Source of the DNA: Craspedostauros australis
Lineage: Eukaryota; Bacillariophyta; Bacillariophyceae; Mastogloiales; Achnanthaceae
NCBI GenBank assembly: GCA_026770025.1
Contig: JAMXDE010000003.1
Location: forward strand, 2,356,001 to 2,420,000
Length of the DNA stretch: 64,000 bases
Reading direction: 5' to 3'
In this document: in pieces, positions 1 through 64,000 of the stretch
Position numbering within the stretch: position 1 is the first letter of the stretch
How the letters are laid out: each line of letters opens with the position of its first letter
Position numbers and translations under genes: made by a program
The notes under the pieces: model-generated
Seen by the model: the letters and a program-made list of their open reading frames with translations, nothing else
Databases searched by the model: none
Told to the model about the DNA's origin: nothing

Positions 1-3000
1 AAACAGGAACAACGGACGCAGACGGCTTCACAACCATCGGACGGAAGGGAGCAACGCCAAGGACGGCAACGCGTCAAACATCAGAAGCGAAGAGAGTATC
101 TTTCGCTGACAGCAACAGATACTACATCCTATCAGACAGCGATGATGAGGATAATGAGGACGACGGAGTAGTGACTCAACTAATCCAGAATGACAAGGAA
201 GATTGGAGCGAATCCAATCGTGAGGATGACGAAATCCTACCCTCCGGCGACGAAGCCGATGACGAGATAGGTGTCACCCCTCCGAACACACCAGCGAGAT
301 CTACACATGACACACCATCCAGATCTCCACCAAGCAAACCAAGCAAGCGTGACATAGCTAGAAAGGAGAGGATCCGACGTCACGAAGCACGAGGCAGGAA
401 GGGAGAAGCTAATCCCAAGTCAACTGAAGGGAAGAGTATTCCCAGAGCTCTGCGCGAGCTCGCAGACTTCAACGAACGAGGTCGAAAGGAAGAAGGCTAT
501 GAGAGCGACCCATCATCCAACGAGGCGAGTGACGAACTCAGCGACGAGATGATCGACGACTCCAACAACGAAACTACAGATGATGAAGAAATCGAAGACG
601 AAGATGAAGAGATCGAGATCACTCATCATAGCACAACAGGACTGTACGGAATGAATGCAATCATTACCGAATCACCAGCGATCGACATCGGACTGTCGAT
701 GCAGGACGAGAACAAGGAACCAGAGAAGCACATCGAACCTACAACGTTCGACGGAGCCTTCAATCACCCAGATCCTATCCATCGAAAGGGATACCGAGCA
801 GCCATCAAGAAGGAGTTCGACTCCATGGATACACGCAAGGTGTATAGCAAGATCAAACGAGACGCCATCCCACGCGGCCGCAGATGCTGCAAGTGCAAAT
901 GGGTCTTCAAGCTGAAGCGTGACGGCACACATCGAGCGCGGCTCGTTGCATGTGGCTATTCACAAGTCGCAGGAGTAGACTTCCAAGAGCATTACTCACC
1001 CGTCATCCATGACGTGACCTATCGGGTCATAATGGTGATTATGCTGATCAAGAAGATGGACTGCGCACTCGTCGATGTCGTAACGGCATTCCTACATGGA
1101 GACCTCGACGAGGAGATCTACATGAACTGTCCCAACGGGATGGATCATCAACCAGACGAAGCCCTGACCCTACACAAACCAATCTACGGACTTGTACAGA
1201 GCGCCAGGCAATGGTTCAAGATGTTGGTATCGACCCTCAAGAATATCAACTTCGAACAGAGCGCAGCAGACCCGTGCCTGTTCTACAGGAAGACGAACGA
1301 AGGAAGCATGATCGTGGCCATCTACGTGGACGATTGCTTCTGTTGCGGAGACTCCAAGGCACTGGAGACATTCCTGAAGGACATCCAAGGCAGAAAATTC
1401 AAGGTAACGATTGAGCGTGGACTCGGAGACTACCTCAGCTGCAACATCGAACTGAATCATGACAAGACTAGAGCGACATTGCGTCAACCACATCTCATCC
1501 GACACCTCATCGAAGAGTTCGGAACCAAGGTTGAGAAGATGCAACGCTATGGGACACCGGGAACCCCGGGCCAAATCATCGTACGACCATCCGAAGATAA
1601 CGGACTGCAGAAGGTCGGACCGGAAGAACATGCCGAATATCGCCGAGGCGTTGGTATGCTACTCTTCCTCATCAAGCACTCGCGACCAGATATCGCGAAC
1701 CCTGTGAGAGAACTCTCCAAGGTATTGATCGGGCCGACCAAGGCTGCAATGAAGGAGATGTATCGGATCATCAAGTATGTGATCGATACAAAGGACTATG
1801 GATTGAAGATCCATCCAGCGCGTCCAGACGACGACGGCTGGGACATGGAGCTCTTCTGCGATAGCGAATATGCAGGAGACAAGAACACGAGAATCAGCGT
1901 AGGAGGGTTCATCCTATACCTGTGCAAGGTACCAATCCTTTGGCGATCCAAAGCACAGAAGGCCGTCACACTCAGCTCATCCGAAGCAGAATACGTTGCC
2001 CTTTCCGAAGCGGCAAAGGAGATCTTCTTCGTCATGCAGCTACTCGAAAGTGTGGGCGTCCCAGTGAAGACACCGATCAAGGTCCGTGTGGACAACATCG
2101 GAGCGATCTTCATCGCCAAGAACCCATCAACATCCCAACGATCACGGCACATCGACGTGCGCCATCACTACGTGAGGAATATGGTAATCAACAAAACCAT
2201 CGAAATCATTTTCGTCAAATCCGAGCAGAACACAAGCGACGGATTCACCAAGAACATCAAGGCCGACTTGCAACGTGAACATGAGAAGTCGTACCTTGAC
2301 ACATCGAGAACATTCGAATGACCGAATGCACACAGGAAGGGTGTCGAGATGTACATGTGAGTATATGTCAAGATGTACGTGTATATGTGCATCGTTCACC
2401 CGCTATTCTCTCATACGCACCTGGACGGTATAACTATACTCGTGTCGATAGTATGCTGTGATTCGTCAGAATTACAGGGGAAATGGAACACACGAAAAGG
2501 GGCAAGATTTCTGGAGGAAATTTGCAAATAACGATTTCTGGGAGAATCAGAAGATCGTCCGTCCATGCATCAATGGTACCAAGAGAATCTCGAGGTACTT
2601 CCCAACTAAACCTCAGATGACGATATCATCTGACAGACTACTGCATCACCAATGGAACGTGACATCTGGAGAGCAGAAGGACGCCTACTGACGTCGACAG
2701 GATGTCAACATGTCACCACGTCGACAGCTGTCTCCAAGTCAGAGCAGGAGGCGAAGATACGATGACCCATGAGATCATGGATACTGAAGGTAAACTTCAA
2801 ATGGTAAGTACTCATGGAGTAGAAGTCAGTACTGAATGAACGGAGTGTCAAATGCGGAGCACGCATCGAACACGGAGTATCGTGTAGCACGAGTACACGA
2901 TAGTGAGAGAAAGAGAGAGAGAGAATACAGAGAGGAGCGAGAGAGGATCTCGCGTACCGACTCATAGTCGGAGACCGAATCTACGAAACAGATTGAAGCG

Positions 3001-3135
3001 CCGAGAGCATCGGGCAAGAGAACGAACGGACACTGAGAGTATCGGAGTGCCAACGTAATGAAATAGCAAACAGACGACTATCAACCAACACCATCTTCCA
3101 CGATCGTAGGTTACCGTGAGCGGAACTTGCCAACA
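1..3135 (+). mobile_element. Ty1/copia LTR retrotransposon, 3' part
   Basis: The frame is open from the left window edge to 2321, so the element begins outside the window. The visible part has an acidic, low-complexity stretch, then a Ty1/copia-type reverse transcriptase (YVDD catalytic box near 1325-1336), then an RNase H domain (DSEYAG and SSSEAEY motifs near 1860-2000). A purine-rich tract (AGGAAGGG) sits directly before the 3' LTR at 2342. The gag, protease and integrase regions are not in view. What is visible looks whole, with no obvious breaks, which suggests a fairly young copy. Diatom genomes are known to carry many copia elements of this kind; the exact clade is not resolved here. 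Confidence 0.9.
2342..3135 (+). repeat. 3' LTR of the copia element
   Basis: It begins TGTCGAGATG directly after a polypurine tract and ends in AACTTGCCAACA, giving the usual TG...CA ends, about 794 bp. The boundaries are set by where similarity to the inverted copy at 3675-4487 starts and stops. It contains a short GA-rich tract. The partner 5' LTR lies outside the window. Confidence 0.8.
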
Positions 3136-3170
3136 CCTCTGCTACCATCTTTGATGTATTCGGTGAAGCA

Positions 3171-3674
3171 TGTTGGAATGTGTGCATGTGCATTGCTCAC
3201 ACAATTGTCCTCTCACTCCACCTACAAATGCTGCTGATGTTGGTTGCATCATCGAAGTGTGATTGAATGAACCGCATCACAGATTTTATACGTTCACCTG
3301 TCCACAATTTGCGAGGAAACGTGCGATGAATAAACTCTGAGAACATCATAGATTCGATCTGTCCCTCTGTCCAACGGAAACGTGTGATACCAAGTCGGGA
3401 GAACCTATTTCGCAATTAGACTTGAAGTGACATCAGCTTCGCCTTACCCACGCCAACAACGGAATGTGGAATCTAAGCAGAGGATGGAACGATGACGACT
3501 GACGTCAACACGAAAGGTGTCATGACCACATCGACAGCTGGATCAACATCAGAGCAGAAGGTGAAGATTCGATGACCAAGGAATCAACAGATCTTGGAGA
3601 TGCAAGATGGAATTCGGATCAAACGTCAACGACCGTGTGTGAGACAATGGACCAACACAAGAGAGGACGATCAA
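3171..3674 (+). repeat. Diverged LTR-like fragment
   Basis: This stretch starts TGTTGGAATG and follows the same order of short matches as the LTR at 2342-3135, for example TGTGCATTGCTCAC near 3187 and the ACTGACGTCAACAC and GTCATGACCACATCGACAGCT segments near 3500. Similarity is patchy, so it is an older relative of the same LTR family. It ends where the inverted LTR begins. The outer limits are approximate. Confidence 0.5.
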
Positions 3675-4487
3675 TGTTGGCAAGTTCTGTAGACGGATAC
3701 CTTGTGATCGTGGAAGACGGTGATGGTTGATAGTCGATTCTGTTTGCTGTTTCATTACGTTGGCACTCCAATCCTCTTGGTGTCCGTTCTCTTGCCTGAT
3801 GCTCTTGGCGCGTCTGTCTGTTTCTCTCTCTCTTTCTCTCTTGAACTCGACTATGAGTTGGTGTGCAAGATGCTCTCTCACTGCTGTCATATTCTCTCTC
3901 TCTCTCTCTCTTTCTCCTCAATGTTGCGTGTTCATGTTACACAATACTCCGTGTTCGATGCGCACCCCACATTTGACACTCCGTTCGTTCCTTACTGGTT
4001 CCTACTCCATGAGTACTTACCATTTGAACTCCTCTTCATGTATCCATGATCTCGATGCCCTTCAATCATTGAATCTTTGCCTCCTGCTCTGACCTGGAGA
4101 CAGATGTTGATGTGGTGACACGATGACATCCTGTCAACATCAGTAGGCGTCCTTCTGCTCTCCAAATGTCACGTTCCATTGGTGATGCAGCAGTCTGTCA
4201 GATGATATTGTCATCTGAGGTTTAGTTGGGAAGTACCTCAAGATTCCTTGGTACCATTGATGGATGGACGGACGAGATTTCTAATTCTCTCAGAAATCAT
4301 CGATTGCAAATTTCCTCCAGAAATTCTGCTCATTTTCATGTGTTCCATTTCCACTAATTCTGACAAATCACAGCATACTATTGACACGAATGTAGTTTTA
4401 CCGTCCAAGTGCGTATGAGAGAATAACGGGTGAGCGATGCACATATACATGTACATCTTGACATATACTCACATGTGCATCTCGACA
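3675..4487 (-). repeat. Inverted solo LTR of the same copia family
   Basis: Read on the minus strand it starts TGTCGAGATG at 4487 and ends GAACTTGCCAACA at 3675, about 813 bp, matching the LTR at 2342-3135 over its whole length with scattered differences. No copia coding sequence adjoins either side and I see no matching 5-bp target duplication, so it is best read as a solo LTR or a rearranged remnant. It is not the twin of the LTR at 2342. Confidence 0.75.
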
Positions 4488-6867
4488 TACCTATCTTATG
4501 AGGGTAACAATGCTTACAATCCTCGCACTCCAAGTCTGCCTGTGCCGCTGACCACCAAGCGCACCTTGTGGATGCAACACCATCGTTGACGGTTGGAATT
4601 GACAGTGGAATGTTGATTCTGCGGAAGTCAGCCGATCCATCACAAGATCGAACCTGGTCAGCCTCCGATGGGCGAATAATAAAAATGTGGGCATGTACAA
4701 TAAAAACAGATGTATTATATGATATACTGTTGTACTCTCCTTGTGTTCAGTGCGGTACATCATTCTGTTCTCGCAGAGTCGCTCCGTAGTTTTGTGACGC
4801 ACCAGAAACGATTCCCTGGGAATGTGTGTCAACACACACAAAACATTCCGGAATTCGTGAGCGCAGTGTCTGGTTTTGTTTTACACATGTTTCTACCAAA
4901 ACACCACATACTACGTCTGTCTGTCCACCAAAATCAGAAAAAGTACAGAGCCATTCTTTGGGTGTGACATGGAACAGAACCAGGAAAAGGAATGAAACGT
5001 GATCAAGAAAAGAGCAAAAACAAACTCACAAACTTCCACAACAACAACGAGACTCCGAAATCCTCCAGGAGAGGCGCAACGCACGGCAACTCGGCAACTC
5101 GAGAAGAGCAGAGCAGCGCACATCAGGAATGTGCCGTAGTCGCCAGCTGACTTTATTTTGCAGAACGGGAACCTTATCCTCCTGCACCTATCTTGTCACA
5201 GAGTCTCGTGCCCCTTGTATGAAATGAGAGACCACACGTGGAACGCGCGAGATCATGGTGCGACGAACCCGCCAGTGATCTCAGTTCCTGCGCTCACGAA
5301 GTACTACCAGCATCAGCAAAGGCAAAAGTAGCATCCCACTATACCTGGTGGAATGTGCTGATAGCTCTGCACCTTCATCCCATACCAATGTCGTATGGTA
5401 CGGCGCAGTGCGCGTACGTACCATCGCATTCTAATGCATTTTTTGCTCCACACCTAAAATCCAAGTCCACCGCGAGAAACTGCGTGCAATCAATTGGGGC
5501 CAAAAACAGCCGAAGTGTGTGCCCGTTCGCACGACTGTAGACACGTCTGAGTTCAGCTTCGAGCGCCTTGCTGTGAGCCTGTCTGCGAGAGGAAAAAAGA
5601 ACATTTTCGCCGCTTGGCTCGTCCAAGTTGAAGACAATGACGAGTCGCACCTATGTCCGATCGAAAGCTAAAACGTAAATCACAAACTACTGTGGGGAAT
5701 TTCTCAACTCAAGCCCTCATAACTTATAAAATATAAAGTGTAGCAATTCTAGGAAAGTCAATCCGTCACTTTCTCATAGAGAGGAACATCATATTAAATT
5801 TATGGAGAAATCTGAGAGGACTTCCCGGAAAGGTGTCACATTTTCGCTGCAGCGGGTCATAACGCCATTTCAACCGTTTCACACGTATCTCTCCTTGCTA
5901 TCGCCCTCTCCGACTTTGGTGGTGATTGGTTGGGAAATGGTCGAGATCTGCTCGTTTCTCTGACTATCACCATGACATAACACTCTTGTAATAGTGTGAA
6001 AGGCTGATTTACGACTACTTGACTTGCGTCTTCTACTGCAGTGCGAGATTGAACGAGGGCATGCATGCATCGTGCGAAAGCACGAGGTGCCAGCTCTCAG
6101 TTTAGTAGAGCGGTGATCGAGCAGGATGACTGATGACTCTGACGTCGTTGATCTGCTGGCCGAACGAAGGATGACGATGCTTGAAGATGTAGCGTCATTG
6201 CCTGAGGATCTGAAGCTTCAATGAACATGGCAGACGACGTAGGATGATGGAGGAGTTGTGTGTTTTCGGCGCGAACTTGTTGGTGCCATTTGTTGATTGG
6301 TATCTTCCATCGAGTCCCCGGTCACGGATACCGAGACGACTCGATGGACTACGACAAACACACAAGGAGAAACCTGGATGGCTTCCACAAAAAACGCTTG
6401 GACTTGTTCGGATGGCGATCTTCGTCTGCAAAATGACAAGATTTCAGACCTGAGCCAATGTGCAACCAGGTTCTTGCGCTCTATCATGCCCGCATTACCA
6501 ATAACACCAAAGTGCTCACCGCAACGGCACATGTGTTAACTATGTGAGGGACAACCGTCCATGGCACTGCCGGTGCTGGTCGCTCAGCGAAGGCCCGTTG
6601 CTCGCATACTGCACGCGTACACGAATGTCGATACGCAGAGCGATACTTTCCCTTGCCTTGCGCAGATGCGTGATCGTGTCTGTGTGTTGTATCATGGAGG
6701 GTGAACGGGCTGATGATGGTGTACTCTGATTTCTGTGGCGACTGCTCTCCTCGAGCACCATATGCGCTTCGGGATGCATCACGAGCAGTACCTCGAGCCA
6801 TCCACAGCATTGCGTCTGCACTGGTGCCTTCATCCGCAACGCCGCTCGAATGGAAACTCCATGCCGA
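4488..6867. other. Intergenic, no gene supported
   Basis: I see only short overlapping open frames with no recognisable domain, no tRNA-like cloverleaf and no clear transposon ends in this 2.4-kb stretch between the LTR cluster and the glycosyltransferase gene. Confidence 0.5.
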
Positions 6868-8559
6868 TCATTGCACGACCGTGAATTTTCTACCTTTGCA
6901 GCCAATTTCCAGCTTGTTGTCCCTGTCGTACCGCGCATAGCAGCCGTGCACCTTCTTGCAGTACTCGACTTCAATTTTGAAATCTGTGCCCATGTCGCTG
7001 TTTTTATGCATGGCGAAGGCATATTCGACACGCGTGTCGTTGCGTTCCGTGTTGAAATTCAGTTGCAAACCGAGGCCGCCGTAATCGTGCGATGACCTTT
7101 CTAGTCTCGTCGTGGACCAGATGATGGGCTGGTCCTTCATTACCATAAGGTGCCTGCGAGCATGACCTTGGATGATGTTATTCTTGCGGAAGTATTGGTT
7201 GGTTTCGGGTCCGTACGCTCTGTCCGTGTCGATGTAGCCAGTGGTGCTGTTGCAAACTTTCTCCATGATGCCGGTGTGATAGTAGTCCTCGTATGTTTGC
7301 ACCAGGGCGTACCACAGCCCAGGTTGATCTGCCATGCATATGGTTTGATTGCATGTCGGCGAATTTCAGATTCAGAAACGGTCGGAGAAGCCAATGGTTG
7401 GAGCAATTGAGTTGTGAGAGGTTGGACAGAGCAACGCTGTAACACTCGCATATTTGATGCAATGATTACATGCTCCATTCATGAGATGGTCTTCAAGTAA
7501 CAAACAAGGAAGCCAACAAACACTGACGAAGGGCTTCCGCAAGAAATTAACAGAGTGTCATGCACGCAGACACGTACCACTGTGTTCCCAACCGTATTTG
7601 AGCACTCCGTTTCTGTGTGTCGCTGGGAAATTGCCTTTGGGACATAGACCAAGAGCGAATTTATGCCAATTCTCCAGCAGGCTGTGACCAAACGGCGAGT
7701 TCTTGATCAAGTACGCGTAGGTGGAGAAGGTGAAGTGCCGCGGCTTGTTGTCGGTGGGCAGGAAGACGCTGGGCGTTTGGTTGTAGAGCTCGAATTCACG
7801 CAGGAAGGATTCCAAGGGCCGTGACATATCGCGAAAGACGTGATCCAGATCGCCGTACAGGATCCAGTCGTAGTTGTGCAGCAGGGCTTGCGATTGCGGG
7901 ACGCGATTCCACGCTCCAAAGTTGAGCCACGGTGCCTTCTTCTTCTGCTGCTGCGTGTAGTCGGCCGTCATGTTGAAGACGAAGTCGTATCCCCAGATGT
8001 TGGCGTAGCAGGCCTTGTTGACGACGTTGTCGAATTCCTTGAGCGTGCTGAGTTTGCCGTTTGGTTGAAGTTGCGGCACGAATGACGCCAGGAGGGCTAT
8101 CCTGGGCCTTTCTTTGCTGCTACTGGCATGTGAGGGATCGGACGCCATATCGCTGTGAAGTTCAGCGGGACTTTGAGCATCATAGCCATCATGTCCCTGC
8201 TGTTCAATGACATAGACCGGCGAATCGCTGAGGCTGAGCACCTTGAGATTGGCGACGAAGCAAACGATGATGAAGACGTAGGTGAGGATCGCCTTGGCCG
8301 TCAGCTTTTCCATTCCATCATTTCTGGCACCGTCATGCCTCCCGGCTGTGATAGTTCGGCCGACTCTGGAAGTGGCATTGTGCGTACTGCTCTTCAAGTG
8401 CCTGCTTTTGTTCATTCCATTGTTCATTCCATTGTTCGTGCTGCTCTGGGTGTTGATGCTCATGCTGGTGTGGTTCGTGAAGTCGTCCATGCCATTGCTG
8501 TTGCTAACGCTGCGCAGCGATGCCACAGAGTGCGTGCTGCGGAGGTCTCCTTTCCTCAT
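6868..8559 (-). CDS. Putative Golgi type II glycosyltransferase, GT34-like
   Basis: Two exons, 8559-7578 and 7328-6868, joined across a 249-bp intron (donor GTACGT, acceptor GGCAG). The splice keeps the frame at the GAT codon and gives 480 aa with ...WEHSDQPGLWYALV across the junction. A Ser/Asn-rich cytosolic tail of about 88 residues precedes one membrane segment at residues 89-107, then a lumenal domain. DWILYGDLDHVF resembles the DxD region of the GMA12/MNN10 (GT34) galactosyl/mannosyltransferase family, and SDQPGLWYAL fits the conserved C-terminal half of such folds. N-glycosylation sequons (NMT, NQT, NST) suit the secretory pathway. The likely role is addition of a hexose to glycoproteins or polysaccharides in the Golgi; donor and acceptor are unknown. 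It is transcribed divergently from the hydrolase at 9194. Family assignment is from motifs only. Confidence 0.7.
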
Positions 8560-9193
8560 CTTGCTATTGTTATTGCTGTTGCTGTTGCTATTACGATGTT
8601 CCTATTGCCCACTGTGATGCCTATCCTGTTGTGCTTCCCTTTGCATTTCCCATGGAATGAAGAAGAAAATGAAATGAAATGAACTGGTTTGGATGCGAGA
8701 TGATCCCTGTGACCTCCTCCAGAACCCGCCGACATGGAGGGAAGGACCGCAAAGTGACTTTCTCCATCGCGCCCAGACCAGTCCCTATTGCGGACTGGAG
8801 CTTTTCACAAATGACTGTGACAAGATGGACCCGAACACGATCGATGTTGGAAAAGCTTTTCCAGCTCCTCTATCGTCGTAGTCGTACTATTAGTCGTACT
8901 AGTCATTGAAATAGGATTGGAGAATGGAAGAACTCGTGTTGGCCCCGAATTTCGTTGAATCTCTTCTCGTGACTCATACAGAAACGCGTCCAAGCGACGA
9001 ACCGGACTGAATTGGCTCCGACAAGATCGTGACGTATTTCGTCGTGCCGCGTCGCTGTGGCGCGCGCAATTGCGCGTCTCATCCCCACAAGAACAGACCA
9101 CATCTTTCCAGAATTCAACAACTCCGAAACCACACAGAGCATAGCTTGCACGTATAATACATCGCAGATATAGATAGCCCAGCAAACAGCACC
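8560..9193. promoter_or_regulatory. Divergent intergenic region
   Basis: These 634 bp separate the starts of the glycosyltransferase (minus) and the first hydrolase (plus), so they must hold both promoters. Near 8876-8906 there is a run of TAGTCGTACTA-type repeats. I recognise no TATA box or initiator with confidence. Confidence 0.4.
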
Positions 9194-10174
9194 ATGACAT
9201 CCACAGCAACGACCCCAGCGGATGCCGCCGACAAAACGTTCGCGCACTCGTCCACGACGATCGCATCGCACAGCGGCGACGGCATCAAGCTCTTCATCCA
9301 AACATGGTCGCCTGTCGCGGCGACGACGCCCGCAAAGGCGCACGTCCTCGTCGTGCACGGTTACATGGAGCACGGAGGACGGTACTACGAATTGGCGCAG
9401 TATTTGGCATCGCGCGGCATCGCCGTCTCGTGCGTCGATCTGCGCGGACATGGCAAATCCACGGGCGATCGCGCCCTGATTCGCAAGTGGATCGAATACA
9501 GCGAGGATGTCGACGCCGCGCTGGAGCATTGTCAGTCCTTCAGCACGACGGATGCGCCCATCTACATGCTGGGCCATTCCAACGGCGGCACCGTGACGTT
9601 GGGATACGCGTTCGATAACTACGGGTCGTTTGAGGACGGCAACATGTCGTCGTCCTTCCTGTCGACGCCGCGCGTGCCGGTGGCCGGATTCATCGTGACG
9701 TGTCCCTTCTTGGGTCCGGCCAACGAGCTACCGCCCATCAAGATCTGGATCTCCAAGACGCTGGGCTCGTGCTTTCCCACCCTGGCCATGTCGGCCGACG
9801 ACGTGACGACGCAGATGCTGACGGACGACGTCGAGAAGCAGGAGGAGCACGACGCAGACGGCATGCTGCTGCAGAAATTCACGCTGGGTTGGGCCAGCCA
9901 GGCCATGATCCGTCAGGAGCAATTGCTGAACGAGGTGGAGGTCGTGAAGGATGATGCCTTCCCGCCCGTCCTGTTTGCGTACGCCGCGCAAGATCGCGTG
10001 TCGCATCCCAAGCTGAACGAATCGTTCTCCCTGACGCTGCAGGAGAGCCTGAAGGGCAAGGTCACCATCAAGGAATACGCAACGGGCCAGCATGAGATCC
10101 TCAACGAGACATTCCGCGTGGAGGCCTACGACATGGTCCATCAATGGATCCTGACGCAAATGAAGCTCAACTAG
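9194..10174 (+). CDS. Monoglyceride-lipase-like alpha/beta hydrolase
   Basis: An intronless 326-aa serine hydrolase of the Hydrolase_4/monoacylglycerol lipase family, about the usual length. The oxyanion region HGYMEHGGRY is followed by VDLRGHGKS. The nucleophile elbow is GHSNGG with Ser129, and the catalytic acid and base are likely Asp267 (QDRVSHP) and His300 (GQHEI). It should release fatty acids from monoacylglycerols or lysophospholipids. It has no signal peptide and no organelle leader, so it is probably cytosolic. The start ATG follows CAGCACC and no upstream in-frame ATG is needed. The neighbour at 10791 is a paralogue in the same orientation. Confidence 0.88.
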   Translation: MTSTATTPADAADKTFAHSSTTIASHSGDGIKLFIQTWSPVAATTPAKAHVLVVHGYMEHGGRYYELAQYLASRGIAVSCVDLRGHGKSTGDRALIRKWIEYSEDVDAALEHCQSFSTTDAPIYMLGHSNGGTVTLGYAFDNYGSFEDGNMSSSFLSTPRVPVAGFIVTCPFLGPANELPPIKIWISKTLGSCFPTLAMSADDVTTQMLTDDVEKQEEHDADGMLLQKFTLGWASQAMIRQEQLLNEVEVVKDDAFPPVLFAYAAQDRVSHPKLNESFSLTLQESLKGKVTIKEYATGQHEILNETFRVEAYDMVHQWILTQMKLN

Positions 10175-10790
10175 ATAATCATGTGCAATGGTTCAGAGAG
10201 CAGAGTACTCGGAGTACGTTGACCTGATACATGCCACTATATTGTATTCTATTCTATCATATTCTACGATATTATAGAATAGCTCGCAATAATCATAATA
10301 GTACACATTCGCAGCAATTCGTTCGTGTGCAGTACGACAATGTGAAATGTTCTGCAAGGAACGATGCATAGCAATGTGATTTCAGATCTTCATCGTGCGG
10401 ACGCTTGTCACAGACGCCATCGTGCGACGGATCTGCGCTTTTCCCTTTGGTCTCTTCCACTCTTCTGTCGCTTGGCTTCCATCTTGGTGGGACTTGGTGC
10501 GTTGTTGGCCTTGGTGTTCTCATTCTGGATCTGTGTGTGGTCGTCCGAATCACACATGTTGCCAAAAGGCGTCGTCACGACAACTGGTGACAGCGCGAAA
10601 TCCAAATGCTTCGCACGCAAACCCAACGCATGCGGAGGTATCTTGGCGGCTGGTCTGTGTACGAAGAACAAGGCGAACCGCCCCTCGCATCAGCGTTCCT
10701 GGCACCGCTTCCGTCTCTTGGATCATTCGCCCAAACACACAAGAACACACAATCGCAAACACGAACATCATAAAACCATAACATCAGCAC
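10175..10790. other. Intergenic between the tandem hydrolases
   Basis: No gene is supported. It opens with an AT-rich hairpin (10249-10282) and must contain the promoter of the second hydrolase. The short frames at 10364-11059 overlap that gene's start in other frames and show no domain. Confidence 0.5.
10249..10282 (+). terminator. AT-rich hairpin in the 3' flank of hydrolase 1
   Basis: Perfect 9-bp arms CTATTCTAT (10249-10257) and ATAGAATAG (10274-10282) surround a 16-nt loop, about 75 bp after the stop codon. It may take part in 3'-end formation; this is inference from position and shape. Confidence 0.4.
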
Positions 10791-12032
10791 ATGATTCAAT
10801 CCTCACGCCTCCGGACATCCGCATCGCTTCTTTCATCAGCTCTCGTCTTCCGCCTGCCTCTGCTACTTCTGCCTCTCTTGCTGCTATTCGCAAAAGTCGC
10901 TCCATCCGCATCCGCATTCAAATCCTCATTCGAACACATCCAACCTCGGTCTTCCTCCCTTCCGCCGTTCCTCAGCATGACGTCCACAGAAGCAACGTCG
11001 ACAGAAACAGCAGACGGCAGCGTCATCTGCAACGAACAATGGATCCCCAGCAAGGATGACACCACGCTGCTGCATGTCTACAAGTGGACGAGCAAGGGCG
11101 GCACGGACAGCAAGGACAGCAAACAGCCAACTGCGGAGATCCTCATCGTCCACGGCTACCTGGAGCACGCCAAGCGATACCACGACATGGCCGTCCGCCT
11201 CTGCAAGGAGCACGGCGTTCAGGTCACCGCCTTCGACGTGCGTGGCCACGGCAAGTCCAAGACCTACCGCAACCGCCTCGTCTCCTCCATCTCCGCTGAT
11301 GACAAGACCAGCAAGAAGAAGAAGGAGAAGGAATACCCGCGTGGCTACGTCGCCAGCTGGGGCGACTACTTCGAGGACATTGAGACCGTCGCGGCCACCC
11401 TCACGCCCGACATCCCGCACTACCTCTTCGGCCATTCCAACGGCGGTCTCATCGTCCTGGCGTACTGGATCCAGGTCACGGGCAAGGGCGTCATCGACAG
11501 CAAGGCTGCGCTGCAATCGACCAAGCTCCCATTCGACGGCATCCTCCTCACGAGCGCCTTCGTGCAGCCGGCCGAGAGCATCCCGGCCTACAAGAAGATG
11601 CTGGCCAACTTCATCGGGGCCAGCTCGTCCTACCTCACGTCCGTCCTCACCGTGCCGGCCAACCTCAAAACGGAACACGTCACGGGCTGTCCCGTCAAGC
11701 AGAAGGAGCACAGGGAGGACGAACTCCTCTTCGGCGACGCCTCCTTCGCTTGGGCCTACCACGTGCAGAACGTGCAGAAGAAGGTCCTGGATATCCTCAT
11801 GAAAGGCGACCAGCATGACACCAAGCTGTGGTTTGCCTACAGTTCCATCGACAAGATCGCGTGCCCCACCACGAATCAGGATATCGCCGCGGCCCTCAAG
11901 AAGTCGGCCAAGGACGATTCCCTTGTCACCGTCGTCGTCCGACCGAATGAGGAGCACGAGATTTGGAACGACGTGGGACGTCAAGAGGTCTTTGACATGG
12001 TCGGCAACTGGGTCAAGGAACAATCCAAGTAG
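10791..12032 (+). CDS. Monoglyceride-lipase-like hydrolase with plastid-type leader
   Basis: A 413-aa intronless paralogue of the 9194-10174 hydrolase. The core has HGYLEHAKRY, FDVRGHGKS, the elbow GHSNGG (Ser216), likely acid Asp354 (SSIDKIA) and His389 (EEHEIW). It differs by an N-terminal extension of about 62 residues: a Leu-rich signal segment (residues 22-33) ends in PSASAF, which matches the diatom plastid signal-peptide motif with Phe at +1, followed by a Ser-rich, basic stretch like a transit peptide. An internal ATG at 10977 (Met63) starts MTSTEATS, nearly the same as the first residues of the upstream paralogue, so a shorter cytosolic form is possible. Also unusual is a Lys-rich insertion near residues 178-184. 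The expected role is lipid hydrolysis in or at the plastid. Confidence 0.85.
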   Translation: MIQSSRLRTSASLLSSALVFRLPLLLLPLLLLFAKVAPSASAFKSSFEHIQPRSSSLPPFLSMTSTEATSTETADGSVICNEQWIPSKDDTTLLHVYKWTSKGGTDSKDSKQPTAEILIVHGYLEHAKRYHDMAVRLCKEHGVQVTAFDVRGHGKSKTYRNRLVSSISADDKTSKKKKEKEYPRGYVASWGDYFEDIETVAATLTPDIPHYLFGHSNGGLIVLAYWIQVTGKGVIDSKAALQSTKLPFDGILLTSAFVQPAESIPAYKKMLANFIGASSSYLTSVLTVPANLKTEHVTGCPVKQKEHREDELLFGDASFAWAYHVQNVQKKVLDILMKGDQHDTKLWFAYSSIDKIACPTTNQDIAAALKKSAKDDSLVTVVVRPNEEHEIWNDVGRQEVFDMVGNWVKEQSK

Positions 12033-12602
12033 ACGCAGGCACTGAGGGGAACGGCGTGAATCCGACAGGACTGTGGATTGCATACTCGTGTGGTCACGAA
12101 GAGCTTCATTGCATCAATCATCTAGGAAACGTTTCATATTGTATAATGAATACTCGTAGTACTCCACCATTCTACTCTCTCCAGTTGTCTCTCCTCGTAC
12201 TTCATTGAGTGGTTGGAGCAGTTGAGCGGCAGAACATCGAATGGACGCCATGTGCGCATCGCAAAACGCAGACGCCCACAACAGCTCTGAATTTTCGAAA
12301 ATGGCAATCATTGGAGGTGCGGTAATTATGACGTTTCAGTATTATCTCATATCAACACAAGCCTTTTGTCTGACGGAGGGGGGACGGTCGCATTGCTTGA
12401 TCCTCTTATTTCCATTCCTGATTGAGTAACCCGATCAAACGCCACTCATGGACAATCTGATAACATCGACAATGGCGCGCATCGATCTTGTCGCCGTCAA
12501 ATCAACGCAAACCTACGCACTCTCGTCGTTTCCCACAAAAACGAAGGGATCATCTCGCAACGCAGCGACAAGTCCACCACTCACAACAGAAGTAGCCTCA
12601 AG
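12033..12602. other. Intergenic, no gene supported
   Basis: About 570 bp between the second hydrolase and the deacetylase. It holds short TACTCGTA-type motifs near 12145-12155 and the presumed promoter of the deacetylase; no coding sequence is recognised. Confidence 0.5.
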
Positions 12603-14243
12603 ATGGGCAAGTCCAGGGTCTCCTACTTCTACCATCCAACGTGTGTGAGTGTCGATCGAGCAGAGATGTGTCAGATGAGTGGGCGGCTTCATGATCATCG
12701 TGATCGTGCGACGAATATTGTGCGATGGAGAGTGTTTGATTATTCAGCCAAAGTACGAGTAAAGTAGTCGTATGCACTCAACTCTATCTACTCTATCCCA
12801 TCGCCATACAGGCTCAGTTCTACTCCACTCACCTGCTGTAACTTCCTGTTTTTGTTTTCACGTTCACCACCAATTCAAATACAAATACTATTCATGCCTA
12901 ATGTCGTCCGCATCTTTTCCAAATGAACGCATGAACGAACGAATGCGTGCATGCATGCATGAGTACAGCCACTGTTCTACTATGGACCGTCACATCCCAT
13001 GAAGCCGCATCGCATCAAGATGGCGCACCATCTCATCCTGAGCTACGGATTGTACAAGGAGATGGATTGCTACCGTCCACATCCAGCCACAGCCGGCGAG
13101 ATGGCGCACTTCCACAGCGAGGAGTACGTCAACTTCCTCAGCAAGATCACGCCCGACAATCTGCGGCAGTACCACAGCGTCCTGCAGAAGTTCAACGCCG
13201 GCGACACCACGGATTGCCCCGTCTTTGATGGTCTCTACGAATTCACGCAGTTCTACACCGGCGCCTCCCTCGACGGTGCCGTGCAGCTCAACCAGGGCAC
13301 GACGGACATCGCCATCAACTGGAGCGGGGGATTGCATCACGCCAAAAAGTCGGAGGCCAGCGGATTCTGCTACATCAACGACATCGTCCTCGCCATCCTC
13401 GAGCTTCTCAAGAAGCACGCGCGCGTTCTCTACATCGACATCGACGTGCACCACGGCGACGGCGTCGAGGAGGCCTTCTACACGACGGACCGCGTCATGA
13501 CATTCAGCCTGCACAAGTACGGCGACTTCTTCCCCGGCACGGGACACCTCGAGGACACGGGCGCGCGCGATGGAGTGGGATTCTCCGTCAACGCACCGCT
13601 GCAGGCCGGCATCACCGACTCGACCTACCACGCCCTCTTCAAGCCCGTCATGGACAAGATCATGCAGGTCTTCCAGCCGGGAGCCATCGTGCTGCAGTGC
13701 GGGGCGGACAGCCTCACGGGAGATCGGCTGGGATGCTTCAACCTCACCACGAAAGGACACGCCGCCTGCGTCAAGTACGTGCAGTCCTTCAACATCCCCA
13801 CGCTGATACTCGGCGGCGGCGGGTACACGATTCGCAACGTCGCCAGGTGCTGGGCCTTCGAGACGGCGACGGTGCTGGGGAAGGGCCCCACGATATCCAA
13901 CGAGATTCCGTTCAACGACTATTACGAATACTACGCGCCCGATTTTCAGCTGCACCTCACGCCAGAAACGATGGACAATGCCAATTCGAAGGATACGCTA
14001 GAGCACGTGCGCATCGAGCTGTTGAAGCAGCTGTCGCAGCTGCAGGGTGCGCCCAGCGTGCAGATGCAGGAGGTGCCACCCAGCTTCCAGCGCATCGAGA
14101 AGGAAGACGGCGCGATGGACGACGACGGCGAAGACAATGACGAGGCTATGGAGACGCCGACCGGGCGCAAGAAGGGGAGAAGCGCGGTGGGCAAGCGGAC
14201 GAAGAAGCAGCATGCGTCGGAGCTCTACGATCAAGTAGACTAG
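12603..14243 (+). CDS. Class I histone deacetylase (Rpd3/HDAC1-2 type)
   Basis: Two exons are inferred: 12603-12644 encodes [14 protein letters not shown], and 12969-14243 continues [15 protein letters not shown] to the stop, 438 aa in all. The 324-bp intron has donor GTGAGT and acceptor TACAG. The spliced N-terminus aligns residue for residue in length with the yeast Rpd3 start (YFYDADVGNYAYGAGHP), supporting this first exon. The zinc-dependent catalytic core is complete: [16 protein letters not shown] with the active-site His pair near residue 137, DIDVHHGDG near 171, and [11 protein letters not shown] for the second zinc Asp. It removes acetyl groups from histone lysines in nuclear corepressor complexes. 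The C-terminal tail is acidic, then basic (GRKKGR, KRTKKQ), a likely nuclear signal. Alternative donors at 12641 or 12643 cannot be excluded. Confidence 0.93.
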
Positions 14244-14692
14244 TACCAGCATATGTTTTGTAGAATATGTGGTATAATATTATTTGTCCCATCCATGCGA
14301 GTATGCGTGGAATTAGTATTATAGTTTGCAGAGCAGAGTCTCAAACTGCTATGCGCATACGATTCCACTCTGCACCTGGGCTGCATCAATGTCCGCATGT
14401 CGTGTTGAGCACTTGTGCCATAGCGCATGCTCTGCAATACTCCACAATCATGCGACACTACTCTGGGCACAGCTACACCTTCACACACTTGGTCTGGAAG
14501 TGCAAGCTCTTGTGCCCATCATGCAAGTATGACGCCAGCGCTGTGTTTCACGTGCAATCGCCTCTCCTTATATTTCAATGCTGTATGCAATCATGCATGT
14601 ACACAATGTCGTACGCAAGTTGCAAGTCATCGTCATCATGATCTTCTTTGCTATTATCCTGAGGAGCAACATCTACGTTGTCCTTGTCGCGT

Positions 14693-14782
<90 letters not shown>

Positions 14783-14791
14783 ACTCTTGCT
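14244..14791. other. Intergenic between convergent genes
   Basis: The 3' flanks of the deacetylase (plus) and the ABC transporter (minus) meet here. It contains the long CT microsatellite at 14694-14779 and no gene I can support. Confidence 0.5.
14694..14779. repeat. (CT)43 dinucleotide microsatellite
   Basis: An uninterrupted 86-bp run of CT lies 12 bp beyond the stop codon of the ABC transporter. In that gene's transcript it would read as an AG run at the start of the 3' UTR. Confidence 0.95.
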
Positions 14792-17187
14792 TTAGTAGAA
14801 CTTGGAGGCCTTCTTTGTGAGAATCCTCAAGGCCACGAGCCGCACGAAGGCGAACAACGACAGCAGCACCAGGTAGTTCCACCACGCGTCGTCTTGTTCC
14901 GCATCGATGTTGTCCATCACTTGCACACAGTGGTTCTTGATGGTTGGATCCTTCTCCACGACGTCGTCGCATCGTCCACCCTCGAATTCGTCGGCCACGA
15001 CGATCCACACTCCGTAGGTCAGGGGGCAGATGTACCGGATCCACTCCAAAAAGTCGGGAATCTGGTCTGGCGCAACGAAGAAACCGGAGAACAGGATCTG
15101 CGGCATGAACAAGGCCGGGAGGAATTCGATGGCCACGTTGGGATTCTCCACGGCGCTGCCCACCATGACACCCAGCGCGGTGGAAGCGCATGCCATGATG
15201 TACAAGGCCGACCAGTAGATGCCGAAGTTGGCATGGAATCCGCACATGAAGTACGTGATGAGGCTGCTGAGCGTGACCTGCGATGCGGTGATCAGCAGCT
15301 CGATGAACAGTCGCGACATGAAGTAGCTGGCGACGCTGTAGTGGTTCGTGGAGTACTCTCGCAGGAATACGGGGCGCTCCTCGGGGAAGGCCACCAGACT
15401 CGGGATGGCGGTCGCGAAGATGTTCGCCATCAGGGCCATCAGCAAACCACCGAACGCGCTCTGGACGTTGATGAATTCGGAGAAGTCCGAGTTGCCGATG
15501 TCGTAAAACAGGCACCCGATGAAGAGCGAGATCGCGAGGGACATGATGGTGCGGGACTTGATGGCGGTCGGGGATCGAGCCAGGTTGGTGAATTCGCGTT
15601 CGAGCAGCAGCTTCGTCTGCACAGCGAATCCTGGCGGCAGCGACATGGTGTTTCCATCACCGCTTTGGTTGGTGACACCCAGCACGTCTCGTCCCGAGTT
15701 TTCGTCTGCAACGAATGCATCGCCGATGGCGCGCTCGTCTCGAGGGAAGAAAGAGTCTTTCACCAGCTGATCGAAGGGAACGGCGAGCGCCACATTCATG
15801 ATGTGGTCAGCGGGGTTGTATGCGGGCGGGCAGGGATGACCGCGTCCTTCGAAGTATGCTGATGCCTCAGTGCTTGGTCCTTGGTACATCACCTTGCCCT
15901 TGTTCAGGAGGATGAGGCGGTCGAAGGCCTGGAAGATCTCCGACGATGGTTGATGGATGGTAAACAAGACGCTGCTTCCGGCATTGGCGACCTTGGAGAG
16001 GACCTCGCACAGCTTGACAGCGTTGAAGCTGTCCAATCCACTGCGTTGTCATGAGTTGTTGCGTTATGGCGTTTTCGCGTTGTCGATATGACATGGTGAT
16101 TGGTCGTTGGTGATGGAAAATAAGAAATGAAGGCGGCGGATTATGGTCGGTGAGTGATTGCCAAGTTACCATACGAACTCGTGCAGTTGTCATTTATTTG
16201 ATGCTTCCGATCAATCTGTCTGTCTCGTGCTCATTCATTGAAGCATGACATGACATCGCATCCATTCGTCAAATCCACTCAACAACATGAAGGCCCAACA
16301 TATCTTACCTCGTCGGTTCGTCCAAGAAGACGAGAGCAGGCCGAGTGACCAACTCGACGCCAACGGCCGTGCGCTTGCGCTCTCCGCCGGAAATCCCCTT
16401 GAGCAGATCGCCTCCCACAAGAGTATCGGCGCAATCCACCAAACCCAGCTCTCGCAGCATGGTTGCCGTCAAGCGGTCCAGCTGCGCATCGGTGAGATCC
16501 CGGCTCAACCGGAGCTTGGCGGAGAATCGAATGGCCTCGCGCGGTGTGGACGTCACCTGCAGCGAATCGTCCTGCGCGACGAAGGCGATCTTCTGCCGGA
16601 TTTCGATGTTGGTGGGATCGACGGTGTAGTTGTTGAGACGAACATCGGCATCCACGACGATGCGTCCGCCGGTGCTGGCGCGGCCCGCGAGGACGTTGAG
16701 CAATGACGATTCTGTGGGGAGTATCGGGAGGAGAGTCGAAACCAGTTGAGTTGGATGAATGGGCGTGATGTGATGGATCGTTGAGCAACGAGATATTCAT
16801 GGCAGGTGGTGTTCACAAACCTATCCAGGAGGATCATCAGAAGCGGACGACGACACAACAGACGATGAACCGAACAGCACAGCTGATGCAACATGACATG
16901 ACTGAACAAAGCACAACACAGTACTCACTGCCAGATCCACTGGGTCCCATGATGGCAGTCACCTGACGCTGTGGCACTTCGCCCCACACATCGTCGAGGA
17001 TCTTCTTGTCCGTGCCTTCGCTCTTCTTTTCCGCCGTCAATGTCATGTTGACGTCCTTCCAGACGAGATCACGGCCCTCGCGTGGCTGGAATGGATCGGC
17101 CAAGTTATCGTGAGAGCTTTTAGTCTTCTCGACAGCTGGAGAGATCACAGCGTCGGCATCGTTGGTTGGGTTCTCGGCATCCGTCAT
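14792..17187 (-). CDS. ABCG-type half-transporter
   Basis: Three exons: 17187-16929, 16711-16309 and 16040-14792, with introns of 217 and 268 bp (donors GTGAGT and GTAAGA; acceptors CCACAG and ACGCAG). Both splices restore diagnostic motifs: the first completes the Walker A GPSGSGKSS and the second completes DEPTSGLDS. The 636-aa product is the usual size for a half-transporter. In order it has the nucleotide-binding domain (Q-loop FVAQDD, signature ISGGERKR, Walker B ALVFLDEP, H-loop TIHQPS), then an ABC2-type membrane domain of about six helices from residue 330 to 620. It should work as a dimer exporting lipids, sterols or hydrophobic compounds; the substrate cannot be read from sequence. 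No clear targeting peptide is seen. Confidence 0.93.
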
Positions 17188-18207
17188 GATCGTTGGTGTC
17201 TGGTGATGGTGTTTGGTGTTGGCAAAGGGAAGTGATTGGGAGGAGGGAGTTCGTTGGTCGGCTGTGGATGATGGAGCTGGATGGATGGCAATTTTGTGAG
17301 CATTCTTTGTTCATTGCCATGGTTCCCTTTGCTTGAGTGGTGGGACGCACTGCATCGTAGAATCGCATCATGGCAATGATTCATGCCAAGGCCAGCAATT
17401 TAGTGTCGATCTCATGCTCCGACACCGATCCATTGTTCTCGTTGCTCTGGATACTGCCTCGCACCCTTCCTCTGTCTGAAACCGTCACCATCGCAGAGAA
17501 CAAAGAACACTGAGAACGACAATGAACACAACGGATCTTGCGGAGGCAGAGACGTTGACTGGGTGACATGTCAACAACGAAGGCACTGGCCTTCGCGATG
17601 GGGTGAGGGCGCCGGTTTCATCTGCATCAATGTGACAACAGACGTGGTGTCGCAAGCACCAAAACGAATGGTGCGAAAGTGTTCTGTGGGGGACACACCA
17701 GATTTTGCGGTTTTTCCTTCTCCGATGTGACACCCGCCAGTGTTCCCAAAGATCGTTCCAACACGAACCGCATCGCAGGCGATGTCTTGGCTGGGCGAGT
17801 TTTGGTTTGTCATTCGCGCACAGGGCGAAGCGTGTCCTTTGTGCGACAATTCCGTTGGTCTGCTCGTGTTTGATTCCAACAAACACAGGGACTCTTTCAT
17901 CAACTTCATGGTCGGTGCGCCGATCCTTGGAGGCATGATGTGTGTCTGAGTGTACCTTCTTGCCAAGATGGATGATGATGCCAAGTATTGCATTATGCAC
18001 TCTACCATGTTCGGCAACGACAAGAGAAAGATGCATGACAGAAGAAACAATGCCGATAGTTGAATGGCGGTGTCTGGGTATGGTAGAGCATCACATTATG
18101 TTATGCCGCGCTACTCCACTTGGTGCTGTCGCACAAATAATGTTGAAACGAGAATAGCTGAACATCGCAAGACTCTGCCAATACGCAATCCAAAGCAAGG
18201 ATAGGGC
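17188..18207. other. Intergenic, no gene supported
   Basis: About 1 kb between the transporter's start and the P0 stop, both on the minus strand. Open frames near 17485-18050 have no domain, no plausible start context and overlap on both strands. The transporter promoter should lie in the left part. Confidence 0.45.
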
Positions 18208-19179
18208 TTAGTAGTCACCGCCGCCTTCGTCTCCTCCGAACATGTCCATGCCACCTCCGAGGTCCATCTCTTCCTCCTCTTCTTCTTCCTTCTCCTCCTC
18301 GGCTGCGGCCTCACCACCGGCGCCGCCGTCACCTCCGCCACCGGATCCGGCGAACTTGGATGGGTCCTTGAGGTAGTCCTCGTACTGGTCGGCCTTGTCG
18401 AAAGAGTATCCCTCGAGCTGGATGGTGACAGCGAGCACGGCCTTGAAGGCGTTGGCGATGGAGTGCGGCACGGAGGCCTGGGTCGGGATGCCGATGGCCA
18501 GGGACAGCGACGCCAGCATCTTGAGGGCGTCGGAGAACTTGGCGGCCAGGACGTCATCCGTGATGTCGAGGACCTTGGCGTCGAAGAGGCTGCCGTTGTC
18601 GTAGACGGACTTGAGGACGAGACCGTAGGTGAAGGGCTCGATGGAGAGCTTCTGCAGGAGGGCGGCCTGCGAGGCGGTGACCTTCTCCCCGGCCTGGATG
18701 AGCGGCGTGTCGTTGACCATCTCAATCTGTCCGCGGGTGATCTTGGTGGCGATCTGCAGGGTCTGGAAGAAGGCGGTCTGGCCTGGATCGCAGCCGGTTG
18801 GTCCCTTGGGGACGATGACGTCGATGGGGGCCAGGGATCCCACGCGCGCTGGGGCTGGACGCGTGTTGCTCTCGAGGACCTCGCGCACCTCTCCGAGGTC
18901 TCCGTTGGTGAAGACGAAGCCCACGTTGCCGCGGCAGGTGGAGATGAGCTGCTCGGCCGGGTGGCCTGGGTTCTCCTCCATGAACTCGCGGATGCACTTG
19001 CGCATCATGGTGTTCTTTCCCATCAGCACCTCGCCCTTGCCGCGGAGGCCCTTGCGGGTCATCTGCAGCTGCATGGATCCGACATTGTCGATCTCCACGA
19101 TGAAGCACTTGGAGTAGGTGGACAGGAGGGCCTTGAACTTCTCGAAGTACTCGGCCTTGCGTTCTGGTGAGAGAGGCAT
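18208..19179 (-). CDS. RPLP0: 60S acidic ribosomal protein P0 (uL10)
   Basis: An intronless 323-aa protein with the full eukaryotic P0 layout: an N-terminal L10 domain that binds 28S rRNA (MGKNTMMRKCIREF, CRGNVGFVFT), the central insertion domain (TGCDPGQTAFFQTLQI and the following GEKVTASQAALLQKL), then helices that bind P1/P2 dimers, a Gly/Ala hinge and an acidic tail. P0 anchors the ribosomal stalk that recruits elongation factors. The tail is EEEEEEMDLGGGMDMFGG..GGGDY, not the canonical DDDMGFGLFD of animals and fungi. The strong codon bias also produces long antisense frames, which I take as shadows. Confidence 0.97.
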   Translation of the reverse strand: MPLSPERKAEYFEKFKALLSTYSKCFIVEIDNVGSMQLQMTRKGLRGKGEVLMGKNTMMRKCIREFMEENPGHPAEQLISTCRGNVGFVFTNGDLGEVREVLESNTRPAPARVGSLAPIDVIVPKGPTGCDPGQTAFFQTLQIATKITRGQIEMVNDTPLIQAGEKVTASQAALLQKLSIEPFTYGLVLKSVYDNGSLFDAKVLDITDDVLAAKFSDALKMLASLSLAIGIPTQASVPHSIANAFKAVLAVTIQLEGYSFDKADQYEDYLKDPSKFAGSGGGGDGGAGGEAAAEEEKEEEEEEEMDLGGGMDMFGGDEGGGDY

Positions 19180-20455
19180 GTTGTCAGTTGTCAGTTGCTT
19201 TGCTTTGCTTGCTTAGTAGTACGACTACGCGTGCTGGTCAAGTAAACAACACAAGAGAATGTTTAGGAGGTATTGCGGAGGGAGAAGCTTTGGACGCTGC
19301 GGTTCGAAGTCTAGACAACAACGGATGCAACAGTTTAACCTTGGCTTGGCTTGTTTCTTCAGGATGGCATTCGACCTTCCGGTTTTGTGATTTGGTCTGG
19401 GATGCGAGGTGGGTCGAAATGTTGGGGTCTGCATTTGTTGTTGTTGGCGGTTGGTCGCCAATCAACGCACAAACACCGTGGCCACACACGCAACGCGCCA
19501 TGGTCGTTTCCAACCACGGTTGTCGCGCTGCTGCGCGTTGTTGGTGTGGCAAGCTCAGTCGTGGAGAAACCAATTCACGTTTGGGATCAATCGGAATAGT
19601 AAGCGGTAGGCTGGGAGGAAAGCAACAACAATCGTACGGACAGGCAGACATACGGACTCTTGGATGCGGTCTTTCCCTCTCTAGATTTCATACGGAGGCT
19701 ACAGGACAGTGCACGATTCTGGTTCCAACTCTTGCGAGCTGCTCTCGCATGGTCAGCATTGTATAACGCACTCTACAGTTACTCTGCAATGCTCATTCCA
19801 CCCCGCTCTTGCCCTGATAAATGCAATTCTACGCGGGGACGTCACACCAACACAGGGGTCGGCACGGAGCCGCCTCGCAGAACACGCACGTGCATGTCTA
19901 GCGAGCGCAGAAGGTCGCAGAGTGCGTGTGGATCATCGGAGCCGTTCGCATTGTTCGTGCGTATTCGTCGTGCCGCAACCGGCGCATGGATACGTCCTGT
20001 GGTACACGTACGAGTAGATTAGAGTCGAGTCGAGTCGAGTACACGGTAATGACATCAGAAAGGTTCCGGATGTGCTGCCGCCTGACTGTTCTGATCCTGC
20101 CCGTGTTCTCTGTTGCTCGTGCGTTCTCTTCCGTGCCACGCGGTAGGACGAAACGGCAGACGCAATGTGGAATGTCGAGGATTGGGCTTTCCAACAACTC
20201 ATTAGTATCACCGCTGCAAAGAATTGGAGGTACCGCAGAATATCGTCAGAGTATCTACTCTACTCTGCTCCACCCTGCTCTACGAACATCTACCCTCCTC
20301 GTGCTCTTGCATCTTTCAGAATCCGCCACCTTCATCTATCGGTGGCGACAATGGATAACACTGCTCGACTGGAATAGCATGCGAGATGAGGAATGACGCG
20401 GGAACGAGAGGTCCGTTTCGCCAAGGGCCTCGCTTCGCCAAACTCAGATCGCAAA

Positions 20456-20500
20456 CCAAGCCAATTCGAATCAAGCCAATTCGAATCAAGCCAATTCGAA
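20456..20500. repeat. 15-bp tandem repeat, about three copies
   Basis: The unit AAGCCAATTCGAATC repeats almost perfectly about three times. Each unit holds the small palindrome TTCGAA. Confidence 0.8.
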
Positions 20501-21091
20501 CAGATCAAGAAGTAGCGCCAACATCAGAAATGTGGAGCACAACTTTGATGTATGAGCAAATAAGCTCCTGCGTCTTGACCCTCACGGAGCTTGCCCTTCC
20601 GCTGGCGGGATCGGCTGGTCAATGCACCAGGATCATCATCGCACATGTGGTTAACAACGCGGTTCCTTTGACGTGACTCACCTGCGACATCGACAATGGA
20701 GAGGAGCAAACAGGAAATAGCGCTCTGCGTCATCCACGGTGTCGACGCAAATGTATCCAAAACGAATTCATGATTTGATACTAATCGACATGCCGTGCTG
20801 AAGTCCCCCATCAAGTCTTCTCATGCCACCACGATCGTATGTTGGTTCGACCTAGCTTGAGAGAGCCGGTTGCCCTGGAGAATGGTGCTACAGATTATTC
20901 TCTACAGTTTGTGGTACGCAATCCAACGTAGTGTATTCTGGAGAGCATGTGAGGGTTTTCCTTGGTGTTCAATCCTCGTTGTGATGGGGCTGTTGGCTGC
21001 CCGATCATCAAGGTGTGCGAGCATTTGGCTTGGTTCCACAACATGCTCGTATAATATGTCTGAGGACTCGCGTACTCTAGCTCGCACGATA

Positions 21092-21124
21092 CTGTCTCTC
21101 TCTCTCTCTCTCTGTCTGTCTGTC
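21092..21124. repeat. CT/TGTC microsatellite
   Basis: A run of CT followed by TGTC units, not associated with a gene I recognise. Confidence 0.7.
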
Positions 21125-22211
21125 TCTTGGGAGAGAAGAGACAGAGAGATTATTCTGCAGAGAGTGCTCTAGTATGGTGCATGGCCTTCATGTGCACAGG
21201 AGCACGTCTGCTAAGAATAAGAAAGGCGTTGGAGCGGATCGATCAGATTGTCATTCGTCATCGTCCACCACGCACATTTCTTTGTTGTTGGTTTCATAGT
21301 TCTGTGCGCCACGTTTTTCGATCTGCTGCTGTGGGTGTGCGGGTATCGAAGTATGGGACACGCATGTAGACGTTCTTTCACCTCTCAAGAGACGGATGAA
21401 CCAGTCTCGTTCGTCGTATCGCCAACTAATCACGCTCCTTTCACATCATTCAACAAGGGGCAATATTTGCACCACCCTTACCGATACTTGTACCATGGTT
21501 GAGCCTCGTGTCATGACCCACTCTACGCAACATGGTCATGGCTGAGTCGGGTCATGGCGCGTAGCATAGATCGTGGTATCAACAAGTGTGCTTTAGTGTG
21601 CTACGAGGAGCAGGTATGAATCGCAAAGTAACTTTTTCGTCTCTCCAGAAATATTGACGAGGTACACAAACACCACATGTGGAGGAGTTGAGAGAATGGG
21701 GAACATGCGCCTCAGGATCACCAGTGTTGCAGCGCCTTAACAATTCACAACATGAAGCCACTTTTGGTCGCCACATTGTCGTTGATGGGTTAAGTTTAGA
21801 GTATGTTTCAGAGCGCAAGACGGTATCTGCTGCGCGTTGGAATATCCTCCGGGATTGATCTACCTCGTGCATAGTCGCCTGCCTTGTCAACGTCGATCGT
21901 GTGCCAAGACAACGCCATGTTGATCGCGCATATTTGTATAGAGCTTGAATTCTGGAAACAAATCGCGCCATATCACATGTATTATACGAGCAGCTGATAC
22001 GAGGAACTCGCACGTTTCCACTTCCCCGGAAATGCGCAGAATGCAATACAAGGAGAGTACGATGCAACGCGTGGGTCTCTATAGGCGACTGGTCTGCTAG
22101 CGCACGAGCAAGATGCTCGTAACCTGCCCTTACCTTATTGCAGTAGCAACATGGACTTAATCGAGAGAAATCCATCCCCTCTTCATCCATCATCGCCATT
22201 ACCGCCATTGT

Positions 22212-22263
<52 letters not shown>
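22212..22263. repeat. (CAG)17 trinucleotide microsatellite
   Basis: An uninterrupted CAG run of 52 bp. The flanking sequence on both strands gives only poly-Ser, poly-Gln, poly-Leu or poly-Cys frames with no domain, so it is treated as non-coding. Confidence 0.9.
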
Positions 22264-22268
<5 letters not shown>

Positions 22269-23722
22269 CACCAGATGAAGGAAACATCTGCTCTGTTCTG
22301 CACTTGTTGTAAAACACGTCGTGCGTTCAGATGCGAAATCTCATTTCTATTCTCCATTGAATCCATCCACGCATCCACGGCCACTGGAGCGTTGCATGCG
22401 TTGGATACCAATACTTGCACTCTAGTCGTATTGTATGGACAAAGTTTGGCAATAACACACACTTGAGAGCGTGTATTGCCGGTGGGAGCTTTGCAAGTAG
22501 CGGAGGGGCATTGTTTGTGTACATGCACCATGTCGAATAGTCTACTTTGCTGCGCAATGGAGCGCTCTCTGGGGTGAGAGCTGCGGTGCTCGACATGCTT
22601 CATGTTGAACACGAAACAGGTGAAGTCCTTTCCGAGTTATCTCGAGTACGGTGTCATACCGTGTTGTGCTCCAACATGCCATGCTGTACTCTACACTGGT
22701 CGGTTTTGTGGTGGCATCGAGGCGATGGAAAAAAGCTTCCTTGGTGTGAGCGGTTGCCTTAATCAGACTCACAAATGGAGACGAACAGAGGAACAACGAC
22801 CGGAGGCTGAATTTCGTGTGTGTGCGGAGGCCCATTCTGTCCAATCCCTTGCCCATCGCGGCAAGCGTCGTTGCCTAGGCAACACTTAGCACTACCACGG
22901 GTCCAAGGCATATTTGTCGACCATTCGCAGCGACGTTCGCCATCGTTCATGTGGCCTCTTCAACCGCAAAATAGAATCACGCTTAAGTGCTCAGGATTAG
23001 CCGATTTGACGAACACGGTACAAAAGGAGTTCTGTAATTCTGTCCGCCATTCCTCCGGACCAACTGCCATTCGACCGACCTGGATTGACCACGATCGCGC
23101 CATTCGCGGACACATGTGTGGGACACAGCCGAACTGGCACGGGAGAGAACGGCCAAAACCCGCGCGAGACAAATGTATTCTCGTGGTGGCCACTCGGAAA
23201 AGTCCACGGAACTTCCAATGCAGGCCGGATTCGTGGGCGCGTTTGGCGCAACATGCACGAGCTGCTCGCACGATACGCACACAGGCTTGGGAAATGGAGC
23301 TGCTGGAGGACAAGCCATGCTCGTACCACACATCCACCAAAGCCGATTCACAGACCAGAAAGTGCGCAGTTGCCAAGCGGTGGTGTCGAGAGAGACAACA
23401 ACAGCCACATCATCGATTCCAACAAAACGACCGCGACGAACCAAGCGCGATGCGTTGTTTCTGAAGCGGCATCTATCATCTGTTCGTCCTCGGCCTCCTC
23501 CTCTCCCACGAAAACAGCAACCGCAACCGTTCACACATCAAACGGTGTGCTTCGTGTCAACAACTCTGCCCGATACTACCCCGTATTCGAGCTTGATCCA
23601 TCGCGGAGTGTGCACAAGTATATGCACCACAGTTGTACTAATACGATAACGCTGCGATTCATCAGCCATCATCCGACCGACCAGTCGCTTTTCTAGCCAC
23701 AGGACGCCGATCGATTCAATCA

Positions 23723-25522
23723 ATGTCCCTCAAGCAACTTACATTCCATACATTCCATACGAATGCAACGATGAATAATCGATTGAAACCTGGCGACGAT
23801 TGTTGGGACACAGCGGACATCGATCGCATCATGCTCTCGAATCCAGCCTCATCTTCGCCGAGGACTGCGACGCTCTCATCGGATCTGATGTCGTCGCGGT
23901 CTGCTCCATCCTCAACCGCCAGGAGCAACGGGAATCTCGTCGACTTTTTGCGCCTCAGAGGCAGCCGAGCTGGCATGGCACATCATCAACCGACGGATGT
24001 CACGAAGCTCGATCAGCTTGACATCGATCAAGATTCATGCGTTGATACGGAAAGCATCCCTGGTGGGGGAACTCTACACGCGAACCATTCGTCCTGTATG
24101 GAAAGTCCACTCCCGCTGGCATCCATGACATGGCTCTTCGATTCCTCAGACTCGTCATTGCCTTTCGCATCATTGCCTTCATCTCCACTGCGAACACCAA
24201 GAACGTCGCAGCCGCTGGGGTCAACGAAAGTAGTGGGAGCCCCAGAAGTTGCGGCACCGTATACATCGCATTCAGAACTGACAGAAGCAAGGGGATCCGC
24301 ATCAGCAACAGCAACAGCATTGCCATCGGCATTATCGACATCATGGAATCCAGCCATGGTTGACATGGAACCAGTTCCGATCGATCCCTATCGAATGGTG
24401 GTTGTGCCCAGAATTGATCACACGACTGTTTCATTTCCAGCAACATTTGCTCGGAAACAAGCGCCCTCCACTTCAACGTTTCCTCTACCTGCAGCTGCAT
24501 CTGCATCTGCATCTCTACCTGCAACCACAACTACAGCTAAGGTTTCAACTACGCATGCTCTTCCACACAAATCTGCAAGTGTAGGTGCAGTTGCAGTTGC
24601 AGGTAAGCCTGCGTCGTTCTCGTCCCTCAACTCACAGAAGAGCAAACGAAGCAGGAGCGCAACACGCCCACCTGCCACAACTGAACCTACCACCGGATAC
24701 ACTCGTCCCCTGATGCTTGTCCCCTCCAGCGACGAGAATTTGAAACGCCACAAGCGGTTCAAGAAGGAGAACAAGACAGCCCTCCCTCAAGCTGATAGGC
24801 GGAGATCATCGTGTGCGGGAAACCAAGACCGCAGCATTGGTCGGAGCAACAGCGCCACCAGCGTCAGCACCAACGCCAAAACCAGCGACAGTCACAGCAA
24901 CAGTACTCCTCACGCTGCCGGGGCATCCCTCGCGGCTGGCATACTCTCATCGACACAATCACACACATCTCTTTCGTCAGCGCAGTCGACACCCTCGATG
25001 CACACAGCAAATCAATCATTTCAACCAGGTAATGATGCCACAACACCAAACTCCAACCAGATTCGACAACACCAAGAAACACAGTGGGAGGCCAGATTCA
25101 ACGAGCTCTGTATATTCAAGAGGCAGTTTGGACACTGCGCCGTTCCCTACACCTACAAAGTGCATCCACAGCTCGCCCAGTGGACCAAACGACAGCGGTA
25201 CCAGTTCAAGCTCAAGACGGAGGGCCGCCATTGCACGTTGACAGATCGCAGGCAACAGATCTTGGACGATGTTGGCTTCGTGTGGGACTCCCACCACGCT
25301 CTGTGGGAATCCAGGTTCCAAGAATTGGCTGCGTACCGAGAGGAGCACGGCCACTGCCTTGTTCCGTGCAAGGATTCCATCCACAAACGTCTTGCTGTTT
25401 GGATCAAGTGCCAGAGGCGGCAGTACCGACTACTACAGCAGAATCGCCCAAGCAACATCACCCAGCAACGCATCGATCGCCTCAATGACATCGGATTTTG
25501 CTGGAGCCCACGGAAAGGTTGA
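23723..25522 (+). CDS. Protein with two helicase-associated (HA) domains
   Basis: A 599-aa intronless protein. Residues 1-450 are Ser/Thr/Ala-rich and probably disordered, with a basic patch KRHKRFKKENK near residue 340 that may be a nuclear signal. The C-terminus holds two HA domains (PF03457 type) near residues 455-522 and 527-597; each has W..RF.EL, a GHC.VP core, W.K.QR.Q and a closing DIGF.W. Such HA-domain proteins are expanded in diatoms and are presumed DNA-binding, though no function is established. A short motif near residue 215, EPVPIDPYRMVVVP, recurs at nearly the same place in the paralogue at 29472. A second Met (MNNRLKP) at residue 17 could be the start instead. Confidence 0.85.
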   Translation: MSLKQLTFHTFHTNATMNNRLKPGDDCWDTADIDRIMLSNPASSSPRTATLSSDLMSSRSAPSSTARSNGNLVDFLRLRGSRAGMAHHQPTDVTKLDQLDIDQDSCVDTESIPGGGTLHANHSSCMESPLPLASMTWLFDSSDSSLPFASLPSSPLRTPRTSQPLGSTKVVGAPEVAAPYTSHSELTEARGSASATATALPSALSTSWNPAMVDMEPVPIDPYRMVVVPRIDHTTVSFPATFARKQAPSTSTFPLPAAASASASLPATTTTAKVSTTHALPHKSASVGAVAVAGKPASFSSLNSQKSKRSRSATRPPATTEPTTGYTRPLMLVPSSDENLKRHKRFKKENKTALPQADRRRSSCAGNQDRSIGRSNSATSVSTNAKTSDSHSNSTPHAAGASLAAGILSSTQSHTSLSSAQSTPSMHTANQSFQPGNDATTPNSNQIRQHQETQWEARFNELCIFKRQFGHCAVPYTYKVHPQLAQWTKRQRYQFKLKTEGRHCTLTDRRQQILDDVGFVWDSHHALWESRFQELAAYREEHGHCLVPCKDSIHKRLAVWIKCQRRQYRLLQQNRPSNITQQRIDRLNDIGFCWSPRKG

Positions 25523-28500
25523 TCATCCCACGATGTGAGGGTTATCACGAAGTGAGTTCGGCACGCAATGCATATAATAAAGTATTCTATTATATATTAC
25601 AAGACAGACAGGTACGAGCTATGGGCGAGTCAAATGGAAGATAGGCGACTTTTTCGTCGGTCCGGAACACCATGATCGATAGGTCACAGATTGCAGCAGA
25701 GAACATTTGGTCACACCGGAGTCCGCACACCGTAGCGTGCAGGGCAGGAAAAGAAAGCAACGATATGAACATAATTACAGTGGGTATCGTGTATGAGCAG
25801 CCTGCACGGGTGGGATGCCTCCAGCAATCTTACGGCATCCGCTAGAGGTACATCCAATTCTCATGTCTGACGTGCCTGCGAGTAGGCAATGAAACTGGTG
25901 ACATAGTATCCGTGATATCAGAGCGATGCAAAGAGACGGAAAGGAGGTTGCCCATCGAGCGCGATAGAAGTGACTTGGAGTTGGCATCTTCAAGAATGCC
26001 TTTGGCGCGAGAACGAATGATGTGAAATGAGGAAGTTAAAAGACAAGATTGGTCGGTCATGGAAATGATTTAAAATACGACGAATAGGTTAGAGTTGGTG
26101 AAAGAGTATCCGTTTGGTGCGACATTCGTCCTGAAGTCCTTCTCTCGGCGAGACCTTGGCGAATTCGTGGTTGTGTGTCAAAATGCCAGCAGCTGTTCTG
26201 CTTCGTTAGCTTCTTTTTTCGCTGGGGATCGACTGGGATGAGCCAATTGAATCACGAATACAATGCAGGAACGTGTTTGGCAGCGTGATTTATCTAAAGC
26301 ACGTTTTCACAAGAAGTCCAACAGACAGACGGAAAGGGAATGTTGCTCACACATACAGACTGACTGACAGACACACAGACTAATTGACACGACTTTGGAC
26401 TCCAACCAAAGCAGTACTCAATCGTTGCCAATCTTGCCGGAGCACTTCGGGATCCCGCAATCGCATGGAGTGTAGTGGAGCAGTGAGGCTCTACTGTATT
26501 TTGACTGAATGAAACCATGTTGAATCGATGGCAATAGCTACCGACATCATGGCGCCATCGCATGACACGACCATTCCATCCACTCGCGAAATGCCAATGA
26601 GAGCATCAAGACAGCCCCCTGTGGGCCCTGCCATCCGAAAATGGCCAGTGAGTATGCCAAAGAGATGAATGCACATGCAACCGTCCTTGCGGATACTGTC
26701 ATGTTATAGCCGTGTGTCCTGGTGGCATTACTTCCCCTGTTGTCGCGCTGGGAGGCGATGGGCGAGCGGGTCGCTATTTGAGAGATGAGCAGGTCTCCTG
26801 GGACATTCGGGCCATTTTCCGTCGCCACAAGAATTCCCGCAGCTCCTGCATGAGCAGCAAGCCAAATGCGTAGCCACAGGGATTTACTGGACGAACCACG
26901 AATACTGATAACTGTGCTCAGATGTGCGAGCAGCTCGTACATCATTCAGCATTGCGGAGAATGTGTGCATGTGCATGCGCGTTCACGTTGATGTGCTCGT
27001 GGATGGAAGTAGCCTCTCGAACATCCTTGGTTGGATCTGACCGTGTCGCTTTTGTCGTTCGTTCGTTGTTTTGTCGGTGCACGTGAGTTGTGGGGCCAGG
27101 CGGAACACGCACAGGGAACAATGGAGAAGGGGGACAAGAAGTATTTGAGATGTATTTATGCACAGGAAGACAAATGACTACTTGTGGAAATGGGTTGATT
27201 CTGTCACAACGTGAACTGTGCGCTTCTAGCTCCACCTTCGCGAACAAGTTGATGGCCGTTGTGCAGTTGATCGGATAAACTAGGCTAACACATATGCATG
27301 ATGTGCGGCTTTACGTAAAGAACGCGAGTTCCGCACTCATCAAAGCAAAGGGACAAGAAAGTCGTTGACACAGACGAACTGGTCGTATACTATACATGCC
27401 ACTCCAACACTTGTGCATGGACATTCGCCGTCAATCGCGACAGATCGGCGGCAACGAAAGATGTTGGCGTGGACCAGGCCGGTTCTGCATGTACGGGCTA
27501 CGACGATGGGCGCGAACATGTGAAAGTTATTACCACGCAGGTGAGGAAGATCGATCGCACCGCGTCCAGGGAAATGCACGAGGATGGCAGGGCACGGGAG
27601 GCAGCAGTTCCTTCCTCCCTCGCTCGGCTTGCGGTCATGTTCGTACAACAACCTGGGTGAAATAAGAGAAGGGAGTCCTCTCATTCGGCATCAACGACCT
27701 GGCTCTACTCTACTCTGTTCTACTCTCATCTACTCCGCTGCACAAGCATGACCGTGCACAGACGGTGACGGAAGGACAAGGGCGGCAATGTGGTCATTGG
27801 TCTTTGTGTGATGGGTGCAAGTCGAGTTGAGCAGGGGGACGCGTTGGCCGAAAAGAAAAGCGACGTGAGACACATCAAGACGCATTGCTCATACTTATGA
27901 AGCCCACAACTGCGGAAACGAAAAAAGTCTCGCGAGGTTGCAAATGTCGCAGTGGCGCTACCGGATATTGCACAAGCGCCATGAATGTGAGTGTTTGGAG
28001 CTCCATGCAGACGTTAACTCCCCTGTTTCACAATCTACCATATGTAGGTGTCTTGCTTATTCCGTGCGATTCACATGCCTCATGTCGCAGAAGATAGGAC
28101 ATTCTGGAAACCCCAAAAACGAAGATATCGCGTCAGTCCATCACAAATATGCCCAGAATGTCCACTGCGAAATGAGCAGGATTTGTCATTACGCGTACGT
28201 GAAGCAAGATTACGGAAGGGGACGGTGCAGATGAACAAATGCCACAAAACCTGAAATGAATATCGCACCAAACTTCTCGCCTCACCCCATACAATCAATG
28301 TCTTCGTCTGCGAGGGCGTGAAGAAGACAATGGAGCACTCTCTGCTAACACTCCTGCACAGCACACTCGAAGTACTTATACTCATACAATGTGCGGCACG
28401 ACATCATGCATGTCGTCTCGCCGCCTCCATTTTGCGGCTGCCGGTGTGTCGAGCCAAACCTTCCCAAGGGTCAACCCAGTGAAGAATGAAGCGCCGCTGC

Positions 28501-29471
28501 CGTCGAGAAATTGAGCAGACCAAGGCGAGAACAGCCAGGGGACATACGAGTGGAGATATTCGCAGGTTCTATGAGTACTTTGGACAAGCTGGAGGGGCGC
28601 TGTTCACGCTCACAGGTGATGGAACGTCCATCTCAGAATACCGCCACCATTGGGGGACTAAAAGCACTTCGCGTGTGTCATGAAATCACCAGTGATGTTT
28701 TGGGTGGTCATGGGTCTTTTGCTCACCCACATGTCCACCTCGTTCTCTGCGATTCCTCTTCCTGGCATCATCCTCGTGCATAAACGGTGCTTCGCAGGTT
28801 GATCGTGGTCACAATTTCCAGAATTCTCCAGCTTGTTGCGAACTTTACCAACAACACCAACACCAACACCAACAGCACACGAAAACCCACACTTGGATAA
28901 CACCAGACAAGGTGGTTGCCAGCGCGGAAGCGCCAAAAACTCCTCACCGGGCTTGTCCTCTGCGTCTTCATTGCCATACTCGACATCATTTCGCAGACCT
29001 GTACCGAATCACAAGGCAACGAGCCGCAAGTGCCACCAGCAACAGCGTCATCCGCATCGTTATTGCTGCGTTTCGACCGATCCGGTTCTCTTTCGGACAG
29101 TGCATCCTGATACCAACGGAGCGCCGCATCCGCGCACTTCGGTCCCACACCACGCCACACCAAACTGTCATGGCATACATACTCGTACTCCTCCACATAG
29201 ATATTGTACCCATCGCTCACATCTTGGTGCCATTGACATTCCTCGCCGCTCTTCGGTCAATCCATTTCACGAACTGCGCGGAACAGGAGCGAAGAGAGAG
29301 AGAGAGACAGACCAAGAGGCTCCAAAGCTCTGCGTGGCCAGGCTGAACCGCACGGTCCAAGACACCAAGAGCTAAGCCGAGGGCCGGACATTCCTGGAGA
29401 GCAGCTCCCCCTTCGGAATCCTTCACAACAGTCACAACCAACGCCCGGTTTGAGCGACTCGCAGTCTCTCG
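25523..29471. other. 3.9-kb intergenic stretch, no gene supported
   Basis: It separates the two HA-domain paralogues. I see no exon with a recognisable domain. It holds a CTACTCTACTCTG-type pyrimidine tract near 27700-27740 and a CAACAC hexamer repeat at 28849-28874. The right-hand few hundred bases should contain the promoter of the second HA gene. Confidence 0.5.
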
Positions 29472-30866
29472 ATGAATAAAGGGGACATTATTGTCAAAAC
29501 CACGATCCGGATGGCGATGAATCCTCCCTTGTTGCTCATGACACAACAAACCACCCCAGGGCAAATTGGCAATTGTGGACGATCATCTCACAAATCATTT
29601 GATGCAACCAACGACACCATGAAGACGACATACGACCACCACCAGCAGCAGCAACAGCTTGCGCCTTTCCCCATGAACGGCCTGAAGTGCCCACTCTCCC
29701 TCTCTTCGAATCAGATGCTCTCGCTGCCGTCTCCCCCGGCCCTGCGTACCGCCTCTGGGCCATCCGTCTCCACGGTGTTCGCAGCGCGACCATCTACTCT
29801 GAACAGCACGGTCGCATCTGTGTCCAGTGCGACCGCTGCAGCTTGGATACAACCCGCAACGTTCAAGTTGGATGATGGGTGCGTAGCCTCATCGCGTTGC
29901 TTCCCGTGGCCAACGTCGACAACATCGGTCCCGCTCGACTTGAACGGAGTTGAAGGAGGAAGGGCGGCAGCGATTTTGTCGACGGCCGCGAATCCTCCCG
30001 ACTCGTTCACCATTCGTCGTTCGGATGATGTGCACGGCGCAAACCCACGCAACGCCACCGGCGAGGTCGGCATCGACGCTCGCATGCTGGAACCCGTCCC
30101 CATCGAGCCAAGCCGCGTGACCGTGGTACCCAAAGTGGACATCATCGACATGATCAGCACCTCGCAAGAACTCACCAACGAATCCATGCTCGCGTTTTTG
30201 CGACCGCTCGTTGAGTGCAGCCAGCAGCAACAGCAAGAATCGCAAGAATCGAAACCGAAGAAACGCGCCCCATCTGCCGATGAGTACCTGCGGCAGCACA
30301 AGCGCTGCAAACGAGCCGAGTCCAAGACGAAGACAGAGTACTCGTACTTCGTTCACCTGCGCACAGCACCGATCGACGAGGACGCCGAGTCGTCTTCCAG
30401 AATCCGCAACCACCAGGAGGCGCAGTGGGAGCACCGATTCAAGGAGTTGCAGATCTTCAAGGAACGGTCCGGTCACTGCAGCGTGCCGCACACCTTCAAG
30501 GATTTCCCACAGCTGGCGCAGTGGGTCAAGCGGCAACGGTACCAGTTCAAGCTCAAGATGGAGGGAAGGCATTCCACCCTCACGAGGAACCGGCAGCAGC
30601 GGCTGGACGATGTCGGCTTCGTTTGGGACTCGCATCACGGCCTTTGGGAGCAAAAGTACCAAGAGTTGCTGAGGTTCGAGAAGGAGCACGGCCACTGCAC
30701 CGTCCCCACCAGATTCAAGGACAACCCATCACTTGCGGTCTGGGTCAAATGCCAGCGACGCCAGTACAAGCTCATGAAGCAGGGCCGCCGATCGAACATC
30801 ACGCAGCAGCGCGTGGACCGATTGAACGAACTGGGCTTTTGCTGGAATCCACGATCGCTTGCATGA
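29472..30866 (+). CDS. Protein with two helicase-associated (HA) domains, paralogue
   Basis: A 464-aa intronless paralogue of the 23723 gene. It has the same plan: a low-complexity N-terminus with a QQQQ tract, the motif EPVPIEPSRVTVVPKVD near residue 206, a basic stretch HKRCKRAESK near 280, then two HA domains near residues 319-386 and 390-460. The HA regions of the two proteins are close (QWVKRQRYQFKLKMEGRH against QWTKRQRYQFKLKTEGRH), whereas the N-terminal halves are largely unalike apart from the short motif. The likely role is a nuclear DNA-binding or regulatory protein; this is inferred from the domain only. The gene pair looks like a local duplication. Confidence 0.85.
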   Translation: MNKGDIIVKTTIRMAMNPPLLLMTQQTTPGQIGNCGRSSHKSFDATNDTMKTTYDHHQQQQQLAPFPMNGLKCPLSLSSNQMLSLPSPPALRTASGPSVSTVFAARPSTLNSTVASVSSATAAAWIQPATFKLDDGCVASSRCFPWPTSTTSVPLDLNGVEGGRAAAILSTAANPPDSFTIRRSDDVHGANPRNATGEVGIDARMLEPVPIEPSRVTVVPKVDIIDMISTSQELTNESMLAFLRPLVECSQQQQQESQESKPKKRAPSADEYLRQHKRCKRAESKTKTEYSYFVHLRTAPIDEDAESSSRIRNHQEAQWEHRFKELQIFKERSGHCSVPHTFKDFPQLAQWVKRQRYQFKLKMEGRHSTLTRNRQQRLDDVGFVWDSHHGLWEQKYQELLRFEKEHGHCTVPTRFKDNPSLAVWVKCQRRQYKLMKQGRRSNITQQRVDRLNELGFCWNPRSLA

Positions 30867-33108
30867 GCCTGCCTGTTCTGTATTGCTCGCCAATACTACT
30901 ATGCATAAACTACCCTGCGAGTTGCGAGTATATAATATACAATAGAGACTAGAGTCCAACTATTACATCAGCGATCTGCTTGCCAATGAATATTGTATAG
31001 CATGATATAAAACATGCTTACTTTCGTATCGTCATAGGTATTTCTACCATACCTATTATACGCTAGAGTCGTCTAACGGAGCAATCGCAGCACTGGTGAA
31101 GATAATCCCCTCCAATGTCGAGGAGATGAGCGAATGGTGAGCGGAAGGGGACAGGAGTTGGGAGGCTGAGGGACGGACATTGATGATAATGTTCGCGATG
31201 AATGCGATACCGCCGGGTGCAATACCCTCGGCGCGAGCGCTGTGTTTGCTCGGGGCGCGACTGTTCACCATTTCTATGTCAACGGCGGACATTTTGATCC
31301 AAATGAGACCATCTGTCACACATGATGAGGACGATCACAGCACAAGCATCATCCGTACTCTAGAGAGCACGAGTTATGTGGTCAAAGTAAGACCGATCAT
31401 TGTCCAGGCTTATTGGATGCAACCGGGCGATTCGATCTATTGTCGACTGCTGCTCCATCAGATCTTGTCGCATTCCGAACTGTTGCGAAGGGGATCGACA
31501 GTCTCGCCCATGTGCGTTGCAAATGCGCATGGTGAAGTATGTGCTTTGACGTCATTCTGCCTCTAATATGTCTGGAAGTTCGCCAATTCGCGCAAATGTG
31601 TCATGTTACACCTTTGGGCGAATAGTGCAAAGCGAGGATGTGGCATCCAGCTGCTTCACGCAATGATGGAGCAAATTGAAACAGAAGCGCCGCTGCGGCT
31701 CCCGTCAAGAGCCAGCATGTTTGCTCCGCATGGTTCCGCGTTGCCCGCCTCTCTTTTCGACGTCGTTACCACCTCCGTTCCCGCCTCAGTTGTCAGATTT
31801 GCGTGCGTGTACGCGTCGGGAGCATAAAAGGAATGAAGAGTGCCGCGCGGAATGGAGCGCGAGGAGAGCATTCGTCTGTTCATTCAACAGCGTCGCTGAT
31901 CCTTTCATGTGTCTGTGCGTGACGTCGCAAGACTGCAGGTTTCGTCCTCGCCACCCTTCCCGCTTCTTCCGTTGTCCTGGTCAACAGCCAAACGCATCCC
32001 CTCGAGACAAGAGGTGGGGACTCCTTGTGCCATGAGACTTGAATCCACTAGTGAATCATGCGACCCGCGGCAAGTTGCTGGGAAAGTTCCAAAGTGAACG
32101 CATCCCGCACAGCACGAGCATTGTTGTCGCTTTGGCTGCTACGACCGCAACATCCATCCATGGAGGGAGGGTCAGTCCGATGTGAGAGAAGCAAACAGAA
32201 AAAGGAGGGCCTCGTCATTTCTCACAATGCTGGCTTTGGGCATTCTTTGGGAGATAGCAACGAAGGGTAGTCGCACCGTGCCGTACCGTGACGTGCATGC
32301 TCTGGCAATGAAATAGGTTGAAGAAGGAGGATGGCCCTTGGTGCGAAACGCAAAGAATGGAACACCGCTTCACAGAGGATGGTTGACAGGAAGCATGTCT
32401 GAGTTTCCGGAGCATCCCACAGGATCGAAATGCGTGTTGGAACATCAGATTCTGTCTTCCAAACTCCTGTGAATCCACAACTGCAGGAGCAGCTGCGAGC
32501 GAGGAAACATATCGAGGCCCAATCACTGGAGGCTTGCGTGTTCCTATCAAGTTGTCTTGCTCTCTGTCTCGTTGGTGCCTCTTCTGCCGTGTGGTCACAT
32601 CCGCACCCTTGCAGTTCGGAGATGTGTTGTCCCTGTCTGGGACACACTATGACCAATTGAAAGCAAAACAGACGATTTGTTCAGGGTTTCTCGAGTCGTG
32701 TGAAATAAACCATCATTATTTTCGTCTGTGCCCAGGCCGTGGATAGAATCGAACATGACTCAGATATGGACTCCACCGACCACAATAGTCCGACAATTCT
32801 GTTGTGTAATCAGACGATTCGGCTGGGTTAACGAAAGCCAACCAAAACCAACCATCACTTTTTCAAGGTTTCGAGAACAGCATGAAATGTGAGCGCACAC
32901 CAACACTTCCCAACCCGGACACGGAATCCCACACTCCAGCGCTCCCACGCGCCAACACTTCACACCAAGAACAACGACAAGAGATACGCCTGCGAGAGAT
33001 CATCAATAAGACGACGGCATCCAACGAACAAGCACTGTACTCGTATCAGAAAGGAAGAGCTGTCCTTAGACAAAAAGACAACGGAGAAGACTTCAGGAAA
33101 GAAAGACA
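30867..33108. other. 2.2-kb intergenic stretch, no gene supported
   Basis: It begins with AT-rich palindromes (GTATATAATATAC at 30928-30940). Further on, short frames show no domain. Its right end holds the presumed promoter and 5' UTR of the PHF5A gene. Confidence 0.5.
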
Positions 33109-33717
33109 ATGGCCAAGCATCATCCAGATCTCGTGATGTGCCGCAAGCAGCCTGGCGTTGCGATCGGCCGCCTGTGTGAGAAGTGTGAGTGGGGCGGGGT
33201 GATTCCCCTTCTGTGTGTCACCGTTTGTACGCTCGTGGCCTGGATCTCTGCGAAGTGAACGCTTGCATGCGTGGATAGATGGATAGATGGACGAATGAAT
33301 GAATGATCACCACTCACGATTGCCCTATTCAATCGATTCCGTACCTTTCTCTCTGGACGCATGCATTGAATAATGAAATGCAATGCCATTGAATGTATGC
33401 TGTCCAAATCGTAACACATTTCGACAAATGCAACAAACGCAACAAACTGCAACAACCCAGGTGATGGCAAATGCGTCATCTGCGACTCCCTCGTCAACCC
33501 GCACACCTTGGTGACCATCTGCGATGAATGCAACTACGGCAGCCACGAGTCGCGCTGCATTGTCTGCGGCAACCAGGGCGTCACGGATGCGTACTTCTGC
33601 CAGGAATGCGTGCTGCAGGAGAAGGATCGAGATGGCTGTCCGAAGATCGTCAATCTAGGTTCCACAAAGACTGATCTATTCTACGAGCGCAAGAAATACG
33701 ATTTCAAGAAGCGGTAG
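33109..33717 (+). CDS. PHF5A: SF3b subunit PHF5A / Rds3 (splicing factor 3B subunit 7)
   Basis: Two exons, 33109-33184 and 33461-33717, with a 276-bp intron (GTGAGT...CCCAG) that splits the Cys codon of EKCDGKC. The product is 110 aa, the same length as human PHF5A, and nearly identical to it: [20 protein letters not shown] at the start and [15 protein letters not shown] at the end. The CxxC pairs that bind three zinc ions in a knotted fold are all present. It is a core part of the U2 snRNP SF3b complex and helps form the pocket for the branch-point adenosine. Confidence 0.98.
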
Positions 33718-34844
33718 CGGCGGTAGCAACAGTTTGCTGCTGGGAATTGCGTCATCATATGACTTGGCGTGCGTGCATGGATGTAGGGGAGAGGAAAACA
33801 CAAAAGAGTGCTGTGGGACGGACTTGATTCAAACAGCTGTCGATGAAATGGCCAGGCAGATGCATGGTGGTGCAGGGCAATCTGGGATGCAACAGGAGCA
33901 TGGCACAATTGTGCTCGTACATATGTACCTTGCACTCTGCGAATCCACATTGCTCCAAATGTGTACAACTTCGCCTGAACCGAAACTCGGTTGTTGAAGC
34001 ATCCAGACGCAAACACGAGCACGGCATGTATTCCTCGAACATCTTGGTCTTCGTGGGCGCACACGCTCATGTATTGCATCCTTCTGACGCAAACAGCATC
34101 AGTACGTGCGTTGGTTCCAGGCAAGCAGACGAAGGAACATCGGCATCTTCCAGTGCGACACCCGCATACATGAAGAATTGAGACGATGGGAGTTGCATGC
34201 AAGATGATTACGTACAGTTGTGGACACATGCAGTCATGGGCTTAGGCAAACGCACATACAGACGCACACACGCACGCACGCACATCGATCCTCAACAAGT
34301 CTGCCTCCTCCATGTAGCAAGTCAATATAAAAGAATGCAACTTGTAGCTATGTGTGCGGAAGACCCTAACCCCAATTGCATGATGAAATTGACTCCAATG
34401 CAATCGCAGACATGATGTCGCTGGTACATGTCGCCCGGCCCCATGCTGGGGCTCGTTTTGTGAACGTGCACATACAGGTACATTGAGAGAATGTGGTCGA
34501 GACACAACAGTGTAGAGTCCTCAGTAGCGTCGGCATGGGATTGGCACGGATGGATGATTCATGGTTCTAATGTTACATTTCGGTGTTAATATGAATTGCT
34601 GTTTTTCTATTCTACATTCGTCTGATACAGGTGATTCCGGGTGATAACCCAAACCCGTGTGTTGTTTGTGTTTGTGGAGCTCCTGTTGCTCCTCTTTTTG
34701 CGGTTTGTACATGTTTACAACGAAGGCGGGGGGATCGCGCTTCTTGGTCTTGTGCGTTGTCGATCAGCATGCCGAATGTGGCTTCACGCTCGCGGCCCTG
34801 CGATATCGAGGAAACGGATTGGATGTGTCTAGCTCTGATTAGCT
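33718..34844. other. Intergenic between convergent genes
   Basis: About 1.1 kb between the PHF5A stop and the protease stop. It contains only short frames without domains and an ACGC/CGCACA-rich patch near 34260-34285. Confidence 0.5.
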
Positions 34845-36855
34845 TCACATGAACTCTTCGAACTCGGATTCGAATTCAGCCTCGTCGGAGTCGTCTGCAC
34901 GGAGTGCACGGTTCTTCGGTGCCTTCGCCTTCTTGCACTTGTTCTTATCGCACCCCAAGCCCTCCTCGCAGCATGGGCCTGTAGCAGAGCAGTAATCATG
35001 CTTCTGGGCATTACAGACACGCTGGGTTGTGGTGGGGGGTGTTGTTGTTGTGGTGGTCGTCGTGGTCGTCGTGGTGGTCGTCGTTGTTGTTGTGGTGGTG
35101 GTTGGAACTGGTGTTGTTGTCGTCGTCGTTGGAGTCGTTGTGGTAGTTGGAATTGTTGTTGTGGTTGTGGTGGTTGGGACTGCTGTTGTCGTCGCTGGAG
35201 TCGTTGTCGTTGTGGTGGTGGTTGGAACTGGTGTTGTCGTCGTCGTCGTTGGAGTCGTTGTGGTAGTTGGAACTGTTGTTGTGGTTGTGTTGGTTGGGAC
35301 TGCTGTCGTCGCTGGAGTCGTTGTCGTGTTGGTTGTTGTGTTGGTGGTCGGAGTCACAGTGGTGGTTGTGGCGACCGGAGTTGCTGTCGTCGTTGTTGTT
35401 GTGGCTGCTTGGGTTGTAGTTGTAGGAGCTGCTGTTGTGGTTGTGGTTGTGGTTGTTGGAACCGTCGTGGTGGCTGCTGGAGTCGCAGTGGTTGTGGTAG
35501 TGGCAGCTGTTGTGGTAGTCGTGGTGGTTGGAACCGTTGTGGTGGGCGCTGGAGTTGCACTTGTAGTACTACTACTAGTAGTGGTGGTCGCCGGAGGCGC
35601 AGCAGTTGTTGTTGCGGCTGGTGTGGTTGTCGTCGTCGTCGTCGTCGTTGTGGCAGGAGCTGTGGTGGTCGGAACAGCTGTTGTTGCTGTTGTTGTTGCT
35701 GTTGTGTTAGCTTCGAATGACTCATCGACGGTGTCATTCACTCCGAGTGTGACGTTGCCGGGCGAGACTTCCACTGTCTCGGCAGACCGTGCCGTGATGG
35801 CTTCGTACCTGACGCACACGGGCGTGACGGACGCGTCGATGTCGGGATCCTCGCAGACATTGTCGTAGATGAATTGGAAGTGGTCGGCGGTCGTTGCGTA
35901 AAGACCAGGAGAGAATTGGTCGGCGCAGCCATACCCCGAGCTCACGATCCCGACGATGATATCCTCGCCAGTCTTGGGATCCTTGGACAAGAGAGGACCG
36001 CCGCTGTCGCCTTCGCAGGCGTCCAGTCGCTTCGTGGCGTCCGGCTCATCCGGGTTGCCTGCGCACACGTGGTCACCAGCGACGACCTGGTATCCGAGGT
36101 ATTGCTTGCATTCCTCGACTGTGATGAGCGGGAGGACGGCTTTTTGGAGGCGAGATGCGAAGGGCCCATGCTCCCAAAGCCTTCCCAAGCCAATGACGAA
36201 GGTCGACTTCTTGCGTTCGGGGTCCTGAAGGATCTCATCGAAGTACGCGGGGTCGGCGACATCCATCGGTGGATAAGCATCGATGTTGGTGCATCTGTTC
36301 AGCCGGACGATGGCGACGTCGTGTCTGTTGAGACCGCGCAGACTCGCCTGGCCGTGGATTGTGACGGAGGCGTCGTTCACGGTCGAGAAGTGGAAAGAAT
36401 GGCCGTCGTTGCCATTGTACGGCGCGTAGGCTTGCACGTAGGCGCCGTCTGGAAGGCCGGCCCTACCACCCATCACGCAGTGGGCCGCAGTCAGCATGTG
36501 GCAGGCGGAGATCATGGTGCCGGCGCATCCGTTGTATCCCCAGCCACCGCTGTTGGTCAGATGGAGCGTGTAGGCTGGGTACGGTCGGTCGGCGTCGTTG
36601 CCGTTCACAACACGCGCTTGGGGATCAATATCCTTCATCGCTGTCTTCACCTCATCGTCGGTGATGGGGATGTAGGGTCCGATGATGTCTCCCGAACCAC
36701 CGCCGTAGCTATGGTTGGGATCAAACATCTCCAGGATGGCCTTTCCGTTGTGTTTGCTGTCGCCGAGGGTATCTCCAGCAGCCATCGATGCCAGTTCCAT
36801 GATTTGTGGCAACGAATCCTCGCCATCCTCCATTCCGTAAAGTGTCCGACTCTCG

Positions 36856-36922
<67 letters not shown>

Positions 36923-37100
36923 GCTGCTGCTGCTCGTTCATGGAGGCTTCATTGTTGTTGCTTTGTCGGCTTACGCTGTTACCGCGGAGTCTGCGTTGCC
37001 GTGCAGAAGAGACTGCGGCGGCTGGAATGCTGAGGATGCTCATGGCGCAGAGCCCGAGCACGAGCGCTCGCGTGGAGTTGCTTCGCTGTGGTGCCGTCAT
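34845..37100 (-). CDS. Secreted trypsin-like serine protease with Thr-rich stalk
   Basis: A 751-aa intronless protein of family S1. A signal peptide (residues 1-29, ending PAAAVSSA) is followed by RQRRLRG, a likely processing site, a run of about 25 Gln (residues 57-81), and a pro-region. The protease domain starts after ARVVNGNDAD near residue 160. The catalytic triad is visible: His in TAAHC (about 205), Asp in HDVAIVRL (about 260), Ser in GDSGGP (about 364). The Asp in DACEGDSGG suggests trypsin-like (Lys/Arg) specificity. Residues 465-690 are almost pure Thr with Ala, Pro and Val, a mucin-like stalk probably O-glycosylated. The end has a six-cysteine module (C-x7-C-x5-CC-x5-C-x4-C) and an acidic tail. 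It is probably secreted or cell-wall bound. Confidence 0.92.
35031..35720. repeat. GTT/GTC/GTG trinucleotide-like repeat encoding the Thr stalk
   Basis: This is the coding low-complexity tract of the protease, with ACN codons on the minus strand. Larger internal copies are visible, for example GTTGGAACTGGTGTTGT recurring at about 35101 and 35221, so the stalk grew by both codon-level and roughly 120-bp duplication. Confidence 0.85.
36858..36932. repeat. (TTG)22(CTG)3 repeat encoding polyglutamine
   Basis: On the minus strand this reads three CAG and then CAA codons, 25 Gln in the pro-region of the protease. Confidence 0.9.
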
Positions 37101-40100
37101 GATATCGAGTGTTATGATATGATATTGATAGGTTGGTGTACTTGTTGTATGTTGACTGATTGCTCGATTGCTTGATTTATGTGCTGTTGTCTTTCTCTGA
37201 TGCGATCAAGAAACGACAGACACGCAGCGGAAGTGAGCGTGGAAGTGAGCGTGGAAGTGAGCGTGAAAGCGAAAGTGAGAAAGAAGGGAGGGCGCAGAAT
37301 GGGTGAGAACATCGGCACATCATGGTGGTGTTGATCGTAAAGGAGAAAGGCCACACCTTCTCATTCGGTCACAGTGATGATGTTCACATCTGCGGTACGA
37401 GCTGCTCGCACAGGCACGATAAGTCTGACGCCCAGGGCGAGTCGCACGTTGATGCCTGCGTTGATGTCAATGTTGAGGCTGGAAGATGTTCCTCCTCACG
37501 CGCGAGGCCTCTTCGCTTTCTTTCTCTCTTGACACCGACAAGATGCAAGGAAGGCATCGAGTGAAGCTGTGGGAACGACCGAGGAAGATTCGGGAGCGAA
37601 CTTTCTGCTTCACTGAGCCTCTTTTGCTTCCGCCAAAGCCAGAGGTTGATGGCAGAAGAGACACCACCAAGACGAGAAAGTATGGAATGGACGCGCACGA
37701 TAGCCTTTGTGGCATCCACTTCATGTTGGCTTTCAGGTCATGGGATGATAGTCTGGCTGATGATGTTGATGTAATTTTGCGCGGGAAATGATAAAAGTGG
37801 ACTGGAAGGAACCGCCGATCGTGTGGAAGTTTTGCGACTGATGGGACAGGCGCCACATGCCCCGCACAATGTCGGTCAAAGGCACAGTGTCGCACGTTTG
37901 TTGGTTTGCTTACCTTTCTTGGCTCGTATTTGTGGTGGCGGTGGCGGGGTGCGGACTGTGAAGGAGTATCTTTCAGGGCATCCACTCTCGTGCACAAATG
38001 CGATCAGCTGTCTTGTGCTGTCTCCGGAGTGCGATGGAACGGCGTGCGGGATATGAAGAAAGTTCAAGAGACCGTGCGTTGGAATGGCGCTTCCGCTGAG
38101 GGTTGGGATGTTGGCAGCAACAGCCTTACGTTTTTATCTCGGATGGCAGAGGAGCAGAGTTCGACTTTTCGGTGGATGACTTGATTTGGATTTGATTCGT
38201 CGGTGACGGATCGGCGCGTGGGTGGGCGAGTGAGCGAAGAGGTTCCTCAATGCGGGATTTCGGTGTTGCTGAACGATGATACTGCTGCTCTTGATGCTGT
38301 TGATGCTCTCGATGCTGTTGCTGATTGTGTATTCTACCTGTGATGGTATTCGTACGACCTATTGCATGTATTGCTTGCACTTTGTTTTCTTTGCGACTTT
38401 GTGTTGTTTCTCTCTACCTCTGGTATTGTATTATGCATCTGTCTTTGACGATGAAGCACACAGATGTCCCTGTTGTCGTCAAGGTGCGGTGTTGGGTGGT
38501 TGTTGTTGTGAGAAAATCGGTGTCGAGATGTGCAACACCAGAGGTCACAACAATGACGGACGAGACCAACGAGGAAAAAGATGGAAGCGGTCTGTGGGCA
38601 TCGTGCAGTGCTTTGTTGGCGTTTGTGCACGCCCTTCGTTTGTTGCAGTCATGGCGAATCATCTGGCGACCAGCGCTTTCCGATCGGATTGTCGTTGTGT
38701 GGCCGTTCATTGTTGTTCATCAACGTTGTTGTTGTCGTTGTCGTTGTTTCGAGCACGATTTTCGTTGAGATCACCGTTGTTTGGAAAACTGCGCGTTGTT
38801 GCCGCGGCGTCCGAGATGGGAAAAGCTGTTCGGAGTGGAGCGACTCCATGCGTGACACTCATCATCCAATGAAAAGCCACCGCTGCTTGCGGCCTCGCCA
38901 ATTTCGCGCACAGGCCGATGCGCCAAGCATCACCAAAATCAGATATTAAACGATGCCACATGTTACGGCATGCTTGGACGAGAAACGATCCGATGCACAC
39001 ACAAGAGTCGAAACGACCATGACAGCAGCTTTGATGTTACACCAACGATCTGCCTCTTCGCCCTTTGTTGTTGGAATCATCGTCATCACCAACAAATATG
39101 CGTGTGACATGAACAAAGGCACCGTCAGCCCAAATGGACAACACCAACAAGAGCAATCGCCAGAAAAGCATCACTCTCTCTCTCTCTCTTTTCAATCTCA
39201 GCCTTGCCATCGAGGACTAAAACTACGATGAACGAGTAGAGAGCAGCCTATTATAGTAGTATTGCGCAAGAACTGTTCATCTCTCCAGGACACAGAGCGA
39301 AGACAATAGCGCTCTCTGCTCTCCAGATACTCGTAGCTGGTGGCAGCGAAGGTGGAGGCGACGATCTGCATTGGAAGTCCGCGATGATACAATTGCGGTG
39401 CCGATCACATGTTCGAACAACCGCTTCACAACATGGTCAAATCCGACCACCGAGAAATCAAGACCAGGCATTGGCCCCGTCGTGTTCCTCTTTGCTTCTC
39501 CGTTGCAGATTGAAAGAACAGAGACGAACCTCTCAAGTACAAACGGTACAATGCAGTTCTGTGTAGTGAAGTACTCAACAATACAGAAAATAGTGCGGCA
39601 AATCGTGTTGCAAATCGTGTAGGTTGGGTGACCTTCACGTCATTCTGCCGCCTGCAAGATCACAAGTACGCACGCGTATTGTTCACATGGACACACAGAA
39701 CCAAAGAGTTCGCGTTGCACAACACGAAGCATCGCGTGTCTGTGTGCTGTTGTGTCAATTCCAACGGCAATAATTCTTGTGGACACCGCGCCGGCGTTTT
39801 CATCCTTGTCATCCGATGGAACGCAAGCCGACCAAACTTCGGCGAATTGGATCCCGATGGAAAATGTTGCACGACTTGGTTGGCGAAGTTGTTGTTGGCG
39901 ATTGGTGTCCGAATGGACACGGCAACACATGAAAGAATCCCTTGAAGAAGATGCCAAGGGAGTATTTGTCTCGTCATTGCAGTCCTCTGCCGACAACAAC
40001 ACGGAAGTTTTCGCCGTCCAACCTTCGTTCCATCAATAATCGTTGTCCAACGGTAACCATTCGCTTGGATGTGAATGGATCGGCTGATTCGTCGAAGGAA

Positions 40101-40445
40101 CAATGAGTGTCTCATACGACATAATTTGATTCACGTATGTACGGGACATAGAATGGAACAGGCTTTCTGCGTCACAGACTGGAAGAGATAACCGTTGATA
40201 CTATTTCGCAGTCCATGAATTCGGCAGATGACGTGCTGAATCACGAATCTGCCGGTTGCGTTTCGCCGAAACACGGTGATTCTTTCGACACATCAGGAAA
40301 AGCACAAAAGCAGAGCCAAACACGCTCCGAGTTGCTGGGTGAACTTGTTCAAGAGGAACCAGGAAGAGAGGAGCGACTTGGTGGCTGGTTCGAGATCACG
40401 ACCACCGCAGAAGCAACGTCGTTCGTGGTATGGTTGTTTGTGGAC
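37101..40445. other. 3.3-kb intergenic stretch up to the transposon
   Basis: No gene is supported. There is a 12-bp tandem repeat at 37229-37276 (unit GTGGAAGTGAGC) and a GTTGTC-rich patch near 38720-38750. A 78-codon frame at 40215-40448 runs up to the transposon insertion site but has no recognisable domain. Confidence 0.45.
37229..37276. repeat. 12-bp tandem repeat, about four copies
   Basis: The unit GTGGAAGTGAGC repeats with slight decay, upstream of the protease start. Confidence 0.75.
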
Positions 40446-40448
40446 CAG
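40446..40448. repeat. Target-site duplication CAG of copy A, left
   Basis: CAG directly precedes the terminal inverted repeat; the matching CAG follows the other end at 51626-51628. Harbinger elements commonly insert at 3-bp TWA or CWG sites. Confidence 0.85.
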
Positions 40449-40571
40449 GGGCTTCCGGTAAAACGGACTATCGGACTAACGGACAACAACACAATTGCTT
40501 TTACGGACATTTGCAGCCATGAATGCGAGTTATTTAGTCGCGGTTTGGATGTCGTCTCCGACAGTTTTTAG

Positions 40572-40590
40572 TTTCAATCCGTGATTGAAA
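40572..40590. repeat. Subterminal hairpin in copy A
   Basis: Perfect arms TTTCAATC and GATTGAAA around a 3-nt loop, lying between the terminal repeat and the 6-unit array. The same hairpin occurs in copy B at 50488-50506. Confidence 0.8.
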
Positions 40591-40616
40591 TGTCTCTCAG
40601 CTGCAGCGAAACAAAA

Positions 40617-40787
40617 CGTGCCCTAATTTAGGGCACGTGTTGAAAAGGTGCCCTATTTAGAGCACGTTTTGAAAAGATGCCCTATTTAGGGCACGTTTTG
40701 AAAAGATGCCCTATTTAGAGCACGTTTTGAAAAGGTGCCCTATTTAGAGCACGTTTTGAAAAGATGCCCTAAATAGGGCACGTTTTC
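40617..40787. repeat. Subterminal array of six palindromic units (copy A, non-transposase end)
   Basis: Six units of about 29-30 bp, each made of GTGCCCTATTTAGRGCAC followed by GTTTTGAAAAG. The core GCCCTAWWTAGGGC is itself an inverted repeat, so each unit can fold. Slight variants (GAGC for GGGC, ATGCCC for GTGCCC) alternate along the array. They are likely binding sites for an element-encoded protein. Confidence 0.9.
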
Positions 40788-41087
40788 ACAGTAGCCCAGA
40801 AGCGTGGGGCACATCTCGAGGAAGCATCTTTGGAGAGTGATGTCCTGCAATCAGCGTGGATGGTTTTGGGTGTGCTCTATTTTAGTCTACTTTAACACGA
40901 CTCATCACCCACAAAACTCCACAACTAGTGTTGTCGCTTGCAAGCTCAACGCATTTTCCGTTCTTTGCAGGGAGTAGGGAGAGAGTGCCTAATTTCGCGC
41001 TCCACTGCCCTTGTCCACACAACTATCAGAGACATCATTGGAGAACTAGTTGCACAATATCAGGAATCCATACTGCAGTACTCTACT

Positions 41088-42164
41088 CTATTTTGTTTTC
41101 GATGCACCCTTTCTTCGGAGTGCCTCTATCTTGTCATTCTTTGACTGCTCTCTATTGCTCAAATAGTTCTTGTATTTGCGGAGGCGCTGCTCTTGTGCCA
41201 CATGATTTCTGAATTTGGCCATTGGCACTGTTTGGAACACCTCCTTGGAGTCATAGAATTGCCGAATTGTCATGCCATTGCCTTCGTTGTTCTTCATTGC
41301 AGTTTTCAGAGATGTTTGGATATCTGATCCCTCCCATTGTGGTTCTCCAAGATGGTTCGTTGCTGGTTTTGTGTGATTGTTTGCATAGTTGTCAAAAGCA
41401 CGCTGGTCAATCTCTTTCCGTTCATCATTTGCGGCAATCTGTCGTCGGAGGGTATTCAGACGACCTGCAAATTTTGCTGGATCATACTTTGAAAGCTCCG
41501 GTATCATATGATAGACTTCCCGTGGTGGAGGAGGATTGTTTTCTTTTTGCTTCTGGCCTCGCTTTTGTCCCACCTTTGAAATGTCTCCTCTGACGATGGC
41601 TTCACGAAGCAATTCCTTTGCCTTGCTGTGGCGCCATTCAACAGCAGGCTCGATGAATGCCAGTTTTGAGGTGCCTGTTGGGTTGGTTTTCCGTGGCAGT
41701 GCAGCTGGCTTTGCACAAGCCATCCTGTTTCTTGTTGCAACAAGATTTGATGATGGGCGTGCTGACTTGGTTGTGCACCTTGATGGTATCTGCCGATGAG
41801 TGTCCATACCTTGCTGCATTGGAGGGGTTGGCGTTGAAGCATGGGGCGTCGAGGAAATTCTCCTGTTGCCCTGGATGGATGTTGTTTGAGGCGTGGTCTT
41901 GGTGTTCACGCGCAGACGCCCTGCTGACAGGCATGGGGTGGTCTTCCTTGTACTTGGTGGCCTGTTCTTGTGGTGTGCCATTGTTGTTGTGGTCGATGCC
42001 TGTGCCTCCTTTGAGGTGTCTTGGTTTTGTTTTGTCATCACCATGATGCACCCCTCTGTTTTTGAAACATGTGCGTGTGTGATTTCATGGATCAAGTTTC
42101 CTGTGATCCTCGATCTCTCTGTTTCCGATGTGGGTTGTGGCATTGGCCCGCTGTCGCTGTCCAT
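41088..42164 (-). CDS. Harbinger accessory protein Y (358 aa), copy A
   Basis: An intact single-exon gene identical in translation to 48914-49990. Residues 1-170 are low-complexity, rich in Thr, Pro, Lys and Gln. The C-terminal half has two related repeats: W-x2-SKAKELL..YHMIPELSKYDPAKFAGRL and W-x2-SDIQTSLK..YDSKEVFQTVPMAKFRNHV, each helical with a conserved Trp and Tyr/Phe. Repeats of this style occur in diatom hypothetical proteins; I know of no assigned function. In other Harbinger elements a second Myb-like protein helps the transposase reach the nucleus and bind DNA, and Y may fill that place. That is inference. Confidence 0.75.
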   Translation of the reverse strand: MDSDSGPMPQPTSETERSRITGNLIHEITHAHVSKTEGCIMVMTKQNQDTSKEAQASTTTTMAHHKNRPPSTRKTTPCLSAGRLRVNTKTTPQTTSIQGNRRISSTPHASTPTPPMQQGMDTHRQIPSRCTTKSARPSSNLVATRNRMACAKPAALPRKTNPTGTSKLAFIEPAVEWRHSKAKELLREAIVRGDISKVGQKRGQKQKENNPPPPREVYHMIPELSKYDPAKFAGRLNTLRRQIAANDERKEIDQRAFDNYANNHTKPATNHLGEPQWEGSDIQTSLKTAMKNNEGNGMTIRQFYDSKEVFQTVPMAKFRNHVAQEQRLRKYKNYLSNREQSKNDKIEALRRKGASKTK

Positions 42165-42518
42165 TTCTTCTGGCGATGTCTCTTGGTTGTGGTGACGCCG
42201 CCTTCTGTGGGGCTAATTTAGTACCTGCCAACAGCTGAGGAAAATGCAAACTGTATCGTTGGTTCGAACGTCAGGACAGGGCACGAGGTCGTCCGTGGTG
42301 CGTGAGGACGGACAGAGAGAGTCCTGGACATGCTCCTCGACGGTTTGATTGGCAGCAAGGTTCGTACGTCGAGCTGCTGTGTGGTTGTGCCACTGAACAT
42401 CGTCAGGTTTCGATTGGCATCGTCGTGGGTTGTTGCCGGTTATTGTTTCTTCGCCGCTGGGCCGGCGTTGCTTCATTGTGGTGGTTGATGCTCTCAAATT
42501 CGCGTCTTGATCATAATC

Positions 42519-44355
42519 ATGCCATCGACACCACCGAAACAGACACCACCACCATACGCCAGCCCGCAGCGCATCCGCCTGCCAACGTGTGTCCTTGCCT
42601 CCCTTGCTCAAGACATCGAAGACGAAGGAGGTATCCAGCATTTCAACCGTCTTGGAAAGCAGCCAACGAAGATACTCTGCGACAGGAATCCGGAACTCTA
42701 CGGCGAAAAACTGTCTGCTCGTCGGAATGCCATCCGCAAGAAAGTAGTCAAGTGGAAGCAACTCAACACCATTGACTACGAGCAGAAAGTAATCAAGGCT
42801 CTTGGCATCAAGAGAAATAGAGGACCACAACAGCTGCAGAGAACGCCATCCACAAGCAACAGTATTGATGATCTGACATCCAGCATCCAACATCTCAGCT
42901 TGTCATCGCCAAATCAAACCAAATACGCACTGTCTGTGAAGCCAACGCCATCGTCGAGCAGACTCATCAGTCCAAAATCATTGCTGCATACCCCACAGCA
43001 TCAATTGAAGATGGATTCAAGCCAAGGAAACATTGGTGGGTCCCTTACATTGTCTGCAATGCAATGAAACACAATGCAACCCCCCCCCCCCCCCCCCCAA
43101 CTCACACCACCTTGCTTCTTTGTCATCATCTTTCCCTCTTCTTATCCACAGCAACCACGACCGTTGACATCGCAAATTTTCATGCGAATCGAGAAGTGAA
43201 GGTGGTGCCTCTGACTAACATCCCTGCCATCAAATCCCGTGCCAACCACAACATCTCCATGTTCCAAGGATACATGATCATATGTCAGATCGAACAACGA
43301 GTCACCCGGGCCTACAACAACATTGAGGTGTACATGGCACAGATCATTGCCAACAATGAGGTGCTCATCACACTACCAGCCATCGAACACGCGTTTTTCG
43401 AAAATCGTGAAGACTTTGCCAAGAAGCTGACACCTGATGAGCTCGCAGGCTTAGACAACGCCATCAACAAGCTCCCAAAGAGTGGAGGGCCAGAACTCAA
43501 ACAGATACGTCTGATCTTCCCCAGCGATCATGTATTGGACGTGACCGAGATTCAGGAGGACTCCGAGGATGGCATCATCGACCCCAAACTGATCCGTGCA
43601 AAGTGGAAAGAGACACCCAGCTCTGGCGTTTCTGAGCGATACGTTGTGTGGAAGGTTGCACGCGCAGATATCGAACCTGAGAAACGCGGTCCTGCGCAGA
43701 AGATCCGCAAGAGCCGTCTTGCTCGCCAGCTGAGTGGAGAAGACGATGAAGGTATGCTTTGATGGGGCTTTGCATGCATGAAGAGTGCTCTACGTCCTAA
43801 TCGTTCTAACCATCACATTCAAATTGGCTCGACTTGACTCTCTCACTGTTCACAATCATAGGCTGCAATGGGACTGACGCACCATCCATGTACGATGAGT
43901 ACACAGTTGCATCTGAGATGAGCTCGAAATGCAACATCTCCGCCAACACACCAGCCCCTTTCCCAGTCCACAGCTCCTCCAATTTCCGTGGGGGAGCTCG
44001 GACCAACGAAATCCACCAACCTCTCGCAGTTTCTTCAGCGGGTGGCATCCCTCCAGTGCAGGAAGCTCCCCCAGCAAACAATTCGTACAACCCTCAAGCA
44101 TATAGAGCATTTGAAACATCTAGTGGAGATGGGGACAGCGCTCTCTCTTCTTTGGCTGTTGCTGCTGCACAAGAGCCATCAAGCCAGTATGCATCAACAG
44201 AAGACAGCTCCTCGCATGATTCGGAAGTTCTCGCACTTGCCAGTCAAGCAATTGCGAGCATGCGGAGCCACATCGCAGACGGTCAGCACACTCTCGACTT
44301 CATGATGCATGATGAGACCATGCAGAACAAGCGATTCAAAAGCGGGGAACCATAA
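42519..44355 (+). CDS. Harbinger accessory protein X (536 aa), copy A
   Basis: Three exons: 42519-43035, 43152-43751 and 43862-44355. Introns of 116 and 110 bp use GTGGGT...CACAG and GTATGC...CATAG; both splices fall in phase 1 and leave one open frame. Residues 1-100 hold a compact basic module (LAQDIEDEGGIQHFN, ELYGEKLSARRNAIRKKVVKWK) that could bind DNA. The middle exon encodes a folded-looking 200-residue domain without a recognised family, and the last exon a Ser/Ala-rich tail. The first intron contains a run of 19 C. The start is ATG at 42519. It lies convergent with the transposase remnant at 44513. Function is unknown. Confidence 0.7.
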
Positions 44356-44512
44356 CCAATCAATTTAGCATGCGACACTTCATTGTAGCATTTTTCTATA
44401 CATGGTAAGATCCACAGTTTTGCGGAGCACACAATCACACGCATCAACAATAATATCTAAAAGTTGGCATTCCAAGAAACAGTAGTACTCTATTGATGTC
44501 TGCTTTATGTGC

Positions 44513-45042
44513 TCAGACGTATGTATCGAAGATTGGCTGTTCAAGTTCCATTTTGTATTGGCACAGAACGCAGACGGCCTCAAAGCAGGTGGAGAATTTT
44601 GGCACTTTGTGTCGGAATTTGCTGCTGCACACACCGAAGGTCTTTGTGAGATTGTTGAATGCCTCCACACGCATGCGCGCTCGCGCTTTGAACTTTGCAA
44701 CTTCTGGGCTGTCATCGGTGTTCGGTGTGCTGAGGATTGTTGGATACCCAACATACCCATTGTCAGCAATGCCCATCTTTCCTATGGATTCGAGTTTCTG
44801 CTTCAGACCGTGGTCTTTGAATATAGATACATCGTTTGTTCCTGCTTTGAATGGCCCATTCATCCAAATCAACCGACTCTCTGAAACTGCCAATGCTAGT
44901 TCATAGTTCATCCCTGCACGATGAAACTTGTGTGAATAGTAGGTCTTGTCTTGTGGCAGTGTGGGATGGTTTGGTTCCTCAATGCGACAGTGGGTACCAT
45001 CAACACACACAACCCAGATGTCGCTATGGTAGTTGTGAGCTG
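44513..45042 (-). pseudogene. Transposase of copy A, C-terminal part
   Basis: It encodes the DDE part of the transposase from the AHNYHSD segment to the stop, identical to the same part of the intact gene at 45579-46565. It is cut from its N-terminal half by copy B. It keeps all three catalytic residues but has lost its own start. Confidence 0.9.
45040..45042. repeat. Target-site duplication CTG of copy B, left
   Basis: CTG precedes the terminal repeat of copy B and recurs at 50630-50632. The uninterrupted transposase gene has the single site GAGCTGGCC at this place, confirming a 3-bp duplication. Confidence 0.9.
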
Positions 45043-45194
45043 GGGCTTCCGGTAAACTGCCGGACATGGGAAGTCGGACATACTGTTCGCGAACTGAAGA
45101 ACAATACTAGTCGTGTATGCGATTTTATTAGTCATGGTTGTCATGTCCTTCAGACATTCTCGTCGCGACTCGCGACTCGTATCTGTATGGTGTC

Positions 45195-45394
45195 AAAAGA
45201 TGCCCTATTTAGGGCACCTTTTTCAAAACGTGCTCTAAATAGGGCACCTTTTCAAAACGTGCCCTATTTAGGGCATCTTTTCAAAACGTGCTCTAAATAG
45301 GGCACCTTTTCAAAACGTGCTCTAAATAGGGCATCTTTTCAAAACGTGCTCTAAATAGGGCACCTTTTCAAAACGTGCCCTATTTAGGGCACGT
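45195..45394. repeat. Subterminal array of seven palindromic units (copy B, transposase end)
   Basis: Seven units of about 29 bp with cores such as GTGCTCTAAATAGGGCACC spaced by TTTTCAAAAC. They are in opposite orientation to the units at the other end, so the two arrays face each other. They end about 185 bp before the transposase start and may also act as its promoter region. Confidence 0.9.
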
Positions 45395-45578
45395 TGCCCT
45401 CGCACCCACGTGTCGCTGTTCGGAGACAGCCAGATGACAGACGGAGCAGCAGCAACCCCGCACGCAGCGACACGACAGTGGAGGATTATCAACGTCGCGT
45501 CAATTCAACGTGACAGCAACTGCACAGGACTGTGCAACACTCTGCTTGCGCTGGGACTGCCAAAGTCAATGCTGAAAC

Positions 45579-46565
45579 ATGAGGGAGGTGGCTCCACATG
45601 AACCAAACACATTGCCACAAACCAAGCAACCAACACCCATCTGCAACCGTGCAGTCATGAACCCAACAATACAGTTCACCCATCATGAAGCCATGATGCT
45701 TGGCTTGCGCCTGCTGTACACCGACAAGCAGATCAATCGAGTCAAGGCTGGGAGCAACACCAACGCCAACCGGTTTCGAGCTCACTTTGGTGTATCCCCG
45801 GCAGTATGCTGCCAAGTCTTCGAGGATCTCCAGACAACAAAAGTGGCTGCTGCCAGAATGGATCCATCAACCATCAAAGTAGAGCGATTGCTGATGGCCC
45901 TTCACTTCATCAAGACATATCAGACAGAGGATGGACGAGAGGCAACATTCGCCTTGAGCTCAAAGACTCTTCGAGCACACACATGGCACTATCTTGAGAA
46001 GGTGCAAGCTCTGAAAGCCCAAAAGATCATTTGGCCAGCTCACAACTACCATAGCGACATCTGGGTTGTGTGTGTTGATGGTACCCACTGTCGCATTGAG
46101 GAACCAAACCATCCCACACTGCCACAAGACAAGACCTACTATTCACACAAGTTTCATCGTGCAGGGATGAACTATGAACTAGCATTGGCAGTTTCAGAGA
46201 GTCGGTTGATTTGGATGAATGGGCCATTCAAAGCAGGAACAAACGATGTATCTATATTCAAAGACCACGGTCTGAAGCAGAAACTCGAATCCATAGGAAA
46301 GATGGGCATTGCTGACAATGGGTATGTTGGGTATCCAACAATCCTCAGCACACCGAACACCGATGACAGCCCAGAAGTTGCAAAGTTCAAAGCGCGAGCG
46401 CGCATGCGTGTGGAGGCATTCAACAATCTCACAAAGACCTTCGGTGTGTGCAGCAGCAAATTCCGACACAAAGTGCCAAAATTCTCCACCTGCTTTGAGG
46501 CCGTCTGCGTTCTGTGCCAATACAAAATGGAACTTGAACAGCCAATCTTCGATACATACGTCTGA
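45579..46565 (+). CDS. PIF/Harbinger DDE transposase, intact (copy B)
   Basis: A 328-aa single-exon nuclease of the DDE_Tnp_4 type. The likely catalytic residues are Asp167 (CVDGTHC), Asp246 (GIADNGYVGYP) and Glu279 (RVEAFNNLTK), matching the Harbinger pattern VDGTH, D.GY and E..N...K. The N-terminal region (FRAHFGVSPAVCCQVFEDL) looks like the helix-turn-helix that precedes the catalytic fold in this family. It should cut and rejoin element ends with 3-bp CWG duplication. The start ATG at 45579 gives the longest frame; Met27 (MNPTIQF) is an alternative. A short upstream frame at 45410-45601 may be leader sequence. Confidence 0.93.
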   Translation: MREVAPHEPNTLPQTKQPTPICNRAVMNPTIQFTHHEAMMLGLRLLYTDKQINRVKAGSNTNANRFRAHFGVSPAVCCQVFEDLQTTKVAAARMDPSTIKVERLLMALHFIKTYQTEDGREATFALSSKTLRAHTWHYLEKVQALKAQKIIWPAHNYHSDIWVVCVDGTHCRIEEPNHPTLPQDKTYYSHKFHRAGMNYELALAVSESRLIWMNGPFKAGTNDVSIFKDHGLKQKLESIGKMGIADNGYVGYPTILSTPNTDDSPEVAKFKARARMRVEAFNNLTKTFGVCSSKFRHKVPKFSTCFEAVCVLCQYKMELEQPIFDTYV

Positions 46566-46722
46566 GCACATAAAGCAGACATCAATAGAGTACTACTGTT
46601 TCTTGGAATGCCAACTTTTAGATATTATTGTTGATGCGTGTGATTGTGTGCTCCGCAAAACTGTGGATCTTACCATGTATAGAAAAATGCTACAATGAAG
46701 TGTCGCATGCTAAATTGATTGG

Positions 46723-48559
46723 TTATGGTTCCCCGCTTTTGAATCGCTTGTTCTGCATGGTCTCATCATGCATCATGAAGTCGAGAGTGTGCTGACCGTC
46801 TGCGATGTGGCTCCGCATGCTCGCAATTGCTTGACTGGCAAGTGCGAGAACTTCCGAATCATGCGAGGAGCTGTCTTCTGTTGATGCATACTGGCTTGAT
46901 GGCTCTTGTGCAGCAGCAACAGCCAAAGAAGAGAGAGCGCTGTCCCCATCTCCACTAGATGTTTCAAATGCTCTATATGCTTGAGGGTTGTACGAATTGT
47001 TTGCTGGGGGAGCTTCCTGCACTGGAGGGATGCCACCCGCTGAAGAAACTGCGAGAGGTTGGTGGATTTCGTTGGTCCGAGCTCCCCCACGGAAATTGGA
47101 GGAGCTGTGGACTGGGAAAGGGGCTGGTGTGTTGGCGGAGATGTTGCATTTCGAGCTCATCTCAGATGCAACTGTGTACTCATCGTACATGGATGGTGCG
47201 TCAGTCCCATTGCAGCCTATGATTGTGAACAGTGAGAGAGTCAAGTCGAGCCAATTTGAATGTGATGGTTAGAACGATTAGGACGTAGAGCACTCTTCAT
47301 GCATGCAAAGCCCCATCAAAGCATACCTTCATCGTCTTCTCCACTCAGCTGGCGAGCAAGACGGCTCTTGCGGATCTTCTGCGCAGGACCGCGTTTCTCA
47401 GGTTCGATATCTGCGCGTGCAACCTTCCACACAACGTATCGCTCAGAAACGCCAGAGCTGGGTGTCTCTTTCCACTTTGCACGGATCAGTTTGGGGTCGA
47501 TGATGCCATCCTCGGAGTCCTCCTGAATCTCGGTCACGTCCAATACATGATCGCTGGGGAAGATCAGACGTATCTGTTTGAGTTCTGGCCCTCCACTCTT
47601 TGGGAGCTTGTTGATGGCGTTGTCTAAGCCTGCGAGCTCATCAGGTGTCAGCTTCTTGGCAAAGTCTTCACGATTTTCGAAAAACGCGTGTTCGATGGCT
47701 GGTAGTGTGATGAGCACCTCATTGTTGGCAATGATCTGTGCCATGTACACCTCAATGTTGTTGTAGGCCCGGGTGACTCGTTGTTCGATCTGACATATGA
47801 TCATGTATCCTTGGAACATGGAGATGTTGTGGTTGGCACGGGATTTGATGGCAGGGATGTTAGTCAGAGGCACCACCTTCACTTCTCGATTCGCATGAAA
47901 ATTTGCGATGTCAACGGTCGTGGTTGCTGTGGATAAGAAGAGGGAAAGATGATGACAAAGAAGCAAGGTGGTGTGAGTTGGGGGGGGGGGGGGGGGGGTT
48001 GCATTGTGTTTCATTGCATTGCAGACAATGTAAGGGACCCACCAATGTTTCCTTGGCTTGAATCCATCTTCAATTGATGCTGTGGGGTATGCAGCAATGA
48101 TTTTGGACTGATGAGTCTGCTCGACGATGGCGTTGGCTTCACAGACAGTGCGTATTTGGTTTGATTTGGCGATGACAAGCTGAGATGTTGGATGCTGGAT
48201 GTCAGATCATCAATACTGTTGCTTGTGGATGGCGTTCTCTGCAGCTGTTGTGGTCCTCTATTTCTCTTGATGCCAAGAGCCTTGATTACTTTCTGCTCGT
48301 AGTCAATGGTGTTGAGTTGCTTCCACTTGACTACTTTCTTGCGGATGGCATTCCGACGAGCAGACAGTTTTTCGCCGTAGAGTTCCGGATTCCTGTCGCA
48401 GAGTATCTTCGTTGGCTGCTTTCCAAGACGGTTGAAATGCTGGATACCTCCTTCGTCTTCGATGTCTTGAGCAAGGGAGGCAAGGACACACGTTGGCAGG
48501 CGGATGCGCTGCGGGCTGGCGTATGGTGGTGGTGTCTGTTTCGGTGGTGTCGATGGCAT
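46723..48559 (-). CDS. Harbinger accessory protein X (536 aa), copy B
   Basis: The mirror of the gene at 42519-44355: exons 48559-48043, 47926-47327 and 47216-46723, introns 116 and 110 bp, identical product. The homopolymer in the first intron is 19 G on the plus strand, the same length as the 19 C in copy A. It is transcribed convergently with the transposase, with 157 bp between the two stop codons. Confidence 0.7.
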
Positions 48560-48913
48560 GATTATGATCAAGACGCGAATTTGAGAGCATCAACCACCAC
48601 AATGAAGCAACGCCGGCCCAGCGGCGAAGAAACAATAACCGGCAACAACCCACGACGATGCCAATCGAAACCTGACGATGTTCAGTGGCACAACCACACA
48701 GCAGCTCGACGTACGAACCTTGCTGCCAATCAAACCGTCGAGGAGCATGTCCAGGACTCTCTCTGTCCGTCCTCACGCACCACGGACGACCTCGTGCCCT
48801 GTCCTGACGTTCGAACCAACGATACAGTTTGCATTTTCCTCAGCTGTTGGCAGGTACTAAATTAGCCCCACAGAAGGCGGCGTCACCACAACCAAGAGAC
48901 ATCGCCAGAAGAA

Positions 48914-49990
48914 ATGGACAGCGACAGCGGGCCAATGCCACAACCCACATCGGAAACAGAGAGATCGAGGATCACAGGAAACTTGATCCATGAAATCACA
49001 CACGCACATGTTTCAAAAACAGAGGGGTGCATCATGGTGATGACAAAACAAAACCAAGACACCTCAAAGGAGGCACAGGCATCGACCACAACAACAATGG
49101 CACACCACAAGAACAGGCCACCAAGTACAAGGAAGACCACCCCATGCCTGTCAGCAGGGCGTCTGCGCGTGAACACCAAGACCACGCCTCAAACAACATC
49201 CATCCAGGGCAACAGGAGAATTTCCTCGACGCCCCATGCTTCAACGCCAACCCCTCCAATGCAGCAAGGTATGGACACTCATCGGCAGATACCATCAAGG
49301 TGCACAACCAAGTCAGCACGCCCATCATCAAATCTTGTTGCAACAAGAAACAGGATGGCTTGTGCAAAGCCAGCTGCACTGCCACGGAAAACCAACCCAA
49401 CAGGCACCTCAAAACTGGCATTCATCGAGCCTGCTGTTGAATGGCGCCACAGCAAGGCAAAGGAATTGCTTCGTGAAGCCATCGTCAGAGGAGACATTTC
49501 AAAGGTGGGACAAAAGCGAGGCCAGAAGCAAAAAGAAAACAATCCTCCTCCACCACGGGAAGTCTATCATATGATACCGGAGCTTTCAAAGTATGATCCA
49601 GCAAAATTTGCAGGTCGTCTGAATACCCTCCGACGACAGATTGCCGCAAATGATGAACGGAAAGAGATTGACCAGCGTGCTTTTGACAACTATGCAAACA
49701 ATCACACAAAACCAGCAACGAACCATCTTGGAGAACCACAATGGGAGGGATCAGATATCCAAACATCTCTGAAAACTGCAATGAAGAACAACGAAGGCAA
49801 TGGCATGACAATTCGGCAATTCTATGACTCCAAGGAGGTGTTCCAAACAGTGCCAATGGCCAAATTCAGAAATCATGTGGCACAAGAGCAGCGCCTCCGC
49901 AAATACAAGAACTATTTGAGCAATAGAGAGCAGTCAAAGAATGACAAGATAGAGGCACTCCGAAGAAAGGGTGCATCGAAAACAAAATAG
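48914..49990 (+). CDS. Harbinger accessory protein Y (358 aa), copy B
   Basis: Intact and identical to the copy A gene at 41088-42164: a low-complexity N-terminal half, then two W/Y-containing helical repeats and a basic end (RRKGASKTK). The gene is divergent from accessory X, with a 354-bp shared intergenic region that should hold both promoters. Confidence 0.75.
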   Translation: MDSDSGPMPQPTSETERSRITGNLIHEITHAHVSKTEGCIMVMTKQNQDTSKEAQASTTTTMAHHKNRPPSTRKTTPCLSAGRLRVNTKTTPQTTSIQGNRRISSTPHASTPTPPMQQGMDTHRQIPSRCTTKSARPSSNLVATRNRMACAKPAALPRKTNPTGTSKLAFIEPAVEWRHSKAKELLREAIVRGDISKVGQKRGQKQKENNPPPPREVYHMIPELSKYDPAKFAGRLNTLRRQIAANDERKEIDQRAFDNYANNHTKPATNHLGEPQWEGSDIQTSLKTAMKNNEGNGMTIRQFYDSKEVFQTVPMAKFRNHVAQEQRLRKYKNYLSNREQSKNDKIEALRRKGASKTK

Positions 49991-50290
49991 AGTAGAGTAC
50001 TGCAGTATGGATTCCTGATATTGTGCAACTAGTTCTCCAATGATGTCTCTGATAGTTGTGTGGACAAGGGCAGTGGAGCGCGAAATTAGGCACTCTCTCC
50101 CTACTCCCTGCAAAGAACGGAAAATGCGTTGAGCTTGCAAGCGACAACACTAGTTGTGGAGTTTTGTGGGTGATGAGTCGTGTTAAAGTAGACTAAAATA
50201 GAGCACACCCAAAACCATCCACGCTGATTGCAGGACATCACTCTCCAAAGATGCTTCCTCGAGATGTGCCCCACGCTTCTGGGCTACTGT

Positions 50291-50461
50291 GAAAACGTGC
50301 CCTAAATAGGGCATCTTTTCAAAACGTGCTCTAAATAGGGCACCTTTTCAAAACGTGCTCTAAATAGGGCATCTTTTCAAAACGTGCCCTAAATAGGGCA
50401 TCTTTTCAAAACGTGCTCTAAATAGGGCACCTTTTCAACACGTGCCCTAAATTAGGGCACG
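50291..50461. repeat. Subterminal array of six palindromic units (copy B, non-transposase end)
   Basis: Exact mirror of the array at 40617-40787, lying about 170 bp inside the right end of copy B. Confidence 0.9.
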
Positions 50462-50629
50462 TTTTGTTTCGCTGCAGCTGAGAGACATTTCAATCACGGA
50501 TTGAAACTAAAAACTGTCGGAGACGACATCCAAACCGCGACTAAATAACTCGCATTCATGGCTGCAAATGTCCGTAAAAGCAATTGTGTTGTTGTCCGTT
50601 AGTCCGATAGTCCGTTTTACCGGAAGCCC

Positions 50630-50632
50630 CTG
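50630..50632. repeat. Target-site duplication CTG of copy B, right
   Basis: Matches the CTG at 45040-45042; the copy A transposase sequence resumes immediately after it. Confidence 0.9.
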
Positions 50633-51089
50633 GCCAAATGATCTTTTGGGCTTTCAGAGCTTGCACCTTCTCAAGATAGTGCCATGTGTGTGCTCGAAGA
50701 GTCTTTGAGCTCAAGGCGAATGTTGCCTCTCGTCCATCCTCTGTCTGATATGTCTTGATGAAGTGAAGGGCCATCAGCAATCGCTCTACTTTGATGGTTG
50801 ATGGATCCATTCTGGCAGCAGCCACTTTTGTTGTCTGGAGATCCTCGAAGACTTGGCAGCATACTGCCGGGGATACACCAAAGTGAGCTCGAAACCGGTT
50901 GGCGTTGGTGTTGCTCCCAGCCTTGACTCGATTGATCTGCTTGTCGGTGTACAGCAGGCGCAAGCCAAGCATCATGGCTTCATGATGGGTGAACTGTATT
51001 GTTGGGTTCATGACTGCACGGTTGCAGATGGGTGTTGGTTGCTTGGTTTGTGGCAATGTGTTTGGTTCATGTGGAGCCACCTCCCTCAT
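50633..51089 (-). pseudogene. Transposase of copy A, N-terminal part
   Basis: It encodes the first 152 residues (start MREVAPHEP at 51089) up to the Trp-Pro where copy B is inserted. Reading then runs into the terminal repeat of B. It contains the helix-turn-helix region without any catalytic residue, so a truncated DNA-binding protein is conceivable. Confidence 0.9.
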
Positions 51090-51273
51090 GTTTCAGCATT
51101 GACTTTGGCAGTCCCAGCGCAAGCAGAGTGTTGCACAGTCCTGTGCAGTTGCTGTCACGTTGAATTGACGCGACGTTGATAATCCTCCACTGTCGTGTCG
51201 CTGCGTGCGGGGTTGCTGCTGCTCCGTCTGTCATCTGGCTGTCTCCGAACAGCGACACGTGGGTGCGAGGGCA

Positions 51274-51473
51274 ACGTGCCCTAAATAGGGCACGTTTTGA
51301 AAAGGTGCCCTATTTAGAGCACGTTTTGAAAAGATGCCCTATTTAGAGCACGTTTTGAAAAGGTGCCCTATTTAGAGCACGTTTTGAAAAGATGCCCTAA
51401 ATAGGGCACGTTTTGAAAAGGTGCCCTATTTAGAGCACGTTTTGAAAAAGGTGCCCTAAATAGGGCATCTTTT
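51274..51473. repeat. Subterminal array of seven palindromic units (copy A, transposase end)
   Basis: Exact mirror of the array at 45195-45394, about 150 bp inside the right end of copy A. Confidence 0.9.
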
Positions 51474-51628
51474 GACACCATACAGATACGAGTCGCGAGT
51501 CGCGACGAGAATGTCTGAAGGACATGACAACCATGACTAATAAAATCGCATACACGACTAGTATTGTTCTTCAGTTCGCGAACAGTATGTCCGACTTCCC
51601 ATGTCCGGCAGTTTACCGGAAGCCCCAG

Positions 51629-51892
51629 TCACGCGGAAGCATAGAGTTCTTCGGCTCCTTGCGTGAAGTTGCGTGAAGTTGCATGAATTTGCGCTGTATG
51701 GGGTGGTGATCGTTGAGTGGTGCAACGTTGCTCTCATCATCGCCGTCACTCACCGCTACTTCCACCATCACCATCATCGTTGTTCACGCATGTCATAGGC
51801 CGCACAAGGACGAGCACCATCACAATCACAATCATAACCACGCGTGGAGTAATCGATGAGCGCGACACTGATCTCTCACTCTCCCTTTCTTC

Positions 51893-51924
<32 letters not shown>

Positions 51925-52051
51925 CATTATCATCAACAACCTAGTCGTAGTGGCGACTGAACCAACCATACTCAGACAAGGACTCCACTGCACACAACCA
52001 TCCAAGCATTCATTCCAAACGAGCTGCGCCACGAGACGGTCCGCTTCAACC
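51629..52051. other. Intergenic between transposon and START-like gene
   Basis: It contains GTGAAGTTGC short repeats just past the transposon and a CAT/ATC trinucleotide repeat at 51889-51937. The promoter of the START-like gene should be here. Confidence 0.5.
51889..51937. repeat. (ATC)n trinucleotide microsatellite
   Basis: An interrupted ATC/CAT run of about 49 bp, roughly 115 bp before the ATG of the START-like gene. Confidence 0.85.
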
Positions 52052-53986
52052 ATGCCCTTCCACGTCCCCACCAGCTTCGGCTTTGCTTGGTTCAATTGCA
52101 AACGAATGCCGCATGTGTCGAAAGCAACACACAAGACCGTCGTCGAAGGCAGAAGCAGCAGCAGCAGCAACTGTTCATCCGCCTCAACCAGTAGCTGCAG
52201 CCTCACCGACAACGGCAACGAACACGGCAACGGCAGGAGCGCCGGCCACAGACATGACAGCGGGAACAGAAGCACCACAAGTGGCGGAGCCATCGTCGGC
52301 ACGATCAACAAGAGGAACGCTGCCTTCGTCGCCTCACGAAAAGTGAAGTCCCTCGGCAAAGGGACGTTCTCGCTCAAAGGCAGCGTCGCATTCGCACCGC
52401 AGCGCGAACGATCCTCTTCCCATCAAGAGTTGCAGTCGTCTCTGCAGCGCAGCCTGTCGGCAACATCTCGCTCGGCCAGTGCCCGCAATCAAGTGGCCAA
52501 TGCAATCAGCGATGAGAATTCGTCGAAGAATGCGATCGAACATTTCCACGACTCGGAATCCGCTCTTCCTACCTCGCAGATCTTCCACGAGACATCCGCA
52601 GGTCCATCGGTTTGTGCTTCCGATTGTGCTTCCGAATCGTTCCAGTTTGATCGCAAACGATCCACGTTCATGCGCGTGGCTGATGTGGCATCGACGCAGG
52701 GTGCGTTGGCGCTCCCGACGTCATCGTCATCCAGGGGAGGACCGATAGAAGCCGTGCATCACCAAGATGATCAGAGCAACAAGGGAAACATCCGTGCCTG
52801 CGACTGTGGTTTGACGAGCAATGACACTAGCATCCACGGCATTCGCAAAGAAGAGCAACAAGCCAACTATCACTACGCATCTGCGCAGCATCCACCGTCA
52901 CAGACTGATTGCAGCAAAGAGGAGTCATGGATCTGCCTGGACACGGGAGTTGATATCTACGATGCTGATGGTAGTGCCAGCGTCAGCGAAGACGATAACA
53001 ACAGCATCATTGACACCAGGCAACCTGGTGTCGCGCCTTCTCCCATCGCACCAGATGCCATCCAACAGCTCACCAAGTATGCTCACCAAATCGCGCTCGA
53101 CGAATCCATCTGGACGCCTGACAACAAGACGAGGAGCATCGTGACCAATCTTCAAGCCAGCAGCTCCGATCCATCAATACCGTCGACATCGTCATGGGAG
53201 ACGTGCACATTCGATGCGAACATTGGTGCGATGCCGACAGATCATCCTGGCGCTGACAGCGTCTTGCTTTGGAGCGGGAATATGCCACATTCCTTTTACG
53301 GCAGCGATATTCCCGCGATTCGCGTTGCAGCAATGGTTCCCATGAAGCCAGAGGAACTGGTGGATCTCATGGTCGATTCATCACGCGTCAAGGAGTACAA
53401 CAAGATGAGCCTCGGCCGTCAGGATATATTCGTTTTGAATGACGATCTTAACTTGAACGAGAGCAGCAGCATCGACGACGACAGCAATAGTTGCGGAGCT
53501 GCTGCTTCTCACATGGACTCAAGAGATGACAAGGAGACATGCACTTCGCCTGTTTCGTCCACGGTCCTGTCGGACAGGAAACAAAGTCCATTCGGAAGAT
53601 CCATAACGAAGGTCGTTCGAGCAGTCGCTAAACCGCCCATCATCCGCAGGACGCTCGCATTCGTCTCACTGCTGCATGCCACAGAATTGGAGGACAAGTC
53701 GGGATACTTAATTGTTACCCGTGCTGTCTACAACACACCTGCCGATAGGATGGTGGACTCCGGACGTGATGAGAATGGCAAGGCCATGTCGACATACGGC
53801 GTGATCACGAACGAAATCTTGCTGGGTGTCAACCTCATCAAGCGCGTCCAAGACCATCCCGATCGTTGCATCATGATCAATGTCAACCACGTGAAGTCGC
53901 CTGTGGTGCCCGTGATGATCGCGAAACGCCTCGGGGTGTCTGGCGCGGTGGCTTTCATCAACGACATTCGGGCTTTGTGCAATTGA
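52052..53986 (+). CDS. Large protein with C-terminal START-like domain
   Basis: A 644-aa intronless protein. The frame is open further upstream, but the first ATG is at 52052. Residues 1-400 are Ser/Asn/Gln-rich and probably disordered. From about residue 410 the pattern resembles a START/SRPBCC lipid-binding fold: YGSDIPAIRVAAMVP and MKPEELVDLMVDSSRVKEYN at the start, then LLHATELEDKSGYLIVTRAVY, ITNEILLGVNLI, and the closing helix VVPVMIAKRLGVSGAVAFI. A Ser/Asp-rich insert of about 60 residues splits the domain near residue 470. The likely role is binding of a lipid or other hydrophobic ligand; the ligand is unknown. No signal peptide is seen. Confidence 0.65.
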   Translation: MPFHVPTSFGFAWFNCKRMPHVSKATHKTVVEGRSSSSSNCSSASTSSCSLTDNGNEHGNGRSAGHRHDSGNRSTTSGGAIVGTINKRNAAFVASRKVKSLGKGTFSLKGSVAFAPQRERSSSHQELQSSLQRSLSATSRSASARNQVANAISDENSSKNAIEHFHDSESALPTSQIFHETSAGPSVCASDCASESFQFDRKRSTFMRVADVASTQGALALPTSSSSRGGPIEAVHHQDDQSNKGNIRACDCGLTSNDTSIHGIRKEEQQANYHYASAQHPPSQTDCSKEESWICLDTGVDIYDADGSASVSEDDNNSIIDTRQPGVAPSPIAPDAIQQLTKYAHQIALDESIWTPDNKTRSIVTNLQASSSDPSIPSTSSWETCTFDANIGAMPTDHPGADSVLLWSGNMPHSFYGSDIPAIRVAAMVPMKPEELVDLMVDSSRVKEYNKMSLGRQDIFVLNDDLNLNESSSIDDDSNSCGAAASHMDSRDDKETCTSPVSSTVLSDRKQSPFGRSITKVVRAVAKPPIIRRTLAFVSLLHATELEDKSGYLIVTRAVYNTPADRMVDSGRDENGKAMSTYGVITNEILLGVNLIKRVQDHPDRCIMINVNHVKSPVVPVMIAKRLGVSGAVAFINDIRALCN

Positions 53987-55881
53987 GGCTCATACTTGAA
54001 GCGACTTTCTGCCACACACCGAGAAGGGGCGGCAACGCAATCGGTGTGGCCAGCAGCACATGCACTCTGCGGGTATCTTGCCAAGGCAGGAAGACGCCAT
54101 CAATACGACGTCACGACAACAGCGACAATGGAAGCAGCCACATACATTATCATAGATACACATCAACCATACCTATCAAGACGAACAAACCGTACATGTG
54201 TTCCATGTACAAGTGTTCAAGTAACAACAATGAAAATATTTGTTGACAATCAACGCGTACTCTCAGGACATCTTGGCACAGACCCTCCAACATGTATCGA
54301 ACTCTGATCACGCAACCAAAGGGTAGCGGTGGAAAGAAGAACGACGATTCAAAGGATTTGAGAGCAGATTGAAAGGATGAGGCATTGGATGTGTGAGTTG
54401 ATGTGAATGTCACCAAAAGGCTGGATGGATTGTGTCAATGCCCTGAATCCAGCGACTGTATCGATTCATCACCGAACGACCCAAACAAGCAACAGCCAGG
54501 CTGCTCGTGGCAGAAGTCAGAGTAACTATGACTATAAGTGTGACACTCAACGCATCAAGTGATGATGCTCACGTCGGTGGCAACAGATTTGCCAGGTCTC
54601 ATCATTCTTCTTTGTTCGGTGACAATTCGATCACCAGCCTGCTGTTTCGTCGGCTTGCTAAGTGGCGTGGAAGCACATCATACAACGACAAGTTGAAACT
54701 TTGGCCTAGCTCACAATCGTCGACATCGACGCCAACCGCACAGCTTGATCGATCTGATATTGTTAGGTGGAGTCATTCATCAAGTGCATCGGACATTTGA
54801 CGCATCAAGAAGGGGAATCCGATATACTCATCATTATCATCATTTCGATTGCATGGCGGAAAGCTTGAGAGCGGTTGGCCGAATGTCGCCTGGCGTATGC
54901 ACTACTTGGCGCAGTCTGCTTTTGCTTTGCATTTGCAAGCTACGGTGTGTGGTACAATAGAGTAGTGACGTTCAGGACAAGGTCGAAAGTGTGCATCACT
55001 TCGAAAGGGGATTTACTTACCGGCGCATGATCGAAGAGAGCAAGGGATGTGTTCTTTGCGAACGCGTATTGGCGCTCGCATTCGTTCAACATCGAGCGAT
55101 GAGTCCACCACCATGTCGATGGATACCATGTTGTCCTGATGGCAGCAATGCACGCATGCCATCATGGCGTGTACGTATGTACCTGCGAGGTCAAGAGCGA
55201 CGAGCATGTTCCGTTGCGTTGCGTTGCGTTGCGTTGCGTTGCGTTGCATCATCCGTATCACAGCTCATTTGCATGGCGTATCGCAATCAAGCACGTTATG
55301 TCACGACCGCGGTTTTTCGGTGGCTTCACGATCCGGACATGGTCATGGTCGCGTCTCTATCAACACTTGATGCTCTCCGTGTGTGGCTCCGAGTACGTGT
55401 ATGTATGATATCACATTGATCATGGCTGACGATCTCATCTTGCCTGTCTGCCCATGTCGGTTGTGTTGTGGTTGGAGATGCTCTGACTTTTGGATCTCTT
55501 CGAGCAATCTCTCGAAACAAAGATTCGGTGGTTGTGGTTTGATGCCTCCGTCTGTCCAACCATCCGGTGCTAGATGAGAACAACCAAAATGATGTGTGCG
55601 TACCCACGATTGGAAATTCAATGGCGGCCACAACGACGATGATGAAGATGCGCTGGTCGGAGCGAGAAAACAAATGACGAAGCAGACGAACGACAGGCCA
55701 TCGGGATCGTATTCGTATTTGCACCATCCTCATAATGCACAATCCAGTATCCGCGGTACACGATCTCCATCATACGTATTCTACATACTCGCAAAGCAGA
55801 TTGCTTGTGCTTGACTGCGCCGCAGCAGAAGCAAGGAAGCAAACGCAAAGATAGACATACGCAAAGACAGGAAAGTACACG
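53987..55881. other. 1.9-kb intergenic stretch, no gene supported
   Basis: No domain is recognised on either strand. It holds the CGTTG pentamer repeat at 55212-55246 and, at its right end, the TypA promoter. Confidence 0.5.
55212..55246. repeat. (CGTTG)7 pentanucleotide repeat
   Basis: Seven perfect tandem copies of CGTTG, not in a supported gene. Confidence 0.9.
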
Positions 55882-58377
55882 ATGATGTCTTCACGATTGG
55901 CATTGGCCAGCGCAGGTCAGCAGAATCTGCGCCGCAGATTGCTTTCAAACACCATGCACAACATCACCAGGAGGGGATTGTCTGTCACGGCGCCACGCTT
56001 TCCTTGCGCACGAGCATGTTTCAGTGCTGCCACTGCTGCCACCGCGCCACAGGACCATCCCAACAAGCAATCCGCGCGCGGTTACTCGATCGGTGCCTGC
56101 GAGCGCGATCTTCGCCCACGAATCTACCGTCAGCATGGGATGCAGACCAGCACCTGCCAACCGCATCAGACGCTCGTGATGAGGTTGAAGTCAAGCGCAG
56201 CAGCCGCCATTTCAGAATCGGACAGCGACGATGAAGGCAACGCCAGCAAGGATCAGAGCCACAAGATGGTGCGTCGTTCCGGCGTCCGCAACGTGGCCAT
56301 CATCGCCCACGTCGATCACGGAAAGACCACGTTGGTGGATCAGCTGCTCAAGGCTGCCGCCGCGACCGCCGCCGGCGAGGATGCCAGCGCGGCTGACTCC
56401 ACCGATCGGCTGCTGGATTCGGGTGACTTGGAGAAGGAACGCGGCATCACCATCACCAGCAAGGTCACGCGGTTGGAGTACCAATCCGAGGCCTCCGACA
56501 ACCAGAACACCATCATCAACGTCGTCGACACCCCGGGCCATTCCGACTTCAGCGGTGAGGTGGATCGCGTTCTCAGCTTGGTGGACGGCGTCTGCCTCGT
56601 GGTTGATGCCGGTGAAGGCCCCATGAGCCAGACCAAGTACGTCCTGTCGCGTGCCCTGTCGCGCGGCCTGTACCCACCCATCGTCATCCTCAACAAGGTC
56701 GATCGCCCGGAGGCCATGTCGCGCCTGGACAGCGGCGAGACGGAGGAACAGCTGGAGCAGCTGCTGCACTCCCTCATGGACAGCGGCGACAACAAGCAAA
56801 ACAACGACACTTCCTTGGAGCCCATCACACTCTATGCGTCGGCACGTGATGGATGGATCACGACCGATCCATTCGAGGCCATGGAGATCGTGGAAGGATC
56901 TGCGACCAAGGAATCCTGCTCCATGGTTAACCTCCTTGATACCATCCTGCAGCACATCCCAGAACCGACTGTAGCGAAATACAGTGGTAACGACGATGCT
57001 GATGCTGAGACGAATTACTCGGGAGACGCCTTTGCGGAGGCGACGGAGCCATTCTCGATGGCAGCCGTGACGGTGGGATATGACCAATTCCTTGGAAGGA
57101 CGTGCACTGGCAGAATTCACTCCGGATCCATCCGCATGTCGGATGAGTTGCTTTTGCTGCGCCAGGCCACAGGCGACGGTAGCGGTGGCGCTGGTGGCGA
57201 TAGCGATCCTGCTGCAGATGCTACGTCGACGCTGACCGGCATGTTCGTCAACAAAGGCATTTCGAGGACGACTTTGGAATCGGGGATTGCCAACGCTGGT
57301 GACATCGTGACTTTAGCAGGCGTCCCCGATTCGATCGCTGTGGGAGACACGATCACATCGCCGAGCAACCCCGTGCCTTTTCCAATCGAGACGCCACCGC
57401 TGGCTCCTCCCACTCTGTCCATGGAGTTCGGCGCCAACAACGGACCGTTGGCAGGAAACGAAGGCACCATCGTGGCGGCATCGAAGGTGAGAGAGCGCCT
57501 CATCTCGGAGACAGACAACAATGTCACGCTGAAGGTGAGCTACGGCAAGGACGCCCCAGGAGGTGGCAAGTCCGATTCGACCACCGTGTTCGCGCGCGGT
57601 GAGCTGCAGCTGGGAATCCTCATCGAGCAGATGCGCCGCGAGGGGTACGAGATCGTCATCTCGCCACCCAGCATCTTGTTCAAGAACTGTCCCGACACAG
57701 ACAAGCTCATGGAACCATACGAGGAGGTGACCGTCGACGTGGACACCGAGTACGCCGGTGCCGTCGTCAGCGCCTTGACGGCAGACCGCAAAGGCGTGCT
57801 GCTCGAGATGACGGAGTCGTCGGCGGATGACAAGACACGGCTGATGTTCGAGGTTCCTAGCCGCGGCCTGCTGGGATTCTCTTCGGAGGTTGCGACCATG
57901 ACCAGGGGGTCAGCCGTCGTCAACCATGTCTTCCTCGAGGACCGCCCTCACGTTGGAAGCCTCGGGCTCGGTCTGAACCGTCCCAAGATGATCAGCTCCG
58001 AATCCGGCAAGGCGACGACGTACGCCCTGTCCAGCCTAGCGGCGCGAGGTACGCTGTTCGTTGAGCCTGGCGATGTCGTCTACCCTGGCATGATCATCGG
58101 CGAGACAGTGAAGGCAGGATCGACGGATTTGGAGGTCAATCCTGTCAAGTCGAAGGCGGCGACTAACATCCGAACGGTGAACAAAGACGAGAAGACGTAC
58201 TTGGCCCCACCAAAACGCATGTCTGTGGAGGAACTCATCGGCTACATGAGCCCAGACGAGGTCATTGAGGTGACCCCCGAGAACATTCGCCTGCGCAAGG
58301 CCGAGCTCGATCCTGTGGCTCGCAAGAAGGCATCGAAGATCAAGAAGCAGCAGAACGATGCCTTGAAGAGCAAGTAG
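55882..58377 (+). CDS. typA: TypA/BipA-type translational GTPase, organellar
   Basis: An 831-aa intronless GTPase. The first 130 residues are an added leader, rich in Arg, Ser and Ala with almost no acidic residues in the first 50 (MSSRLALASAGQQNLRRRLL), which suggests mitochondrial import; no ASAF plastid motif is present. The G domain has AHVDHGKT (about residue 142), GITITS, DTPGHSDF and NKVDRPEA. Domains II and III follow, and the C-terminal TypA-specific domain has NIRTVNKDEKTYLAPP and ENIRLRK. Bacterial TypA is about 600 aa; besides the leader there are acidic or Gly-rich insertions near residues 370-385 and 430-450. It is a ribosome-associated GTPase linked to assembly and stress growth in bacteria. 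Confidence 0.93.
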   Translation: MMSSRLALASAGQQNLRRRLLSNTMHNITRRGLSVTAPRFPCARACFSAATAATAPQDHPNKQSARGYSIGACERDLRPRIYRQHGMQTSTCQPHQTLVMRLKSSAAAAISESDSDDEGNASKDQSHKMVRRSGVRNVAIIAHVDHGKTTLVDQLLKAAAATAAGEDASAADSTDRLLDSGDLEKERGITITSKVTRLEYQSEASDNQNTIINVVDTPGHSDFSGEVDRVLSLVDGVCLVVDAGEGPMSQTKYVLSRALSRGLYPPIVILNKVDRPEAMSRLDSGETEEQLEQLLHSLMDSGDNKQNNDTSLEPITLYASARDGWITTDPFEAMEIVEGSATKESCSMVNLLDTILQHIPEPTVAKYSGNDDADAETNYSGDAFAEATEPFSMAAVTVGYDQFLGRTCTGRIHSGSIRMSDELLLLRQATGDGSGGAGGDSDPAADATSTLTGMFVNKGISRTTLESGIANAGDIVTLAGVPDSIAVGDTITSPSNPVPFPIETPPLAPPTLSMEFGANNGPLAGNEGTIVAASKVRERLISETDNNVTLKVSYGKDAPGGGKSDSTTVFARGELQLGILIEQMRREGYEIVISPPSILFKNCPDTDKLMEPYEEVTVDVDTEYAGAVVSALTADRKGVLLEMTESSADDKTRLMFEVPSRGLLGFSSEVATMTRGSAVVNHVFLEDRPHVGSLGLGLNRPKMISSESGKATTYALSSLAARGTLFVEPGDVVYPGMIIGETVKAGSTDLEVNPVKSKAATNIRTVNKDEKTYLAPPKRMSVEELIGYMSPDEVIEVTPENIRLRKAELDPVARKKASKIKKQQNDALKSK

Positions 58378-58439
58378 AGTCTACATTGGTGTGAAGGGTT
58401 TACGCGCATGGCTTGGTGTGGAGTGGCATGTATCATAGC

Positions 58440-58470
58440 TCGTATTATATTATTCTACATTATAATACGA
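58440..58470 (+). terminator. AT-rich hairpin in the 3' flank of typA
   Basis: Perfect 10-bp arms TCGTATTATA (58440-58449) and TATAATACGA (58461-58470) around an 11-nt loop containing TATTCTA, about 60 bp past the stop codon. A role in 3'-end formation is inferred from position. Confidence 0.45.
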
Positions 58471-61400
58471 CTAGTTGACAATCTCAAGAACAGCTCCTAT
58501 GCAGAGAGGCTGTGGGCACCCACGATTACTCGTATCGTACACGCCAATGTCATAGGGACAAAGTACTGATCAAGTGGTAGAATTTGCTAGAATACTATGC
58601 ATACCATCAATGGTACAATACTCGTAGAGGATAGAGTCACCCACTCTACATATTATATATATTCCGCGCGAGTAAACCACACAGTATCAATTGAGTATGG
58701 AATGGTTTGCCACCTTGCACCTGCCATGCATGTCCGCATTAGTACCTTCATACCGACGTTAGTGGCCATGAGCAGCACGACCGAAGATGGCATCTTGCAC
58801 ATGACCAGAGGGCATGGTGAAGTGGAGCGGAGCATGGTAGAATCTTGACCGTCCTTTCTGACCAGGGTGCGAAGTCATCAAAGGGGGCGTGCAGCAACCT
58901 CGCCATCCCTTGCGTCTCTGGAGGGTGGGAGAGAGACTCCGGAGGAGTACTGCTACGACTGCATCCCTGCATGAGCCGTCACATGGCCTACCTCGCATTG
59001 GTCGTACGTCCGCTGGAGCACAAAACGCAACGGCAAATACGAGCACAAATAACTGGAGCCAAGAAATGTCAACTCTATTGCCAAGCGCAAAGCAACGACA
59101 CAAGAACGATCAATTCGCTTCTGGGGGATTACGCGATGGTTCGGATGCTCTTGTCCTTCTCGACGATCTTCTCCACTCTCCATCTTGTTGCGTTGTCGGG
59201 TTGAAATGGCTTTGGGAGCCGCGCGACGAAGCACGTGGTGACGGATGACAGGTGAAGGAAGGAGAATGGAAGGAGGACAGAGGGGGGACGTTTTGCTCCT
59301 CGCATCGAAAGAACCAAATGGATCAAAGACAGGAACAGCGCGTGTATCGGTTCGTGCTCCTCACCGAAAAGTGCGCAAGCTTCCGGTCCGACCAACGGTC
59401 GGCGGTGGCGTGATTCGCCATTTTCGTTTGCTGTCGGTGAGGAGGAACAACTTCATCACGAGAAACAGCCCCTGTGGCGTTTTGACTTTCCAGCTTTGGC
59501 CTCGCACATGCCGATACGAATGAAAACCCTTGCAATCGTCGAACAGCTTCTGGCTCGTACGGTATGTAGTCGTACGCCACGAAGTGGTCTTGCCACCTCT
59601 CCGACCTGCCCACATGCCCTTACGGCGGGTGTTGTCGAGTTTGGGGCTGCATCATAGTCGCACCATTCCATGGCCATGCCATAGCTCATGCATGCGAGTA
59701 GGAACCGCTCGGGCAACCTCTCTCCAACGTTCTCTGTTTTTCTGATGTGGTGTTGTATCCTCTGGAGAGGGTCGGCCGCATTGTGTGCACGAGACACGCC
59801 AGAGTGAAGGCCCAGTGGTACATGGAATCCATCACGTTCGTACGTACTTGCAGCTTCGCTTGGAATGGCGTTCCCGATTTCGCGCGGACGCTACCCAATT
59901 GACCTTTTCCTGGTTCCTTACCTCGCGAAGACGAAGCGGATGGGTGAGGGAGCCAACACCGCCGCTCTGGGGGAGGCAAAGTGCTGCGAAGTCGTGATGG
60001 CGACTCACATCGATCCGAGATGTTGTTTGTCAATGATACTTCTGTTGCCGCATGGTTCGCATTCGTCGCTTGTTCGTGTTTGTCGTGACGATTGAAGCAT
60101 ATGCGGCACCATATCTAGCCCAAGATACCGAAAGCGTGGTGATGGTGGGGTTGGCGAGCCGCTGAGCGTCCTTGGACGGTCCGCAGAGGTTATTGGTGGT
60201 CCATCATTGGAAGGGCCATCTTAGCGTGGCTGCTGTCAATCATGTCCTTCTTGCGCGAACACAGAGATTCTACGAACCATGGACGAATCCGAGGATGAGA
60301 GGGGTGAGGGAGTGAAGGACTACAAACGCCCCCGCCCAGGCGCTAATCGCGCCTGTCGCTGTGAAATTGTGGCCGATCAAAGAGTCACAGTTTCGGCCAT
60401 TGTGAGCGTGGCAGGAGTGACTGCGGAACATGGGACGAAAAAGTCCAACACCATGTCGCTCAAAGCCACGCCACGCCAACACCAGATGAGCAAGGAAGCC
60501 GACAGCATCATGTTCGGAGGCAGAAACGCTGCTTTACTCTGACGTTATTATCGCTCCTTCACCATTCTCCCTTTGCTCCGCCCCAGGCGACGAAGCAAAC
60601 GTCCTGGAAAGACCGTGATCGCGTGGTGATACACGTCGTCTCCCGCTGTGTCGAACGCCGTCTTTCACCCCTTGATCCTTTCCGTATCGAAGGCGTGGGT
60701 GCTATGTCCTGCATCTCCACGATTGCACGACTACCGAACTTGTCTGTACGTGCGCATGTCATGGGCGCCGCAACACACAAATGGAGGCAAGGAGAGCGCA
60801 AATAGAAAGAATCTGGAGCCTGGCATCTCTGGGAATTGTGCGTGCACCTATGTGTTGGCATGGTAGGTTCCCAGTAGATCTACGAGTGTGGAGCCACGCT
60901 AGGTTGCTTCTGGCATCCATTTTGGTCTCCGTCTGCAATACGTACACATCGAGGCCGTCCCCAGCCTTCGCCATTGGCTAAGTGCGGAAGGCGCAAAGTT
61001 CTTGGGACAGAAGCATCACCATTCTGTATCGTAGAGTGGACGACAGACACTATGCCCGAGCAGCGAAGCAGGGGGCATTACATTCACCCTCGCTGTCACG
61101 ATCGAAACGTCGCCGAGGCTTGCGAAGAGGCCCAAGGGGTACTTAGGTTCTTTGTCATTGTCACCGGAGACAGTCCTTTTACTTCTTTCACAACCAAAAT
61201 GGGTAACTGGAACGTCACTTATGTGTTCCGGAACTTCATCCAAACTGGCTTTGTACGAAAACAAAGGAATGGAAAAAAGCTGTTGGCGCTTTGCGCCAGC
61301 TACAACTACAACCACCGTTTCGTGAAATCCGTGTACCATGCGCTAGTACGAACTGCCGTGTTCTGTGCTCTATGTCCCTTGATGTAAGTCCCGACATACC

Positions 61401-62596
61401 TACGAGTTGCAGTAAAGCAACTCCCAATCCGAGTCAAACCAAGGACACCTTCCTCATCGAAATGGATGCTTGTGTGTATTAACGCGTACGCCGTGCTCCT
61501 GTGCCCTTGGTGGGTTTCGAAGACTTTGTCCACAAGCGCTCTCACAGATGTCTGTCATTCTGCGATCCATTCTTCTCTCAGTTGGCTTCATCGCAGTGCA
61601 GCGTGCCTCTTCAAGGTGTGGGCACGAGTTGCTCGGAGGCTTCCGCGGGATCGCACCAACGACATCGTCTTTCTGGTGACTGTTGGAGGAAGGCAAGCAC
61701 ATCAATCTCGCATCCGCTGTATGGTAGCACACTTAGCCTCCCTTTGTTGCGATGCAGTTCCTTGTGGACCTACTTTCTGGATCCGCTGTGGTTGTTCTGG
61801 CCCCTCCAAGTTCTCCTCTCGCTTTGCCGCGAAATTCTCTTCGATTTCTTCGCCATGCTGGTCCCAAGACCAAAAGAGGCAGTGCGAGTACCGACTATGT
61901 AGCCTCTCAGAAGAAAGGGCGAGACGTGTAGACGCTGCCAACGAGCATGGCGCACCAGCCCATGTCATGAGAGCACTCCCAATGTCCCAACTGCACTTAC
62001 TCTTCGAGTTCACATCTAACCGCTTCACTCTGCTCAACTCCAAACACCAGTGTTCGAGAATTGCCAAGTTTTCGCGACATGGCAGTTCTGTAGCGCCTTC
62101 ACTCCTTGGCGCTCAGAGAGAAAGACCAACCGATTGGGATGTGGGATGTGGGTGTGGGTGGGTGTTGACGTTGATGTTGATGTTGTTGCAACGACGATCT
62201 TTGGTGTTATCCTTACTCTGTCTGGTTTTGCTACGATTGGCTGCGTGTAAATTTGTACCCAGTCCACCTTCCGTAGCGACAGCCTCTGCTAACCATGACC
62301 TCTTTGCCACGCTTGTGGAGGAAAATGTCCCTTCCAGGTGTGAGGATTTTCGCGTTGGTGCTGTTGGTGTTGAAGGGCCTTCGCGCCGTTCCAACCGAAA
62401 TAATTGGCCGCGCACTCCTTCGCCTTGCGTCATGTTGCGAGGTGGCCCTCCGAAACGCTACTATTCCTCCGTGGACGCGTGACCGTGCCGCACGTGCGAG
62501 TGCCACACATTTGTACGAGGCGGATACTACGTCCACGAAACGACGACACCTGTACCTCGTAGGACAAGTACCAAAGCCTACTATTCTTCGAGCTTG

Positions 62597-62616
62597 GGTA
62601 CGAGTACGAGTACGAG
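62597..62616. repeat. GAGTAC hexamer repeat
   Basis: About three and a half copies of the hexamer GTACGA. Confidence 0.7.
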
Positions 62617-63208
62617 CACAAGTCCGAACATGAGCAGGGACAGGCAGAGACGCCACGCTTCACAGCGACAACAACTTCAACGCACGCAGAGAACGAGGGG
62701 GGGAGAAGAAACAGAGCCACTCCGGCGTTCCGAAAAGGCGGGACCAACATCGACGACAGATACAAACCTCCAGCTCGTGCTTCATCAGGGCCAAATCCAA
62801 ACTCGTGAGGAATCAACCCAGGAAAGCACGAAGGTGCCAGCCACCCACCAAATTCCAACAACTTGCACACAAAAACAAGATCTGAGCCCAAACATACTCG
62901 CAAAATACTCCAACCAAGACACCACAACTCCACACAAACCACAAATTCACGAACCCACCAACCCCAAGACCACCCAAGACCGGTCAGTATTCGCACTTGT
63001 GCCATCCATACGACTACTCGTCGAAATAGCAATACAAGTGCATCATCACGCATCGACATCCCATCTCGACGCAAATTGCTGTCGATCTCTGTTTGCACCC
63101 ACCACATTTGCCTTTCAGAGCACCTACACCACAGCGTGCCATAACATAACATACTGTATCATATCACGCCACACAACACCACACCACACTCCACCATCCA
63201 AACCAACC

Positions 63209-64000
63209 ATGGCGAAACGAAAGAGCTGCTCCTCCAGCGTTGCATCAAGCCGCAGCAACGATGCGGACACCACGCAGCAGCAACAAGAGCCGCAACAGAA
63301 GTCACAGACGAAGTTGCAACTGGTGGTGCGCCCCGGGAACAAGGACATCCTATGCGGGAGGGGCACAGGACCGAGCAACTTCGTCGGCAATGTTGCATTT
63401 CGCCAACTGATCCAATCCAGGTCTTCGGACTACCTGGATGCGATCATCCACGGAACCAAGACGACCATCGCGAAGGAGATCATCGGCAATGTCCACGAGA
63501 ACGGAGGGCGATTCTTGACCAAGCTCGACTCCAAGGAGATGTCGTTGCTGAGGTCTGCCTGCGAATCATCCAGCCTCCCTGCATCACCTCGCTTCGACAT
63601 GGCCCATGTTCGTGAGATCATGGATGAACATGATGGTAAGTTGCTGCTGATGGGTACAACACAATGTTCTGCCCTGCTCTGCTCTGCTCTGTCGTGCTCT
63701 ACTGTGCTCTTTATCCATCCAACATATCTTCGCGGTTTGGTGCGTTGCCTCTTGTATTCGGCACAGCGTTGCAATGTTGTGCCTTCGCTCTCCGAGGCTT
63801 TGGGAACTTGAGGCCTGTCTGCACAATCGAATCGTGTATCCGGACCTTGGTTGCTCCGTGATACCAATACGAGTGTGGTGCCCATATTCGCTTGAACCTT
63901 GCTCTCACATCGTCCATATCATGTCATGCCATGTCCATCCTCCCTCATCTCGTGCGTTTCGCCACTCATCGTGCAATCAGATCTGCCAGAGATTCTGTAC
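63209..64000 (+). CDS. DUF6824-type protein, 5' part (cut by window edge)
   Basis: Exon 1 is 63209-63635 and ends at donor GTAAGT. A candidate second exon begins at 63981 after CAATCAG, keeping frame (EHD|DLPEILY), and runs off the window. Residues 1-40 are Ser/Gln-rich with a basic start (MAKRKS). From residue 44 the sequence NKDILCGRGTGPSNFVGN, then FRQLI and IVNE-like FLTKLD segments, matches the DUF6824 domain that is abundant in diatoms. Function is unknown; nuclear regulatory roles have been suggested for some family members. The ATG at 63209 is preceded by CAACC. The frame is open upstream but low in complexity. Confidence 0.8.

Follow-up and report, generated by a model that had tools for sequence, protein, structure and literature searches.

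How did a single locus in the genome of the diatom Craspedostauros australis come to hold one transposon within the transposase gene of another of equal length, and to which group of elements do the two belong? We analysed a stretch of 64,000 nucleotides (the window) that the initial annotation had described as containing a Harbinger transposon inserted into a copy of itself. The coordinates of all features are given in Table 1.

Two transposon copies at one locus

Copy A (40449-51625) is interrupted by copy B (45043-50629), which lies in the opposite orientation within the A transposase gene. Both elements are 5,587 bp long and, as was first proposed, share a terminal inverted repeat (TIR), GGGCTTCCGGTAAA, which was found at 40449 and 45043 on the forward strand and at 50629 and 51625 on the reverse strand (four matches, with 0.01 expected by chance). 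The perfect TIR of A and B is exactly 14 bp. An alignment of the arms, which the initial annotation had suggested as a check, revealed 2 differences in 4,594 bases between 40449-45042 and the reverse complement of 46036-50629 (at 40772-40773) and none in 993 bases between 45043-46035 and the reverse complement of 50633-51625. The copies are nearly rather than fully identical, with 2 differences in 5,587 bases overall. The repeats beside the outer ends (A) are CAG/CAG and those beside the inner ends (B) are CTG/CTG, so that the proposed 3-bp CWG duplications are present at all four flanks. The insertion point of B is codon 153, as annotated, when counted from the ATG at 45579, or codon 127 from a second ATG at 45657. 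The first residue that we read as catalytic follows 14 codons after this break in the A transposase. The empty site, previously pointed out in the intact transposase gene of B, is indeed seen there and also in two further uninterrupted full-length copies, C5 and C21. All four junctions, the two duplications and the unoccupied site are consistent with one event, so that the insertion of B into A is supported; no observation made here contradicts the nesting. The assembled sequence of the nest establishes the element ends, the duplication length and the order of events at one locus, as had been claimed. The nesting itself is ordinary biology. An empty outer site of A was not found elsewhere in the genome, as a 240-base query that joined the two flanks hit nothing but the flanks of A themselves, and the search for a host gene broken by A yielded only short frames over the joined flanks (up to 114 aa).

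Table 1. Features of the nested locus, with positions numbered from the first base of the window.
Feature	Position	Strand	Details
Outer target-site duplication, left	40446..40448		CAG
Copy A, first part	40449..45042	-	genes in the opposite direction to B genes
A split transposase gene, 3' part	44513..45042	-	contains the three residues read as catalytic
Inner target-site duplication, left	45040..45042		CTG
Copy B	45043..50629	+	complete element
TIR of B, left	45043..45056	+	14 bp
Subterminal array	45195..45395		7 palindromic or near-palindromic units, ~29 bp apart
B transposase gene	45579..46565	+	uninterrupted, 328 aa, DDE_Tnp_4
Empty target site in B transposase gene	46036..46038	+	CAG on this strand
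B third gene (ORF3)	46723..48559	-	536 aa; predicted exons 48559-48043, 47926-47327, 47216-46723
B second gene (ORF2)	48914..49990	+	358 aa, tandemly duplicated domain
Subterminal array	50290..50460		6 palindromic or near-palindromic units, ~29 bp apart
TIR of B, right	50616..50629	-
Inner target-site duplication, right	50630..50632		CTG
Copy A, second part	50633..51625	-	5' part of split transposase gene, from ATG 51089
Outer target-site duplication, right	51626..51628		CAG

Copies elsewhere in the genome and alternative explanations

The genome contains 21 complete insertions with this TIR, namely four full-length copies (A, B, C5 and C21) and 17 short ones. Among the 50 exact TIRs, 8 bound the full-length copies and 34 the short ones, while the remaining 8 occur as lone ends in short, decayed copies. 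A genome search for other ends or duplication lengths, also proposed initially, agreed with the nest at 18 of the 21 insertions, which have matching 3-bp repeats that are CWG in every case (8 CAG and 10 CTG as oriented); besides A and B, these are C5, C21 and 14 of the 17 short copies. The other three short copies, on contigs C64 and C66, have mismatched flanks (CTG/CAG, CAG/CAC and CTG/CAG). CWG is also the target of the zebrafish element Harbinger3_DR. An extended target motif was rejected, as no position outside CWG exceeds 0.38 bits in the 18 sites (G at +4 in 10 of them). Related families in this genome likewise use CWG, relaxing to CNG, which is present at 137 of the 139 ends that carry one TIR type, and this points to CNG as the target across the wider group. 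The sister family F2 has a different TIR, GGGAACACGG. The host genome is that of a photosynthetic organism and encodes many silicon transporters. C5 and C21 carry no insert and differ from B by poly-C length changes only, with 0 substitutions, and no substitution separates eight of the short copies. The 826-bp copies resemble the full-length ends at only ~82-85% (76-87% among the short copies listed), and thus derive from another, unseen parent.

Inverted copies that are almost identical pose a difficulty for assembly, and the nesting was read from assembled sequence; two separate elements could therefore have been misjoined into a false 4.6-kb inverted repeat. We consider such an artefact extremely improbable, as the duplication at the inner junctions is exact, the same site is uninterrupted in B, C5 and C21, and A can be told from B at 2 bp, whereas a clean CWG duplication is not expected from a misjoin. 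The 4.6-kb arms would also invite gene conversion, which might have homogenised A and B so that their identity would not date the insertion. However, A retains its private 2-bp difference, and the lack of substitutions between B and the unlinked C5 and C21 indicates that the full-length copies would be young even if no conversion had taken place, which makes this explanation very improbable.

The initial description of self-insertion as uncommon is fair, since only ~0.006 self-hits would be expected for 21 insertions and four target copies. That one was nevertheless seen could mean that insertion is biased towards the element's own DNA, as might happen with local hopping or with proteins tethered to subterminal sites, but this is a single event, picked because it is striking. 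Neither the low information content outside CWG in the 18 sites nor the lack of an insert in the other two full-length copies favours such targeting, and the density of CWG is nearly equal in the element and the window (36.9 and 34.8 per kb, respectively), so that we regard it as quite improbable. It is also unlikely that the short copies were moved by another transposase, such as that of F2. The divergent ends of the 826-bp copies would be in line with this, but the F2 TIR is different and no transposase match lies inside the short or decayed copies with exact TIRs (130 of 458 candidates scored). As none was found in any other fetched element with this TIR, we favour mobilisation of the short copies by the proteins of the full-length element.

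Transposase, putative partner protein and subterminal arrays

The transposase matches the Pfam family DDE_Tnp_4 with 54.3 bits (cut-off 24.8), and all 16 aligned transposases match it too. Known PIF/Harbinger members have transposases of this type. The 16 sequences all share residues D141, D220 and E253, which in our reading form the putative catalytic triad. Against the PDB, the single sequence gave no match at E values up to 1, and the profile gave one chance-like match at E 0.8.

The tandemly duplicated domain of ORF2 has no significant Pfam match. ORF2 was considered as a Myb/SANT protein, but this reading gained no support by sequence, as no such match was present in a Pfam scan of 20 members at E values up to 0.5 or among PDB sequences (12 sequences, E up to 10). 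The closest DNA-binding-fold match was HTH_71, with a non-significant E of 0.1 in 2 of the 20 members, and the best PDB match for the 12 queried sequences was a beta-N-acetylhexosaminidase (E 0.017). A structural model of ORF2 is helical, with low confidence (mean pLDDT 57.7, pTM 0.25). Four ORF2 pattern matches in viral contigs were discarded, none being a relative by tblastn. Relatives of ORF2 were located at 43 places (43 of 45 rows used, as two rows were pieces of one C40 copy) and compared with 130 of 133 transposase rows, the three omitted being N-terminal pieces. A transposase match lies within 12 kb at 34 of the 43 places, where ~4% would be expected, and at 29 of those 34 the spacing is 3-4 kb; at the other 9, no listed match falls within 12 kb (130 of 458 candidates scored). 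ORF3 has no Pfam match, and relatives of its exon 2 were found only in F2. An hhalign comparison (E 0.095 and 0.12) did not support exon 1 of ORF3 as a copy of the ORF2 domain. The full-length copy carries thirteen palindromic or near-palindromic units, distributed over the regions just inside its two ends, with none elsewhere in the window, and 1-7 units are present in each of 7 short copies examined out of 17.

Proposed mechanism and relation to known systems

We propose that copy A inserted at a CAG, generating the CAG duplication, and that copy B later inserted in reverse at a CTG within the A transposase gene, generating the CTG duplication and splitting the gene. The DDE transposase would cut at the 14-bp TIRs and make staggered cuts, 3 bp apart, at a CWG target. 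By analogy with the Myb-like protein of Harbinger3_DR, the ORF2 protein may bind the palindromic units in both subterminal arrays and recruit the transposase, and the same two proteins would move short copies with the same TIR. A requirement for two proteins and subterminal binding is described for relatives (PMC2836001, PMC9710019). Speaking against the two-protein part are the missing Myb/SANT match and the poor structural model of ORF2, as well as the 9 of 43 ORF2 places with no listed transposase match nearby. We regard this account as a whole, the stepwise insertion of two PHIS (PIF/Harbinger-like) transposons by two-protein cut-and-paste, as highly probable. More tentatively, and with some doubt, one might speculate that these elements form a separate stramenopile PHIS group that targets CNG, with a central W favoured, that is recently or perhaps still active in a diatom, and whose partner protein reads the palindromic arrays not through Myb/SANT but through a DNA-binding domain that is present in two tandem copies and has not been described before.

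The nest exposes a recently active family whose CWG target is otherwise reported mainly from animals, and places this target outside them. As unlinked full-length copies show 0 substitutions, and eight short copies likewise show none among themselves, the element is a candidate for a currently mobile one in a silicifying alga. A CNG target in the wider group would bear on how PHIS transposases choose their sites, and ORF2 is possibly a new kind of partner protein for comparison with Myb/SANT.

The element has the PHIS traits of a DDE_Tnp_4 transposase, a short TIR and a 3-bp duplication, and also a second gene, although the Myb/SANT domain typical of this gene in PHIS and NuwaI (or YqaJ in other PHIS groups) was not among its matches in the 20 members scanned. 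The name Harbinger is thus correct in the broad PHIS sense but not in the TWA-type sense. The 5'-TWA-3' duplication of PIF/Harbinger sensu stricto and the 5'-ANT-3' duplication of the Pangu group each occur at 0 of 18 sites, and ISL2EU elements differ by their 2-bp AT duplication and YqaJ, for which the scanned frames gave no match. With PIF/Harbinger sensu stricto (Ping/Pong/mPing of rice and insect PIF), the element shares a two-gene layout and mobilised short copies (PMC2836001, PMC9710019), but it differs in its target and in lacking a Myb/SANT/MADF match. The second protein of Harbinger3_DR is Myb-like and is reported to bind a 9-bp subterminal motif (PMC2836001, PMC9710019); similarly, palindromic units occupy both subterminal regions here, but the ORF2 domain is not recognisable as Myb by sequence. 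In another stramenopile, the brown alga Ectocarpus, two-gene Harbinger elements are also reported, with ANT or TNA rather than CWG as targets (PMC12477816). No CWG Harbinger elements outside animals were found in the open-access literature searched, where the one paper that one of the searches gave in addition to Han et al. has CWG as the initials of an author. In the 2015 survey of Han et al. (PMC4482050), NuwaI elements are reported mainly or only from animals (16 animal genomes, with 836 genomes searched, including 121 protists). Unlike these, the element described here resides in a diatom, has related families that relax to CNG, and combines a third gene with a second protein without a detectable Myb/SANT domain. 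NuwaI elements nevertheless have, according to the same survey, a 3-bp CWG duplication, a TIR of 12-61 bp that usually starts with GGG, and a DDE transposase plus a second gene, all of which resemble the diatom element with its 14-bp GGGCTTCCGGTAAA and CWG at 18 of 18 matching duplications. Judged by these sequence features, the A/B element fits PHIS, and its target fits NuwaI rather than the TWA-type PIF/Harbinger elements.

Structure of the nested insertion and its copies in the genome

The terminal inverted repeat (TIR) of the element occurs four times in the window, at 40449 and 45043 on the forward and at 50629 and 51625 on the reverse strand (chance expectation 0.01), and delimits two transposons of equal length, the inner of which, copy B, lies in reverse orientation in the transposase gene of the outer copy A. 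CAG stands on both sides of A and CTG on both sides of B, and the target of B, codon 153 of the A transposase frame when counted from 45579 (codon 127 from the second ATG), can be read uninterrupted in B itself at 46036-46038. The junctions, the duplications and this uninterrupted site give the order of events, with A the older and B the later insertion. Thus, the self-nested, equal-length pair, the two duplications, the codon hit and the visible empty site described in the initial annotation are all borne out. Its view that so clearly bounded a self-insertion is uncommon agrees with an expectation of about 0.006 for 21 insertions; as an event the nesting is ordinary biology, and its value lies in the transposon family to which it gives access.

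Coordinates of features in the window and of further full-length copies
Feature	Location	Coordinates	Strand	Length
Copy A (two parts)	window	40449-45042 + 50633-51625		5,587 bp
Copy B	window	45043-50629		5,587 bp
ORF2, second gene (in B)	window	48914-49990	+	358 aa
ORF3, third gene	window	46723-48559	-	536 aa (predicted)
Full-length copy	contig C5	1254480-1260070		
Full-length copy	contig C21	853814-859401		
Reverse transcriptase frame (RVT_2, copia-type)	window	171-2318		
Frame with helicase-associated (HA) domains	window	23723-25519		
Frame with helicase-associated (HA) domains	window	29472-30863		

A and B are unlike at only two adjacent bases, 40772-40773, where a palindromic unit reads TATTTA in B and in the C5 and C21 copies and TAAATA in A. 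This is what would result if the palindrome had flipped or been converted from the unit at element coordinate 5354.

A search of the genome (74.8 Mb, 90 contigs) yielded 50 exact TIRs, namely 8 ends of the four full-length copies, 34 ends of short copies and 8 single ends, which on inspection belong to short, decayed copies. B and the C5 and C21 copies, the latter two each flanked by CTG/CTG, carry no substitution among them and vary solely in poly-C length. Among the 17 short copies (392-883 bp), eight of 826-827 bp (L011, L012, L013, L015, L016, L017, L020 and L022) are likewise free of substitutions, L027 is separated from the 826-bp copies by 88 gap columns and no substitution, and the remainder are more divergent. 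Compared with the full-length element, the 826-bp copies are about 82-85% alike at their ends among the matches listed, and contig C40 holds a diverged relic (L070, 82% identity over 1.07 kb). The initial claim that this locus fixes the element ends and duplication length stands for 18 of the 21 complete insertions, which have matching 3-bp flanks, CWG (W = A or T) in all 18, with no position beyond CWG exceeding 0.38 bits; the other three, L023, L024 and L025 on contigs C64 and C66, have flanks that do not match.

These three and L026, L028 and L034 are diverged short copies with a common TIR that lie close together on the two contigs, and a larger repeat may have carried them along as it spread. 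The decayed short elements L029/L031 and L030/L033 form two pairs, each with an identical 15-bp flank at the end read on different contigs, so each pair may be a single insertion later copied along with its surroundings.

Coding content of the element and its host

The transposase (328 aa) matches Pfam DDE_Tnp_4, and residues D141, D220 and E253 (counting from the second ATG), invariant in all 16 aligned transposases from this genome, are read as the putative catalytic triad; the insertion point of B in A precedes all three. A genome search with ORF2 gave 45 matches, from which 43 places were kept (two matches are pieces of one C40 copy). At 34 of these, a transposase place (130 of 133 rows used) lies within 12 kb, where about 4% would be expected by chance, and 29 of the 34 are at 3-4 kb. 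The conserved part of ORF2 is a tandem duplication, its first and second halves aligning in hhalign at E 3.2e-10, compared with 0.015-0.7 for eight column-shuffled controls and 0.2-0.63 for four transposase slices. A Pfam search of 20 ORF2 members gave no Myb/SANT match; the hits listed are scattered (best E 0.0085), with HTH_71 at E 0.1 in two members. The single-sequence AlphaFold2 model is mostly helical and poor (mean pLDDT 57.7, pTM 0.25).

ORF3 is predicted to have three exons and two in-frame GT-AG introns (116 and 110 bp). It had no match in a Pfam search, and beyond the four element copies its exon 2 matched only the three copies of the sister family F2 (27-28% identity). The poly-C/G tract at 47980-47998 in B, which is longer by 4 in the C5 and by 1 in the C21 copy, lies inside a predicted ORF3 intron. 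Palindromic or near-palindromic units, thirteen in all and each reading GCCCTAWWTAGGGC or a variant of it, form two arrays of 6 and 7 inside the element ends; the short copies retain 1 to 7 units (7 of 17 copies examined), and none occur elsewhere in the window.

The genome contains 61 light-harvesting protein matches, one of which was compared with the PDB and came out closest to LHCI-11 of 9vfj, followed by other 9vfj LHCI chains and the fucoxanthin chlorophyll a/c proteins 8iwh and 8j5k. The silicon transporter family is large, with 88 matches; counted by eye, 32 of them cover almost the full length of the Pfam model, and 28 of these 32 have no internal stop. This content fits an alga that photosynthesises and silicifies, most probably a diatom.

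Target choice in related families

The F2 transposase is 55-57% identical to that of the nested element; the F2 TIR is GGGAACACGG, its inverted arms span at least 640-720 bp (the matches reach the end of the stretch compared), and the two copies read, of three, have CTG/CTG and CAG/CAG flanks. Families F3, F4 and F5 share the TIR GGACACBCGGCAAA, and 137 of its 139 ends are preceded by CNG (122 CWG, 15 CSG) and one by AGG. As CWG makes up 59% of CNG in the window, W is favoured at these ends (p 1.7e-14). The same W is found in 31 of 32 neighbouring end pairs, at most 17 kb apart and a few perhaps not of one element, among the 100 CWG places listed out of 122, and neighbouring CSG pairs match in 4 of 4 by eye. 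In family F8 (L093, L094), which has decayed transposase frames and the TIR GAACACCCAACATTTTG, 44 of 46 ends follow CWG and 2 CSG, a result that informs the centre base only, since the search pattern itself required CNG. Its 22 neighbouring pairs comprise 19 matches and 3 mismatches by eye. One F8 copy has a CCG/CGG target, and CWG is therefore not absolute. Read by eye at one end only, F6 has CWG at 4 of 4 loci and F9 is compatible with CCG and CTG.

Proposed mechanism and comparison with known groups

We propose that the DDE protein cuts and pastes the element at CWG and that the ORF2 protein, in a predicted role, would assist it on the subterminal arrays. This model is patterned on Ping/Pong and Harbinger3_DR, for which two proteins are reported to be necessary (PMC2836001), and on the Harbinger3_DR Myb-like protein, reported to bind a 9-bp subterminal motif (PMC9710019). 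The outer TIRs of A are present despite its split transposase, so that the 11.2-kb composite of A and B could in principle still move in trans. One suggestion, not proven, is that greater length costs PIF/Pong/Harbinger elements through self-insertion (PMC10288884), and the nest is a natural instance of this outcome.

Within the PIF/Harbinger-like superfamily, the NuwaI group is described by Han et al. 2015 (PMC4482050) as having CWG duplications, TIRs usually starting with GGG and a Myb/SANT partner in most autonomous candidates, and as restricted to animals in a survey of 836 genomes that covered 121 protists. The elements described here have CWG duplications and a TIR start of the NuwaI kind; as to the partner, Pfam gave no Myb/SANT match for 20 ORF2 members, and the mostly helical model is of low confidence. 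Harbinger-like elements are already reported from a diatom, Thalassiosira pseudonana (PMC2806351). For their duplication and TIR, we refer to the present elements as NuwaI-like rather than filing them as NuwaI.
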